A DNA stretch of 64,000 bases, taken from a gamma proteobacterium SCGC AB-629-P17. Its GTDB lineage: Bacteria > Pseudomonadota > Gammaproteobacteria > PS1 > Pseudothioglobaceae. Every line of letters starts with the position of its first letter. Positions within the stretch are counted from its first letter, which is position 1. Positions 1 to 64,000 of the stretch are shown here, piece by piece. The position numbers and the translations under genes were made by a program. The notes beneath the pieces are model-generated. The model was given only the letters and a program-made list of their open reading frames with translations, had not been told where the DNA came from and did no database searches. The stretch covers positions 1 to 64,000 of the forward strand of contig KB889802.1 in the NCBI GenBank assembly GCA_000372785.1, in the 5' to 3' direction.

Positions 1-95
1 ATACTAAGAAAGAAGAAAAAATTAAAGATTTGAAACACTTTGTATCGCGATTTTCAGCGAATGCCTCTAAATCAAGGCAAGCAACCTCTAGACTC
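1..95 (+). repeat. 95-bp perfect inverted repeat, left copy
   Basis: These 95 bases equal the reverse complement of 8353-8447 with no mismatch. Identity stops at base 96 here, which continues the ABC-F reading frame, and at base 8352 in the other copy, which lies in dehydrogenase sequence. The repeat reaches the first base of the window, so it could be longer to the left. It is coding sequence from the middle of ybiT, not a mobile element: it has no terminal repeats or transposase. Confidence 0.97.
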
Positions 96-824
96 AAGCA
101 ACTTGACAAGATTGAGCTTAATGATATCAAACCATCTTCACGCGTTAGTCCCTATATTATTTTTAATCAAAGTAAGGAATTATTCAGAAATGTTTTAGAG
201 GTTCAAAACGTCAACAAAAGTTTTGATGACATAGAAGTACTAAAGGATATTAACCTGATGATAGAGACAGGTGAAAGGGTTGCAATCATTGGTCAAAACG
301 GTATCGGCAAAACGACACTACTAAGAATCTTATATGGAGAACTAGAAGCTGATATCGGTAAAACCAAATGGAGTGAAAACGCCAATATTGGTTATTATGC
401 TCAGGACCATAATGCTGATTTCGAGAAGAATATCAGTGTACTGGACTGGATGACTCAATTCAAAAATGAGAAAGACGACATACAGACGATACGCTCTGTA
501 TTAGGCAAAATGCTTTTTGGCAAGGAAGATATAAAAAAATCAGTAAAGTCTCTTTCAGGTGGCGAGAAGGGGCGCATGATTTTTGGAAGATTGATGTTAC
601 AAAAGCCGAATATTTTATTAATGGACGAGCCAACAAACCACATGGATATGGAGTCTATTGAAGCGTTAAATCTTGCACTCGATAATTACAAAGGCACACT
701 AATATTTGTTAGCCACGATAGAGAGTTTGTTTCTTCTTTGTCAACTAAAGTTGTTGAACTTAAAGAAGATGGTGCGCACTATTACCCTGGTAATTATGAA
801 GACTACTTGCTGACTCAATTGTGA
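1..824 (+). CDS. ybiT: ABC-F ATPase YbiT, C-terminal half (5' end missing)
   Basis: This is the second half of an energy-dependent translational-throttle (ABC-F) protein, a cytoplasmic twin-ATPase that acts on ribosomes. The open frame runs from base 3. It starts in the inter-domain linker ([18 protein letters not shown]) and then holds one ABC domain: Walker [10 protein letters not shown] near base 291, signature LSGGEKGR near 556, Walker [10 protein letters not shown] near 619 and the switch histidine in SHDRE near 712. The TTG at 30 is an internal leucine codon, not a real start. The missing N-terminal half is at 8353-9210 on the minus strand. Joining 9210-8353 (reverse strand) to 96-824 gives 528 residues in frame, essentially the length of E. 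coli YbiT. The linker and [13 protein letters not shown] motif in the other half favour YbiT over EttA, Uup or YheS. Confidence 0.93.
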
Positions 825-943
825 ATTTAATTATATACTTCTATGAAATCTATTAATTATTAAAGCTTTCATTCAGTGGTTAAATAAGCTAAATATAGCG
901 ATTAAGCGTAAAATTTATCGAAATAAACCTAGGTAACTTATAT

Positions 944-1570
944 ATGTTTACTGGAATTATTCAGGCAAAAGGCAACATTAAAGAAATTCGTATATCGAAT
1001 AAAGGAGTTGTTTTTACATTAAATTCTAATTCACTAGAGCTTTCTGACGTCTCTATAGGTGACAGTATTGCAGTAAATGGAGTGTGTTTAACGATAACCC
1101 AACTTGATAAGAATTCTTTTTCTGCTGATGTATCCAAGGAAACCTTGAACTGCACAACTTTTTCTCAATTAAAAAAGGACCAAAATATCAACCTAGAAAA
1201 GTCATTACGACTCAATCAAGGCATTGATGGTCATCTCGTGAGTGGCCATGTTGATGGGGTTGGTGAGGTAGTCTCTTTGCAAAAAGAAGGCGAAAGTACT
1301 CGCTTAAAAATCAAAGTTAAAAATGATCTTTCAAAATATATTGCTAAGAAGGGCTCAATTTGTATTAATGGCGTTAGCTTGACTGTTAACTCTGTTGAAG
1401 CTGATATTTTTGATGTTAATATAGTCCCCCATACTTTGTCAGTAACAACCTTGGGTGAATTAATTGAAAACTCTAGAGTTAATATAGAGATAGATATAAT
1501 TGCTAGACACATTGAGCATTTAATTAAACATAAATCTACTACAGGAATCGATATTACGACTCCAAAGTAA
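944..1570 (+). CDS. ribE: riboflavin synthase alpha chain
   Basis: Converts two molecules of 6,7-dimethyl-8-ribityllumazine into riboflavin plus the pyrimidinedione precursor, the last step of riboflavin synthesis in the cytoplasm. The 208 residues form the usual two tandem lumazine-binding barrels. The protein starts with the invariant MFTGII, and each half has an NGV(C/S)LT motif (residues 45-50 and 142-147). SGHVDGVG near residue 100 marks the start of the second repeat. Length is normal. It is followed 44 bp later by ribBX and then by ribH and nusB, a standard riboflavin cluster. The 119-bp leader has no recognisable FMN riboswitch. The name varies between databases (ribC or ribE). Confidence 0.96.
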   Translation: MFTGIIQAKGNIKEIRISNKGVVFTLNSNSLELSDVSIGDSIAVNGVCLTITQLDKNSFSADVSKETLNCTTFSQLKKDQNINLEKSLRLNQGIDGHLVSGHVDGVGEVVSLQKEGESTRLKIKVKNDLSKYIAKKGSICINGVSLTVNSVEADIFDVNIVPHTLSVTTLGELIENSRVNIEIDIIARHIEHLIKHKSTTGIDITTPK

Positions 1571-1614
1571 AAAATAGGTACTGACAACTTCATCACTAAA
1601 AATAATAGATATTT

Positions 1615-2688
1615 ATGAAGACATCAATTGAAGAAATTTTAGAAGACTATAAACAAGGCAAGATGATTATCCTGATGGATGATGAAGGTCGAGAAAATGA
1701 AGGCGACTTATTGATTGCTGCTGAAAAAGTTACTAAAGAGGATATTAATTTTATGGCTACCCATGGTCGAGGATTGATTTGCTTAACGTTGACACAAGGA
1801 CGCTGTCAGCAGTTAAATCTTCCTTTAATGGTCTCTCAGAATAGTGATCTTCACTCAACAAACTTTACTGTCTCTATTGAGGCAGCTTCTGGTGTAACTA
1901 CAGGCATTTCAGCCTCTGATAGAGCTAAAACTATTCTAGATGCTGTAGCTAAAGATGCAAAACCAATTGACATTGTTCAGCCGGGTCATGTCTTTCCATT
2001 AATGTCTCAACAAGGTGGAGTTCTGATACGTGCAGGTCATACTGAGGCTGGTTGTGATTTGGCTCGATTGGCTGGTTTTGAGCCTGCCTCAGTCATTGTT
2101 GAAATTTTAAATGATGATGGCTCTATGGCTAGAAGCGAAGATTTACTGAAATTTGGAAAAAAACATGAAATCAAGGTCGGAAATATTGCCGACTTGATTC
2201 ACTATCGAGTAGAAAATGAAAAAACAGTTGAAAGGATAAGTCAGAAGCCTTTTAAAACTAAATATGGTGAGTTTAAGCTTTATTCGTATCTTGACACTAT
2301 CCATAACGATATTCATATTGCGTTAGTGAAGGGATCGATTGACGAGTCAAGTGAACCTTATGTCAGGGTTCATATGGAAAATATCTTTAAAGATGTTTTG
2401 CAAGAGGTTCAACGTGGATTTAGCATCAACAGTGCGCTTAATATGATTTCTGAAGTAGAGAATGGAGTTTTCTTGCTTTTGCGTAAGCAGGACAATCAGG
2501 CTATCCTTGAAAATATCGACAATCAAGACTATCGAAGTAATGATGACGGAAAAACGTTTGGAATAGGTGCGCAAATACTGGCTGACCTGGGAGTCACAAA
2601 CATGAAATCTTTAGGTAAACCTAGAAAGTGGCCAGGATTAGAAGGTTTTGGTATAACGATCTCTGAATATATAAACATAAAGGAGTAA
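1615..2688 (+). CDS. ribB: RibBX: DHBP synthase with degenerate GTP cyclohydrolase II-like domain
   Basis: The N-terminal ~205 residues are 3,4-dihydroxy-2-butanone-4-phosphate synthase, which makes the four-carbon unit for lumazine from ribulose 5-phosphate. DDEGRENEGD (22-31), HGRGLIC (50-56), GHVFPL (124-129) and RAGHTEA (139-145) are all intact. The C-terminal ~150 residues align with GTP cyclohydrolase II, but none of its three zinc cysteines is present: the stretch after VRVH reads MENIFKD where the family has SECLTGD, and no C-x-C follows. The catalytic RQEGRNIGL segment is also gone. This matches the RibBX variant described in Proteobacteria, in which the second domain lacks cyclohydrolase activity. 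A separate ribA is therefore expected elsewhere in the genome. ribH follows after 6 bp. Confidence 0.93.
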   Translation: MKTSIEEILEDYKQGKMIILMDDEGRENEGDLLIAAEKVTKEDINFMATHGRGLICLTLTQGRCQQLNLPLMVSQNSDLHSTNFTVSIEAASGVTTGISASDRAKTILDAVAKDAKPIDIVQPGHVFPLMSQQGGVLIRAGHTEAGCDLARLAGFEPASVIVEILNDDGSMARSEDLLKFGKKHEIKVGNIADLIHYRVENEKTVERISQKPFKTKYGEFKLYSYLDTIHNDIHIALVKGSIDESSEPYVRVHMENIFKDVLQEVQRGFSINSALNMISEVENGVFLLLRKQDNQAILENIDNQDYRSNDDGKTFGIGAQILADLGVTNMKSLGKPRKWPGLEGFGITISEYINIKE

Positions 2689-2694
2689 AAGAAA

Positions 2695-3156
2695 TTGAAA
2701 ACTATCGAAGGTGATTTAACTATTAGAGATAAAAAAATTGCACTCGTAGCTGCACGCTTCAACTCATTTATTGTTGAGCATTTAATTAATGGCTCAAAAG
2801 ATACCTTGTTGAATTCTGGTGCTGAAGAGAGCGATATTGAACTCTTTTATGTGCCGGGAGCTTTTGAAATTCCCTTAGCTCTTAAAAAGATAGCTAGTAG
2901 TGGTAAATATGATGGTATTGTAGCCTTAGGAGCGGTAATACGCGGTGGAACACCTCATTTTGAATATGTTGCTGGAGAGTGTGTAAAAGGTATTTCAAAA
3001 GCATCTTTAGATTCAGAAGTGCCTATCGCCTTTGGTGTTTTAACCGTTGATACAGTAGAGCAAGCAATTGATCGTGCTGGTACTGATTCTGGAAATAAGG
3101 GTGCTGAAGCAGCAGAGAGTGTTATTAGAATGATAAATTTGCTTGAGCAATTGTGA
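2695..3156 (+). CDS. ribH: 6,7-dimethyl-8-ribityllumazine synthase
   Basis: Condenses the ribityl-aminopyrimidine with the RibB product to form lumazine, the substrate of RibE. It has 153 residues, the normal length. PGAFEIP (54-60), GGTPHFEYV with the catalytic His at 88, and the following GECVKG phosphate-binding turn are present. The start is TTG at 2695, supported by AGGAG about ten bases upstream that overlaps the ribBX stop. The 3' end overlaps the GTG start of nusB by four bases (GTGA), so the two are translationally coupled. Confidence 0.96.
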
Positions 3157-3569
3157 CTCCAAAACAACGCTCACGCGCTAGAGTCGTACAAGCTTTATAT
3201 CAATGGTTAGTTTCTGGCGATGACTTGGCTGAGATTGAAAAACAATTTTTAAATCAGAAAGAAGGTAAGATTTCAAAATCTTTTTTTTCTAACCTGTTTA
3301 CAAATATTCCTAAAAACATATCACTACTTGATGAGATTATAAAGCCCTCATTAGATAGAAGACTTGATGAACTCGGACCAACAGAACGAGCAGTTTTATA
3401 TTTGGGAGTATATGAGCTTAAATTTCAGCCAGAAGTTCCATACAAGGTTGTCATCAATGAAGCTGTAGAGTTAACAAAACTTTATGGTGCAGAGAACGCT
3501 TATAAATTGATTAATAGTTCATTGGATATAATTTCACAAGACCTTCGTAGCGTTGAAGTGAGCGATTAA
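3153..3569 (+). CDS. nusB: transcription antitermination protein NusB
   Basis: Binds boxA RNA together with ribosomal protein S10 to keep RNA polymerase processive, mainly on rRNA operons. The 138-residue all-helical protein opens with [13 protein letters not shown] and contains [19 protein letters not shown] and [13 protein letters not shown], all family hallmarks. It starts with GTG inside the ribH stop (GTGA overlap). The ribH-nusB pairing is widespread in Proteobacteria. It is the last gene before a 316-bp gap. Confidence 0.95.
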
Positions 3570-3885
3570 TAAAAATACTAAAACCTATTAAAATAACTTT
3601 TTTCCGTTTAGAGCTTAGTTCTCTAATATTGAGTTTTATTTATCTGGACTATTAATTTTTCTCACTCTGGTTCTATATATTTTTTTGAAAAATATATTAA
3701 GTTGAATTAAACTAACATCGCAAATGAGTTTTATCTTAACCAATTTCATGGTAATATCTCATTTCCACAGAAAAAAATGACTTCAATTTGTTAATTGGTT
3801 CTGGTGAACTTTTTTCTAAAAAAGAAAGTATTTTTTTTATGGTTGTAGTTAGATGTAATATTTTTTCAAATTATAAGGAGAGAAA
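3570..3885. other. 316-bp AT-rich intergenic region upstream of the solute ABC operon
   Basis: No gene, tRNA or riboswitch is recognisable. It holds an AT-only palindrome, atatattttt-ttg-aaaaatatat, at 3675-3697, which could be an operator or a weak hairpin. It ends with a strong ribosome binding site (AAGGAG) six bases before the tauA-like ATG. The promoter of the transport operon presumably lies here, but I could not pick a convincing -35/-10 pair. Confidence 0.6.
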
Positions 3886-4881
3886 ATGAAAGGTCTTTAT
3901 AAAAAAATTGGAGCCACAATTGTCGGTGCAATAGCTACCGTTAATGTTATGGCTCTTGATGAGTTAAACGTTGCTTACTTTGAAGAGTGGCCTATGCCAT
4001 TTGAATATGCAAAACAAATTGGTGCATATGACGAAGCTTTAGGAATGACAGTAAACTGGAGTGCTTTCGGTACTGGTACCGCAATGTCAGCCGCTATGGC
4101 TTCTGGAGATATTGATATCTCAGTGAGTCAAGGTGTTCCTCCATTTATTGTTGCAGCCTCTACAGGACAAGATTTACAAATTGTCGACGTGGCAGTTAGC
4201 TACGCTGACAATGACAACTGTGTTGTTGCGTCAGCTCTTGAAATTGACGCAAGTAATGCTTCTGAGTTGGCTGGATTAAAAGTTTCTGTGCCAATAGGTA
4301 CCGCTGCTCATTACGGTTACTTAAAGCAAATGGATCATTTTGGGGTTGATGTAGCTTCAATGGATGTTGTTGATATGGCTCCACCAGAAGGAGCAGCTGC
4401 TTTTGCTCAGGGTAGTGTTGATGTATTCTGTGGCTGGGGTGGATCACTTCGCCGTGCTTTAGAGCATGGTAACGTGCTTTTGACTGGTGCAGAGAAGACA
4501 GCACTAGGTATCCTGGTTTGGGATGTAACTTCAACAACAGCGCAATTTGCTAATGAAAATGCTGAAGTTTTAGCGACATTCTTGGGAGTGACTGCTGCTT
4601 CTAATGCTATGTGGAATTCTGGTGGATTTACTTCACTGATGCTTCCTCATATTGCGAGAGATGCTGGCATGGACGAAGCTGCAACTGCCGACACTATGTC
4701 GACATTTGTATTCCCATCAGTTAGTAACCAACTATCAAGCGCATGGCTTGGCGGCTCAGGAATAACTTTCCTTAAGGGTGTAGCTGATGTATTTGTTAAT
4801 GCTGGTGAAATCCCAAGCTCACGTGACTCATATGCAGGTGCAGTTAATACGGATGGTTTGAACTCGTTAGCAAGCCAATAA
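3886..4881 (+). CDS. tauA: periplasmic substrate-binding protein of a taurine/sulfonate-class ABC importer
   Basis: Captures a small solute in the periplasm for the TauB/TauC-like ATPase and permease encoded next. It has 331 residues. Residues 1-23 are a signal peptide (basic start, hydrophobic core, cleavage after VMA). The mature part follows the NMT1/TauA-SsuA fold: LNVAYFEEWPMPFEYAKQIG at the N-terminus, WSAFGTGTAMSAAMASGDID in lobe 1 and PIGTAAHYGYL at the hinge. It is closest in style to proteins annotated as taurine-binding, but sequence reading cannot fix the ligand. The adjoining methylamine-type dehydrogenase makes N-methylated glycines or betaines alternative substrates. A strong hairpin after the gene would let it be expressed more than the rest of the operon. 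Confidence 0.85.
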   Translation: MKGLYKKIGATIVGAIATVNVMALDELNVAYFEEWPMPFEYAKQIGAYDEALGMTVNWSAFGTGTAMSAAMASGDIDISVSQGVPPFIVAASTGQDLQIVDVAVSYADNDNCVVASALEIDASNASELAGLKVSVPIGTAAHYGYLKQMDHFGVDVASMDVVDMAPPEGAAAFAQGSVDVFCGWGGSLRRALEHGNVLLTGAEKTALGILVWDVTSTTAQFANENAEVLATFLGVTAASNAMWNSGGFTSLMLPHIARDAGMDEAATADTMSTFVFPSVSNQLSSAWLGGSGITFLKGVADVFVNAGEIPSSRDSYAGAVNTDGLNSLASQ

Positions 4882-4938
4882 AATACTAAATATCGGACTT
4901 AAATAAATGTCTGATATCTAAGTATCTGTTAGAATTAA

Positions 4939-4969
4939 GGTGGCGCACTATTAGTGTGCCACCTTTTTT
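4939..4969 (+). terminator. intra-operon Rho-independent terminator/attenuator after tauA-like gene
   Basis: A 10-bp stem GGTGGCGCAC / GTGTGCCACC with one G-U pair and a TATTA loop is followed directly by six T. It lies between the binding-protein gene and the ATPase gene. This is the usual way binding proteins are made in excess over their membrane partners. Confidence 0.85.
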
Positions 4970-4992
4970 ATGAAAAAATATCGGAGATTGAT

Positions 4993-5796
4993 TTGAAGGG
5001 ATTATCAATTGAAAACATATCAATGCGTTTTGATTTAAAAGATGGAAAATCAATTCAGGCACTAAAAGATATAACTCTGGAGATCGAAGAGGGACAAATT
5101 ATTACCGTACTTGGGCCATCAGGTTGCGGTAAAACCACACTCTTAAATATTATTGCAGGTTTTTTAGCTCCGACTGAAGGGCAAGTCGTCCTTAACGATC
5201 AGACCGTTCTCGGTCCAGGTGCTGAACGTGGTATGGTTTTTCAGCAGGGAGCACTCTTTGAGTGGATGAATGTGCGTTCAAATGTTGCATTTGGACCAAG
5301 AATGAAAGGTATGCCAAAAGCAGAGCAAAATGAAAAAGTCCAACATCTGTTGGAAGTAGTCGGACTTAGTGATTTCGAAGACAAAGCGGTTTACGAACTT
5401 TCGGGTGGTATGCAACAAAGGGTTGCTTTAGCACGATGTTTGGCAAACGATCCAGATGTCATTTTGATGGATGAACCTCTAGGTGCGCTTGATGCTTTAA
5501 CACGTGAAAAAATGCAAGGTCTGGTATTAAAGCTTTGGAAAGAAACAGGAAAGACAATTATGCTGATAACGCATTCTGTTGAGGAAGCAGTTTTGCTCGG
5601 TGAGCGACTTCTTGTTTTGGCTCCAAGACCAGGAAGGATTCTCAAAGAATACAAACTTCCTTATGCTGAAATGGGTTCTGGTATGGATCTTCGTGAAGTC
5701 AAAAAATCTGAAGGTTATATCGAAACCCGAGATGAAATACTTTCAATTATTTGGGAGATGGAAGAAGAAATTATGGGTAGAGTGGAGAACGACTAA
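4993..5796 (+). CDS. tauB: ABC transporter ATPase of the taurine/nitrate/sulfonate class
   Basis: Hydrolyses ATP on the cytoplasmic face to drive import by the neighbouring permease. I place the start at TTG 4993, with GGAG at 4983-4986. The frame stays open up to 4954, but that would start inside the terminator hairpin and add 13 non-conserved residues. The 267-residue protein has Walker A GPSGCGKTT (about 41-49), Q-loop VFQQGALFEW, signature LSGGMQQR (about 135), Walker B VILMDEPLGALD and the switch histidine in ITHSVEEA. The length and the C-terminal PRPGRI are typical of TauB/SsuB. Its TAA stop overlaps the ATG of the permease by one base. Confidence 0.9.
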   Translation: MKGLSIENISMRFDLKDGKSIQALKDITLEIEEGQIITVLGPSGCGKTTLLNIIAGFLAPTEGQVVLNDQTVLGPGAERGMVFQQGALFEWMNVRSNVAFGPRMKGMPKAEQNEKVQHLLEVVGLSDFEDKAVYELSGGMQQRVALARCLANDPDVILMDEPLGALDALTREKMQGLVLKLWKETGKTIMLITHSVEEAVLLGERLLVLAPRPGRILKEYKLPYAEMGSGMDLREVKKSEGYIETRDEILSIIWEMEEEIMGRVEND

Positions 5797-7064
5797 TGGC
5801 TATTTTACTGATTTATATTATTGTTTTCGTTGTCGCATTTTATCTAGTGCACTTAGTAACAAAAATGATGACTGCTCAGAAAGACTACACGAGCCTTAAA
5901 ACTGTAACATTTGGTGATGAAAGTGCTGTTTCACCTAACCGACCTGCCTCAATTATCTCGGTTCTGGCTATTTTTATGATTTGGGGGGCATTTACGGGCT
6001 CAAAATTAATGCCATTTCACGCGCCAGGTCCTTTTATTGGTGAAACTACTTTTAGCTATACCGCAATCAATGCGGCGGGCGAGACCGATGACGCAGAGGT
6101 TATCGTTACTGTTTACGATATACAGTCCGGTAAAACACCTTCAAAAATGAAGATTGACCCGGGCGCTGGATTTGCAAAAAATGATACTGCCAACATTATA
6201 GCTTGGCGTAGTGGGTTAATTAAAGTAAAACGTAATGACGTTGGCAGTAAAGAGGATGGTTACAGAATTATTGCTATCAATGATCAAGAGATCTCACCTA
6301 GTTCAGAAGTTTTTATTGATGATGCTCGGGTCTATATGACCGCTAAAGGGACACTGAGTTTTACTCCAGAAAAAGGTTGGCAAATGCAACCGATCTGGCT
6401 ACCTTCACCTGAAGCTGTTTGGTCGAGACTAATTCTGGTAGCTTCTGAAGGGTATAAAACTTTTACCTTAGCAGAACACCTTGGCTGGTCGCTTCTTCGT
6501 GTACTAGTTGGATTTTTGGCGGGCGCACTTGTCGGTATTCCGCTTGGTTACGCGATGGGACTTTCTGGCTGGTTTCGTGGCTGGTTTGATCCAATCGTCG
6601 AATTTATGCGTCCAGTTCCACCACTTGCGCTTATTCCACTGGTAATTATCTGGTTTGGGATTGGTGAAGAGGGCAAGATTATATTACTTTTCCTTGCATC
6701 ATTATGGATCATGACAATTTCTGCCAGAGCAGGCGTTTCTGGAGTCAAGATTAGTAAAATTCATGCTGCATATTCTCTTGGTGCGTCAAAGCGACAAATC
6801 ATGAGACTGGTAATTGTGCCTAATAGCCTACCTGAGATATTTACAGGTGCTCGTGTATCTATGGGGGTTTGCTGGGGTACCGTTGTCGCAGCAGAACTTG
6901 TTGCAGCTCAGAAGGGTGCAGGTATGATGATAATCAATGCTTCAAAATTTCAGATGACGGATCTCGTTATTATGGGAATCGTTCTGATTGGAGTGATCGG
7001 ATACTCTATAGATATTCTCATGCGTATTGCAGAAAATTATCTTGTACCCTGGAAAGGTAAATAA
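5796..7064 (+). CDS. tauC: ABC transporter permease (TauC-like) with extra N-terminal periplasmic Ig-like domain
   Basis: Forms the membrane channel of the importer. The C-terminal ~230 residues are a standard binding-protein-dependent permease: PEAVWSRL, several hydrophobic helices, and the ATPase-docking loop AAYSLGASKRQIMRLVIVPN. At 422 residues it is far longer than the ~250-280 usual for TauC/SsuC. The additional ~190 residues comprise a first helix (1-21), a second (about 49-70) and then ~120 polar residues predicted to be periplasmic. That segment contains FSYTAINAAGETDDAEVIV, a pattern resembling the strands of cadherin/Ig-like adhesion repeats. The extra domain is in frame with no sign of gene fusion by error. 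It could help dock the binding protein, but that is speculation. Confidence 0.85.
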   Translation: MAILLIYIIVFVVAFYLVHLVTKMMTAQKDYTSLKTVTFGDESAVSPNRPASIISVLAIFMIWGAFTGSKLMPFHAPGPFIGETTFSYTAINAAGETDDAEVIVTVYDIQSGKTPSKMKIDPGAGFAKNDTANIIAWRSGLIKVKRNDVGSKEDGYRIIAINDQEISPSSEVFIDDARVYMTAKGTLSFTPEKGWQMQPIWLPSPEAVWSRLILVASEGYKTFTLAEHLGWSLLRVLVGFLAGALVGIPLGYAMGLSGWFRGWFDPIVEFMRPVPPLALIPLVIIWFGIGEEGKIILLFLASLWIMTISARAGVSGVKISKIHAAYSLGASKRQIMRLVIVPNSLPEIFTGARVSMGVCWGTVVAAELVAAQKGAGMMIINASKFQMTDLVIMGIVLIGVIGYSIDILMRIAENYLVPWKGK

Positions 7065-7100
7065 CCTTATAATTTTTGGTTTTTTAGTTTCACGTCAATT

Positions 7101-8360
7101 ATGTCTGATATATTGCCTAAAAATGCACAAGTTGTAATTATTGGGGGAGGTGTTGTTGGATGCTCGGTAGCTTACCATCTCGCCAAACTTGGCTATACTG
7201 ATATTGTCCTTTTAGAGCGAAAAAAACTTACCTCTGGAACTACATGGCACGCCGCAGGACTTGTAGGTCAAATGCGATCATCATTAAACCTAACTCAAAT
7301 GGTTCAGTATTCAGGCAATCTTTATGAGACATTAGAAGCTGAAACAGGTATGGCTACAGGGTACCGTCGTACGGGTTCTGTGAGTATTGCAACTAATAAG
7401 GAAAGACTAAAAGAATTTAAAAGAAACGCTTCTCTGGCCAAAGTCCATGGTGTTGATGTTCAGATACTGTCTCCTTCAGAACTCAAAGAAAAAATTAATC
7501 TATTTAATTTAGATGATGCTGTAGGTGGAGCCTGGATTCCTAAAGACGGTAAAACTGATTGTACAAACGTTGCAATGGCTCTTGCTAAAGGGGCTAAAAA
7601 CAATGGAGTAAAAATATTTGAAGACCTTAAAGTGACTGGGATCCATCAAGAAGATGGAAAAGTCAAAGGTGTCCAGACTGAATTAGGCGACATACAATCC
7701 AGTGTTGTTGTTAACTGCGGAGGAATGTGGGCAAGGGAAATTGGCAAAATGGCTGGAGTATCAGTACCTCTTCATGCTTGTGAGCATTTTTATTTTCTAA
7801 CCTCATCCGTTCCAGATTTGGGTGATATGCCTGTTGTAAGAGTGCCCGATGAGTCTGCGTATTACAAGGAGGATGCTGGAAAAATTTTAATAGGTTTATT
7901 TGAGCCAAACGCAAAACCTTGGGGGCAGAATGGGATACCCGAAGATTTCTGTTTTGACCAAATAGAGGATGACTTAGAGCACTGTATGCCTTACCTTGAA
8001 TTGGCAATGAAGAGATTGCCGGTAATTGAAAACTTAGGTATAGAAACCTTTTTCAATGGCCCGGAAAGTTTCACACCCGATGATAATTTTCAAATAGGCG
8101 AATCACCTGAATTAAGAAACTTTTTTGTTGCAGCTGGATTCAATTCAATTGGCATTCAGGCTGCTGGAGGAGCAGGCAAATACCTTGCAGAATGGATTGT
8201 TGCTGGGGAGCCTCCTTGCGATTTATGGGAGGTCGATATCAGAAGAAACGACCCATTCCAAAATAATAAACTTTATCTAGCTAATCGAGTCACAGAGACG
8301 CTAGGTTATCTATACGAAAATCATTTTCCATATCACCAATATAGCACTGCTAGAGTCTAG
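7101..8360 (+). pseudogene. dimethylglycine/sarcosine-dehydrogenase-like FAD enzyme, cut off at the 95-bp repeat junction
   Basis: The family oxidatively demethylates N-methylated glycines, usually passing the one-carbon unit to tetrahydrofolate. The 419 residues contain the dinucleotide fold VVIIGGGVVG (11-20) and SGTTWHAAG, whose His50 corresponds to the histidine that binds FAD covalently in this family. The first ~415 residues match the oxidase half and the start of the connecting region (VTETLGYLYENHFPY, then STAR). Relatives continue TARGVRRSP and then a GcvT-type folate domain to about 800 residues. Here the frame leaves the family after TAR, reads one codon of the ybiT repeat and stops. 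The truncation coincides with the 95-bp junction, so the native gene is probably full length. Its place after the importer suggests it metabolises the imported solute. Confidence 0.8.
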
Positions 8361-9210
8361 AGGTTGCTTGCCTTGATTTAGAGGCATTCGCTGAAAATCG
8401 CGATACAAAGTGTTTCAAATCTTTAATTTTTTCTTCTTTCTTAGTATTATCTGCTCGCATTCTTTCCTGAATAGCGGTCGCTACAATCATAAAGTTGTCG
8501 TAGCTTCCAGGAAAAACATTCAACGCGCCATAATCAAGGTCAGCCATATGTGTGCAGACGCCATTCAAAAAATGTCGGTCATGAGAAATAATCACCATGG
8601 TTGACTTGCGGGCGCTCAATATACCTTCCAACCAGCGAATTGAGTTGATGTCTAGGTTATTCGTTGGTTCATCCAATAGGAGTACATCAGGCTCAGAAAA
8701 AAGGGCCTGAGCCAGCAGAACTCGTAATTTCCATCCAGGTGCAATTTCATTCATCAAGCCATAGTGCTGTTCAAGAGGAATTTCAAGGCCCAGCAACAAT
8801 TCGCTTGCCGAAGATTCGGCGGAATAACCATCCATCTCTGCAAACTGCATTTCCAATTCTGCAACCTTAATTCCATCCTCTTCAGTCATTTCAGGGAGGG
8901 TATAAATACGGTCTCTCTCTTCCTTAATCTTCCATAATTCCTTATAGCCCATAATTACAGTGTCGACTACACGATACTTTTCAAAAGCGAACTGGTTCTG
9001 TGACAAAATACCAAGCCTTTGGCCTGCACCCACCGTGACCGAACCATGGGTTGGCTTTAACTCTGCTGTCAATATTTTCATTAAAGTCGATTTGCCGCAA
9101 CCATTGGCTCCTATCAAGCCATAACGTTTACCATCCTGAAACCTAACAGATATATTTTCAAACAAGGGTTTTTCACCAAATTGCATGGTGACATTGGCAG
9201 TAGAAATCAT
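8350..9210 (-). CDS. ybiT: ABC-F ATPase YbiT, N-terminal half (3' end replaced at junction)
   Basis: This is the first ATPase domain and linker of the ABC-F protein whose second half is at 1-824. Walker A is GANGCGKST (about 33-41), the degenerate signature region reads [15 protein letters not shown] and Walker B is [12 protein letters not shown], followed by [30 protein letters not shown] and LPEMTEEDG are specific to YbiT. The frame stops three codons after ATS because the sequence switches to the dehydrogenase gene at 8352. That TAG is a product of the junction and not a natural stop. The start ATG at 9210 lies 120 bp from the divergent ftsW start. Confidence 0.93.
8353..8447 (-). repeat. 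95-bp perfect inverted repeat, right copy
   Basis: Reverse complement of bases 1-95, with identity ending sharply at 8353. Beyond 8447 the N-terminal half of ybiT continues. Where the ybiT strand and the dehydrogenase strand meet, the two sources share TGCT-x-GAG, an imperfect 8-base microhomology typical of template-switch junctions. Confidence 0.97.
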
Positions 9211-9330
9211 GTACTTGGCTTAATTTTTAAAATGAAGCATTATCCCATATAGACTTAATTAAAGCTCAACTTTTATCCTTTAGGATATCTACTTAAACTT
9301 GTCCATATTGAGTATAAAATACAGTTTAAG

Positions 9331-10458
9331 ATGCTATCAGATCAAACCATGAGAACCAGGCAAATGCCAGATAAGTCGTTACTATCTGTGATAATAGCCT
9401 TGATTATTTTTGGCTGGATCATGTCATTTTCAGCTTCACTTGCCTACTTTGAAAGTTATTCATACTTCTTCAAACAGACGCTTTTCATAATAGTCGCTCT
9501 CGCTGCAGGTCTTGGAATTCTCAATACACCGATTTCGGTTCTTCAAAAATATTCGATGCCTTTATTTATTCTCTCTCTTGTCCTCCTGGTTGTTGTTTTT
9601 TTTCCGAAGCCAATTGGCCATGAGGTCAATGGCTCATCCCGTTGGATCAATTTTGTTTTCTTTAAGTTTCAACCTTCTGAACTCATGAAACTATCGATGG
9701 TACTTTTTATGGCTGGATTTTTAATACGTCAAGAGAGTGATGTTCGTAGCCCCTGGGTGGGGTTTATTAAAACCATATTTATTATTGGTATTGCCGATGT
9801 TTTACTATTGTTTGAAACTGATTTTGGCGCCCTATTAATCATTTCATTGACGGCATTAGCGATGCTTTTTGCAGCTGGTTCATATCTAAAACAGCTCGGC
9901 ATTGTCACTACAGGCTTGTTTACCGTAGTAGGAATATTTATAACATTCAACCCCAACCGTTTGGACCGACTAACATCATTCTGGAACGATTACACTCAAG
10001 TTCATCAAACATACCAAGCCTTGATAGGCATTGCCAGAGGAGAATGGTTTGGCACTGGACTGGGAGGCGGCATTCAAAAATACGCTTTGTTGCCTGAAAG
10101 ACATACCGATATGATTTTTGCAACAATTGGAGAAGAGTTGGGAATTGTAGGCATGCTTTTTGTCTTATTGTCATTTACCTATATATTGACCAAAGGTTTC
10201 AATATTGCGAAATTAGCATTGAAGAAGGGGAGAAAATACAGCTCCTATGTTGTCTTTGGTATTTGTACATGGTTTGCAATGCAAGTTACTGTCAACATTG
10301 GTATGAACCTGGGACTCCTTCCCCCTAAAGGATTTACCTTGCCGCTGTTAAGTTATGGTGGAACTTCGATGATTTTTGCCGTCATCTCATTAGCTATTAT
10401 TCTGAGAGTCGATATGGAAAACAAAACAAACTATTTTAAACAAAGAAAATATGTCTAA
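9331..10458 (+). CDS. ftsW: peptidoglycan glycosyltransferase FtsW (SEDS family)
   Basis: Polymerises lipid II during septum formation, as a partner of FtsI in the inner membrane. The 375 residues hold about ten hydrophobic helices. SEDS motifs include HEVNGSSRWI, FKFQPSELMKL, a large periplasmic loop with TGLGGGIQKYALLPERHTD and IGEELG, and the terminal PPKGFTLPLLSYGGTS. It overlaps murG by eight bases, the classic ftsW-murG order, which distinguishes it from rodA at 52125. The first ATG (9331) lacks a strong ribosome site, so starts at 9349 or 9364 are possible. Only these two genes of the division/cell-wall cluster are here. Confidence 0.92.
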   Translation: MLSDQTMRTRQMPDKSLLSVIIALIIFGWIMSFSASLAYFESYSYFFKQTLFIIVALAAGLGILNTPISVLQKYSMPLFILSLVLLVVVFFPKPIGHEVNGSSRWINFVFFKFQPSELMKLSMVLFMAGFLIRQESDVRSPWVGFIKTIFIIGIADVLLLFETDFGALLIISLTALAMLFAAGSYLKQLGIVTTGLFTVVGIFITFNPNRLDRLTSFWNDYTQVHQTYQALIGIARGEWFGTGLGGGIQKYALLPERHTDMIFATIGEELGIVGMLFVLLSFTYILTKGFNIAKLALKKGRKYSSYVVFGICTWFAMQVTVNIGMNLGLLPPKGFTLPLLSYGGTSMIFAVISLAIILRVDMENKTNYFKQRKYV

Positions 10459-11497
10459 AAAAGTTCTAATTATGGCCGGCGGTACTGGCGGTCATATTTT
10501 TCCAGCACTTGCCATTGCAAAAGAACTAACTAACCAAGGCGCTAAAATTGAGTGGTTGGGCGGTCGAAACAGTATGGAAGGATCACTAGTACCAAAACAT
10601 GGCTATCAACTCCATCGTGTCCATACCAGTGGCTTAAGAGGAAAAAACCTTCTAACACTTTTAAAAGCTTTTTTCTTGCTATGCCTCGGTTTGATTGAAA
10701 CGATTTTTGTTTTTCTCAGGTTTCGACCTGACAGAGTTGTTGGTATGGGCGGCTATGCTTCGGGTATTGGAGGCATTGTTGCCAAAATATTTTTTATCCC
10801 CTTAATTATTCATGAACAAAACGCCATCCCAGGAACTACAAATAAATTGCTCGGAAAGTTTGCTCAACAAAGCCTCCAGGCTTTTGAAAATACCTTTGAT
10901 TTATCGATAAAAGCTGTAACCGTTGGCAACCCTATTCTGTTCACTCCAGAGCTTAAAAATACACCTGAATTAGTGAATAATCTGCTTGTTTTGGGCGGTT
11001 CACTTGGCGCCCAAAAAATTAATGAAACGATTACAAGTATCAAAACACCACTAAATATATGGCATCAGACCGGTGTCAAACATTTAGAGTCTGTCAAACT
11101 GGCATATCAAAACAATCCGAATACCAATCTTTGTATTGAATCGTTTATAGAAAATATGGCAGAGGCTTATGCATGGGCAGATGTGGTTGTATGCCGTTCT
11201 GGAGCAATGACTGTATCAGAATTGGTGGCAACTAAAACAATAGCTATTCTTGTTCCTTTTCCTTACGCAGTTGATAACCATCAAACAAAAAATGCTCAAT
11301 ACCTGTCTGATCAGGGTGCTGGTATATTACTTGAAGAGTCTCTTCTAAATGCAGAGACTATAGACATGCAATTACGCTCCTTAACCACTAATAAATTAAA
11401 AGAAATGACAAGTGCTTTGGAGTCACTTCAAATACCCAGTCCAGAGAAAATGATTGTCGATTATATATTAATACCTAATCGATCAAAAAGTAGCTGA
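10451..11497 (+). CDS. murG: UDP-GlcNAc:lipid I N-acetylglucosaminyltransferase MurG
   Basis: Adds GlcNAc to lipid I to make lipid II on the cytoplasmic side of the inner membrane. The 348-residue GT28 protein has the glycine-rich [15 protein letters not shown] near the start, GMGGYASG and HEQNAIPG in the N-lobe, and the nucleotide-sugar site [13 protein letters not shown] with [14 protein letters not shown] in the C-lobe. It overlaps ftsW by eight bases. Its last 37 bases overlap, convergently, the 3' end of bioB, an unusually long tail-to-tail overlap with no terminator between them. Confidence 0.96.
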
Positions 11498-12402
11498 TCA
11501 TTTGCGACAGTTGGGTTATCGGTTGTCAGTAATTGCTCACCATAAAAAATTGAATTTGCACCAGCAAAGAAACAAAGTGCTTGCATACTTTCGCCCATTT
11601 CGAGTCTTCCTGCAGATAAGCGTACGACTGATTTAGGCATTAAAATTCTTGCTACTGCAATGGTTCGCACGAACTCGCTTTCGCTTGGTGGTTTGACATT
11701 CTCGAAAGGAGTGCCTGGTATTGGTACCAATAAATTAATAGGAACACTGTCAGGATGTATATCCAAATTAGCTAAGGATTGAAGCATTGATGCGCGGTCT
11801 GTTTCAGTTTCTCCCAAACCCAAGATCCCACCACTGCAGACGTTAATGTCAGCATTTTTTACCGCCTCTAGAGTGTCTAGTCTGTCCTGGAAGTGTCGAG
11901 TCGTGACAACGTTAGAGTAGTGCTCCTTTGAGGTATCTATATTGTGATTATAGTAATCTAAGCCAGCATCTTTCAATGTACAAGCTTGCTCCTGAGTGAG
12001 CATACCCAAAGTGACACATGTTTCCATACCCATCGCTTTGACACCCTTGATCATTGGAATCACTTTGTCAAGACTTTTATCGGTGGGATTTCGCCAAGCA
12101 GCCCCCATACAAAATCTAGAGGCTCCCTTCTCTTTCGCTTCTTTTGCTTGTTGTAACACTTGATCAATTTCCATTAATTTTTCTCGCTCAAGACCAGTAT
12201 CGTATTTGGAGCTTTGAGAGCAATAAGAACAATCTTCTGGGCAGGCACCAGTCTTAATATTAAGTAAAGAGCTGACCTGAACTTGGTTTGGATCAAAAAC
12301 CTCTCTATGTATACTGTGAGCCATAAAAATTAGATCATTAAAAGGCATCTCAAAGAGCGCCTTTATTTCTTCTAATTTCCAATCATTTCGAACTTCGATC
12401 AT
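11461..12402 (-). CDS. bioB: biotin synthase
   Basis: Radical-SAM enzyme inserting sulfur into dethiobiotin. The 313 residues contain the [4Fe-4S]/SAM motif CPEDCSYC with Cys54, Cys58 and Cys61. MGAAWRNP, the YNHNIDTS strand and [11 protein letters not shown] follow, and the conserved RLSAGR near the C-terminus carries the arginine that ligates the [2Fe-2S] cluster. The gene stands alone, without bioF/H/C/D around it. It is separated from the upstream glnA by a strong terminator and overlaps murG tail to tail by 37 bp. Confidence 0.96.
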
Positions 12403-12462
12403 TTTCTTTTATGAGATTTTTTGATTAATTTTACCGTATACCGAAGTCATAAAAATAACAAT

Positions 12463-12489
12463 AAAAAGCCGCGCATTGCGCGGCTTTTT
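12463..12489 (-). terminator. strong intrinsic terminator downstream of glnA
   Basis: A 12-bp perfect stem AAAAAGCCGCGC / GCGCGGCTTTTT with an ATT loop lies 21 bases beyond the glnA stop. T runs are present in both orientations, but the only gene that ends here is glnA on the minus strand. Confidence 0.93.
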
Positions 12490-12509
12490 ATTTTCTTAAT
12501 GCTGAATTA

Positions 12510-13916
12510 TTAGCAGCTATAGTATAGATCGAACTCAAGCGGCTGAGGTGAAGATCTCATTGCTGTGACTTCTTGCATTTTTAATTCAATAAATGAATCA
12601 ATAACCTCATCAGTAAAGACACCACCCTGCTTTAGAAATTCACGGTCTTCATCTAATGCTTCAAGTGCTATGTGGAGCATACCGCTAACCTTTGGTATAC
12701 CTGTTGTGTCAGATTCGTATAGGTCTTGGTCAACAGGTTCTCCTGGATGAATCTTGTTCTTAATGCCATCCAGACCTGCCATAAGCATCGCTGCAAAAGC
12801 CAAGTATGGGTTTGCAGTTGAATCCGGGAAACGCACTTCAACACGACGACCTTTTGGGTTTGAAACATAAGGAATACGAATCGCGGCAGAACGGTTTTTA
12901 GCCGAATAAGCTAGCATTTCTGGCGCCTCAAAACCGGGAACCAGACGTTTGTATGAGTTTGTAGAAGGATTGGTAATGGCATTTAAGGCACGAGCATGCT
13001 TGATAATGCCTCCAATGTAGTAAAGCGCTGTTTCACTGAGATTACCATAACCGTCACCGTCAAATATGTTGACACCATCTTTCGAAAGAGACTGATGGAC
13101 GTGCATACCATTACCATTATCAACCGCAATCGGTTTCGGCATGAATGTAGCAGTTTTGCCATATAGATGAGCAACGTTGTGAACACAGTACTTTAAGATT
13201 TGTGTTTCGTCGGCCTTTTTCACCATTGTATTGAATAATGCGCCAATTTCACATTGTCCTGCAGTACCCACTTCATGGTGATGGACCTCTGTCGTTACAC
13301 CCATCTCCTCGATCGCCAAACACATTTGAGATCGGAGGTCATGCAACGAGTCGACAGGAGGCACCGGAAAGTATCCACCCTTGATGTGTGGACGGTGACC
13401 TTTGTTACCACCTTCCATATCTTCAGCCGAATTCCAGGCAGCCTCTTCAGAACTGATCTCATAAAAAGCCTTACCCAAACCAAAACCTGCATCCCACTTG
13501 ATGCCATCAAAGACAAAGAATTCAGGCTCGTTACCGAAATAAGCTGTATCAGCAATACCAGTTTCTATAAGGTAGGCCTCTGCACGAGCAGCAAGAGATC
13601 GGGGATCTTTAACATAAGGCTTCAAATCATTTGGTTCAATGACATTGCAACGCACATTGAGTGTCACCTCTTCAGTAAAAGGATCCAATATAGCCGTTTC
13701 AGTATCTGGCATTAAAATCATGTCAGAATCATTGATATCTTTCCAGCCAGCAACCGAAGAGCCGTCAAACATTTGACCCTCTTCTAATTTTTCAACATCG
13801 ATTGTATGTGAGGGCACACTTACGTGTTGTTCTTTACCTTTGGTATCGGTAAAACGAAAATCAACAAACTTTACGCCTTGATCTTCAATCATTTTTATTA
13901 CATCTTTTGCAGACAT
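12510..13916 (-). CDS. glnA: glutamine synthetase type I
   Basis: Makes glutamine from glutamate, ammonia and ATP, the main ammonium-assimilation step; a cytoplasmic dodecamer. The 468 residues match GSI-beta: [12 protein letters not shown] near residue 50, the metal-site segments EPEFFVFD and [23 protein letters not shown], the ATP-site [17 protein letters not shown], and [10 protein letters not shown]. The region before IPKVSG contains DQDLYE, placing a tyrosine where the adenylylated Tyr397 lies, so covalent control by GlnE is likely. The ribosome site is AGGAG, seven bases before ATG. Two inverted repeats precede the gene. Confidence 0.97.
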
Positions 13917-13952
13917 ATTAATCTCCTAATATATATAAATTAGATTAAGCTT

Positions 13953-14016
13953 TGACAGGCATTGTCAGGAAAGTCTGCGCCGTTGCAAACAAAATATTGA
14001 CTCTCAGAGAGGTCAA
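13953..14016 (-). promoter_or_regulatory. two inverted repeats upstream of glnA, possible operator region
   Basis: TGACA-GGCAT-TGTCA lies at 13953-13967. A second, TTGA...TCAA with an inner CTCTC/GAGAG stem and one bulged base, lies at 13997-14016. Both sit in the 130-bp leader of glnA, where nitrogen control would be expected. Neither fits the NtrC consensus, and I see no sigma-54 GG/GC pair, so the factor is unknown. Confidence 0.3.
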
Positions 14017-14047
14017 CATGAGTATTTTTTTCAGAGGTCGATTATAC

Positions 14048-14269
14048 CTAATTCTTTTCAATTAACAGAACAATTTTTTCAGCTCGCTCTTCAACCTCAA
14101 GAACGCTATGGCCATGCACTCTGCACCAAGCCGGAATGTCATGTTTAACGCCAGGGTCAGTCGCAAAAATCTCAATCTTGTCACCCACAGATAGATCACC
14201 AATCTTTTGACTGAGTTTAATTACCGGCATTGGGCACATCAGTCGAGTTGCATCCAAAGTATGTGTCAT
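14048..14269 (-). CDS. tusA: TusA/SirA-family sulfurtransferase
   Basis: Small sulfur-carrier protein of the TusA family, which receives persulfide sulfur on one cysteine and passes it on for tRNA thiolation or cofactor pathways. It has 73 residues from the ATG that overlaps the hemF stop as ATGA. A GTG nine bases upstream is also in frame but less likely. The active motif CPMPV has Cys at position 12, preceded by LDATRL. A second cysteine in PAWCRVHGH is common in the family. It is the last gene of the xerC-tsaC-hemF-tusA chain. In sulfur-oxidising relatives TusA-like proteins also work in dissimilatory sulfur transfer, but no such genes flank it here. Confidence 0.88.
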
Positions 14270-15168
14270 TTGATCCACTTCTTAGGCATCAAATAATGAT
14301 TATATAGTTTTTCTTCTTCGCTATCCTCTTTCACTTGGAACTGATATGACCATCTGACCTCTGGAGGCATTGACATCAAAATCGACTCCGTTCTACCGCC
14401 ACTTTGAAGACCAAACAAGGTTCCCCGATCATAAATCAAATTAAATTCAACGTAGCGACCTCGGCGATAAAGTTGAAAATCTCTCTCCTTTTTTCCATAA
14501 GTAGTATCTTTTCGCTTTACGACGATTGGAAGATAAGCCTCGGTAAAGTGATCACCCACACTTTTTATAAATTCAAAGCATCTATCAAAGCCACCCTCAT
14601 TAAGGTCATCAAAAAATAGCCCTCCTATACCGCGTTGTTCGTCTCTATGATTAAGATAGAAATATTCATCACACCATTTTTTGTATTTTGAATAAACTTT
14701 TTCACCAAAAGGAAGGCAAGCTTTTTTGGCGGTCGTATGCCAATGCACTGCATCCTCATCAAATCCATAGAAGGGGGTTAAGTCAAATCCTCCTCCGAAC
14801 CACCATACAGGATCTTTTCCGGGCTCTTCTGCAACAAAAAAACGTACATTTAAATGGACAGTGGGTACGTATGGATTCTGCGGATGGAGCACCAAAGAAA
14901 CTCCAAGCGCAGTATATTTTCTGCCTTCCAACTCTGGTCGAAGAGCGGTTGCAGATTTTGGCATTTTATTGCCTTGAACGATTGAGAAGTTGACACCTCC
15001 TTTCTCAAAGACATTGCCATCACAAATAACACTGGTAATGCCACTCCCATTTCCATCTTTCTTTGTCCAGTGATCATTTTCAAAAATAGCGCCACCATCG
15101 AGCGACTCCAAATCAGAACAGATGTTTTCTTGCAATTGTTGAAGATATTTTTTTACTTGCTCTATCAT
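14266..15168 (-). CDS. hemF: oxygen-dependent coproporphyrinogen III oxidase
   Basis: Oxidatively decarboxylates coproporphyrinogen III to protoporphyrinogen IX in haem synthesis, using O2, so the organism respires oxygen. The 300-residue protein has the family blocks [62 protein letters not shown] and [10 protein letters not shown]. Length is normal. Both ends overlap the neighbours by ATGA (tsaC upstream, tusA downstream), indicating translational coupling. Confidence 0.97.
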
Positions 15169-15716
15169 CGATGGCGTTTCCCTGTAACCAAATCAATTAT
15201 TATCGAAGGTTCTGAATTATACTTATTTGGAGGCAATGCATACAAAAGGGATTCATTAAAGTAAGCCTTCAATTCAGTCATATTTGTAGCAACTTTTTGA
15301 CCTTGCAGATTAGCACTAGTGGAAATTAGTGCAGAGCCGGTATTTTCGCAAAAATAAATCACTAACGGATCAGAGGTAATTCTCACAGCAACAAGATCAC
15401 TGGATCCACTAATTAAACTTGATGTACTTGCAGATTTTGGCACTAAATAGGTCGTAGGGACGCTAGTTGGCTGACCAAGCTTGTTTCTTAAGTTAATATC
15501 AAGATTTGTATCAATATAGGGTAATACATACTCCACATCAGAAGCAAGTAATATAAAACCCTTATCAAGGTCTCTTTGTTTGAGGTCAATCAATTCTTTA
15601 ATCGCTCTTGGATTGTTCACCAAGCAAGCTAAACCGTAGACTGTATCGGAAGGATGCGCAATAACTCCTCTCATTAAATGACGCAAAGCTAACTTTTTTT
15701 CAATCATTGAGATCAT
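15165..15716 (-). CDS. tsaC: L-threonylcarbamoyladenylate synthase TsaC
   Basis: Makes threonylcarbamoyl-AMP from threonine, bicarbonate and ATP, the first step of t6A37 modification of ANN-decoding tRNAs. The 183 residues show the YrdC/Sua5 fold: [15 protein letters not shown] near the start, the [12 protein letters not shown] segment and [12 protein letters not shown] later. It lacks the extra Sua5 C-terminal domain, so it is the short TsaC type. Start ATG 15716 overlaps the xerC stop (ATGA). A second ATG three codons on is possible. hemF follows with another four-base overlap, the same neighbour order seen near aroE/hemF in other gammaproteobacteria. Confidence 0.93.
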
Positions 15717-16627
15717 TTTTTAGCTCTGGGATGAAACTCATCATAGACTTTCGATAATTCCAAAAAATCTAAGTGCGTATATACTTGGGTACTTTTAATA
15801 CTCTTGTGACCCAAAAACTCTTGTACAGACCTAAGATCATGACTTGATTGAAGGAAATGAGTCGCAGCAGCATGGCGAAGCATATGGGGATGAACGTTGA
15901 CAGTCACTCCAACTTCAAGAGCTCTTTTTTTGACAATATTTTGTACAGTACGAGGGCTAATTCTATGATTTTTTGAGTTCACAAATAAGGCATCATTTTC
16001 ACAGCCAGGCCTCTTTGATAGATATATTTCAACTGCACCAATGGCTGAACGCCCTATTGGCGAAAATCGAGTCTTTCCGCCCTTACCTTTTACTCTCACA
16101 AATCCCTCTTCTAGATCAAGATCATTGATGTCAATACCTACCAACTCGGAGACTCTCAAGCCACATGAATACATTAGCTCTATCATAACCACCGCACGTA
16201 GCTCTGAATATAACCCAGAACTCAAAGTGGTCATTCTTTTAAGGTCATCAAAATCGATTGTTTTTGGTAAAACTTGATCAATTTTAGGAGTCTGGATAGA
16301 AATCACACAATTTTCAGTCAATACACCCTGTTTCACCAGAAAAGCAAAAAAACCGCGTATCGAAGATAAATACCTTCTGATTGACCTTGCAGATACCCCT
16401 CTATGACGAAGCCCCATAACAAAAAGATTTAAAGTATCAGTCTCTACATCTTGCCATTCAACAACAGAATTTTCTAAACAAAAAGATAGAAACTTAGATA
16501 AATCTCTTTGATAGGCAGAAATAGTGTTCGAGGCATAGAGTTTCTCGACCTCAAGGTAGGCAACAAATTGATCAATTTGTTCAACTAAAATATGGCTTTG
16601 GTACTTGTTTTTTTCCTGATTGACCAT
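15713..16627 (-). CDS. xerC: tyrosine recombinase XerC
   Basis: Site-specific recombinase that with XerD resolves chromosome dimers at dif. The 304 residues have an N-terminal SAM-like domain (SNTISAYQRDLSKFLSFC) and the catalytic domain with Arg in SCGLRVSEL, H-x-x-R in HPHMLRHAAATHF, His in FLGHKSIKSTQ and the Tyr nucleophile in VYTHLDF. The ending [19 protein letters not shown] is characteristic of XerC rather than XerD or integrases. No dif site or mobile element lies next to it. It heads a four-gene overlapping operon and is divergent from htpG, with 37 bp between the starts. Confidence 0.95.
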   Translation of the reverse strand: MVNQEKNKYQSHILVEQIDQFVAYLEVEKLYASNTISAYQRDLSKFLSFCLENSVVEWQDVETDTLNLFVMGLRHRGVSARSIRRYLSSIRGFFAFLVKQGVLTENCVISIQTPKIDQVLPKTIDFDDLKRMTTLSSGLYSELRAVVMIELMYSCGLRVSELVGIDINDLDLEEGFVRVKGKGGKTRFSPIGRSAIGAVEIYLSKRPGCENDALFVNSKNHRISPRTVQNIVKKRALEVGVTVNVHPHMLRHAAATHFLQSSHDLRSVQEFLGHKSIKSTQVYTHLDFLELSKVYDEFHPRAKK

Positions 16628-16664
16628 ATCTTAGCATTTTACGTTAAACGATAAAGGAATTCAT

Positions 16665-18518
16665 ATGAGTCAAAAACAAACACACGCGTTTCAAACAGAA
16701 GTATCTCAACTGCTTCACCTTATGGTTCACTCCTTATACTCTAATAAAGAGATTTTTTTAAGGGAGTTGATCTCAAACGCTTCAGATGCGATCGATAAAC
16801 TTAAATTTGAATCACTGTCTAATGATTCATTGGTTGAGGGAAAGGAAGAACGAAACATCCATATTGATGTTGATAAAGAGGCTGGAACGATCACAATCAG
16901 AGACAACGGTATCGGCATGAACCAAGATGAAGTGATGGAAAATATCGGTACTATAGCAAACTCGGGAACTCGAAAATATCTAGAAAGTCTTGACAAAAAT
17001 CAAGCTCAAGATTCGAACCTAATCGGGCAGTTTGGAGTTGGCTTCTATTCATCATTTATAGTTTCAAATACAGTTACCCTTATCAGCCGAAAAGCAGGAG
17101 ATAAAAAGGTAAATGGAACCAAATGGGTCTCTAAGGGTAAAGGAGATTATTCCATCGAAACAATAGAAGTAGATGAATGTGGAACATCGGTTACTCTTGA
17201 TATCAAAAAAGCTGAAAAAGAGTTCCTGGATGATTATCGCATTCGTGGCATTGTCTCTAAGTATTCAGACCATATAACTGTTCCAATTATGATGATTAAA
17301 TCTTCAGAAGATGAGAACCTTATTGAGTATGAGACGATCAACAAAGCAACCGCTTTTTGGGCTCAAGATAAAAAAGATCTATCGCAAAAGGATTATGATG
17401 AATTCTATAAATCATTAACCTATGATTTTGAGGGGCCTTTGACTCAAATATACAATAAATTGGAAGGCAAGCTAGACTATACATCTTTACTTTTTATACC
17501 TAGAAAGGCACCATTTGATATGTGGGAACCTAAAAGAAAAGGTGGAGTAAAGCTCTATGCTAAGAGAGTTTTTATCATGGAGGGTAATGAGGAACTATTG
17601 CCTCAATATCTGCGCTTTATCAAAGGTGTCATCGATACAGATGATCTATCGCTCAATGTTTCTAGAGAAATTTTACAAGGAAGCAAAGTGGTTGATACGA
17701 TTCGTAAAGCGTCTGTTAAACGAATCCTGTCTGAGTTGGATAAGATGTCAAAAAATAAGCCAGAGGATTATGCAATATTCTGGAAAGAATTTGGCATGGT
17801 TATGAAAGAAGGAGTTGTTGAAGATTTTGCCAATAAAGACAAAATTTCAAAGCTATTGCGATTCGCTACAACTAACAATGGTAGTGAAGAACAAACAGTT
17901 TCACTTAAAGATTATGTTGAACGTATGAATGATGATCAAAAAACCATTTATTACGTAACTGCCGACAACTACACTGCTGCTAAAGGTTCACCTCATTTGG
18001 AAATTTTTAAACAAAAGGATATCGAAGTGTTGCTTTTATCTGATCGCGTTGATGAGTGGCTTGTAGCAAATTTTGGTGACTATGAAGAACTTCCTCTTAA
18101 ATCAATTGCTAAAGGCGACCTAGAAGACTTGGATTCAAAAGAAGATAAGAAGAAAAAAGAAAAAACAGCCAAAGATTTTGAAAAGGTCATCGATAAGGTA
18201 CAAAAGATCCTTGAAAATCAAGTCAAAGAGGTTAAGGTTTCGAGTCGTCTAAGTGAATCCCCTTCTTGCCTTATTGCTGATGAAAACGAGATGGGCAGCA
18301 ACATGGAACGCATCATGAAGTCACTAGGCCAAGATGTCCCAGAAACTAAGCCAATTCTTGAAATTAATCCAAAACATCCTTTGGTTAAAAAACTCAAAAC
18401 CAAGGTCGATAAAGATCTCGTGAAGGTTTTATTTGACCAAGCTGTTCTCAGCGAAGGAGGACAAATCAAAGAACCAGCTGAGTTTGTGAAGCGCATGAAT
18501 AAGCTCATGCTTGGATAA
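16665..18518 (+). CDS. htpG: molecular chaperone HtpG (Hsp90)
   Basis: ATP-dependent cytoplasmic chaperone. The 617 residues contain the N-terminal GHKL ATPase motifs ELISNASDAIDKL, DNGIGM, NSGTRKYL and GQFGVGFYSSFIV. The middle domain has NVSREILQGS with the catalytic arginine, and a C-terminal dimerisation region follows. A charged stretch DSKEDKKKKEKT lies near residue 490. The ribosome site AAGGAA precedes the ATG. A heat-shock promoter, if present, must lie in or near the xerC start, since only 37 bp separate the divergent genes; I could not identify one. A hairpin terminator follows the stop. Confidence 0.98.
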   Translation: MSQKQTHAFQTEVSQLLHLMVHSLYSNKEIFLRELISNASDAIDKLKFESLSNDSLVEGKEERNIHIDVDKEAGTITIRDNGIGMNQDEVMENIGTIANSGTRKYLESLDKNQAQDSNLIGQFGVGFYSSFIVSNTVTLISRKAGDKKVNGTKWVSKGKGDYSIETIEVDECGTSVTLDIKKAEKEFLDDYRIRGIVSKYSDHITVPIMMIKSSEDENLIEYETINKATAFWAQDKKDLSQKDYDEFYKSLTYDFEGPLTQIYNKLEGKLDYTSLLFIPRKAPFDMWEPKRKGGVKLYAKRVFIMEGNEELLPQYLRFIKGVIDTDDLSLNVSREILQGSKVVDTIRKASVKRILSELDKMSKNKPEDYAIFWKEFGMVMKEGVVEDFANKDKISKLLRFATTNNGSEEQTVSLKDYVERMNDDQKTIYYVTADNYTAAKGSPHLEIFKQKDIEVLLLSDRVDEWLVANFGDYEELPLKSIAKGDLEDLDSKEDKKKKEKTAKDFEKVIDKVQKILENQVKEVKVSSRLSESPSCLIADENEMGSNMERIMKSLGQDVPETKPILEINPKHPLVKKLKTKVDKDLVKVLFDQAVLSEGGQIKEPAEFVKRMNKLMLG

Positions 18519-18534
18519 TTAATATTGATGTAAT

Positions 18535-18560
18535 AAAAAGCCCGATTAATTGGGCTTTTT
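18535..18560. terminator. bidirectional terminator between htpG and trmJ
   Basis: AAAAAGCCC / GGGCTTTTT, a 9-bp stem around an eight-base GATTAATT loop, with A/T tracts on both sides. It lies 16 bases past the htpG stop and includes the trmJ stop codon in its loop, so it can serve both convergent genes. Confidence 0.9.
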
Positions 18561-19313
18561 ATTGAATGGCTTAATGCTTTTAAGAATTCCTCTCAGGATA
18601 GCCACCTCTTCTTTTTCCGGATAACTACGACCAAACAATCTCCTAAGACGACGCATTAGTAAGCTTTTTAGTCGCTTCTCGTCAAAATAATCAATATGCT
18701 CGAGGACCTGTTCAAGATGAACATAAAAGCCTTCTAACTCTTCAAAACTCGCCAATTCGTTGCTAGAGTTCTCAAAATCTATCTGGATATTATTGACAAA
18801 GTTTTGATAAGCGAATACCTGAATCGCAGATGCAACATTCAATGAAAAATAATCAGGATTACCAGGAATGGTCATGAGAATGTGACATAGGTCTAATTCT
18901 TCATTAGTAAGTCCAGAATTCTCGGTCCCAAAAATAACAGCGACCTGTTGTTTCGATTTAGCTAGAGTTTTTTGTATTTCGTTACAAGTGTCTAATACAT
19001 CCATCTGTTTCCATTTAATGTTACGTTGACGAGCACTTGCACCTATAACCAAATGAACTCCATCTAATGCTTCCTCTAAAGAACTACAAACAACGGCATT
19101 TGATAAAACATCGTCTGCACCACTGGCTCTTGCAGTTGCTGCAGCAGAGGGATATTTATTAGGATTAACTAAAAACAATCGAGACAGTGACATATTTTTC
19201 ATAGCCCTTGCGGCTGCTCCAATATTGCCAGGCTCTGTAGTCTCCACCATGACAATCCTCACTTTATCAAAAGCCGGCGAGGTATAATTCGTGTCTTTAA
19301 TTATTTGGCTCAT
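18546..19313 (-). CDS. trmJ: tRNA (cytidine/uridine-2'-O)-methyltransferase TrmJ
   Basis: SPOUT-class enzyme that 2'-O-methylates position 32 of tRNAs. The 255 residues begin with the SPOUT fold (VRIVMVETTEPGNIGAAARA and LFLVNPNKYPS). They carry the SAM-knot motifs VIFGTENSGLTNEEL and IPGNPDYFSLNVASAIQ, then a ~90-residue C-terminal extension with RRLRRLFGRSYPEKEEV that is typical of TrmJ. The start is only five bases from the divergent suhB start, so each promoter must lie inside the other gene. The same trmJ/suhB divergence occurs in other gammaproteobacteria. Confidence 0.95.
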   Translation of the reverse strand: MSQIIKDTNYTSPAFDKVRIVMVETTEPGNIGAAARAMKNMSLSRLFLVNPNKYPSAAATARASGADDVLSNAVVCSSLEEALDGVHLVIGASARQRNIKWKQMDVLDTCNEIQKTLAKSKQQVAVIFGTENSGLTNEELDLCHILMTIPGNPDYFSLNVASAIQVFAYQNFVNNIQIDFENSSNELASFEELEGFYVHLEQVLEHIDYFDEKRLKSLLMRRLRRLFGRSYPEKEEVAILRGILKSIKPFNKKPN

Positions 19314-19318
19314 TAACC

Positions 19319-20119
19319 ATGCATCCTACCGTTAATATTGCAGTTCGAGCTGCCCGTGCAGCTGGTGATGTTGTCCTCAGGTATCACAACCAAATCGATT
19401 TACTGACCATCGAAAATAAGTCAGAAAATGACTTTGTTTCTGAGGTCGATAAAGCGGCTGAAAATGCCATTATAAACGAGATTAAAAAAGCCTTTCCAGA
19501 ACATTCGATTTTAGGGGAAGAGACGGGGGAGATTCTGGGAGATAGTTCTTATCAGTGGGTTATTGACCCTTTAGACGGAACAACAAACTATTTGCATGGC
19601 TTTCCGCAATATGCCATCTCTATCGCCTTATTTGAAAAAAAGATTTTAACCCATGGTGTCGTTTATGACCCTTTTAAGGAGGAACTCTTCACGGCTTCAA
19701 AGGGTGAAGGTGCTTACCTCAATAATGAAAGAATGAGAGTTACCAGTACAAATGGTCTTCAAAACACATTAATTGGCACAGGATTTCCTTTCAGGCATCC
19801 ACAACACCTTGATTGCTACCTAAAAACTTTTAAGGCTATTCACCCCCATGTGTCTGGCATTCGTAGGGCAGGATCTGCTGCACTTGACTTAGCTTACTTA
19901 GCTGCTGGACGTTTGGATGGTTTCTGGGAAATTGGACTTAACTCTTGGGATATAGCTGCTGGAGCTTTATTGGTGAAAGAGGCAGGTGGATTTATTGGAG
20001 ACTTCTCAGGCAGAGACCAGTACTTAGAGACAGGTAATGTTGTCGCCGGAAATGCCGATGTCTACAAAATCTTGCTAAAAACAATACACCCGCACCTAAC
20101 TCAAGAATTGCAACGATAA
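19319..20119 (+). CDS. suhB: inositol-1-monophosphatase family protein SuhB
   Basis: Mg-dependent phosphatase; in E. coli SuhB also joins the rRNA antitermination complex. The 266 residues have the metal sites GEETG, WVIDPLDGTTNYLHGFPQ and NSWDIAAGALLVKEAGG in the expected order, and normal length. The start ATG at 19319 has little Shine-Dalgarno sequence and lies five bases from the divergent trmJ start, so the leader must be very short or transcription must begin within trmJ. Confidence 0.95.
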   Translation: MHPTVNIAVRAARAAGDVVLRYHNQIDLLTIENKSENDFVSEVDKAAENAIINEIKKAFPEHSILGEETGEILGDSSYQWVIDPLDGTTNYLHGFPQYAISIALFEKKILTHGVVYDPFKEELFTASKGEGAYLNNERMRVTSTNGLQNTLIGTGFPFRHPQHLDCYLKTFKAIHPHVSGIRRAGSAALDLAYLAAGRLDGFWEIGLNSWDIAAGALLVKEAGGFIGDFSGRDQYLETGNVVAGNADVYKILLKTIHPHLTQELQR

Positions 20120-20236
20120 AAATTGTTCAGTCAACTAAAGTCTATTTTATGTGGCTATAGATTAATATATTCACCATCACACATCAAACGAAATTTGGAC
20201 ATTTGTACTAAGTTCAAATTAAAATATAATGAATAT

Positions 20237-23200
20237 ATGAAAAAACTCTTTCTGCTCTTACTGCTATCTCTTGGTTTAACTGCTATCTCTTATGCTGGCC
20301 CTTATGACGACTGGCCTGATGATGCTATATGTATGTGGCTTGACATGAAGCCAACACATGCAGGTTATCTAGGGGAAGCTAAAAAAAGAAGTCTAACTTG
20401 CGAGGGTGGTAAAGCTGTTGCAGGTGCAGCTCCAGCAAAAACTACGACTAGTACTAAAAGTACAACTTCTAGTAAGAAAACAACTTCTACTAGTCCTTCG
20501 TCAGTCTGGAAAGACAATGGTGTTTCAGATAACGTTGCGAAGCAACTCTCTAAGGTTGGAGTGAATTCTACTATTAACTATATGGGTGAAACCTATTATT
20601 ACACTATTAATAGCAGCAAAATAAATAATAACATTGATAAAGTAAAACAAGTTTTCAATGACGGATTTAGCCACTTTACATACGTTATTTCTAACACAAA
20701 TAAATTCTATCTTGATAGATGTGTAAAAATTCGAGGCTTTAATGAAGCAAAAGATCAGTGGAATATTATTAAAAGTGATTTTTCAACTTCCTGCCTTGAT
20801 AAAGATTCCATTTCTTCAATGTCTAAGTCCATTAAAAAGCAAATATTAGAAGTCCTTTTAGAAATCCCAGATGCCGTATTTGTTATAAGCTTGAAGTCTG
20901 GATTTGAATTTAAACATTACTTACCAAATGGCATAAACCAGAATATATGGCTCACTGAATTTGAGCAGAAAAAATCTGTACGGGATGGCTTTAATGATCA
21001 ATGGAGATTGATAGCTGAAGATCTAAAGGATATACCTGAGGATAATTTAGTCTTCAATCTTCTTAATGAGCCAGAGTTTGAGAACTTTAAAGGGGGTAAT
21101 GCTCGAAAAACATGGGAAAAATGGACAACAGAGACGGTAGATGTTATTCGAGCTATTTCTCCAGAGAGAACTATCATTATTGAAGGGATTTATAAAGGTC
21201 TTTTTGCAAGACATAATGGTCCCGCAAACGTTATCAGGCCAATTTCAAGAAAAAATATCGTATACGGATTTCACTATTATCCGAATGAAGAATGGGCTAA
21301 ACAAGATTATTATGGCATAAGAGGAAAAGGCGTTCCTATGCCCTCACTCAATAAGTCTAAAAATGATTTTAGACAACTGGTTGATTATTCCAATTCTTAC
21401 AAAGTCCCTGTAGCAGTTACTGAAATAGCAATTACTGGCCCTTGTGAAGGTTATGGTCCTTTACAAGAAGATAATGCCAAATACGCTGAAATGGCTTATG
21501 AGGCATTAGTGCCTAATGGAATCGGCATGACTTTTTGGGGCCTTGAAAGCTTAATGTCTCCTTATCAGCGTATTAAAGGTCGCTGCTACGATCTTTTTGA
21601 CAAAGAATTGATTCCTGATGACATGTTATTTAAAGCACTAAGATTAACACCGAAATTAACGACAGCAACTACGACTAAAATCAATAAAACTGATAAAACA
21701 ACTAAAGTAGCAACATCCGATTTAGAAATTTCTGGTAAATCTGTTGGCCAATTCAACATGAAGAAACTCAGTGAAAACTCCAATCCAAAGCTCGGAGTCT
21801 TTTCTACCATTACCAATTCATTTGATGTAAACCAAGACGGGCATGATGACTTAATAGTTGGCAATACTAATTTGAACTCTGATGATCGAAACCAGCAAAA
21901 CGAATTTGCTAAGCCCGTTATTTTGTTTTGGGATAACAACATTAAAGAATATGTTGTCAATGATGATGTCCAAAAAGCCCTGCCCTTTATGTATTACCCT
22001 AGGAGAATTCATGTCTCAATTAACCCAAAAACCGGGTTGACGCATTTGTTCATTGCTGATACTGGTTTTGACTTATTTAATTATGATTTTTCCAAAGGCA
22101 TAGCTAATCTTCCACCGAATTGCGGCGCACAAAACCATCTGATTACTTATGACCCATCCTCAGGCAAAGCCTCTGAGATTCAGTTGCCAAAATTATATGA
22201 TTACTCTCATGGACTTGCTGCAGCGGATCTCAATGGAGATCAAATAACCGATTATGTATTACTTAATAGCCCTTACATTAAGTTTCCAGCAAAATGTTCA
22301 TTTAATGGTATGGCTTATACAAATGAAAGCTATATTCTTTATTCAAACAAAAACGGCGGCTTTGATAGGGTTGATATTGAAATTAACTACAAGGGTTATT
22401 CAAAAGCACCGACAATAACTTCCGGCATAGCGATTGTTGATGATAACAATGATGCTTTCTTACTAGTGGGTATGGAAGGTTCTGGAAGTGGTATATACGC
22501 ACTCAAGCAAGACTCAAAAGCCTCATTTACTGAAACCAGCAGAGTTAATGCTCCAGTAATTATGAGAGAGGGGGATAATCCGGGTGCATATTCAGAGGTT
22601 CTTTATGCTGATTTAGATTCAGATGGTTCAAAAGAAGTTGTTGCTAGTATTAATACTCAAAGTTGGAAAGGTCGATATATACAACTCCTTGATTTTAGCA
22701 ATGGCGAACTCAGAGATAGGTCTGAGGATGTAGTTCAGTTACCTTCAAATACAATAAAAACAGGTAACGATTGGTGCCATCATTTATTTTTTAATGAAAA
22801 AACAGCCTGGAATCAGCCGATTTTAACTTGTACTCATCTTACTGCACTTTCTAAATCTAAAGGTTATTTCTATACATGGACAAAAAACAAACTACAGTTT
22901 GCAAAAATCAAATCAAAAAACTTAAGCCAATGGGTCAAACGGTTCTATCCAGTAACTATAGATCAGAAAACTGTTTTTTTAGGGCAGGAAATTCATGGTG
23001 AAAGAAATGTTAACGGTTTTTCATTTTATGACTCAATTAAACTTTATTTAATTGAACCTCCACTGAGTGAAGCAGAAGTAGTTGCCACTAAAGAAAAGGA
23101 AGAAGTTGCAGCTAATGTTCAAACTACCGAACTATTAACAAACATTGAAACATCAAATGCTTTTGATGGCTCTTATACATTTACGCTTATTGTACCGCCT

Positions 23201-23476
23201 ATGGATGGGCTTGGATATGGCACTCTAGAAATAAATAAAGGCATAGTAACTATTAGCAAAGATAGTAAAGGTATGGTAGCACCAAAGTATGATAGTTTTG
23301 AGGGTCGAATTGACCAAAATGGAGACATTGTGGCTACTTTTTATTTTAACCCTTGTAACAAATGTGGCTTTGAAGATAAATCAGTCGTGTTTAAAGGAAA
23401 TATCAATAAGAAAAAGCTAAGTGGCATGTACAACGATATTCAAATTTATTTCTATTTATCAAGTAAACAATTTTAG
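20237..23476 (+). CDS. secreted GH5-like glycoside hydrolase with FG-GAP/VCBS-type repeats
   Basis: The frame is open from 20123, but the real start is ATG 20237, which begins a clear signal peptide (MKKLFLLLLLSLGL, cleavage after SYA). The protein has 1079 residues. Parts in order: a short Cys-containing segment (DDAICMWLDMKPTHAGYL); a Thr/Ser/Lys linker; a catalytic domain of about 380 residues; a second linker; a repeat region of about 480 residues; and a C-terminal domain with CNKCGF. The catalytic domain resembles glycoside hydrolase family 5: FNLLNEPEF supplies the acid/base Glu, GFHYYPNEEW the substrate-site His/Tyr, PVAVTEIAI the nucleophile Glu, and MTFWGLES the conserved Trp. The repeats carry calcium-binding D-x-N-x-D-G-like motifs (DVNQDGHDDL, DLNGDQITDY, DLDSDGSKEV). 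The substrate is unknown, perhaps a beta-glucan or mannan. It stands alone, between suhB and yciK. Confidence 0.8.
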   Translation: MKKLFLLLLLSLGLTAISYAGPYDDWPDDAICMWLDMKPTHAGYLGEAKKRSLTCEGGKAVAGAAPAKTTTSTKSTTSSKKTTSTSPSSVWKDNGVSDNVAKQLSKVGVNSTINYMGETYYYTINSSKINNNIDKVKQVFNDGFSHFTYVISNTNKFYLDRCVKIRGFNEAKDQWNIIKSDFSTSCLDKDSISSMSKSIKKQILEVLLEIPDAVFVISLKSGFEFKHYLPNGINQNIWLTEFEQKKSVRDGFNDQWRLIAEDLKDIPEDNLVFNLLNEPEFENFKGGNARKTWEKWTTETVDVIRAISPERTIIIEGIYKGLFARHNGPANVIRPISRKNIVYGFHYYPNEEWAKQDYYGIRGKGVPMPSLNKSKNDFRQLVDYSNSYKVPVAVTEIAITGPCEGYGPLQEDNAKYAEMAYEALVPNGIGMTFWGLESLMSPYQRIKGRCYDLFDKELIPDDMLFKALRLTPKLTTATTTKINKTDKTTKVATSDLEISGKSVGQFNMKKLSENSNPKLGVFSTITNSFDVNQDGHDDLIVGNTNLNSDDRNQQNEFAKPVILFWDNNIKEYVVNDDVQKALPFMYYPRRIHVSINPKTGLTHLFIADTGFDLFNYDFSKGIANLPPNCGAQNHLITYDPSSGKASEIQLPKLYDYSHGLAAADLNGDQITDYVLLNSPYIKFPAKCSFNGMAYTNESYILYSNKNGGFDRVDIEINYKGYSKAPTITSGIAIVDDNNDAFLLVGMEGSGSGIYALKQDSKASFTETSRVNAPVIMREGDNPGAYSEVLYADLDSDGSKEVVASINTQSWKGRYIQLLDFSNGELRDRSEDVVQLPSNTIKTGNDWCHHLFFNEKTAWNQPILTCTHLTALSKSKGYFYTWTKNKLQFAKIKSKNLSQWVKRFYPVTIDQKTVFLGQEIHGERNVNGFSFYDSIKLYLIEPPLSEAEVVATKEKEEVAANVQTTELLTNIETSNAFDGSYTFTLIVPPMDGLGYGTLEINKGIVTISKDSKGMVAPKYDSFEGRIDQNGDIVATFYFNPCNKCGFEDKSVVFKGNINKKKLSGMYNDIQIYFYLSSKQF

Positions 23477-23560
23477 TAATTATCTATTTCAATTAACTAT
23501 ATTCACACTTTGAATGGTACGGGGAGCCTAACACCCCTACATAGTCATTTCCTGAAAGAA

Positions 23561-24313
23561 TTAAGGGTGAAGTAAAGCCAATTGCTTACCATTGTATTTC
23601 GAACTAATAGGCAACATCAAATATACTATTGCTGAGCTCTTGCTTTCCGGTAAAGGGTTTTTAGTTGTGTCTTCTGCAGGGTATGCTGCCCTTCTCATCT
23701 CTGTTCTCATCACTCCAGGATCTAGGGTATTGACTCTAATATTTGTCTTTTCCAGCTCTTCGGAAAGTGTTTTAGCAAAACCTTCAACAGCAAATTTACT
23801 CACTCCATAGGCTCCCCAATAAGCTTTCGCTTCTCTGCCTTGTTCTGCCGACAGAAACAATATTCTTGCATCGTCTGATTTGTTGAGTAGTGGAATCAAA
23901 AACTGTGTCAGCATAAAAGGCCCATTCAGATTGATCTGCAATGTGGAATACCATAATTTAATGTCGTATTGATCAACCGGCATCATCGTACCTAGAATGG
24001 CAGCATTATGAATCAGCCCATCGAGCCTTTCAAATTGATTAAATATGTCGTCTTGAAGTGACTGGTAATTCTCAGGGGTTGCTCCTTCTATATCTAACGG
24101 ATACAGAATTGGCTCTTGAAAGCCTTTTTCAATGACGGCATCATAGGCATACTCCAAAGAGCCTAAGTCTCGACCCAACATGATTACCGTTGCGCCAGCC
24201 TTAGATAAATCCATTGTCATAGCCAAACCAAAACCTCGGTTTGCCCCCGTCACCAATATAACTTTGCCTTTAAGTTCGCCTTCTCTAACTTTATGGCTTG
24301 AAGGGATTATCAT
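23561..24313 (-). CDS. yciK: short-chain dehydrogenase/reductase, YciK-like
   Basis: NAD(P)-dependent oxidoreductase of unknown substrate. The 250 residues have the Rossmann motif VTGANRGFGLAM (TGxxxGxG), HNAAILG (the NAG-like motif), the Ser of LFLSAEQGREAKAYWGAY, the catalytic YGVSK, and NTLDPGVMRTEMR. The pattern of the last motif resembles E. coli YciK. The start ATG overlaps the rmuC stop as ATGA, so it is co-transcribed with rmuC. A short GGGG/CCCC hairpin lies in the 84 bp after the stop. Confidence 0.85.
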   Translation of the reverse strand: MIIPSSHKVREGELKGKVILVTGANRGFGLAMTMDLSKAGATVIMLGRDLGSLEYAYDAVIEKGFQEPILYPLDIEGATPENYQSLQDDIFNQFERLDGLIHNAAILGTMMPVDQYDIKLWYSTLQINLNGPFMLTQFLIPLLNKSDDARILFLSAEQGREAKAYWGAYGVSKFAVEGFAKTLSEELEKTNIRVNTLDPGVMRTEMRRAAYPAEDTTKNPLPESKSSAIVYLMLPISSKYNGKQLALLHP

Positions 24314-25449
24314 TCACTCAATTTCTTTTTTGGAGCTACGCCGAGCGTTTTAATTTTTTCTGCTCTACTTATTAAATTACCTTTCCCTGTAGCAAGCTTT
24401 TTACGTGCCTCAGAATAACCATCTTTGGCTTTATCTAAATGACCTTCTACCCTATCCAGCTCTTCAACAAAGAGTGCTAGCTTGTCATACATAGCACCAG
24501 CCTGTCTCGCTATTTCTTCAGAGTTTTTGTTTTGATTAGCAGTTTGCCACATAACATTGACTAACTTTAAGCTCATACTCAGCGAAGATGGAGAAACCAA
24601 CAAAATGTTTTTTTTAAGAGCATCACTGTGTAAACTTTGTTTTTTGTTGTATGCGCTCAAGAGCGCCCCTTCAATGGGGATAAATACAAAAATAAAGTCA
24701 AGTGTTTTAACACCTTCTAGGTTTTCGTATTCCTTGAGGCTTATATTATTAACTTGGTTTTCTATTGATTTAACATGTTTATTTAGTGCTTCTTCGTTTG
24801 ATGTATCTTCAACATAATTTCTATAATCTTTGAGAGAAACTTTTGAGTCAATAACGATATCTTTTTCATCGGGTAAATGCAGTATTACATCGGGCTGATA
24901 TATTTCGCCAGTTTCACTTTTCATTTGTTTCTGCGTATCAAACTCATAGCCTTCTCTAAATCCAAAGCTTGTCAACATTGAGCTTAATATTTCCTCTCCC
25001 CAGTTACCCTGATATTTGTTGTCATATGTCAGAGCATTAGTGAGGTCTTGAGCAGTTTGCTGGGTCTCTAAATTTGCCTTGTGCAAGCTTTTTATTTGCT
25101 CACCTAGAGAAGTCCTCTCTTTCAGTTGTTCTGTGGTAATTGTCTCGATTCTCTCTCTAAAACTCTTAATTTGAGTTTGAAGCGGTGTTAAAAGTTCAGA
25201 GTTATCAATTTTTAGCTTGTCGCGATCCTTTTCAAGAATGTCTGAGGCAAGATTTTTAAAGTCAGTATTGACTTGTGATTTAAGTTGATCGACAAACTCC
25301 AACTTCTCGGCGTAATTTTTTTCCTTTTCATCGAGTGTGGTCTTAAGTTGAATGTTTTTTTCACTTAAAGTGAGCAGTTTTTTATTGAGAACATAATAAC
25401 TAGCAAAAGCACCAATCACTAGAGAAACTAGTCCAATTACTATATCCAT
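24310..25449 (-). CDS. rmuC: DNA recombination protein RmuC
   Basis: RmuC proteins limit recombination at inverted repeats and contain a nuclease-like core; the biochemical role is unsettled. The 379 residues start with one membrane helix (VIGLVSLVIGAFASYYVL), followed by a long coiled coil of about 110 residues. The conserved core is GNWGEEILSSMLTSFGFREG, YQPDVILHLPDEKDIVIDSKVSL and FIFVFIPIEGALLSA. It is anchored in the inner membrane facing the cytoplasm. The divergent plsC starts 147 bp away. Confidence 0.95.
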   Translation of the reverse strand: MDIVIGLVSLVIGAFASYYVLNKKLLTLSEKNIQLKTTLDEKEKNYAEKLEFVDQLKSQVNTDFKNLASDILEKDRDKLKIDNSELLTPLQTQIKSFRERIETITTEQLKERTSLGEQIKSLHKANLETQQTAQDLTNALTYDNKYQGNWGEEILSSMLTSFGFREGYEFDTQKQMKSETGEIYQPDVILHLPDEKDIVIDSKVSLKDYRNYVEDTSNEEALNKHVKSIENQVNNISLKEYENLEGVKTLDFIFVFIPIEGALLSAYNKKQSLHSDALKKNILLVSPSSLSMSLKLVNVMWQTANQNKNSEEIARQAGAMYDKLALFVEELDRVEGHLDKAKDGYSEARKKLATGKGNLISRAEKIKTLGVAPKKKLSE

Positions 25450-25596
25450 AAAACGCTTCCTGGATTCAAAATATTATTAGCTCCTTTGTCGACATCACTG
25501 ACTCTATTTTAAAAACATGAATTTACTATCAACAATGTTAGTAAAATTTTAAATAAAACAACTAATAAATTATAACGTTAACCCCCCCTACTAACT

Positions 25597-26301
25597 ATGC
25601 TGTTTTTAAGATCTTTATTGTACTTTATTGGCTCAATTGTCAGTGTTATTTTGATTGCCTTTTGTAGCTTATTTTTTGTATTTTCGCCTTACTCAATACG
25701 CTATAAAGTGATTTCAAAATGGGCATTTTTTTGTATTTGGTGGTTAAGAATTACATTAAATATAACAATAAATATTATTGGTAAAAATAATATTACTGAT
25801 TCACCATGTGTTATTACCTCAAATCATCAATCAACCTGGGAAACGCTTGCTTTCCAAAAAATCTTTCCGGCACACACCTGGGTACTAAAAAAAGAACTCT
25901 TATGGCTGCCTATTTTTGGATGGAGTCTAGCCCTTCTTAAGCCAATAATTATTGATAGAGGAGATAAATTTCAATCAATCAAGAAAGTTATTAAACAAGG
26001 CAAGGACAGATTAAACAATGGAATCTATGTCGTCATCTTTCCTGAAGGGACAAGACAACCATGGGAAAGATTGGGTGATTATCAAAATGGTGCAGCGGCG
26101 ATTGCAAAGTCTTCTGGACATAAAATTCTGCCTGTATATCATAATGCCGGAAAACTATGGCCAAAGGGTAGATTTATCAAAAAACCAGGCATTGTAACGG
26201 TCATTATTGGCGAACCCATATCGGCCTCTAGTGGCTCCGCAGCAGAGATAACTGACAAAATAAAAAATTGGACCCTTGAGCAGGCAAAAAAAATACACTA
26301 G
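25597..26301 (+). CDS. plsC: 1-acyl-sn-glycerol-3-phosphate acyltransferase
   Basis: Acylates lysophosphatidic acid to phosphatidic acid at the inner membrane. The 234 residues start with one or two membrane helices and then carry the acyltransferase blocks: NHQSTWET, WVLKKELLWLPIFGW, FPEGTR and VYHNAGKLWP. The usual H-x4-D catalytic motif reads H-Q-S-T-W-E here, a variant found in one proteobacterial subgroup. The small unknown gene at 26326 follows after 24 bp. Confidence 0.92.
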   Translation: MLFLRSLLYFIGSIVSVILIAFCSLFFVFSPYSIRYKVISKWAFFCIWWLRITLNITINIIGKNNITDSPCVITSNHQSTWETLAFQKIFPAHTWVLKKELLWLPIFGWSLALLKPIIIDRGDKFQSIKKVIKQGKDRLNNGIYVVIFPEGTRQPWERLGDYQNGAAAIAKSSGHKILPVYHNAGKLWPKGRFIKKPGIVTVIIGEPISASSGSAAEITDKIKNWTLEQAKKIH

Positions 26302-26325
26302 TTGTGCTATATTAGAACATGAATT

Positions 26326-26844
26326 ATGCCTAAAACTAAATACAGATTATTTCACCAAAGAACTGCAGAAAAAATTAGGGATGAAGTCAGTCGTCTGAGG
26401 GATTCACTGCTTTTTGGCAGCGAGAAAAAAGTACATAAATTTGGTAAAGTAGACATTACTTGCGATATTGCCACTCTTGAAATTCTGCTATCAGACTATA
26501 TTCTCGATTATGAAAATTCTGAAGCATCAGAAAGGCAATTGACTACCAGGCAAGAATGGCATGATTTTTTGACCAAAACAGAATATCTTAGCTATAACGA
26601 ATGTCTTTTGATACTTTTGGGTGTTAGTCCTACACTTGCCGAGCTTCTTGAACTAAAATTATACAAAATTGATTTGGTAAAAGAAGGCGACCTCCATGGA
26701 GAGCCTTTAAGCCTAATATTTTTTCAAAGAGTGGAAAACCACCTATTAAGAAATAAGTTCAATGCCAAGAAAATAAACACAAAAAAATTTATCGATTGGG
26801 CTCTGGACAATAGACTTTTAAGACAAAATGTTGAAGAAGTTTAA
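26326..26844 (+). CDS. uncharacterised 172-residue protein
   Basis: I do not recognise the family. The protein is soluble, mixed-charge and without signal peptide or membrane helix. Residues 12-30 look like an amphipathic helix (TAEKIRDEVSRLRDSLLFG). The second half shows SYNECLLILLGVSPTLAELL and then KKFIDWALDNRLL, a spacing reminiscent of the E-A-x-x-L-L-x-G-x-x-P ... W-A-h motif found in small plasmid- or phage-associated proteins. That resemblance is from memory and weak. Base composition does not differ visibly from its neighbours. It is probably in the plsC transcript (24-bp gap), and the next gene is convergent. Confidence 0.75.
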   Translation: MPKTKYRLFHQRTAEKIRDEVSRLRDSLLFGSEKKVHKFGKVDITCDIATLEILLSDYILDYENSEASERQLTTRQEWHDFLTKTEYLSYNECLLILLGVSPTLAELLELKLYKIDLVKEGDLHGEPLSLIFFQRVENHLLRNKFNAKKINTKKFIDWALDNRLLRQNVEEV

Positions 26845-26869
26845 TTATATAAACATTGTCTCGGTTTAT

Positions 26870-27292
26870 TTATAGCTCTTTTAAATAAATAGTCGATTTG
26901 CGTTGATGGTCGTAGCCCTTCTGGCGAGTGAGTGGCAAAGAATTTAAAACTCCCTCAACAAATCCGTGTCGAAGAAAAAACCTACCTCCATACTTTGAAA
27001 GTGCAAAAATACCAATAAGGTCCAAGTCAGAGGCTCTTTTTATTAATTTTTCCATTAATTGTGAGGAAATACCGGTATTGTGATACTCTTTATTGACCAC
27101 CAGAGCATAAATTTCGCCTTTCCTTTCATCTTTATAGTGCCTGAGTGCAGCACAGGCGACTATTTGGTCGCCATCAGTGACAAAAACAAAGTCTTCAAAG
27201 CACTCATTGAGTTGCTCGTAACTTCTTTTTAAAAGCTTTCCATCATCAACATAGGGCTGCATTAAATTGATTAGTTGTGTAATCTTAGTCAA
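26870..27292 (-). CDS. free-standing GNAT acetyltransferase, N-acetylglutamate-synthase-like
   Basis: The 140 residues match the C-terminal GNAT half of ArgA but have no amino-acid-kinase domain in front. Matching blocks are QLINLMQPYVDDGKLLKRSY, ACAALRHY, the acetyl-CoA loop VNKEYHNTGISSQLM (Q/R-x-x-G-x-A variant) and RFFLRHGF, with a KSTIYLKEL end. Such stand-alone domains are known as short N-acetylglutamate synthases in some bacteria. The likely role is acetylating glutamate for arginine synthesis without the kinase-domain feedback site. Another GNAT substrate remains possible. ilvD starts divergently 75 bp away. Confidence 0.82.
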   Translation of the reverse strand: MTKITQLINLMQPYVDDGKLLKRSYEQLNECFEDFVFVTDGDQIVACAALRHYKDERKGEIYALVVNKEYHNTGISSQLMEKLIKRASDLDLIGIFALSKYGGRFFLRHGFVEGVLNSLPLTRQKGYDHQRKSTIYLKEL

Positions 27293-27367
27293 GTTCAGGC
27301 CTCAAATTGATAATAGAAGCGAACTATTTTAGTCTAAAATTTGTATTTTTTTGCTTATTTAAAAGAG

Positions 27368-29032
27368 ATGTCAAATACTAGAAAATTTTCCTCAGTGGTT
27401 GTTGACGGTTACGAACGCGCACCTTCTCGTGCTATGCTCTATCCTGTTGGATTCAAAAAAGAAGACTTCAACAAACCTCAGGTCGGTATTGCATCAACCT
27501 GGTCAATGGTGACGCCTTGCAATATGCACATAAATACTCTGGCCGATGAGGCGGAAAAAGGCATCAACAATACTGGAGGTAAGGCTGTAATTTTTAATAC
27601 TATAACTGTTTCAGATGGTATCTCTATGGGATCCGAGGGAATGAAGTATTCGCTCGTTTCACGCGAAGTCATTGCCGATTCAATTGAAACCGTTGCAGGA
27701 GCCCAAGGGTTTGATGGTGTGGTGGCTATCGGTGGTTGTGATAAAAATATGCCTGGATGTATTATAGGTCTGGCTCGACTAAATCGTCCAGGGGTTTTTG
27801 TTTATGGTGGAACCATACAACCAGGTGATAATCATACTGATATTGTCAGCGTTTTTGAAGCAGTTGGTAAGCGGGCGAATAATGACATTAATGATATTGA
27901 ACTAGAGCAAATCGAATCTACAGCCATTCCTGGACCTGGTTCTTGTGGTGGCATGTATACCGCAAACACGATGGCTTCAGCGATTGAGGCATTAGGAATG
28001 AGCTTGCCTAACTCTTCATCGCAGGATGCGATTTCAGAAGATAAAAACAGTGACTGTCTTCGTGCCGGAGAAGCGGTAGTCAACCTACTCAATAAAGACA
28101 TCAAGCCAAGCGACATTATGACTAAAAAAGCATTTGAAAATGCTATTACTCTGATCATTACACTTGGAGGTTCTACTAATGCAGTCTTGCACCTGATTGC
28201 GATGGCTGACGCTATTGATGTTGACTTAAATATCGATGATTTCACACGTATTGGAGCCAAAGTGCCTGTTCTTGCAGATCTAAAACCTTCTGGCAAATAT
28301 ATGATGAGTGAATTGGTCAAAATTGGTGGAACATTGCCGTTAATGAAAATGCTTTTAGAGGCTGGCATGCTTCATGGAGATTGCCTAACTGTAACAGGTA
28401 AAACTGTTTCTGAAAATTTAAAAGACGTTAAACCTTATTCAGAAGACCAAAAAATTATAATGCCTTTAAGCAATCCTATCAAAAAGGACTCTCACCTGAG
28501 AATTTTGCGAGGCAATTTAGCCTCGGAAGGGTCGGTTGCAAAAATCACTGGCAAAGAAGGTTTGACCTTTCAAGGCAAGGCTAAAACGTTCGCCTGTGAA
28601 GAAGACGCACTCCAGGCTGTCCTTAACGACAAAATAATCGAAGGTGATGTCATCGTTATTAGATATGAGGGTCCAAAAGGAGGGCCAGGAATGCGTGAAA
28701 TGCTGGCTCCTACGTCTGCCGTTATGGGTAAAGGTTTGGGCGGTAAAGTGGCACTTATTACGGATGGTAGGTTTTCAGGGGGAACGCACGGTTTTGTTGT
28801 AGGTCATATAACACCTGAAGCCTTTAGTGGCGGGATACTTGCAGTCGTAGAGGATGGCGATGAAATCTTAATCGATGCAGAAAATAATCTCCTTGAACTG
28901 CTAGTTGACAAAGCCATTATCGACCAAAGATTATCGAATTGGCAGAAGCCGAAACCACGATACACAAAGGGGGTTTTAGCTAAATACGCAAAACTTGCTC
29001 AGTCTGCATCAAGGGGCGCGATAACTGAATAA
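27368..29032 (+). CDS. ilvD: dihydroxy-acid dehydratase
   Basis: Iron-sulfur dehydratase producing the 2-keto acids of valine and isoleucine. The start is ATG 27368 ([14 protein letters not shown]). The frame is open nine codons further upstream, but those are not conserved. The 554 residues carry [10 protein letters not shown] and [20 protein letters not shown] with the cluster cysteines, and the C-terminal [12 protein letters not shown] and [11 protein letters not shown]. The gene is alone; ilvBNC are not in the window. It ends 22 bp from the convergent rnr stop, with no clear terminator. Confidence 0.97.
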
Positions 29033-29054
29033 TCAGCTGCTCAATATTGATTAA

Positions 29055-31169
29055 TTAACTTGCAAGAATAAAGTCAATTTTTCGATCGTCCAGACTCACC
29101 GAGGCTACCTTGACTTCAACCACATCACCTAGACGAAAAATTTTTCCACCTCTTTCACCTGTCAGTTGATGGTGGGTCTCGTCATAAACATAATAGTCGT
29201 CTTTTAGATCTCGGACCGACACCATACCTTCTACAAAAATTTCAGAAAGTTCTACAAAGAATCCGAATCCTGCCACTCCGGAAATAACTCCACTAAATTC
29301 GTCTCCAACTTTATCCCTCATATACTCACACTTGAGCCACTGCTCAACGTCTCTGGTAGCGTCATCAGCACGCCTCTCTGTCATAGAAAGGTGGGAACCA
29401 ATTTCACTCATTTTATTTGATGGCGATCTCGGTTGATTATTTAAAACACGCTTAATGGCACGATGAACCAGAAGATCAGGGTAACGACGAATAGGTGAAG
29501 TAAAGTGGGTGTAGTCCTCAAAAGCAAGGCCGAAATGTCCCTCATTGGATGGCGTATAGACAGCCTGCTTCATTGTTCTTAAGACAACTGTCTTGATGAT
29601 ATTTTCATCATCTCTTCCTCTGGCATTTTTTAAAACTTTGGCAAAATCTCGAGACTCTGGCTCATTGCCTCCTTCCAAGGTAAGTCCTACTGCAGAGAGA
29701 AATTGTCGAGTGACTTCAATTTTTTCAGAGGTAGGTTTAGGATGAATTCTGTAAAGGAAGTCCTCATTGTGTTTTCCCAAAAATTTTGCGCTTGACTGAT
29801 TCGCCATCAACATGCACTCTTCAATTAGTTTATGTGCATCATTTCTTTGTCGAGCAACTATGTTGTCAATCTTTCCTTTATCGTTGAACAATATTTGACT
29901 TTCGATTCTATCGAAATCCATAACTCCACGCTTTTGACGTGAAATTCTAAGAGTTTTGTATAGGCCATACAAAAACTCAATATTCTCAATCACATTGCTG
30001 TAAGCATCTCTAAGTGAACTTTTTTTGTTTTCTAGTATCTCACTGACCTGACTATAGGTCAGTCGGGCATGTGAAAGCATCAGCGCTGGAAAGAACTTGT
30101 AATCAATCAATTCACCCAAAGAATCGATATTCATTTCGCACGCCATACAAAGCCTTTCTACATTTGGATTTAAAGAACATAAACCATTCGATATCGCTTC
30201 CGGAAGCATTGGAACAACGCGGTGCGGGAAATATACTGAGTTACCTCTCTCAAAAGACTCAGTATCAAGAGCTAAGTTCTCTTTAATATAGTGTGAAACA
30301 TCGGCAATCGCGACGATAAGTTTCCAGCCATTTTCAGAGGGTTCTACATACACAGCATCATCAAAGTCTCTGGAGTCATCACCGTCAATCGTAATCAACT
30401 GAAGGTGGGTTATATCAACCCGACCTTTTTTATCTTTCAAAAGGACTTTATCTGGTAATTTCTCTGACTCAGATAAAGAATCATCGCTAAACGTAGAAGG
30501 AATTTGGTGACGGTGGAGTGCTGAATCTATCTCCACGCCTTCATCTAGATAGGTACCAAGAATATCAGTCACCCTGCCTGTTGCCTCAGAGTCAAGAGTA
30601 GGTGAAGACAAAATCTCAACAATAACCACTTGGTTGTCCATACATTCCTTTAATAGCTTTGTGATTTTAATATCGTGTTTAATTCTCCTATCATCAACTA
30701 CAACGTACGGATACTGACCATCTAAATGAAGCCTTCCAACAACGCTTTTAAGGGTTTCGATAACCTTAACGATTTCAGCGTCTAGTTTACGATTAAGTAA
30801 TCGAACCTTGACCTTATCGCCATGAAAAACGAGTTTCATCTGTTGCGAAGACAACCTTAAATCTTTACCACCTTTGTCTAAAACTACAAAGCCAAAACCT
30901 TTCGGATTGGCTATAACACTACCCGTAAGAAGTCCTCGATTTGAGAAGATTCTATAGACTCCATTCTTGTTGCAACTGAGCTGTTTGTCTCTCACCATTG
31001 CTCTGAGACGTTTCTCAAATGGTTTTTTCTGCTCATCCGTCAAAAACAATAGCTTAAATAGCTGGCGTTTGCTTCTTGGTTTTTCTTGAATAAAACTTAG
31101 GATATGTTCGCGAGACGGGATTGGGCTATCGTACTTTTCCGCTTCTCGATCATAGTGAGGGTCAGACAT
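29055..31169 (-). CDS. rnr: ribonuclease R
   Basis: Processive 3'-5' exoribonuclease able to degrade structured RNA, active in RNA quality control. The 704 residues contain an N-terminal winged-helix region, cold-shock domains (VIANPKGFGFVVLD), the RNB catalytic domain with ITIDGDDSRDFDDAV (metal-binding aspartates) and HFTSPIRRYPDLLVHRAI, and a C-terminal S1 domain ending in FILAS. It is shorter than the 813-residue E. coli enzyme mainly because the basic Lys-rich tail is missing. It lies 39 bp after purA in the conserved hflK-hflC-purA-rnr order. Confidence 0.94.
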   Translation of the reverse strand: MSDPHYDREAEKYDSPIPSREHILSFIQEKPRSKRQLFKLLFLTDEQKKPFEKRLRAMVRDKQLSCNKNGVYRIFSNRGLLTGSVIANPKGFGFVVLDKGGKDLRLSSQQMKLVFHGDKVKVRLLNRKLDAEIVKVIETLKSVVGRLHLDGQYPYVVVDDRRIKHDIKITKLLKECMDNQVVIVEILSSPTLDSEATGRVTDILGTYLDEGVEIDSALHRHQIPSTFSDDSLSESEKLPDKVLLKDKKGRVDITHLQLITIDGDDSRDFDDAVYVEPSENGWKLIVAIADVSHYIKENLALDTESFERGNSVYFPHRVVPMLPEAISNGLCSLNPNVERLCMACEMNIDSLGELIDYKFFPALMLSHARLTYSQVSEILENKKSSLRDAYSNVIENIEFLYGLYKTLRISRQKRGVMDFDRIESQILFNDKGKIDNIVARQRNDAHKLIEECMLMANQSSAKFLGKHNEDFLYRIHPKPTSEKIEVTRQFLSAVGLTLEGGNEPESRDFAKVLKNARGRDDENIIKTVVLRTMKQAVYTPSNEGHFGLAFEDYTHFTSPIRRYPDLLVHRAIKRVLNNQPRSPSNKMSEIGSHLSMTERRADDATRDVEQWLKCEYMRDKVGDEFSGVISGVAGFGFFVELSEIFVEGMVSVRDLKDDYYVYDETHHQLTGERGGKIFRLGDVVEVKVASVSLDDRKIDFILAS

Positions 31170-31208
31170 AATGTGCTAAGTATATAGCAAGCTCCTTATC
31201 GGCAAGAG

Positions 31209-33654
<2,446 letters not shown>

Positions 33655-33663
33655 TACAAATAA

Positions 33664-34524
33664 TTAATCTGTAGGATTAAAGTGTCGGAAGAATTCTGAA
33701 TCTGGGTTAAGTACTAAAATATCACCTTGCTCGTTAAACGACTTTTTGTATGACTCAAGTGAGCGATAAAAGGAGTAGAAGTCAACATCTTGGCTATAGG
33801 CCTCAGCATAGTTACTTGCCGAAATAGCGTCTCCTTCACCTCGAATTTTTTCGGAATCTCTGTAAGCATTGGCGAGGATAATTGTGCGCTCCTTATCTGC
33901 AAAAGCTTGGAGCTTTTCGGCCTCCTCAGCACCATTAGCGCGATACTTGTTCGCAAGACCCTTTCTTTCTGTCTCCATACGACTATAAACAGAATTTCGA
34001 ACCTCTTGAGACAGCTCAATACGTTTAATACGTACATCAACAACTTCAATACCATACTCGTCTTCTGCGATTTCCTTAAGCTTACCTTTAACGCTAGCCA
34101 TAATCGCTTCCCGTTCATCTGAAATCACTTCAATTATGGTACGTTTTGAAAATTCACTCCTTAGTGCATCCTGATTATTTTGTGCAAGCCTGAGGTTAGC
34201 TTGCGCCATTGCACCACCTGTAGAAATGTAGAACTTTTGAGTGTCAACAATACGCCACTTAACAAAGGAGTCCACTACCACATTCTTCTTTTCAACGGTC
34301 AAGAAGGATTCTGCCGCTGAATCCAAAGTTTGAATACGTTTATCAAACCGCACAACGTTGTTCACAAAAGGGGTTTTAAATTTTAGACCAGGTTCATTTT
34401 CGATGGATACAATTTCACCTAATCGTAACTTAAGTGCGACCTGAGTTTCTTTGACGGTATATAAACTAGAGCTCAACAAGATTGCAATCAATACAGCCAC
34501 AACTAAAATTATTCTATTCATCAT
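33664..34524 (-). CDS. hflC: FtsH-modulating membrane protein HflC
   Basis: Band-7/SPFH protein that forms with HflK a large membrane cage around the FtsH protease. The 286 residues start with one membrane helix (ILVVAVLIAILLSSSLYTV), followed by the SPFH domain (LRLGEIVSIENEPGLKFKTP, FDKRIQTLDS), a long coiled coil (RANGAEEAEKLQAFADKERT) and the conserved tail DSEFFRHF. The start overlaps the hflK stop as ATGA. Confidence 0.95.
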   Translation of the reverse strand: MMNRIILVVAVLIAILLSSSLYTVKETQVALKLRLGEIVSIENEPGLKFKTPFVNNVVRFDKRIQTLDSAAESFLTVEKKNVVVDSFVKWRIVDTQKFYISTGGAMAQANLRLAQNNQDALRSEFSKRTIIEVISDEREAIMASVKGKLKEIAEDEYGIEVVDVRIKRIELSQEVRNSVYSRMETERKGLANKYRANGAEEAEKLQAFADKERTIILANAYRDSEKIRGEGDAISASNYAEAYSQDVDFYSFYRSLESYKKSFNEQGDILVLNPDSEFFRHFNPTD

Positions 34525-35684
34525 CTGTTCTCCCTTGAGCGTAATACACTTCCATCATTGCTCTGTGTTGTCGGGGAATCTTGAAAAGTAGCGACGCTTG
34601 ACGACGAACGTGACGACCTCGAAGAATTAATCAATTGGTCTATCGGTAAATACATCAAAGAATTAGAATTAGAGTCTACAATAACTTTGCTAGTGGAACT
34701 CAAAACCTCTTCAAGGGTCTCTCTATATAGTCTCTCTTTGGTCACAACGGGCGCCTTCAAGTATTCCGCTAAAATTTGGTTAAAACGGTAAGCCTCACCT
34801 TCGGATTTAGAAACAACTTGAGATTTGTAGGCTTCCGCTTCAGCAATAAGTCTTTGGCTTGCACCACGTGCTTTAGGAACAATGTCGTTGGCATAAGCTT
34901 TCGCCTCGTTGATGTATCTTTGTTCATCTTCTCGAGCCTTGACAACATCATCAAAGGAAGCTTTAACCTGTATTGGAGGTTGTGCGTCTTGCATAGTGAC
35001 TGCAGTAATTATTAGACCGGTATTGTATTCATTAAGTAAACCTTGGGAAGCACTTTTGACTTCTTGTGCCACCTGCTCACGGCCTGTCGTTAAGACATGG
35101 TCCATGGTGTTGTCACCTACTACTTGTCTTATAACACTTTGAACGACATGACTCAAGGTCAACTCTGGGTTAAAGACGTTAAATAAATAAGCTTGAGCAT
35201 CTGCAATCTTATATTGCACAGCCAACTTAACATCAACCATATTCTCATCTTTAGTCAACATCAATGATTCAGAGCTTACAGCGCCACTATAAGATGAGTT
35301 TTGGATATTTCTAAAACCAATTTCTGTAGCACGTATCTGTTCTACATTGACCTTATATACTGATTCAATCGGGTAAGGAATGCGCCAATGCGGGCCTTGA
35401 TCGGTAGTGTTTTGGTATGCTCCAAAACGCAAAACAACTCCCTTCTCAGCTGGATCAACAATATAGATACCAGATAGCAACCAAAGTAATACAGCAAGTA
35501 TCACGAAGTATTTCAAACTACCCTTAGCAGCCTTGCTGACGCCACCTTTACCGGAACCGGAAGATCCGCCACCGAATCTTGAATTAAACTTATTTTTAAA
35601 GTCTTTAATAACTTCTTCTAGTTCTGGAGGTGTTTGGTTATTACCACCCCAAGGGTTTTTATTATTTTCGTCGTTCCAAGCCAT
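34521..35684 (-). CDS. hflK: FtsH-modulating membrane protein HflK
   Basis: Partner of HflC in the periplasmic cage around FtsH. I start it at ATG 35684 (MAWNDENNKNPWG), because HflK proteins begin in this way and GGAG stands six bases upstream. An in-frame GTG at 35711 would add nine residues. The 387 residues have a Gly/Asn/Ser-rich cytoplasmic tail (NPWGGNNQTPPELEE, RFGGGSSGSGKGG), one membrane helix (LKYFVILAVLLWLLSGIYIV) and the SPFH domain with EKGVVLRFGAY and GPHWRIPYPIE. A coiled coil and a Ser-rich end (SSRSSRSSSS) follow. It is the first gene of the hflK-hflC-hisZ-purA-rnr series. Confidence 0.94.
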   Translation of the reverse strand: MAWNDENNKNPWGGNNQTPPELEEVIKDFKNKFNSRFGGGSSGSGKGGVSKAAKGSLKYFVILAVLLWLLSGIYIVDPAEKGVVLRFGAYQNTTDQGPHWRIPYPIESVYKVNVEQIRATEIGFRNIQNSSYSGAVSSESLMLTKDENMVDVKLAVQYKIADAQAYLFNVFNPELTLSHVVQSVIRQVVGDNTMDHVLTTGREQVAQEVKSASQGLLNEYNTGLIITAVTMQDAQPPIQVKASFDDVVKAREDEQRYINEAKAYANDIVPKARGASQRLIAEAEAYKSQVVSKSEGEAYRFNQILAEYLKAPVVTKERLYRETLEEVLSSTSKVIVDSNSNSLMYLPIDQLINSSRSSRSSSSVATFQDSPTTQSNDGSVLRSRENR

Positions 35685-36008
35685 TTTGGCTCCAGTTTGT
35701 TTTTGACTCACCTGAAATCCTTTATTATATATATATATTCAAATCTTAAGATATGGCCAAACACCAAAAAAACAAGTGCCTTGACCGACTTTTAGCAAAA
35801 ATTCATTAAAATATCTTTTGCTATAAAAAATATGCATCATTTTGCTACAAATATTACAGATATCTATCATTGCAAAGCAAAAACTATTTTACCCAATAAA
35901 TATTTTTATTAGAACTGATTTTAATTAGATAACTCTATATTTAATGTGGTCAAGTATTAACTCCATATAATGATAAAATGTGCCAATTTGGATTCACTAT
36001 TTTCATTC
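35685..36008. other. 324-bp divergent intergenic region between hflK and lptD
   Basis: No gene is visible. It must hold promoters for both the hflK operon (leftward) and the lptD operon (rightward). Features seen: an alternating AT tract near 35723-35740 just upstream of hflK; TATAAT at 35966-35971, a fair -10 box 38 bp before lptD; and a possible envelope-stress-type promoter at 35911-35938. A weakly translated extension of the lptD frame back to 35970 is not conserved. Confidence 0.6.
35911..35938 (+). promoter_or_regulatory. possible sigma-E-type promoter of lptD
   Basis: AGAACTG, then 16 bases, then TCTAT resembles the RpoE consensus GGAACTT-N16-TCTGA with mismatches. In E. coli lptD is indeed under sigma-E control. 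In such AT-rich DNA the match could be chance. Confidence 0.25.
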
Positions 36009-38288
36009 ATGAAAAAACACTTAATTCTATCCATGCTAGCCTTAAGTGCTTTTTCAATCCAGGCTGATGGTGTTAATCTTGCTTGCGCACCATACCAACC
36101 TCTTTGCATTAACTGCCCTGAATTTCAAACACTTTTCCCTGTTGAGGAATTGACCGATGACCCTGAAAGTTTAGACATTGAAGCAGATCAAAGTGAAATA
36201 ATTTCTAATGAAACTTACCATTTCAGTGGCAACGTTGAATTAAAGTCTGACTCTCATTTTCTCGCCGCAGACGATCTAGAAGTTTCTACTTCTGACAACT
36301 CCACACTAGCACAGGGTAATGTAAGGTTTCAGGATAACACTTACCTAATTACAGGGGATTTATTATCCGCAAAAAAAGAGAATGGTGAACTCATAGCGAA
36401 AGCTACCAATGCTAATTATCAAAATTTTTCAGTGGGTCCAGGAGGCGCTAATGGCTACACCGAAACAATTTCCAAAACCCCTACTAGCGTTTTCCTTACA
36501 GATGCAACATACAGTCTATGCCCTATAAATAAAAATGACTGGTTAATTGATGCGGATTCTATCGAACTTAACCTAGAGAGAAATAGAGGTTTTGCTAAAA
36601 ATGCGATCCTCGAGTTTTATGGCCTTCCAATTTTTTATTTACCAAGGTATAGCTGGGTTCTTGAAGGTCGAGGATCAGGCTTTTTGACTCCAAGTTACAA
36701 CAGCTACACTGAGACCTCTCAAACTAAACGTTCATATAGCTTAAGAGTGCCTTACTACTTTAATATTGCACCAGACCGTGACTTGATTCTTGCACTGACT
36801 CATATGACTAGCAGAGGTTTTATTTATGAAGGTAAGTACCGTCAACTAATTGCACCTAGAATAACAGAAGAAAAAGAAGATTCACTCTTTGAGTTAGAAA
36901 CTAGATACCTTTTTGATGACAAAATAACAAATTTAAATCGCTGGCTTATTGACACATCAATAGAATTAGACATATCTGAAAAAACGCATTTGAGTGCACA
37001 ATATTACCGCGTATCTGATGCAAAATATTTTGAAGAAGTGGCTCGCACCAATACTAATGTAAAAACTCTTAAATCTAATCTCGAGCTGAATTATGATAAC
37101 CCTAGTACAAACCTAGAAGCAGCTATTCTAACTGAGGATGAACAGGTTGTTAATGCTGGCACACCAGTCTATACAAGGGCGTTAGAAGGATCTATTTCGA
37201 AAACTTTTAATGCTGATAATAAACTCCCAATTCAAGTTGACGTTGTCAGCACCAAGTTCGACCACGACACACCTGGCAAAGAATCAGGCGTCAGAACCCA
37301 TGCCAACCTTGGCGTTACAAGAATACTTTCTTCAAAGTTCCCAATAATCACAACAAGAGCAAATGTAGACTCAACCTATTATAGGCTTGACAATAGTGAC
37401 AACATCAATCGCACAATTGTCGGAACTGGTGTTGACTTTACTTTCCCTTTTCAAAGCCAAGGTAATTTATATGGTTCACAAGTTAACCATACATTGACAC
37501 CTAAAATTTCTTACAACTATAGAGCAAAAGAGATTCAAGGAAACATTCCAATTTTTGACAGCACTGACAAATATGACGACATTATAACCTTCGGCGATCT
37601 TACTTCAGGAGAAAGGTATACAGGACTTGACAGGATCACCAATGCTAACGACTTTACCCTCAGTATTGAGTCAAGTCAAAGAGACGTAAATGCACTGGAT
37701 GATGATAAAGATCTCTTAAACATGAAAATTGCCCAAAGCTATTACACTGATGACGAAGTAGTCAGTGACACGGCTAATACGAATTACGAAACCAGGAGAT
37801 CATACTCAGATATAGCCGCATCAATCGATGTAGCCATTAGTAATCTTACCCTTGGTACTGCTGTTCAGTTTGACCCAGATCAATCTTCAATCGTTAAAAG
37901 GACAAACAGTTTAAGCTATATCCTCAATCCAAGAAAATTTGTTTCTATGTCTGTGAGTGACAATGCTGTTAAAGAAGATAAGGGTCAAAAGATTGCAAAA
38001 TTTTATGCAGCCTATCCACTGAATGATTCAATGCATCTGTTTGGTGGACTTGACAGGACAACTTCAACTGGTGTCACAAACGCGGAAACTACTGGAATAG
38101 CCTATGAGTCATGTTGTTGGGCGCTTCGTCTAGCACACTTTAAGGATTACAACGGAGCAGGTGGTTACAATTACAGTACTGGCGTTGAGTTAGTGCTAAT
38201 GGGGCTGGGCTCGACTTCATCGCCTTTAAGAGATCGCATAGAAGAAAAAATTCCAGACTACCATGTAAACCTTAGGTACAAACCTTAG
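36009..38288 (+). CDS. lptD: LPS-assembly protein LptD
   Basis: Outer-membrane beta barrel that inserts lipopolysaccharide into the outer leaflet with LptE. The true start is ATG 36009 (MKKHLILSMLALSAFSIQA, signal peptide); the frame extends 13 codons upstream without support. The 759 residues have an N-terminal OstA-like beta-jellyroll (LDIEADQSEIISNETYHFSG), then the barrel with FYGLPIFYLPRYSW and GSGFLTPSYNSY. Cysteines near the N-terminus and a late pair in YESCCWALRL match the disulfide pattern that makes LptD functional. surA follows after 3 bp, the conserved order. Its presence shows that the cell makes LPS. Confidence 0.96.
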   Translation: MKKHLILSMLALSAFSIQADGVNLACAPYQPLCINCPEFQTLFPVEELTDDPESLDIEADQSEIISNETYHFSGNVELKSDSHFLAADDLEVSTSDNSTLAQGNVRFQDNTYLITGDLLSAKKENGELIAKATNANYQNFSVGPGGANGYTETISKTPTSVFLTDATYSLCPINKNDWLIDADSIELNLERNRGFAKNAILEFYGLPIFYLPRYSWVLEGRGSGFLTPSYNSYTETSQTKRSYSLRVPYYFNIAPDRDLILALTHMTSRGFIYEGKYRQLIAPRITEEKEDSLFELETRYLFDDKITNLNRWLIDTSIELDISEKTHLSAQYYRVSDAKYFEEVARTNTNVKTLKSNLELNYDNPSTNLEAAILTEDEQVVNAGTPVYTRALEGSISKTFNADNKLPIQVDVVSTKFDHDTPGKESGVRTHANLGVTRILSSKFPIITTRANVDSTYYRLDNSDNINRTIVGTGVDFTFPFQSQGNLYGSQVNHTLTPKISYNYRAKEIQGNIPIFDSTDKYDDIITFGDLTSGERYTGLDRITNANDFTLSIESSQRDVNALDDDKDLLNMKIAQSYYTDDEVVSDTANTNYETRRSYSDIAASIDVAISNLTLGTAVQFDPDQSSIVKRTNSLSYILNPRKFVSMSVSDNAVKEDKGQKIAKFYAAYPLNDSMHLFGGLDRTTSTGVTNAETTGIAYESCCWALRLAHFKDYNGAGGYNYSTGVELVLMGLGSTSSPLRDRIEEKIPDYHVNLRYKP

Positions 38289-38291
38289 GTA

Positions 38292-39170
38292 ATGAAGAGA
38301 GTCTCGGCTCTTATCCTTCTCTTTCAGCTCGGAGTTTGTTTAGCAGAAAACACCATCATTGCGATAGTCAATGAAGAGGCTATCACTCTTCAATCAATAG
38401 AACAACAACTGAATGACGCTAACTCATTTAATGAAAAAATAGACATTGTAGGGAAACAGATTGAGATAGCACTCCAAATGAGCAAAGTAAGAAAACTTGA
38501 CCTTAACCCTTCCCAAGGAGACGTTAATGGGGCTCTCAATCAATTAGCTATTGATAATAATATTTCTATGGAACAGCTTCAATCCTACCCACAATTTCCA
38601 TCCTTAATCCAACAAATTACTAACAGACTTTCAATTCTTAACTTACAACAACATATTACAAAGGATTTGAATATTGAATTATTTGAAAATGAAATTAATA
38701 ATTGCACATCCAATATTAATGATAAAAATACAAAGCAAATCAGGATAGCCCAAATCATTATTTCTGAAATTGATAACTCGGATGTAATTATTGACAATCA
38801 AGAGAAGGCTGTAAGAAATTTTCTGAAAAAACTCTCAGACCATATTACCAAAGGCGCTTCTTTTGAAGCATTCTCTAAGCTACATTCGCAGCACCCAAGT
38901 TATGCAAATGGTGGCCTTTCAGACTGGATATTTGTTAACAACCCAACTATAGAAATGCTTGATTTACTCGAAGATGGAGAGGTTTCTACGATCTATTCTA
39001 CAAACATGGGGTGGGCAATAGCAATCAAGGTTGACGAGCGCTATATAGATGCTAATCTGGAAAATTGTAAAGAGAAAATTATTTACCAAAAAGTCCAACA
39101 GTTTTATTCTAACTGGCTGCAAGGTCTTAGAGATTCCGCTTATATTGAAATTTTTACTGATAAACTGTAA
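38292..39170 (+). CDS. surA: SurA-like periplasmic chaperone with a single parvulin domain
   Basis: Escorts outer-membrane proteins through the periplasm. The 292 residues start with a signal peptide (cleavage after VCLA), then the SurA N-terminal helical domain (IAIVNEEAITLQSIEQQL, PQFPSLIQQITNRLSILNLQ). One PPIase-like domain follows (IRIAQIIISE, PSYANGGLSDWIF, YSTNMGWAIAIKVDER), and then a C-terminal helix. Canonical SurA has two parvulin domains and about 430 residues, so this is a reduced version. The position right after lptD supports the assignment despite the divergence. rlmB follows 13 bp on. Confidence 0.85.
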   Translation: MKRVSALILLFQLGVCLAENTIIAIVNEEAITLQSIEQQLNDANSFNEKIDIVGKQIEIALQMSKVRKLDLNPSQGDVNGALNQLAIDNNISMEQLQSYPQFPSLIQQITNRLSILNLQQHITKDLNIELFENEINNCTSNINDKNTKQIRIAQIIISEIDNSDVIIDNQEKAVRNFLKKLSDHITKGASFEAFSKLHSQHPSYANGGLSDWIFVNNPTIEMLDLLEDGEVSTIYSTNMGWAIAIKVDERYIDANLENCKEKIIYQKVQQFYSNWLQGLRDSAYIEIFTDKL

Positions 39171-39183
39171 TTATTTTTTTCTA

Positions 39184-39930
39184 ATGTCTAAATCAATACA
39201 TATATACGGTTTTCATAGCATTAAAGCGCAACTAAACTCGAATCCAGAATACATTCTGAATGTTTTTGTTCAAACTGGAAGGAGTGATAGTCGGATGAGT
39301 GAAATAACTTCATTTCTCAACACTCAAAAAATAAACTTTTCGAAAATTGATAAAAACAAGCTTGATCGACTTGCAAAAGGTGAGCCTCACCAGGGTATTG
39401 TTGCAGAAACAATTTTGCCTTCGCTGCCAGGACAAGATGCTCTGATTAGCTTTGTTACTAAACTCTCAAGTAGTCCTCTTATTTTGATGCTAGATTCTAT
39501 TCAAGACCCAAGAAACCTGGGGGCTTGCCTTAGAAGTGCCAACGCCACAGGGGTCGACTGTGTTGTCATCAATAAGGATGGTTCTGCGCCTATAAATGCT
39601 GTTGTTCATAAAACATCAGCTGGAGCAATTAATCAACTTAAAATTTTTCAAGTCACAAATTTAGTCAGAGCCATTAACGCACTTAAAGACAAAAAACTAT
39701 GGGTGATAGGTCTTGACGATAGCGTTTCAACTTCATTATATGATGTCAATCTTATAGACCCAACAGTCATTGTAATGGGTACTGAGGGTAAAGGACTAAG
39801 GCAACTAATAAAGAAAACCTGTGATCAGCTGGCTACAATACCAATGATTGGCAATGTTGAAAGCCTTAACGTTTCCGTTGCAACCGGAATTGCGTTATTT
39901 GAAAGCAGAAGACAGAGACAAAGTAGTTAA
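39184..39930 (+). CDS. rlmB: 23S rRNA (guanosine-2251-2'-O)-methyltransferase RlmB
   Basis: SPOUT/TrmH-family enzyme that 2'-O-methylates G2251 in the ribosomal P loop. I start at ATG 39184 (MSKSIHIYGFHSIKAQL); the open frame upstream lies inside surA. The 248 residues include the substrate-binding L30e-like N-terminus (PHQGIVAE) and the catalytic knot motifs LMLDSIQDPRNLGACLRSA, VHKTSAGAI, VMGTEGKGLRQL and IPMIGNVESLNVSVATGI. In E. coli rlmB follows rnr; here it has moved behind surA. Confidence 0.95.
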   Translation: MSKSIHIYGFHSIKAQLNSNPEYILNVFVQTGRSDSRMSEITSFLNTQKINFSKIDKNKLDRLAKGEPHQGIVAETILPSLPGQDALISFVTKLSSSPLILMLDSIQDPRNLGACLRSANATGVDCVVINKDGSAPINAVVHKTSAGAINQLKIFQVTNLVRAINALKDKKLWVIGLDDSVSTSLYDVNLIDPTVIVMGTEGKGLRQLIKKTCDQLATIPMIGNVESLNVSVATGIALFESRRQRQSS

Positions 39931-39978
39931 TAATTAAAGGAGTTTCTGGTAACATGCTCAGGCTTTAGAAAATAGACA

Positions 39979-40494
39979 ATGGAATTTAATAAGAGTCTTC
40001 CAGACCAAATAAAACTGTTTAACTTTGCTAAAAAAGAAATTAGCTTGTCAGGGATTTATCAGATTTCTGATTTACCTAAAATAAGTGAGATTGCTAGCAA
40101 CAATAAAGACAATGTCAGAGTGGACTTGTCGTTTTATTTAAAAAATAATAAAACGCCTTGTGTTGATGGGATAATTCACTTAGATATTGTATTAGCATGC
40201 CAACGATGCCTTGATGATTTATCTATAGCATTGGAAGTTAATTTTAATTTGGCATTTGTAAGACATAATCAAGACTCTGAAGAATTAGAATCACTTTATG
40301 AGATATATGTAATTGAAGATGAGGAGTTGGCAACACATGATTTAATTTCTGATGAAATCTTGTTATCAATTCCTATGGTGCCAACGCACGATTATGATTG
40401 CATAAAAGAAATTAATGAACAAGAAATAGTTGAGGGAAAATCTGAAAATCCTTTTGCTATACTAAGAAAAATAGCCGATGTAGGCAAGGAGTAA
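39979..40494 (+). CDS. yceD: YceD/DUF177 family protein
   Basis: Member of the DUF177 family that nearly always precedes rpmF; homologues have been linked to 23S rRNA accumulation, but the mechanism is unknown. The 171 residues contain the family core with a cysteine pair (LACQRCLDDL), followed by an acidic stretch (DSEELESLYEIYVIEDEEL), DEILLSIPMVPTH and a C-terminal NPFAIL. The gap to rpmF is 3 bp, so both are in one transcript together with plsX and fabH. Confidence 0.92.
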   Translation: MEFNKSLPDQIKLFNFAKKEISLSGIYQISDLPKISEIASNNKDNVRVDLSFYLKNNKTPCVDGIIHLDIVLACQRCLDDLSIALEVNFNLAFVRHNQDSEELESLYEIYVIEDEELATHDLISDEILLSIPMVPTHDYDCIKEINEQEIVEGKSENPFAILRKIADVGKE

Positions 40495-40497
40495 AAA

Positions 40498-40698
40498 ATG
40501 GCGGTACAAAAAAGTAGAAAAACACCTTCAAAGAGAGGTATGCGTAGGTCACATAATGCATTGAAAAATCCTGCATTATCTGAAGACCAAGAAACAGGTG
40601 AAACTCATTTGAGGCACCACATTACTGCAGATGGCTACTATCGCGGCAAACAGGTTATTAAATCTATTGCCGAAGACATCGAAGAAGTAGAAACCTAA
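40498..40698 (+). CDS. rpmF: 50S ribosomal protein L32
   Basis: Structural protein of the large ribosomal subunit. The 66 residues begin [19 protein letters not shown], the invariant L32 N-terminus, and include the typical [14 protein letters not shown]. The zinc cysteines found in some L32 paralogues are absent, as in E. coli. AGGAG precedes the ATG. plsX starts nine bases after the stop. Confidence 0.98.
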
Positions 40699-40706
40699 AT
40701 AATTTT

Positions 40707-41729
40707 ATGACAATTAAGGTATCAATTGATGCCTCCGGTGGTGACTTCGGATTTCCTGTTACCGTAAAATCCGGAATCAATGCTTTAAGCATCTATAAAG
40801 ACCTTTATCTTTACTTTGTAGGTGATGAAAAAGGTATTCAGAAAGAGCTAAATAAGCACTCAAATTATAAAACTTTCTTAGATCGAATTTCAATTACACA
40901 TGCTTCCGAAGTCATTAGTATGGATGACACACCTTCTACTGCGCTAAGACATAAAAAAGACTCGTCAATGAGAGTAGCAATTGACCTTATTGAAAATGGA
41001 ACTGTAGATGCATGCGTTAGTGCCGGTAATACTGGAGCTTTGATGACAATAGCTCGATTTGTTCTGAAAACAATCGAAGGTGTGAATCGACCTGCAATTA
41101 TGGGAAGCTTTCCAACTCTGAATGGACATACCCATGTCCTTGACTTGGGAGCCAATGTTGACTCAAAACCTGAGACTCTATTGCAATTTGCAATCATGGG
41201 CTCTATTGTGGTTCAGAACACCGAAAACATTCCAAGTCCTACAATCGGTTTATTAAATGTTGGCGTGGAGGAAATGAAAGGTCATAATAAGATACAGGAC
41301 ACTACAGAACTTCTCAAAGACTCTTCACTCAATTATTCAGGCTTTGTTGAGGGTGATGACATATTTAAAGGTGTGGTTGATGTAGTGGTTTGTGATGGCT
41401 TCGAAGGTAATATCGCTCTAAAGGCAAGTGAAGGGGTAGCTAACATGTTTTCACACCTTATCAAAGAATCATTTAACAAAAACCTCTTCACTCAACTGAT
41501 AGCTATTTTTGCAAAACCAGTAATGAATAATTTCAAGTCCAAAGTTGATCCTGCTCAGTACAATGGAGCAAGCCTTCTTGGCCTAAAAGGAGTCGTTGTA
41601 AAAAGTCATGGAAATGCTGACGTTGATTCATATTTTCAAGCAATTAAAGAAGCATACCTAGAAGCCCATGCTAAAATCACGGATGAAATTTCAGCACAGC
41701 TGACACGCGAATTAAAAGAACATAAATAA
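40707..41729 (+). CDS. plsX: phosphate acyltransferase PlsX
   Basis: Converts acyl-ACP to acyl-phosphate, feeding PlsY in phospholipid synthesis; a peripheral membrane protein. The 340 residues start with VSIDASGGDFGFPVTVKSG and contain SMDDTPSTALRHKKDSSM (as the ISMDD variant), SAGNTGALM, GANVDSKPETLLQFA, VCDGFEGNIALKASEG and the late NGASLLGLKGVVVKSHG. All match family blocks. fabH follows after ten bases. Confidence 0.97.
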   Translation: MTIKVSIDASGGDFGFPVTVKSGINALSIYKDLYLYFVGDEKGIQKELNKHSNYKTFLDRISITHASEVISMDDTPSTALRHKKDSSMRVAIDLIENGTVDACVSAGNTGALMTIARFVLKTIEGVNRPAIMGSFPTLNGHTHVLDLGANVDSKPETLLQFAIMGSIVVQNTENIPSPTIGLLNVGVEEMKGHNKIQDTTELLKDSSLNYSGFVEGDDIFKGVVDVVVCDGFEGNIALKASEGVANMFSHLIKESFNKNLFTQLIAIFAKPVMNNFKSKVDPAQYNGASLLGLKGVVVKSHGNADVDSYFQAIKEAYLEAHAKITDEISAQLTRELKEHK

Positions 41730-41739
41730 GAATTAATCC

Positions 41740-42684
41740 ATGAAAAAATTTGCAAGAATTGTTGGCACTGGTAGCTATCTACCTCCTAGGATAATAACCA
41801 ATTCTGAACTAGAAAAGTCACTTGACACTACTGACGAGTGGATAATAAGCAGAACAGGTATCAAAGAAAGAAGAATTGTTGAAGATCAAAATACTTGTGA
41901 TCTTGCTCTTGAAGCCAGTATAAATGCACTTGAAATGGCTGAACTTAATGCACCTGAAATCGATTTAATTATTCTTGCAACAACAACTCCAGATAAAATT
42001 TTTCCTGCAACAGCAACAACACTTCAAGATCGTATTGGTGCTTCATGTCCTGCATTTGACATTCAGGCAGTTTGTGCTGGCTTTGTTTTTGCCTTAACAA
42101 CTGCGCAGCAATATATAGAAAATGGAGTTGCTGAAAATATATTGGTTGTTGGTAGTGAAACAATGTCAAAAATTGTAGACTGGAACGATCGCTCAACTGC
42201 TATCCTTTTTGGGGATGGTGCTGGTGCCGTTGTAGTTAGTAAGGATAATACAACTGGCATAAAGCATGCAAAGCTATGTAGTGATGGTAAATATTTGTCA
42301 TCACTTCATGTCAATAATAACGGAATTAACGAAACTGGAATCATTGAAATGATGGGTAATGAAGTTTATAGAATAGCCGTCAATCGACTCTCAAATCTTG
42401 CGGAAGAAACACTCAAAGATTGCAATATGACTTCAGATGATCTCGCATGGATGGTTCCACATCAAGCCAACATTCGTATTATTAGTGCTGTTGCAAAAAG
42501 AATCAAGCTACCTATGAGTAAGGTGATACTGACTATAGAGAGACATGGAAACACTTCTGCCGCCTCAATTCCTTTGGCTCTCGATGTCGCAGTACGTGAT
42601 GATCGTATTAAAAAAGGTGATAACCTTCTTTTTGAAGGCATTGGTGGTGGATTTAGCTGGGGCAGCCTTCTTGTTGAGTTCTAG
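41740..42684 (+). CDS. fabH: 3-oxoacyl-ACP synthase III FabH
   Basis: Starts fatty-acid synthesis by condensing acetyl-CoA with malonyl-ACP. The 314 residues contain the catalytic Cys in FDIQAVCAGFVFAL, His in WMVPHQANIRI and Asn in ERHGNTSAASIPLAL, together with WIISRTGIKERRI and the terminal GGGFSWGSLLVEF. The genes that usually follow (fabD, fabG, acpP) are absent here. Instead the convergent ispA ends four bases away. Confidence 0.97.
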   Translation: MKKFARIVGTGSYLPPRIITNSELEKSLDTTDEWIISRTGIKERRIVEDQNTCDLALEASINALEMAELNAPEIDLIILATTTPDKIFPATATTLQDRIGASCPAFDIQAVCAGFVFALTTAQQYIENGVAENILVVGSETMSKIVDWNDRSTAILFGDGAGAVVVSKDNTTGIKHAKLCSDGKYLSSLHVNNNGINETGIIEMMGNEVYRIAVNRLSNLAEETLKDCNMTSDDLAWMVPHQANIRIISAVAKRIKLPMSKVILTIERHGNTSAASIPLALDVAVRDDRIKKGDNLLFEGIGGGFSWGSLLVEF

Positions 42685-42688
42685 TCCG

Positions 42689-43600
42689 CTAGAAATCTCG
42701 CTGCATCAATTTTTCTGTCAATCTTCTTAAAGGTTTCTCATTTACACTTAGACTAGATATCTCATCTATAGCTTTTTTATAAAGACCCTGATAGACTTTG
42801 ACAGACTCATCTAAACCTAATATAGCTGGGTAAGTTGGCTTATCACTGACTAAATCAGAATTTTGACGCTTTCCCAAAACTGCCTCAGTACTCGTTAGAT
42901 CAAGCACATCATCTTGAATCTGATAAGCCAGTCCAATATTATTTGAATAAGAGTTCAGGATATCTATATCTTTTGAATCAATGTTAGTATTAGAAAGTGC
43001 ACCAAATTTAACTGCACAACTTATCAGAGAACCAGTTTTCTTTTGATGCATATTATTCAAAAATTCAATATCTACTTTTTTAGAAACAACAGAGAGATCA
43101 ATTGATTGCCCATCAGCCATTTCATATGCTGAGATTGCTAATAGTTTTAATAATTCAACTCGAATAGCAGGTTGAATTGATTCATCTCTTGACAAAACCT
43201 CAAAAGCCAAAGCTTGTATACCATCTCCCGCAAGAATAGCCTGAGCCTCTCCAAAAGTTTTATGAGATGAAGGCTGATTATGCCTCATATCATCATTATC
43301 CATCGCAGGTAAATCATCATGGATCAACGAATAAATATGAATAAGTTCAATAGCACACGCACAAGCATCGACTTTAATAAGATCAATGTCATACAAACTC
43401 GCAGTTGTGTAGGTTAATATCGGCCTGAAGCGTTTACCACCAGCCAAAACGCTATAACTCATCACATTTTTCAATTCACTTTCAAAGTGACCTTTAGGAC
43501 AAATCGAACTTAGGTGGTTTTTTAGTTGAGTATTAACTCGTTTTCTATAAATATCAAAGATCTTCAAAGGGTTTTTCTTCGCTGTAGTTATCTTTTTCAC
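42689..43600 (-). CDS. ispA: polyprenyl diphosphate synthase IspA (farnesyl/geranyl type)
   Basis: Builds C10-C15 (possibly longer) prenyl diphosphates for quinones and undecaprenyl carriers. The 303 residues have GGKRFRPIL, the first Asp-rich motif DDLPAMDNDDMRHN, QAILAGDGIQALAFE, and the second motif QIQDDVLD, followed by the family's GK-x5-D-x-x-x-K block (GKRQNSDLVSDKPTYP). The GTG at 43600 lies 47 bp inside xseB. A TTG at 43567 would shorten the overlap, so the exact start is uncertain. The xseB-ispA order, usually followed by dxs, is typical; dxs is not here. Confidence 0.92.
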   Translation of the reverse strand: MKKITTAKKNPLKIFDIYRKRVNTQLKNHLSSICPKGHFESELKNVMSYSVLAGGKRFRPILTYTTASLYDIDLIKVDACACAIELIHIYSLIHDDLPAMDNDDMRHNQPSSHKTFGEAQAILAGDGIQALAFEVLSRDESIQPAIRVELLKLLAISAYEMADGQSIDLSVVSKKVDIEFLNNMHQKKTGSLISCAVKFGALSNTNIDSKDIDILNSYSNNIGLAYQIQDDVLDLTSTEAVLGKRQNSDLVSDKPTYPAILGLDESVKVYQGLYKKAIDEISSLSVNEKPLRRLTEKLMQRDF

Positions 43601-43778
43601 TTAGTATTTTGACACGTTGTTCAGCGTCTGTGAGCGCACTGTGGCATTTCCGGTGAAGCTTGACACCTTTTTCAAAATACTTGAGAGAATCTTCCAAGCT
43701 TAGGTCGCCAGATTCCATTTTATTAATTATCACTTCAAGCTCAGCCAAGCATTTATTAAAATCAAATTTTTTACCCAT
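43554..43778 (-). CDS. xseB: exodeoxyribonuclease VII small subunit
   Basis: Small subunit of the ExoVII nuclease, which degrades single-stranded DNA. The 74 residues are the typical helical hairpin: FDFNKCLAELEVIINKMESG, LSLEDSLKYFEKGVKL and CHSALTDAEQRVKIL. It shares one base with the upstream short-chain dehydrogenase stop and overlaps ispA by up to 47 bp. The large subunit gene xseA is not in the window. Confidence 0.94.
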   Translation of the reverse strand: MGKKFDFNKCLAELEVIINKMESGDLSLEDSLKYFEKGVKLHRKCHSALTDAEQRVKILSEKDNYSEEKPFEDL

Positions 43779-44629
43779 CAGTCTTTATCTCCCTTGTCCG
43801 CCCTGCTTAGAATATTATCCATCCATGAACTAGGTAGTATTCTACACAGAATTCCAAATAATTTTGTAGGAAAGGTGACTCGATAATGATTCTTTGGTAC
43901 TTTGGATTCCAGAGCATGTAAGGCACATCGCAAAACCGACTCTGGAGCTAATGTAAATTGAGCATTTTTATCTGAATTTAGGCGTTCAATCATAGTCTTA
44001 TATTCTCTTTTATAGTCACTATTTGATGGATCAACATTTTCTTTGAAAGCCAAAAAAGCGTTTTGTCTAAATTTGGACTCAATTGGTCCAGGCTGAATCA
44101 GAGATAGTTTTATTTTGGTTTGAATTAATTCCAGTCTTAAGGTATCCACCAAACCTTCAATGGCAAACTTAGAGGCTACATAAGGTCCCCTAAATGGCAT
44201 CGCAACAAAACCCAAAACGGAACTAATATAAACAACTCGGCCTATATTTCTTTCTTTCATTGAAGGCAGCACTAGATTAGTAAGTTCATGCCAACCAAAC
44301 ACATTTACTTGAAATTGTTTTTCTAGTGCCTCTCGTGATATATCTTCTAGGGCGCCAGCCTGTCCATAAGCGCCGTTATTGATTAATGCATAAAGACTAT
44401 CAGTTTTCTGGTAGAGTGCAGAAATGGCAGCCTTTATAGAGCACGATGAAGCTAAATCTAACAAAAAAGCGTCAAAACCAAGCTCTTTTAATTTTGTTAT
44501 GTCTTTTTCTTTTCTGGCAGTTGCAAAAACACGATAGCCAGCTGCTCGTAATCCATGAGCAAGACAAAATCCTATACCACTTGAACAGCCAGTAATTAGA
44601 ACTGTTTTTACTGTTGAAGTCTCGTCCAA
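43778..44629 (-). CDS. short-chain dehydrogenase/reductase
   Basis: Classical SDR oxidoreductase, substrate unknown. The 283 residues show TGCSSGIGFCLA (TGxxxGxG), NNGAYG (NNAG variant), the serine in VVYISSVLG, YVASKFAIEGL with catalytic Tyr/Lys, and QPGPIESKF. It resembles YbbO-type proteins with a C-terminal extension (NHYRVTFPTKLFGIL) annotated as NADP-dependent aldehyde reductases or lipid-related SDRs. The start is TTG 44629, overlapping the end of pcnB by 22 bp; no better start fits. It is co-oriented with pcnB and xseB. Confidence 0.85.
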   Translation of the reverse strand: MDETSTVKTVLITGCSSGIGFCLAHGLRAAGYRVFATARKEKDITKLKELGFDAFLLDLASSCSIKAAISALYQKTDSLYALINNGAYGQAGALEDISREALEKQFQVNVFGWHELTNLVLPSMKERNIGRVVYISSVLGFVAMPFRGPYVASKFAIEGLVDTLRLELIQTKIKLSLIQPGPIESKFRQNAFLAFKENVDPSNSDYKREYKTMIERLNSDKNAQFTLAPESVLRCALHALESKVPKNHYRVTFPTKLFGILCRILPSSWMDNILSRADKGDKD

Positions 44630-45747
44630 TACTTGGCCCTCTCTTCTAATTCGGGATTGATACTTTCTGAGCGTAAAACCAAAAAATCATAGGCCATTCG
44701 AAAGCGTGGATGCACAATTAATTCTTTTGCCTTTTTTATACTGCAATTCTCTAGTTGGTATTGCATTAGCCAGATATCTTTAACACGAGCGGAAATCCAT
44801 CTTGGCATTAAAACCTTTTTAGTTTGTTTACTTATAACATCTTCTGATGCTTGTGCCATTAACAAAAAACGGGGTTTTTTCTTTTTATTAAGTTCATTAA
44901 AGCGTTTGTTTTGTGCGCCCCATAAAAAAACCGCGAACAGGAATGCTGGTGTTACAGGCTTACCATTTTTGATGCGCTTTGATGTGTTCAATAGAGTTTT
45001 ATTTATAAATGAAGTTTCTGCAGTTTGAGGAAAAAGATAATTCAATAGTCCACATTTTACAAGTTGCTCAAAAACCTCATAAGCGTTCTCGTTATGAAAC
45101 AATTTAATACATTCATCATAAAGCCTAGCGGCCGGTATATTAGCTAGTAAATAGGCTTGATTAGAGATAGATTTTGAGATTATTGGATCTATAGTTGCCC
45201 CTAGCTTAACTGAAAATCTTATCGCTCTAATCATCCTTACAGGGTCTTCCTTAAAACGCTCCACTGGGTTTCCAATCATTCTAATTTTAGAATTATTGAG
45301 CGCCTCAAGACCATCAACATAATCAATGACTTGAGAATTTTGAATATCATAATAAAGTGCATTGACACTAAAATCTCGACGAAAGACATCCTCTTTGAGA
45401 GTGCCATACAGATTATCTCTAACAATAACACCATTACCAGCTGTCTTTACTTTTCCTGAACGAAAAGTCGCAACTTCAATATATTTTCTAGATGAAAACA
45501 TGATGTGAACCAATCGAAAGCGCCTTCCAATAATTCTAGAACGTTTAAAATTTTTATGAACCTGTTCCGGAGTAGCGCTGGTAGCGATATCAAAGTCTTT
45601 GGGTTTGTGGCCCAGCAATAAATCTCGAATACAGCCACCTACTAAATAAGCCTCATGACCAGCTTTATTTAAGGTCTTTATAACCTTTTTTGCATCTTTA
45701 TCTATTAATTTTTTGTCGAAGTGAATGGTTTGACGTATTGGCTTCAT
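44608..45747 (-). CDS. pcnB: poly(A) polymerase I
   Basis: Adds poly(A) tails to RNA 3' ends, promoting decay. ATG 45747 overlaps the queF stop (ATGA) and is preferred to an open frame nine codons upstream. The 379 residues contain the nucleotidyltransferase motif [23 protein letters not shown] with its DxD. The block [11 protein letters not shown] distinguishes poly(A) polymerases from CCA-adding enzymes. [12 protein letters not shown] and [11 protein letters not shown] follow. The C-terminal region is shorter than the 465-residue E. coli enzyme. folK, the frequent neighbour, is absent. Confidence 0.92.
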
Positions 45748-46130
45748 AAACTCACTACATCTCTTGGTGACCAATTTTTTTGTCTATGTTCAGACTCAAC
45801 AGTGGTGTATATTCCGCCTCTGACATTAAATATCGACTTCAAGCGCATAAAACGAGGATCAAGTACAGCAACCAAATCATCTAAAATTTGGTTGGTAACA
45901 GCCTCATGAAAAGCGCCTTCATTACGAAAAGACCAGATATAGTTTTTAAGAGCCTTAAGCTCAACACATCGTTTGTCAGCGATGTACTCTAAATGTAGAG
46001 TTGCAAAATCTGGTTGACCTGTTTTTGGGCACAGACAAGTAAATTCAGGAATATCAATGCGGATAACAAAATCCCTCTCAATATTTGGATTATCAAAAAC
46101 CTCTAAAATCTTACTCGGAGAACTAGGCAT
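45744..46130 (-). CDS. queF: NADPH-dependent 7-cyano-7-deazaguanine reductase QueF (short type)
   Basis: Reduces preQ0 to preQ1 in queuosine synthesis for tRNA wobble G. I start at ATG 46130 ([15 protein letters not shown]), which overlaps the lptF stop by eight bases; the 13 upstream codons lie in lptF. The 128-residue length is that of unimodular QueF. The catalytic cysteine is in [14 protein letters not shown], the substrate-binding Glu/His are in [17 protein letters not shown], and [10 protein letters not shown] is the NADPH-site motif. Confidence 0.93.
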
Positions 46131-47304
46131 GACTTTTCTCTTTTTTATTAAAAATGGATATTTTATCAAGATAGTTAGATATTTTCCGTTGTCTAAACTG
46201 ATAAAGAAATAATAACAATGCTAGCATTAAAAGATGCACCCCCCAAAGCCCTATTGTGGAATCGTTTTGTCCAAGTTCTATGGCACTTTTAGCTACCAAT
46301 AATCCATTATAGTAAAGCATAAATACAATAACACCAATCAAGAGATTAACACCCTTACCTCCTCTAGGTGAGACTTTTCCAAGAAAAACACCTATTATAG
46401 AAAGTATCAAAACAGTGATTGGTTGAGATAGCCGCCATTGTAACTCGGCGTTAGCATAGCGACCTCCCTCTTTAATTAAGTCAAGGGTGCTTTTGCCTTC
46501 AATTTTTGTATAAACAGCTACCGAATTTTTCAATTCACCTGAAACAATCTCTAAATCATACAAATCAAAATTTAGAATGTTTATGTTTTCATTACTAGGG
46601 ATTCCCTGGTATCTAACACCATCTTTTAAGCGAAGATATATGCTATCACTTTCAGAGTCGATATATTTTGTCGCCTCTGAAGCTAGAACAATAACTGGGT
46701 TTTCTTTATCAAAAGCATAGATAAATATTTCTTCCATATTTTGCTCTCCAGCAGTATCTAGAGATTTCGATTCAGAGGCATAAAAGACAATGTCACCTTG
46801 CTTAAATACTTCAAATTCACCTTCAGTAATAAAGGAAAACTCTGAGGCATTGTTGGTTTCCTCCTCCATAATATTTTTTTGTTGATTTGCCCATGGAACC
46901 GCATAGATTGTCAGGAAAAAAATCAAAATAAAAGACAAAAGCACTAAAGGCTGAATAAAAACAATAAAATGTTTATCATTCAAACCCACCGAATTCATTA
47001 CAATAGCTTCAGAATTTTTGTATAACTGAGATATTGTTAAAATAACAGCTAGGAAGAGTGACAATGACAGCACTAATGATAAGTCTCTGATCATATTAAA
47101 GCTCACCAAAGGCATTAGTTCTTGAATGGGAATACCTCGTTCAACGCTTTCTTGGACCATCAAAACGAATTGATTACCGAATAAAACTAGCCCGATAATG
47201 AAGACTATTGCAAAAAATATGATAACTAAATTGCGCCTTATATATCTTGCAATTCTGCTGTTTTGATATTTGAAAATACTAAGAAGCTTCGTTTGCATAA
47301 TCAA
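46123..47304 (-). CDS. lptF: LPS export permease LptF
   Basis: Inner-membrane permease of the LptB2FG transporter, which extracts LPS for transfer to LptC/LptA/LptD. The 393 residues have three membrane helices at the N-terminus and three at the C-terminus, separated by a ~160-residue periplasmic jellyroll domain. Family features are the N-terminal [38 protein letters not shown] with the conserved small-residue helix, and the [28 protein letters not shown] block near the end. lptG, normally the next gene, is missing; queF follows instead. LptF rather than LptG is chosen from overall pattern and could be reversed. Confidence 0.85.
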
Positions 47305-47329
47305 CCCGCTTCGGACATATTAACAGATT

Positions 47330-48592
47330 TTATTTCTTTTGTTTCATGGAGTCGAAGAATTCATCATTAGTTTTTGTAAAACGTAGTCTTTCAATCAAAA
47401 ACTCTGCCGCTTCAACTGTATCCATAGGGTGAAGAATCTTACGTAGAATCCACATTTTTTGAAGTTCCTGTTCTTCAGTAATGAGTTCTTCTCGACGAGT
47501 TCCAGAGGCATTAATATTGATTGCTGGGAATATACGTTTTTCAGAAAGTCTACGCTCAAGGTGAAGCTCCATGTTTCCAGTACCTTTAAATTCCTGATAA
47601 ATAACCTCATCCATCTTTGAACCAGTGTCAACCAATGCTGTTGCCATAATAGTGATACTTCCACCATTTTCAATGTTTCTTGCCGCACCAAAAAAACGCT
47701 TGGGTCTTTGTAAGGCATTGGCATCAACTCCACCAGTTAGAACCTTACCAGATGAAGGAGCTACAGTGTTATATGCTCTCGCTAAACGTGTAATTGAATC
47801 AAGCAGGATGATGACATTCTGGCCTTGCTCAGCGCGTCTTTTAGCCTTTTCTATAACTATTTCAGCAACTTGCACATGTCGTTTAGCTGGCTCATCAAAG
47901 GTTGAAGAAATAACTTCCCCCCTAACCGTACGTTCCATCTCGGTCACCTCTTCAGGGCGCTCATCTATAAGAAGTACAATTAACTCACAGTCAGGATGGT
48001 TGACCGAGATTGATGATGCAATATTTTGCATAATCATAGTCTTTCCAGCCTTTGGAGGGGATACTATCAATCCCCTTTGGCCTTTGCCAAATGGAGCCAC
48101 TAAATCAATCACCCTAGCAGTTATATCTTCTGTACCACCATTGCCTAGCTCTAAGTTAAGCCTTTCATTTGGGTGAAGTGGTGTTAAAGAAGTATACGGT
48201 ATTCGATTTCTTACATTTTCTGGTTTGTCTTCGTTAACTTCTGAGACTTTAACTAACGCAAAATACTTTTCACCTTTCTTAGGTGCTCGTATTTTTCCAG
48301 CTACCACATCTCCAGTTGACAAATTAAATCTCCTTATTTGATTTGGAGACACATAGATGTCATCTGGACCTGAAACATAAGAGTCATTTGATGAACGGAG
48401 AAAGCCATAACCCTCCTGCAAAATATCTAACACTCCGTCACCTATAACTTCCTCATCATTCTCGGCCTTATGTTTTAAGATTGCAAAGATGAGTGTTTGT
48501 TTTTTGGCTCTTGAAATGTTTTCGATGCCAAGAGATTGTGCTAATTCCAACAATTCTGCTGGAGTCTTAATTTTGAGGTCTGATAGTTTCAT
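47330..48592 (-). CDS. rho: transcription termination factor Rho
   Basis: Hexameric RNA-dependent ATPase that terminates transcription. The 420 residues have the N-terminal helical and cold-shock RNA-binding domain ([40 protein letters not shown]), the P-loop [24 protein letters not shown] and [13 protein letters not shown]. The Q-loop/R-loop region is [23 protein letters not shown]. Length is normal with no insertion. It lies 160 bp after trxA, the common order. That spacer may hold the autoregulatory leader, but no structure stands out. Confidence 0.97.
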
Positions 48593-48752
48593 ATTAAAGT
48601 ATTTTTAGATTGTTGTGATTGACAAGATGTGAAATAGGGAATTAAATCAGTCCAGGGTTGAGCTTTTATTAATTCTTACGGAGGTTTTAAGTAATAAGAT
48701 GTTGTTTATTATTTTATTTATAAGTTATTAAGAGTAAAAAAAACTGGTCCTG

Positions 48753-49079
48753 TTAAATATTTGAATCCAAAAATGCGCTTAAATTAGCCTTAGAGAGAGC
48801 GCCAACCTTTGTTGCCTGAACCGAGCCATCCCTAAATAAAAGCATTGTTGGGATACCTCTAATACCATATTTAGGTGGTATTTGTAAGTTTTCATCAACA
48901 TTAACCTTTGCTACAGTTATGCGACCGTCATATTCATTTGCTATTTCATCTAGAACTGGAGCAAGAGCCTTACATGGCCCACACCATTCGGCCCAAAAAT
49001 CGACTAAAACAGGTTGTGTGGAACTAATTACATCAGCATCAAAAGAAGCGTCACTGACTACTTTAATTTTGTCGTTCAT
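48753..49079 (-). CDS. trxA: thioredoxin 1
   Basis: Small dithiol reductant of the cytoplasm, serving ribonucleotide reductase, peroxiredoxins and others. The 108 residues are the standard fold with [20 protein letters not shown] (active site CGPC), [21 protein letters not shown] with the cis-proline, and [16 protein letters not shown]. It is transcribed toward rho. Confidence 0.97.
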
Positions 49080-49213
49080 TTACTCAGAAAAAGGAAATAA
49101 ATTATAGAATTGGAATAAATCCTGCCACTATTATATCATTTATCAACAAAAAATCTATTTTTTTACAAAGATTGTCTAATCTTCAAATAATTCCCTCTAA
49201 TTGATCAATAAGG

Positions 49214-50170
49214 CTAGGTAGCTATAAATGCCAAGATAATAGGTATTGTTATAAATGATAAAGCCACTTGTGTTGTAACAATACTTGTCATCAATTGCTC
49301 ATCTGCACCAAATTGCTTTGCAAAAGTGTGAGACATTGCCGCAGTTGGAACAGAAGCAAAGACAACAGCAATAATTACCTCTATCTGGCTAAGACCCATA
49401 AATTTTGAGACAAAATAAGCAATTAGAGGAAAGGTAATTAATTTAAAAAAATTAGATATAGCAATAGGTGTAATTGCTAATGAGAGATTCCTAATTTTTA
49501 TCTTAGCTCCAATGGTTAAAAGTATTATTGGCAATGCTGCAGAGCCAAGTAAATCTGAAATTTCAACTATTACTACTAATTTATCTGATTCTATCATTGA
49601 AAAGAACACACCTGCAATCATTGCTAGAACAAATGGGTTTTTTATTAGTTCAACAAAAATATTAGATATATTTTTTTTAGATCTGGTTTTTCCTGGCTGA
49701 TCTAAACTATAGATCATAATTGTTATCACAATAATATTAATACTCGGAACATATATAAGCATGAATACTGTTGCAATTGCTAAACCTTCATCTCCAAATA
49801 TGCTTCCTGCTATTGCAAGTGCAATAAATGCATTATGTCTAACAGCTCCCTGAAGTATTGATGTCCATGTTTCTGGAGAATACCTAAAAAGCATGGCTAG
49901 AATTATGACTACTGTTGTTACAAACAATATTCCACTCAATATAACTGCAGCATAACTATAGAGCATTTCTGAAGACAGATTAATTTGAGATATGAAATGA
50001 AATAAAAGAGAAGGAGCTAGAACCCAATATACAAGCTTATCACTTACATCCCAAAAAGAAATATCAGGAACTCGAATCCTCCGAAGAATATTACCAAGAA
50101 TTATAAGAAAAAATACTGGTGAAAGAAGTAAGAAAATTTTAATAAAATTTGATAGCACAGAGAATTTCAC
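49214..50170 (-). CDS. AEC-family (auxin efflux carrier-like) permease
   Basis: Inner-membrane transporter with about ten hydrophobic helices in 318 residues. The N-terminal FFLIILGNILRRI and later TSILQGAVRHNAFIALAIAG, with the RxNxxxxLA-like pattern, are signatures of the membrane transport protein family that includes MleP-like malate permeases. PTAAMSHTFAKQFGADEQLM near the end is also typical. The substrate is unknown; bacterial members export or exchange organic acids or amino-acid derivatives. It is an isolated gene between trxA and gltX, 33 bp after the latter. Confidence 0.85.
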   Translation of the reverse strand: MKFSVLSNFIKIFLLLSPVFFLIILGNILRRIRVPDISFWDVSDKLVYWVLAPSLLFHFISQINLSSEMLYSYAAVILSGILFVTTVVIILAMLFRYSPETWTSILQGAVRHNAFIALAIAGSIFGDEGLAIATVFMLIYVPSINIIVITIMIYSLDQPGKTRSKKNISNIFVELIKNPFVLAMIAGVFFSMIESDKLVVIVEISDLLGSAALPIILLTIGAKIKIRNLSLAITPIAISNFFKLITFPLIAYFVSKFMGLSQIEVIIAVVFASVPTAAMSHTFAKQFGADEQLMTSIVTTQVALSFITIPIILAFIAT

Positions 50171-50203
50171 TTTGTTAGTTATTTACAGAAATCAAAAAAA
50201 ATT

Positions 50204-51592
50204 CTATGAGGGTAGGCTGTCAATCCAATCAATCGCCATTTTCAGTCTTAACAATACCCTTTCCTTGCCAACCAATTGAGCGCACATATCAATACTTCCG
50301 GCATTGCCATCTCCGCTAATAGCTAGCCTGAATGGCTGACCTACTTTGCCAAAGCCTATATTACGACTCTCACATATGCTCTGAATCACTTCATGAATAT
50401 GTTCAGGGGACCATTTCTCTAGAATTTCTAAATTTATCAATAGATCATCTAGTACTTGTCTTGACTCCAAATGAAAAAACTTTGTAGCTAGATTGGAGTC
50501 AAAGTCTTCAAAATCGTGATAAAACATCAGGCAATTCTGAGCCATATCGACTAAAGACTTCGAACGATCTCTGAGGGCTTCAATAACCTCTTTTATATCT
50601 GGACCATCACTTAAATTAATAGAAAGTTGATTTAGGTGCCATTTTAACTCGGATACAAGTTCGTCAATCTCAGTAGTCTTTATATATGAATGATTCATCC
50701 AATCTAGCTTGTCTTGATTGAAACTTGCTGATGATTTATTGATGTTTTCAAGTTCAAACAAATTAATCATCTCATCAACTGAGAAAATTTCTTGATCACC
50801 ATGTGACCAGCCTAAACGAACTATGTAGTTTAATAAAGCTTTCGGCAAATAACCTGCATCCCTATAAGACATAAGATTAACTGCTCCATGTCTTTTTGAC
50901 AAACGCGAACCATCAACACCCAAAATCATAGGAACGTGGGCAAATCTTGGAATATTCCAGTCCAAGGCCTCATAAAGATTGATCTGTTTGGGTGAATTGT
51001 TTATGTGGTCATCACCTCTAATAACACATTCAATTTCCATATCATGGTCATCAACGACAACTGTCAAGTTATATGTCGGCGAACCATCAGACCTTGCAAT
51101 AATTAAATCATCCAACTCACTATTCGCAATTTCAATTTCACCCTTGACATAGTCATCAAAAGATACAGTCCCATTATCTGGATTAAGGAAGCGAATCACA
51201 CCACTTTTGAGCTTTTTATCACGACAACAACCGTCATATTTTGGTTTGTCTCCACTTGCTATTTGTGCTTCACGCATTTCCTCCAAGCGCTCTTTTGTGC
51301 ATTCACAGTAATACGCCTTACCCTGATCGAGCAACTGAGAAAGGACTTCTTTATAACGCTCAATCCTATCACTTTGAAAGATAGGTCCTTCGTCATAATT
51401 CAAACCTAGCCAGTCTATTCCCTGCAAAATAGCATCCACCGAATCCTGAGTTGAGCGATTCTTGTCGGTGTCTTCGATTCGAAGAACAAACTTGCTGTCA
51501 TGTTTTTTAGCCCATAGCCATGCGAAAAAGGCTGTTCTAGCACCACCAATGTGTAAGTATCCTGTCGGTGAGGGGGCAAATCTTGATTTCAT
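50204..51592 (-). CDS. gltX: glutamyl-tRNA synthetase
   Basis: Class-I aminoacyl-tRNA synthetase charging tRNA-Glu. The 462 residues include the HIGH-type motif FAPSPTGYLHIGGARTA (residues 4-20), the cysteine-rich zinc-type insert YYCECTKERL ... YDGCC, RGDDHINNSPKQI and the KMSKS equivalent SRLSKRHGA. The C-terminal anticodon-binding helical domain is complete. Length is normal for GltX1. Confidence 0.97.
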   Translation of the reverse strand: MKSRFAPSPTGYLHIGGARTAFFAWLWAKKHDSKFVLRIEDTDKNRSTQDSVDAILQGIDWLGLNYDEGPIFQSDRIERYKEVLSQLLDQGKAYYCECTKERLEEMREAQIASGDKPKYDGCCRDKKLKSGVIRFLNPDNGTVSFDDYVKGEIEIANSELDDLIIARSDGSPTYNLTVVVDDHDMEIECVIRGDDHINNSPKQINLYEALDWNIPRFAHVPMILGVDGSRLSKRHGAVNLMSYRDAGYLPKALLNYIVRLGWSHGDQEIFSVDEMINLFELENINKSSASFNQDKLDWMNHSYIKTTEIDELVSELKWHLNQLSINLSDGPDIKEVIEALRDRSKSLVDMAQNCLMFYHDFEDFDSNLATKFFHLESRQVLDDLLINLEILEKWSPEHIHEVIQSICESRNIGFGKVGQPFRLAISGDGNAGSIDMCAQLVGKERVLLRLKMAIDWIDSLPS

Positions 51593-51765
51593 TTTTTAAT
51601 TATTATGAATTACTTTTTAGACTCCAATACTAGTACCTATGTCAACTTATTTGACTCAAGATATTGATTATAAGTAAGTTTTTCAACTCCAACAATAAAT
51701 CAAATGAAGTGCCAATTTTACACTGTTATAATTGAATCCCAACATGCAAATACCTAAGTCATTTA

Positions 51766-52128
51766 ATGGAATTCACTCAGCAAAGTCCTAATCAAAACAC
51801 CGTTATTTCAATAGATGAATCTACCATTACACTTTCACACACTCAACTGAAAATACCCTGCTTTATTTCCTCTAAAAAGGTAGAAGAAGTTTCAATATCT
51901 TCACTTGAAGATATCAGTAAAGAGTCTCTATTCCCCATATTAAGTCAAGAATCTCTTGAATTACTGATAATTGGTACCGGAATACATTCAATATTTCTCT
52001 CACCTAAACAGCAAGTTTCACTATCTGAACTTGGATTAGGCGTTGAATCCATGAATAATGTATCAGCATGCAGTAGCTTTAACTTATTACTTTCTGATTT
52101 AAGACCTGTAGGGTTATTAATCCTATGA
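51766..52128 (+). CDS. Mth938-like (DUF498) domain protein
   Basis: Small protein of the Mth938/NDUFAF3-like fold. In bacteria the function is unknown; the eukaryotic relative helps assemble complex I. The 120 residues contain the characteristic LLIIGTGIHSIFLSP, where the family has GtG, and LGLGVESMNNVSACSSFNLLLSDLRPVGLLIL. Its stop overlaps the rodA ATG (ATGA), so the two are coupled; in other Proteobacteria it is often near secDF or cell-envelope genes. Confidence 0.85.
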   Translation: MEFTQQSPNQNTVISIDESTITLSHTQLKIPCFISSKKVEEVSISSLEDISKESLFPILSQESLELLIIGTGIHSIFLSPKQQVSLSELGLGVESMNNVSACSSFNLLLSDLRPVGLLIL

Positions 52129-53297
52129 ACAATTACATTTTCAAAAAAATTATACTTTTCTATCGTTTTTTTAAAATAGATACACCGTTATTGGTTTTCA
52201 TTATCCTTCTTTCTGGGCTTGGTTTATTGATCTTGTATAGCAGCTCCGGTGGATCCCTTGATTTAGTGAATCGACAACTGATTCATCTCGGACTGGCTAC
52301 ATCTGTAATGCTGGTTGTTGCACAGATACCCCCACTCTTGTTGATGAGATCGGCGCCAATATTATTACTCTTAGGGATTATATTATTAACCCTAGTGTTG
52401 CTTTTTGGTAGCTACGGAGGCGGTGCCCAGAGATGGTTGAACTTGGGTTTAATTAAATTTCAGCCGTCAGAAATGATGAAGATCATAGTTCCAATAGCGA
52501 TAGCTGCAATATTGAGTGAAAGTACGCTTCCACCCAGAGCACGCCCAGTCATAATCTCTCTAGTGGGTATTGCAATTGTCGTCCTCCTAATTGCCAAGCA
52601 GCCAGACCTAGGAACCTCTTTATTGATTGGGGCTTCGGGTATCTACGTATTATTTTTTTCAGGATTCAGAATTCGTCTACTAAAAAACCTTTGGCTTAAT
52701 TTAGGGCTAATTGCAGGAATACTAGGTGGGTTGCTTTATTTTGCATGGAATTACTTACTAATTTCTTATCAAAAAAATCGCATTTTGACGCTGTTCAATC
52801 CAGAATCTGACCCACTCGGTTCGGGTTATCATATCCTACAATCAAAAATTGCAATTGGCTCTGGCGGATTGACAGGAAAAGGTATCACACAGGGCTCTCA
52901 ATCCAGACTCGACTTCGTGCCTGAGCAATCTACTGATTTTATTTTTTCTGTCCTGGCTGAGGAAATGGGCTTTGTTGGCTTTATTTTATTGTTATCAATT
53001 TACACCCTGATTATTTATCGTTGCTTTAATTTATCGCTACGCTGTGAAGATAACTTTTCTAGATTACTAGGTGCAAGTTTGACATTTGTTTTGTTTACCT
53101 ATATTTTTGTCAATATGGCTATGGTTTCCGGACTTTTACCGGTTGTTGGTGTCCCCCTACCCTTAATCAGCTATGGCGGATCTTCTTTGATGACATTGAT
53201 GGCTAGTTTCGGAATTATTATGTCAATTCATAAACATAAAAGTCCACGTTATTTACAGGAAAAAACAAAAAGTTTGAAGCTTCACCGACGGCTCTAA
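52125..53297 (+). CDS. rodA: peptidoglycan glycosyltransferase RodA (SEDS family)
   Basis: Elongation-specific peptidoglycan polymerase that works with PBP2 and MreBCD. The 390 residues have about ten membrane helices, with GGAQRWLNLGLIKFQPSEMMKI, the catalytic-loop region LGSGYHILQSKIAIGSGGLTGKG, FVPEQSTDFIFSVLAEEMGF and the C-terminal VGVPLPLISYGGSSL. These last blocks (GKG..QG and PEQ/STDFIF) mark RodA and distinguish it from FtsW at 9331. PBP2 (mrdA) is not upstream; a Mth938-like gene is. dacA follows 163 bp later. Confidence 0.95.
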   Translation: MNNYIFKKIILFYRFFKIDTPLLVFIILLSGLGLLILYSSSGGSLDLVNRQLIHLGLATSVMLVVAQIPPLLLMRSAPILLLLGIILLTLVLLFGSYGGGAQRWLNLGLIKFQPSEMMKIIVPIAIAAILSESTLPPRARPVIISLVGIAIVVLLIAKQPDLGTSLLIGASGIYVLFFSGFRIRLLKNLWLNLGLIAGILGGLLYFAWNYLLISYQKNRILTLFNPESDPLGSGYHILQSKIAIGSGGLTGKGITQGSQSRLDFVPEQSTDFIFSVLAEEMGFVGFILLLSIYTLIIYRCFNLSLRCEDNFSRLLGASLTFVLFTYIFVNMAMVSGLLPVVGVPLPLISYGGSSLMTLMASFGIIMSIHKHKSPRYLQEKTKSLKLHRRL

Positions 53298-53460
53298 TGA
53301 TTTTATTAATCCTCCTATAAAAAGTGCTAATTTGTAAACTTCTTTCTGAGTTTCTAAAAATATTGCGTTATTACTCGTTATAATCATCCTAATCCCTATA
53401 TCAAAGGCAATATATCAGTTTTCCAGGATGATTAATTAATTAACTAATAAACACTATTCT

Positions 53461-54606
53461 ATGAAATCAAAAACCCTTATCAGATTCTTAAAATCCTTCT
53501 TTTTGTTGTTGCTGATCTCTAGTTCTAATGCAGATGAACCGCGCTTTTATATTCCCGATGCCCCTGCCATCAGTGCAGTTTCCTACGTTGTCATGGACCA
53601 CAATTCTGGAGCTATACTTGCCGCAAACAATGAAGATGAAAAAAGAGCCCCTGCTAGTTTGACAAAACTGATGACCTCATATGTTGTCTTCCAACGCATA
53701 AAGGAAGAATTTATTACCCTTGAGGATGACGTAAAAATTAGTGAAAAAGCATGGAAAACTGGAGGCTCAAGAAGCTTTATTGAGGTCGGTAAGATGATTA
53801 AGCTTAAGGACCTACTAAGAGGAATGATAGTTCAGTCTGGTAACGACGCCTCTGTAGCTCTTGCTGAACATGTAGCTGGCTCTGAAGGTACATTTATCCT
53901 TTTCATGAATGATTATGCCGAACAGCTAGGAATGAAAAACTCTCGATTTGAGAATTCTTCTGGATTACCTCACGAAGACCAGTACACAACGGCAAAAGAT
54001 ATGGCTATTCTTTCCTCAGCCATGATTCGTGATTTTCCAGATTTTTATAAATGGTATAGCGAGAAGGAATTTACATACAACAATATTACCCAACCCAATC
54101 GAAACAAACTTTTATGGTCAGACAGCACCGTGGATGGACTCAAGACCGGTTACACTCGGAAGGCTGGATATTGCCTTGTAACGAGTGCAAATCGTGTAGA
54201 CATGAGGCTTATTTCTGTGGTGCTTGGTTCAAAAGGTCCGGCGGTCCGTTTTACTGAAACAGAAAAATTACTAGATTACGGTTTTCGTTTCTTTGAGACT
54301 CAATCTGTTGACGATATATCTCACCAAGTACCCATCTATAAATCTGAAAAAAGCAGTATCAAGGTTGGTGTAGAAGATTCGACCTATCTAACCTTACCAA
54401 GAAACCAGTTTAAATACACCACTCAAACCATTACTCTTGACCAAGATTTAATCGCACCCATTAATCAGGGTCAGAGGATTGGGAATTTGGTGATCAGTTT
54501 TGGCAATGAAAGTATCGCCACACTTCCTCTTATCGCTCTTGAGGATGCGCCTGAATCTGGATTCTTTGCAAGAATAGTTGACACCATCAAATTGCTTTTT
54601 AGATAA
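53461..54606 (+). CDS. dacA: D-alanyl-D-alanine carboxypeptidase (PBP5/6 type)
   Basis: Penicillin-binding protein that removes the terminal D-Ala from peptidoglycan stems in the periplasm. The 381 residues have a signal peptide (cleavage near NA-DE, residue 25). Active-site motifs follow: SLTKLM (Ser-x-x-Lys), SGNDASVALAEH (Ser-x-Asn) and DGLKTGYT (Lys-Thr-Gly). Then come the PBP5 C-terminal beta domain and an amphipathic membrane anchor ending AIVDTIKLLF-like (RIVDTIKLLFR). It forms a rodA-dacA-dat series conserved in gammaproteobacteria. Confidence 0.95.
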   Translation: MKSKTLIRFLKSFFLLLLISSSNADEPRFYIPDAPAISAVSYVVMDHNSGAILAANNEDEKRAPASLTKLMTSYVVFQRIKEEFITLEDDVKISEKAWKTGGSRSFIEVGKMIKLKDLLRGMIVQSGNDASVALAEHVAGSEGTFILFMNDYAEQLGMKNSRFENSSGLPHEDQYTTAKDMAILSSAMIRDFPDFYKWYSEKEFTYNNITQPNRNKLLWSDSTVDGLKTGYTRKAGYCLVTSANRVDMRLISVVLGSKGPAVRFTETEKLLDYGFRFFETQSVDDISHQVPIYKSEKSSIKVGVEDSTYLTLPRNQFKYTTQTITLDQDLIAPINQGQRIGNLVISFGNESIATLPLIALEDAPESGFFARIVDTIKLLFR

Positions 54607-54612
54607 AGTATA

Positions 54613-55455
54613 TTGGTTTATTTAAACGGAAAATTTATCTTAAAAAGTGAGGCCTTTATTTCCGTTATGGATCGAGGCTTTCTATTTGGTGATGGGATTT
54701 ATGAAGTTTTTCCTGTCTACAATGGATCAATACTAGGACTGGAAGAACACCTAAAACGACTTCAAGAAGGACTTGATGCTATTAATATAGTCAATCCTTA
54801 TGATAAAAAAAAGTGGACCTCACTAATTAATAAATTAGTTTCTTATCACCAAAAGAATAGCAAACAAGCAATTTATTTACAAGTTTCTCGTGGTTGTGAT
54901 GATGATCGGAAGCACACCCATGGCACACTCAAGCCAACTGTCTACATGCAATCATCACCCTTTAAGAGTCCAACTAAAAATGGCCTGTTAAAAGGTTCAG
55001 CTGCCATTACGCGTGATGACATTCGATGGAGCCAATGTGATACTAAAGCGACCTCACTGCTTGCTAATATCATGTTCGCTCAAGAAGCTAAAAATCATAG
55101 CGTTGAAGAGGTTATTCTTATTCGTGATGGTATCGTTACTGAATGCTCTAGCTCGAACTTGTTTTTAGTTAAAAATAATTGCATCTATACCCACCCTAAG
55201 GGGCCCTTTATATTGCCAGGGATAACTAGAGAAATGGTCATAGATTGTGCCAAATACTGTGATATTAAAGTCAAAGAGGTTGCATTTAATAAAGGCTCTT
55301 TAATGGGTGCTGACGAAGTTTGGATTAGTAGCTCTACACGCGAAATTGTTCCAATAACCTGTATTGATGATAAGCCTATTAATAATGGTAAAGTTGGTGC
55401 AATATGGTCGTTAATTTATGACCGTTATCAAACGATAAAGAGTATCAATATTTAA
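54613..55455 (+). CDS. dat: D-amino-acid aminotransferase (fold-type IV PLP enzyme)
   Basis: Transaminates D-alanine and other D-amino acids, supplying D-glutamate or recycling D-Ala. The 280 residues begin with VYLNGKFILKSEAFISVMDR and GFLFGDGIYEVFPVYNG. The catalytic lysine is in QCDTKATSLLANIMF, and the PLP phosphate region is EVILIRDGIVTECSSSNLFLV. PFILPGITREMVID follows. Branched-chain aminotransferase is the main alternative, but the FLFGDGIYEV start and the dacA neighbour favour Dat. The start is TTG, six bases after the dacA stop. Confidence 0.9.
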   Translation: MVYLNGKFILKSEAFISVMDRGFLFGDGIYEVFPVYNGSILGLEEHLKRLQEGLDAINIVNPYDKKKWTSLINKLVSYHQKNSKQAIYLQVSRGCDDDRKHTHGTLKPTVYMQSSPFKSPTKNGLLKGSAAITRDDIRWSQCDTKATSLLANIMFAQEAKNHSVEEVILIRDGIVTECSSSNLFLVKNNCIYTHPKGPFILPGITREMVIDCAKYCDIKVKEVAFNKGSLMGADEVWISSSTREIVPITCIDDKPINNGKVGAIWSLIYDRYQTIKSINI

Positions 55456-55546
55456 TTAATCAAACGTCCTTTATTGGACATAAAAAACACTTACAATAAC
55501 CAAGAAAAACTAATTGGAATAATCAAATCAAGTAAAATACGACTGT

Positions 55547-55649
55547 AGTGTCGAGGGTACACCAACAATGAATGGTTATGAACTCCGCCAGGCCCGGAAG
55601 GGAGCAACGGTAATAATTTTTTTATGTGTTGGACCCTATTCTCGGCACT
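55547..55649 (+). ncRNA. ffs: 4.5S RNA of the signal recognition particle
   Basis: The apical domain is unmistakable: CCAGGCCCGGAAGGGAGCAA (55590-55609) is the conserved Ffh-binding helix 8 with the GGAA tetraloop and the symmetric internal loop. The ends pair as AGTGTCGAG (55547-55555) with CTCGGCACT (55641-55649), and the ACC/GGT and CACCAACA/TGTGTTGG segments close the long stem. The size, about 103 nt, fits the bacterial short form. TAAAAT at 55533-55538 is a suitable -10 box, with no clear -35. The position just upstream of dnaX is common in gammaproteobacteria. Exact ends are estimates from pairing. Confidence 0.95.
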
Positions 55650-55679
55650 ACCTTATACACTTTGATAACACTAACCTTG

Positions 55680-57329
55680 ATGAGCGAACATTACCAAGTT
55701 TTAGCTAGAAAGTATAGACCTCATAAATTTGAAGAGTTGGTCGGTCAAACTCATACAATCAAAACCCTTGTTAATGCGCTCGAGAACAACAATCTGCACC
55801 ATGGATTTTTGTTTACAGGGACACGCGGCGTAGGAAAAACTACCATCGCACGTATCTTTGCAAAGTCTGTTAATTGTGAAAAAGGGGTTAGCTCAAAACC
55901 GTGTGGTAAATGTGCGACATGCCAAGAAATAGATCAAGGTCAGTCGGTCGACCTCATTGAACTAGACGCAGCCTCGCATACTGGTGTAGATCATATGCGA
56001 GAAATTCTTGAAAATGCTCAATATTTACCAACAAAGAATCTCTATAAAATCTATCTCATAGACGAAGTTCATATGCTATCGAAAAGCAGCTTTAATGCGC
56101 TATTAAAGACGCTTGAAGAGCCTCCAGGTCATATCAAGTTTTTGTTAGCAACCACTGACCCTAAAAAACTACCTGTTACAATCCTGTCTCGTTGCCTGCA
56201 ATTTAATTTAAATAAGCTCTCTCACAACGAAATCCTTTCACAACTGAAATTTATTATGGATTCAGAGGGTCTTGAGTTCGAAGAATCTGCATTATCTAAG
56301 ATTGCAGATTTTGGAAATGGTTCAATGCGCGATGCTCTTAGTCTCCTTGACCAGTCAATATCATATGGCAACGGAAGTGTCAAAGACAAAGACATAAAAG
56401 CGATGTTAGGTTTAGTGCTCCACGATGATGTCATTAAACTGGCAACACTGGTCATTGAAAGGAAAGCCGAGGAAGTTATATTGTTTGTCAGAGATCTTGC
56501 TCATCAAGGTGAAAGTCTCTCTAACGCTCTTAAAGACCTCACGTCACTTTTTCATCAAATATCAATTGCTCAGATTCTGACTAATCATGAGCAAATTGGT
56601 AGTGAAATCATCACCCTTGCGAGTCAAATCTCAGTGCACGATTTACAGCTTTTTTATCAAATCGCTATTAATGGTCAAAAGGATCTTGCCTATTCACCAA
56701 ACGAACAAATCGCTTTAGAGATGACATTGCTCAGAATGATCGCATTTCATCCCGAGTATGATGATGAAAAAAAAACTCTAATAACATCAACTAAACCAAA
56801 AACTAAATCTCCTCAAGTTAAGAAAAGAACCCTAGAAGCGAAACCCGAAATTGCACCCATAAATACTAAAGAAGCGACTGAAATAAAAACTAACAAGGAA
56901 AATCAAACCAAGTCACAAAAGCAAATTAAACTCAACAACCAGAAAGACTGGGAGAAAATTATCAATGACTTGCCTTTTGAAGGTGCTACAAAAATGCTTG
57001 TAAAAAATACTCTTTTTAGCTCATATGAAAGCGATAAACTTGTGCTCACCCTGAATGAAGAGTTCAATAACTTATTGACCAAGAATGTTCAAAAATCAAT
57101 CGAAAAAACTTTACTTAACGAGTTCAACAAAATAACCCTGGAAATTGAATCTGGAGACACCAATGGAAGCACCCTATCACAAAAAGAGGCTATCAAAGAA
57201 CAACAAAAAAGAAAACAAACCGAAAAACAATTTCTTGATGATGAAGGACTCAAAGAAATAGAGGAAGCCTTCAACACGAAAGTTGACCTGAAATCAATCA
57301 AATCCACAAAGGAGTCATCCAATGTTTAA
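55680..57329 (+). CDS. dnaX: DNA polymerase III tau/gamma subunits
   Basis: Clamp-loader ATPase and organiser of the replisome. I start at ATG 55680 (MSEHYQVLARKYRPHKFEEL); the upstream open frame lies in ffs. The 549 residues have Walker A GTRGVGKTT, the four-cysteine zinc site in CEKGVSSKPCGKCATC, IYLIDEVHMLSK and the sensor/arginine-finger segments (LATTDPKKLPVTILSRC). A Lys/Thr/Glu-rich linker follows, then a C-terminal tau domain (WEKIINDLPFEGATKMLVKN). A run of A at 56767-56773 lies in the linker region, but I see no clear slippery site with a hairpin for programmed frameshifting. It overlaps ybaB by eight bases. Confidence 0.96.
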   Translation: MSEHYQVLARKYRPHKFEELVGQTHTIKTLVNALENNNLHHGFLFTGTRGVGKTTIARIFAKSVNCEKGVSSKPCGKCATCQEIDQGQSVDLIELDAASHTGVDHMREILENAQYLPTKNLYKIYLIDEVHMLSKSSFNALLKTLEEPPGHIKFLLATTDPKKLPVTILSRCLQFNLNKLSHNEILSQLKFIMDSEGLEFEESALSKIADFGNGSMRDALSLLDQSISYGNGSVKDKDIKAMLGLVLHDDVIKLATLVIERKAEEVILFVRDLAHQGESLSNALKDLTSLFHQISIAQILTNHEQIGSEIITLASQISVHDLQLFYQIAINGQKDLAYSPNEQIALEMTLLRMIAFHPEYDDEKKTLITSTKPKTKSPQVKKRTLEAKPEIAPINTKEATEIKTNKENQTKSQKQIKLNNQKDWEKIINDLPFEGATKMLVKNTLFSSYESDKLVLTLNEEFNNLLTKNVQKSIEKTLLNEFNKITLEIESGDTNGSTLSQKEAIKEQQKRKQTEKQFLDDEGLKEIEEAFNTKVDLKSIKSTKESSNV

Positions 57330-57630
57330 AGACGGCATGGTAAGCATGATACAAAAAGCTAAAAAAATGCAGGAAGACATGAAAGTCGCACAGGATGAAA
57401 TTAAATCAACTTCTTGTCAGGGAGAATCTGGCTCTGGTGCCGTTAAAATTACTTTGACAGGAGAATATCGAGTCACAAACATACAAATTGATGAATCACT
57501 CCTCGCTGATAAGGAGATCCTAGAAGATTTGGTTATGACTGCACTGAATGATGCCTCTTCCCAGATTAGCGAAATCTCTAAAGCAAAATTGAAAAATGTT
57601 ACTGGTGGAATTGATCTGCCATTTAAATAA
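57322..57630 (+). CDS. ybaB: nucleoid-associated protein YbaB/EbfC
   Basis: Small dimeric DNA-binding protein. The 102 residues have the family pattern: a first helix with MIQKAKKMQEDMKVAQDEI, a beta core with GAVKITLTGEYRVTNIQID, and a last helix with LVMTALNDASSQISEISKAK. It sits between dnaX (eight-base overlap) and recR, the universal order. AGGAG in the dnaX tail acts as its ribosome site. Confidence 0.95.
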   Translation: MFKDGMVSMIQKAKKMQEDMKVAQDEIKSTSCQGESGSGAVKITLTGEYRVTNIQIDESLLADKEILEDLVMTALNDASSQISEISKAKLKNVTGGIDLPFK

Positions 57631-57647
57631 TTCGTTAGGTCTAATTT

Positions 57648-58235
57648 ATGATTGAAAAACTCAATAAAGCATTTTGTAAGCTACCAGGTGTCGGCTCTAA
57701 GAGCGCTCAACGTTTTATCTATCACCTGCTTGAGCGCGATAGGCAAGGTGGATTAGAGCTTGCCGAGGCTCTTACTGAAACAATGGAGAAAGTCAAAAAC
57801 TGTGAAAGATGCCGAACTCTTTCAGAAAGAACTCTTTGTAGTATATGCGCAAATAATGCTCGTGACGGCTCACAATTGTGTGTTGTAGAGACACCCACAG
57901 ACATTCATGCCATCGAGCAGAGTGGTGTTTATTCAGGAAAATACTTTGTTCTTAGTGGCTATCTTTCGCCGATTGATGGTATAGGTGCAGATGAACTCGG
58001 TCTAGATGAACTTGAAAATTTGTTCACAAATGAGGAAGTGAATGAAATTATTTTGGCCACCAATGCGACAATAGAAGGTGAAGTGACTGCTCACTATATT
58101 TTTAATTTAGCAAAAAAATACCAAATTAAAACCACCAGAATAGCTCACGGCATTCCGCTTGGTGGTGAATTAGAATATACCGACATTAATACCATTGCTC
58201 ATGCTTTGTCGGGCCGTAAGAGTTACGATATATAA
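57648..58235 (+). CDS. recR: recombination mediator RecR
   Basis: Helps RecF/RecO load RecA at single-strand gaps. The 195 residues contain the helix-hairpin-helix LPGVGSKSAQRFIYHLL, a four-cysteine zinc finger in CERCRTLSERTLCSIC, the Toprim domain with CVVETPTDIHAIEQSGVYSG, and IAHGIPLGGELEY near the end. Length is normal. It is the last gene of the ffs-dnaX-ybaB-recR run. Confidence 0.96.
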   Translation: MIEKLNKAFCKLPGVGSKSAQRFIYHLLERDRQGGLELAEALTETMEKVKNCERCRTLSERTLCSICANNARDGSQLCVVETPTDIHAIEQSGVYSGKYFVLSGYLSPIDGIGADELGLDELENLFTNEEVNEIILATNATIEGEVTAHYIFNLAKKYQIKTTRIAHGIPLGGELEYTDINTIAHALSGRKSYDI

Positions 58236-58305
58236 AGCTAAAGTAGAAGTTAAATTGTTGATAACTATTGTATAATAACTCAGTTTTATCCATCTTCCTA
58301 TTGCC

Positions 58306-61053
58306 ATGGAAAAAACGTACAGCCCTGAACTAATCGAAGCAAAGTTTCGCGATATTTGGGAACAGGGTGATTACTTTTCCTCTCAGTTAAATTCCAACAG
58401 TCAGAATGCCTATAGCATAGTACTTCCTCCGCCCAATGTAACTGGAAGTTTACATATGGGTCACGCCTTTCAACATACAATCATGGACGTTCTGACACGC
58501 TACCATCGAAGCAAAGGTAATCAAACTTTATGGCAACCTGGAACTGACCATGCCGGCATTGCAACTCAAATGGTTGTCGAAAGACAACTCGAACGTCAAA
58601 ACATTTCAAGACATGACCTGGGTCGTGAAAAATTTACAGAAAAAGTTTGGGACTGGAAACACCATTCTGGTGGCACGATTACTTCTCAGATGAGGCGACT
58701 TGGGACTTCTGTGGACTGGGAAAGGGAATGCTTTACTATGGACAAGAGCCTTTCCGGTGCAGTACAAAAGGTTTTCATTGAACTCTATAACGAAGGATTA
58801 ATTTATCGTGGAAAGAGACTCGTTAATTGGGATCCTGTACTTTTGACTGCTGTGTCTGACCTTGAAGTGATTAGTACCGAAGAAGAGGGATCTTTATGGC
58901 ATATTAGGTATCCTGTATCGAACTCTGATGAGGTTATGGTGGTTGCCACAACCAGACCAGAAACCATGCTTGGTGATAGTGCCGTTGCGGTCCATCCGGA
59001 TGATGCTCGTTACCAACACTTGATCGGAAAGATGATAGATTTGCCACTAACTAATAGACAAATTCCAATCATTACTGACGATTATGTTGATATGGAATTT
59101 GGCACAGGTTGTGTAAAAATTACCCCCGCACATGACTTTAATGACTATGAAATCGGCCAAAGACATAGTCTTGAAAATATAAACATCCTCACAGATGATG
59201 CGAAAATTAATCGAAACGCTCCTAAAGCTTATCAAAATTTAGATCGATTTATAGCTCGTAAAGCTGTAGTAAAAGATTTAGACAAACAAAATTTAATAGA
59301 GAGAATTGATTCGCACACCATGATGATTCCTAGAGGTGATAGAACCAATAGTGTAATTGAGCCTTATATGACCGATCAATGGTTTGTCAAAATAAAGCCT
59401 TTAGCTGAACCCGCCATTAATGCGGTTAAAAATGGTGATATTCGATTCGTTCCTGCAAATTGGGAGAAAACTTATTTCAACTGGATGGAAAATATCGAGG
59501 ACTGGTGTATTTCACGTCAAATTTGGTGGGGACACCGAATCCCTGCTTGGTACGATAAAACTGGAAAAATCTATGTGGCAAAAAACCTCAAGGAGGCACA
59601 AAAACAGGCCGGCAATGGCGTTGAATTGACTCAAGACGAAGACGTATTGGATACCTGGTTTTCCTCAGCTCTATGGCCTTTTTCAACATTAGGTTGGCCA
59701 GACAAGACTCCAGAATTATCACGCTTTTATCCGACAAGTGTTCTTGTTACGGGCTTTGACATCATATTTTTCTGGGTTGCCAGAATGATTATGTTTGGAA
59801 TAAAGTTTGCTGGTAATGTTCCCTTTAAAGATATATATATCACCGGACTCATTAAAGATGGTCATGGACAAAAAATGAGTAAATCCAAGGGCAACGTCCT
59901 AGATCCGATCGACCTAATCGATGGTATTAGCTTAGAAGAGCTGCTGGATAAACGAACACAAGGAATGATGCAGCCTGAATTAGCCTCAAAAATAAAAAAT
60001 CAGACTAAAAAGGAATTTTCTAGCGGGATACCGCCATTCGGCACTGATGCGCTTAGATTGACGTTTACCGCCCTGGCGTCATTTGGGCGAGACATAAAGT
60101 TTGATTTGAAGCGTGTAGAGGGTTATCGAAATTTCTGCAATAAGCTCTGGAATGCCTCTCGTTTCGTGTTAATGAAGCTTGAATCTCGATCAATTAACTT
60201 TAATGCCACTTTATCAACACCTGATAATTGGATACTGTCGCGCCTCCAGCATACAAAAATTGCAGTCGAAAAACATTTATCTGACTATCGTCTTGATCTG
60301 ATGAGCCAAACGCTTTATGAGTTTGTATGGCATGATTATTGTGACTGGTACCTTGAGCTATCAAAGCCACTTTTGGACAATAAAGAAACAAGGCCGGGTT
60401 GCGAAGCGACACTCATCATAGTGCTCTCAGAAATCTTAACATTACTACATCCAATAATTCCATTTATTACGGAAGAGATTTTCGAGCAATGCCGTGGCTT
60501 GAATAACGATAAATCCGAGAGACTTATCACCAAACCCTACCCTGAAATAGATGAGACACTAATTAGTCAAAAATCTGAATTAGAGATTGCCTGGCTACAA
60601 GAATTCATTCTAGGCGTAAGAAAAATTAGAGGTGAAATGAATATTGCACCAGGAAAGCCTTTGGATTGCTTTATTCAAAACCTTAATACTGTAGATAAAG
60701 CCTATATTAAAAACAATCTATCAATAATTTCAACACTTGCAAAGTTGGAAAGCATTAAGCAGCTTTCAGAAAATGATTCAGCTCCAGAGTCTGCAACTGC
60801 ACTGGTTGGAGAAATGAAAATACTTATCCCATTGTCAGGTTTGGTTGACAAAGAGCAAGAAATATTAAGATTGAATAAAGAAATTGAGAAATTATTTAAA
60901 CACCAACAGCAATACTCAGGCAAACTAAATAACAAAAAATTTATCTCTGGAGCCCCAAAGGCGGTAGTTGAAAAAGAACAATTAAAACTCTCTTCAGTAG
61001 AAAAAGCGCTAGGAGATTTGAAGTTACAATTGAAAAAAATATCATCACTATGA
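58306..61053 (+). CDS. valS: valyl-tRNA synthetase
   Basis: Class-I synthetase charging tRNA-Val, with an editing domain for threonine. The 915 residues show PPPNVTGSLHMGHAFQHT (HIGH motif), the editing-domain block TTRPETMLGDSAVAVHP, DVLDTWFSSALWPFSTLGW, DIIFFWVARMIM, and GQKMSKSKGNVLDP. An anticodon-binding domain and a C-terminal coiled coil (LNKEIEKLFKHQQQYSGKL) follow. The length is slightly less than the 951 residues of E. coli. Confidence 0.97.
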   Translation: MEKTYSPELIEAKFRDIWEQGDYFSSQLNSNSQNAYSIVLPPPNVTGSLHMGHAFQHTIMDVLTRYHRSKGNQTLWQPGTDHAGIATQMVVERQLERQNISRHDLGREKFTEKVWDWKHHSGGTITSQMRRLGTSVDWERECFTMDKSLSGAVQKVFIELYNEGLIYRGKRLVNWDPVLLTAVSDLEVISTEEEGSLWHIRYPVSNSDEVMVVATTRPETMLGDSAVAVHPDDARYQHLIGKMIDLPLTNRQIPIITDDYVDMEFGTGCVKITPAHDFNDYEIGQRHSLENINILTDDAKINRNAPKAYQNLDRFIARKAVVKDLDKQNLIERIDSHTMMIPRGDRTNSVIEPYMTDQWFVKIKPLAEPAINAVKNGDIRFVPANWEKTYFNWMENIEDWCISRQIWWGHRIPAWYDKTGKIYVAKNLKEAQKQAGNGVELTQDEDVLDTWFSSALWPFSTLGWPDKTPELSRFYPTSVLVTGFDIIFFWVARMIMFGIKFAGNVPFKDIYITGLIKDGHGQKMSKSKGNVLDPIDLIDGISLEELLDKRTQGMMQPELASKIKNQTKKEFSSGIPPFGTDALRLTFTALASFGRDIKFDLKRVEGYRNFCNKLWNASRFVLMKLESRSINFNATLSTPDNWILSRLQHTKIAVEKHLSDYRLDLMSQTLYEFVWHDYCDWYLELSKPLLDNKETRPGCEATLIIVLSEILTLLHPIIPFITEEIFEQCRGLNNDKSERLITKPYPEIDETLISQKSELEIAWLQEFILGVRKIRGEMNIAPGKPLDCFIQNLNTVDKAYIKNNLSIISTLAKLESIKQLSENDSAPESATALVGEMKILIPLSGLVDKEQEILRLNKEIEKLFKHQQQYSGKLNNKKFISGAPKAVVEKEQLKLSSVEKALGDLKLQLKKISSL

Positions 61054-61140
61054 AACAAAATACAAAAAATTTCCACCAAAAAAACACAAACAAAACATTT
61101 TTAGCTTTATATGCAATATACACTAACATCAATCATCGCT

Positions 61141-61794
61141 ATGAAACAATATAAAGCATTACCTTTAGTTTTCTTTTTCTTGGCCACAATAGCTAGCGCC
61201 GATGCGATTGTCTATATTACTGACCAGGTAGAGATACCTATCCGCTCAGATAAGTCCTTTGGTGATAATATTATCCGTTCACTGCCCTCAGGCACTGAAC
61301 TGTCTATATTGCAAATCACGGACGATAATGCTTGGGCACAGATCAAATATGATGATACTGTTGGTTGGATTATTGCATCCTATTTATCTAATGACCCGCC
61401 AGCACGTGAAGAATTAAAAAAACTAAAAAGAACCTATAACGCCAACAAGTTACTAATCTCTAAACTTCAAGGCGAAAAGGATGAATTAGAAAAACAACTT
61501 GTATCTCTAAAACAAGAAAATGCTAACCTTGTTGTTCAGAGTTCTAAGTCACAGGCTGAGAAGGCGCACATTGAACAGATTTATCAAGACGCACTGAAAC
61601 TGGAGCATAAAAATGAGAGACTCATGCAAGAAACACTACAACTAAAGACTGAACTACAGTTAGCGGAAAACAATACTCAAATAGAAAGGGATACTAGCCA
61701 AAGAAATTGGTTTATTGTTGGCGCCATAGTGTTATTCTTTGGTATGGTGATTGGTTATATAGTGCCAGGACTTGTAAAACGTAGGCGATATTAA
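61141..61794 (+). CDS. SH3-domain protein with C-terminal membrane anchor (YgiM-like)
   Basis: I start at ATG 61141 (MKQYKALPLVFFFLATIASA, signal peptide); an open frame ten codons earlier lacks support. The 217 residues hold a bacterial SH3 domain (VYITDQVEIPIRSDKSFGDN, WAQIKYDDTVGWIIASYLS), a coiled coil of ~110 residues and a single membrane helix (WFIVGAIVLFFGMVIGYIVP) followed by basic KRRR. This architecture is the SH3-and-anchor family typified by E. coli YgiM. The body lies in the periplasm, anchored in the inner membrane. Function is unknown. guaB follows 15 bp later. Confidence 0.88.
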   Translation: MKQYKALPLVFFFLATIASADAIVYITDQVEIPIRSDKSFGDNIIRSLPSGTELSILQITDDNAWAQIKYDDTVGWIIASYLSNDPPAREELKKLKRTYNANKLLISKLQGEKDELEKQLVSLKQENANLVVQSSKSQAEKAHIEQIYQDALKLEHKNERLMQETLQLKTELQLAENNTQIERDTSQRNWFIVGAIVLFFGMVIGYIVPGLVKRRRY

Positions 61795-63270
<1,476 letters not shown>

Positions 63271-63289
63271 TTCAATTAGATAAGGTTTT

Positions 63290-63958
63290 TTATTGCACTT
63301 CTACTATGCAATAAAAGCCCTTTACATTTTTTTTGACCATATAGTCATTCTTGCGTATCTCTAAAACCTTCCATACATTCTCAGATTCAAGTTTCTTAAT
63401 TTTTGAATTAAATCCATAGGACTCATACACTCCCTCATTTATAGTAAAACAAATAATTCCTCCTGATTTAACTATTCGAATCAACTCATCTAGACGCTCA
63501 GAACCTACATGGCCATGTGTAAAAACACCCACACAGAAGGCAGCATCATACTCATTATTTTCACAAGGAAGAGAGTCATTAAGACTACCAATAAATAGTT
63601 TGGAATAACCCCTTTTTTTTGCAATATCAATCATTTCCTTAGAAATATCAATACCATCAAAATTACTAAAACCACCCTTCTCAAGTTCCACTCCGACTAA
63701 ACCAGTACCGCAACCAACATCAATGATTCTTAGTGATTTGTCTTTAATATATTCTTGGAAAATTTGAACAGATAAAGGTTGTGACACTGTACCTAATAAA
63801 TTATCATTGTCATGGTCATAGGCGGGCGCCCATTCTTTATAGGCATCTTGTAGATCTTCATCATTATGAGAATTATAGGCAACTTGTAAATTTTCATCAT
63901 TATGAGAATGAGCTATATCTGAATTGTTATAAAATTTCCCTTTATTATTTTCACTCAT
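63290..63958 (-). CDS. class I SAM-dependent methyltransferase
   Basis: The start ATG 63958 is chosen over an in-frame TTG six bases upstream. The 222 residues have a Rossmann SAM-binding motif IIDVGCGTGLVGVELE, an acidic residue after strand 2 (FDGIDISKEMIDIAKKRG), NEYDAAFCVGVFTHGHV, and ELIRIVKSGGIICFTINEGV. The N-terminus opens DLQDAYKEWAPAYDHDNDNLLG, a pattern of small-molecule methyltransferases of the Williams-Beuren/UbiE-like type. The substrate is unknown. Just before that segment a 12-residue unit is repeated (HNDENLQVAYNS, HNDEDLQDAYKE), so the protein has a duplicated start. Confidence 0.85.
   Translation of the reverse strand: MSENNKGKFYNNSDIAHSHNDENLQVAYNSHNDEDLQDAYKEWAPAYDHDNDNLLGTVSQPLSVQIFQEYIKDKSLRIIDVGCGTGLVGVELEKGGFSNFDGIDISKEMIDIAKKRGYSKLFIGSLNDSLPCENNEYDAAFCVGVFTHGHVGSERLDELIRIVKSGGIICFTINEGVYESYGFNSKIKKLESENVWKVLEIRKNDYMVKKNVKGFYCIVEVQ
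63841..63912 (-). repeat. 36-bp tandem duplication inside the methyltransferase gene
   Basis: Two adjacent 36-bp units, 63841-63876 and 63877-63912, match at 30 of 36 positions. They encode HNDEDLQDAYKE and HNDENLQVAYNS. The repeat keeps the frame and precedes the conserved methyltransferase core. Confidence 0.9.
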
Positions 63959-64000
63959 ATTCAAAAACTGACTTATAAATCAATATAGTTTTCCAAAAAA

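Follow-up and report, generated by a model that had tools for sequence, protein, structure and literature searches.

The reading frame studied here occupies positions 20237–23476 on the forward strand of the window, by which we mean the whole 64,000-nucleotide stretch that was analyzed. It forms a single frame of 1,079 aa from the ATG at 20237 to the stop at 23476, confirming the coordinates that the first-pass annotation had given for a large secreted GH5-like protein; translation is unlikely to begin at the in-frame TTG at 20123. From the N terminus, the protein comprises a putative signal peptide, a two-Cys module, a GH5 barrel, a divergent FG-GAP region and a C-terminal β-barrel. A search of the 1,079-aa sequence against NCBIfam returned no matches. 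The gene lies between htpG, trmJ and suhB upstream and yciK, rmuC and an acyltransferase gene downstream and, as had been noted, is a lone insert among core genes. The host genome (1.42 Mb in 70 contigs, 77% complete) and with it the window belong to the genus Ca. Thioglobus, on the arctic96BD-19 side of the SUP05 clade. Finished genomes are 1,714,148 bases for Ca. Thioglobus singularis PS1 (PMC4616169) and 1,689,404 bases for Ca. Thioglobus sp. NP1 (PMC6424205), and SUP05/arctic96BD-19 cells have been described as sulfur oxidizers and mixotrophs (PMC4616169, PMC6424205).

The GH5 catalytic domain (aa 90–470; 20504–21646, +) was delimited from Pfam, alignment and structural modeling. The Pfam Cellulase/GH5 profile PF00150 matched aa 243–436 (1.1e-17; 64.9 bits against a curated cut-off of 23.5), the first third of the profile having no match in the protein. 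By sequence, the closest PDB chains were GH5 endoglucanases, matched weakly (best 8e-9, two-row profile). E278 in an NEP motif (21068–21070, +), the proposed acid/base, and E396 in VTEI (21422–21424, +), the proposed nucleophile, were invariant across 11 aligned GH5 rows, as were H346 and Y348. A model of the catalytic region, built from 11 distant GH5 rows, was a β/α-barrel with a pTM of 0.69, a mean pLDDT of just 58.5 and poor modeling of the first ~100 residues. Its top structural matches in the PDB were all GH5 enzymes, including FnCel5A (3nco; Z 22.8, r.m.s.d. 3.1 across 276 residues), Thermotoga maritima Cel5A (Z 22.3) and CcsZ (Z 21.0). In the model, E278 is placed at the end of strand 4 (the NEP strand, model residues 185–191) and E396 within strand 7 (model residues 306–311). 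This is the placement of the catalytic glutamates in clan GH-A. Structure prediction, proposed earlier as a check for a TIM barrel with two glutamates, therefore bore out the assignment of a GH5-like domain, together with the above-threshold PF00150 match and the invariance of both residues. The protein shares the barrel, the NEP acid/base, the nucleophile Glu and the H-x-Y motif with T. maritima Cel5A and Fervidobacterium FnCel5A (3amc and 3nco), but is 17–22% identical to them in structure alignments, carries an extra, poorly modeled N-terminal stretch and is fused to tag A, the FG-GAP region and the C-barrel.

The regions around the catalytic domain were resolved to different degrees. A signal peptide at aa 1–20 (20237–20296, +), as claimed earlier, is probable on the strength of sequence judgment and a predicted helix. 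The N-terminal segment with paired cysteines had been suspected to be a separate module. It was modeled by AlphaFold2 as a helical hairpin with a pLDDT of >90 and recurs in the genus, to which genome searches showed it to be almost confined; we call it tag A (aa 21–58; 20297–20410, +; C32 and C55; pattern W..D..IC.W....E..R.L.C). The FG-GAP region has approximate boundaries at aa 505–955 (21749–23101, +). Both FG-GAP_3 PF13517 (1.7e-7; 32.2 bits, cut-off 26.9) and FG-GAP PF01839 (1.6e-5; 25.1 bits, cut-off 22.1) exceeded their thresholds in the protein, and VCBS gave no match in the Pfam search. Of the reported ~480 residues of D-x-N-x-D-G motifs, a D-rich region of ~450 residues is present but with fewer loops than suggested, three clean (aa 530, 664 and 792) and one degenerate (aa 735). 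In the full-length AlphaFold2 model this region had a pLDDT mostly <50 and no propeller was resolved; GH5 and the propeller are poorly resolved in that model because homologs are lacking. The extra C-terminal domain (aa 971–1079; 23147–23473, +) was, as expected, found: it is predicted to be a β-barrel (pLDDT mostly 77–95) and is also present on other tagged proteins. Among its best structural matches are the barrels at the C termini of hemophilin, TbpB and FHbp, at Z values of about 6–9 that lie in the chance range (8.4 for hemophilin, also within that range; Foldseek E of 0.34 for FHbp). Those barrels belong to T11SS cargo (PMC12282271). T11SS (Slam) cargo proteins similarly pair a C-terminal eight-stranded barrel with an N-terminal effector portion that varies, but have no sequence match to the C-barrel, and the Z level is also reached by chance; the modeled likeness is a lead only.

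The gene interrupts a conserved junction. suhB, encoding inositol-1-monophosphatase (19319–20119, +), and yciK, encoding an SDR protein (23561–24313, −), are the left and right chromosomal flanks, and the two genes adjoin in 24 of the 25 relatives that have yciK; in the window, the insertion has changed the final codons of yciK. The insert opens with a repeat in which CACACATCAAACGAAATTTGGAC lies at 20178, and its other end comes just after TATTCACACTTTGAATGGTACGGGG at 23500. A 5-bp TAAAG occurs at both junctions and may be due to chance, and the exact insertion edges are approximate. In the one relative where the two do not adjoin (G021; L133, G021:C130), other genes lie between suhB and yciK, one of them GIY-YIG nuclease-like, so that insertions may favor this place.

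Presence and absence of the enzyme across relatives, another check proposed in the first pass, showed that it is rare in the lineage. GH5 was found in 2 of 83 family genomes, the host genome and AG-319-K19 (G018), and no relative was detected among 398 Pseudomonadota genomes at 1e-6. The two GH5 domains are identical at 341 of 380 aa (90%), with a dN of 0.060 and a dS of 0.339; the resulting dN/dS of 0.18 between the two genomes indicates that the domain is under purifying selection. An origin in phages or plasmids was rejected, as no matches were found in phages, plasmids or viral contigs. Contamination or a chimera as the source of the gene was likewise ruled out by the 90% identical GH5 in a congener and by the genus-wide occurrence of the repeat described below.

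The G018 protein differs from that of the window in its surroundings: it begins with a different module, tag B (CPDGSEPVKSISADGTYFVYNCGG), lacks the FG-GAP region and carries a C-barrel 36% identical to that of the window protein. Tag B occurs in 18 of 83 family genomes, 17 of which belong to Ca. Thioglobus, and among 229 class genomes, a sample without other congeners, both tags were found solely in the host genome. Tags or the C-barrel are also present on a PF14099 polysaccharide lyase, an alginate lyase, many FG-GAP proteins, and calycin-like and SNase proteins. One calycin-like body is headed by tag A or by tag B, depending on the genome. Because this body and the GH5 domain each occur under different tags, the tags behave as exchangeable N-terminal modules. 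The tags and the C-barrel shuffle within the genus and are almost unseen beyond it. Tag A is found both at the N terminus of longer proteins and as short secreted proteins of ~75–120 aa, some of them tandem (L036 in NP1, L040 in G025, L101 in G024 and L022 in G015). The tag-A PF14099 lyase, which has the same C-barrel, lies on the same contig but outside the window, 46 kb from GH5 (L032:6387-7928; G000:C46:69386); the corresponding place in NP1 (L036), between pnp and an MFS gene, is taken by two short tag-A genes. A viral match to tag A covered just 12 residues and was set aside. The earlier view that extracellular polysaccharide cleavage would be unexpected for this lineage is supported in that GH5 is rare (2 of 83), but other tagged polysaccharide-active enzymes in the genus mean that the window gene is no lone oddity.

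The sequences at the ends of the insert belong to one repeat. In full it is ~100 bp long: a half A (CGCATATATATTCAGACTTTGAAGGTACGGGGAG) and a half B (CCCTCCCTCACACATCAAACGAAATTTGGACTTT) stand on either side of a variable middle, and half B, with a core of ~30 bp, is often followed by TATAAT, a promoter-like sequence, and an ATG. Half B precedes the GH5 gene (20150–20203, +), with CACACATCAAACGAAATTTGGAC at 20178–20200 without mismatch, and half A (TATTCACACTTTGAATGGTACGGGG; 23500–23524, +) follows it with one mismatch to the searched pattern; for each, 0 occurrences were expected by chance in the window. The insert therefore terminates in half A without a second B core, bounds that are unlike those of an array unit. 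TATAAT also lies directly before the GH5 ATG, and a possible σ70-type promoter, TGGACA-N18-TAAAAT, is present at 20196–20225 (+), although promoter-like matches in the region are not above chance. CACACATCAAACGAAATTTGGAC has 27 copies in the host genome and is present in 27 of 29 genus genomes, with 0 for a reversed-pattern control; across 369 class genomes it was found in the host genome, the only other matches being two single ones with 3 mismatches that are not credible. Half A was recognizable by a strict pattern in 32 of 148 copies. No copies were found in viral contigs, and an Rfam search of the repeat returned tRNA and sub-threshold noise but no family. Half B lies upstream of 19 of 35 tag-B genes and 2 of 30 tag-A genes, and the cultured strains PS1 and NP1 alike carry the tags and the repeat.

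Many copies form arrays. In the loci fetched by matches to the tags or the repeat, the set that the following statistics describe, repeat copies never fell inside ORFs (0 of 120, against 1,023 of 1,320 random points), and their orientation was uniform in all 20 loci holding at least three copies. Successive repeats were separated by a median of 1,227 bp, with exactly one ORF in 57 of 84 intervals. Free ends of blocks homologous between genomes fell within a 100-bp zone at the core in 33% of cases, compared to 3.2% expected; on the left, blocks ended at the core start (31 distinct cores), and on the right at the distal edge of the core that came next (28 distinct cores). Blocks with B on both sides numbered just seven, some of them reciprocal. 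NP1 and G018 share sequence from tRNA-Met to the first repeat and have different genes beyond it, and full A+B repeats are found at junctions. This common array site, beside coaE and tRNA-Met (L099 and L034), has wholly different gene content in the two genomes.

Such arrays resemble integrons and chromosomal gene-cassette arrays, in which uniformly oriented repeats separate mostly single, often unrelated genes and gene content varies at a shared tRNA site; unlike those systems, the Thioglobus repeat is genus-confined and often followed by promoter-like sequence. An IntI-type integrase (TIGR02249) exceeded its cut-off in 0 of 29 genus genomes, 11 of which are at least 90% complete, and attC R''/R' motif pairs (RYYYAAC + GTTRRRY) were found in 0 of 32 full repeats and 0 of 134 instances. 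Given these failed tests, integron identity was rejected; we regard the arrays as integron-like in behavior and do not claim integron status. Dif-module (pdif) XerCD arrays also have short repeats flanking single genes, and Xer-like recombinases are present, but the best match to a 28-bp XerC/XerD dif site had 9 mismatches, compared to 8 in a shuffled control, and dif modules were rejected. No recombinase was tied to the repeat. In many Thioglobus genomes, tRNA-linked islands that encode numerous small secreted proteins begin with a phage-type tyrosine integrase ending in ..HKSSLINRVMGGI (L190:6381-7394, L218:7422-8432, L221, L222, L217 and L039). This integrase is directly followed once by a full A+B repeat (L190, on G000:C1), and was dropped as the candidate recombinase because most islands that it heads lack the repeat. 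We found no description of such a cassette system in this clade in the open-access literature.

Taken together, the window gene probably encodes a secreted or surface-held GH5 β-glycanase that was gained as a single-gene mobile unit. The protein would be exported by Sec and would hydrolyze a β-1,4-linked glycan with retention, E396 acting as nucleophile and E278 as acid/base. By analogy, the FG-GAP region would bind calcium; together with the C-barrel it may hold the substrate or position the enzyme, and tag A, with a C32–C55 disulfide, could be a docking or anchoring module common to exoproteins of the genus. That the domain is instead degenerate and inactive, and now a binding module, is highly improbable: the PDB sequence matches are weak and the start of the PF00150 profile is unmatched, but the catalytic residues are intact and dN/dS is low. 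Taken alone, the enzyme belongs to a known family, in which it is divergent and its host unusual. It is also rather unlikely that, like the GH5 enzyme CcsZ of a cellulose synthesis system, it trims or modifies the exopolysaccharide of the cell itself instead of serving to feed on external glycans. With Foldseek, the GH5 model matched CcsZ of Clostridioides difficile best, yet in the VIA ranking CcsZ stands amid many endoglucanases, and the scores fail to separate it from degradative GH5 enzymes. Furthermore, the flanks are core genes with no adjoining synthase gene, and the gene is missing from nearly every relative, which would not be expected of a core exopolysaccharide function.

How the gene arrived is a separate matter. 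We tentatively suggest a cassette system of Ca. Thioglobus itself, neither integron nor dif-module, in which the ~30-bp core bounds mobile single-gene units that build arrays of variable content at sites linked to tRNA genes and elsewhere; in this streamlined lineage of the open ocean, the system would spread and recombine modular, tagged exoenzymes. Genes would move and recombine as units with boundaries within the genus-specific core, by site-specific or homologous recombination with some enzyme. The suggestion rests on comparative patterns. Possibly, the repeat is instead only a conserved promoter or regulatory element in front of co-regulated genes, the arrays are ordinary flexible islands that homologous recombination rearranges, and GH5 was laterally acquired with its promoter. 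The gene after B is on the same strand in 90 of 120 copies, at a median distance of 52 bp, a TATAAT box often directly precedes the ATG, and the B core is short with no recombinase found with it, all of which favors that reading. A promoter does not readily explain why the next gene is antisense in the other 30 copies while orientation stays uniform within each array, why homologous blocks also end beyond the next B core, or why there is a half A behind the window gene and complete A+B repeats at junctions. A modular repertoire of secreted glycan-active enzymes, subject to gain and loss, would open polymeric carbon to part of the clade and account for how it is acquired; the repeat, if a recombination site, defines a cassette system outside integrons. 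The main interest of the locus lies in genus-specific modular exoenzymes and in a cassette-like repeat that apparently delivers some of them. Within the host genome, repeat positions on one contig are mirrored in inverted order (L187 and L188; G000:C57:1-10500 and 36000-47000), which suggests amplification or an assembly chimera.
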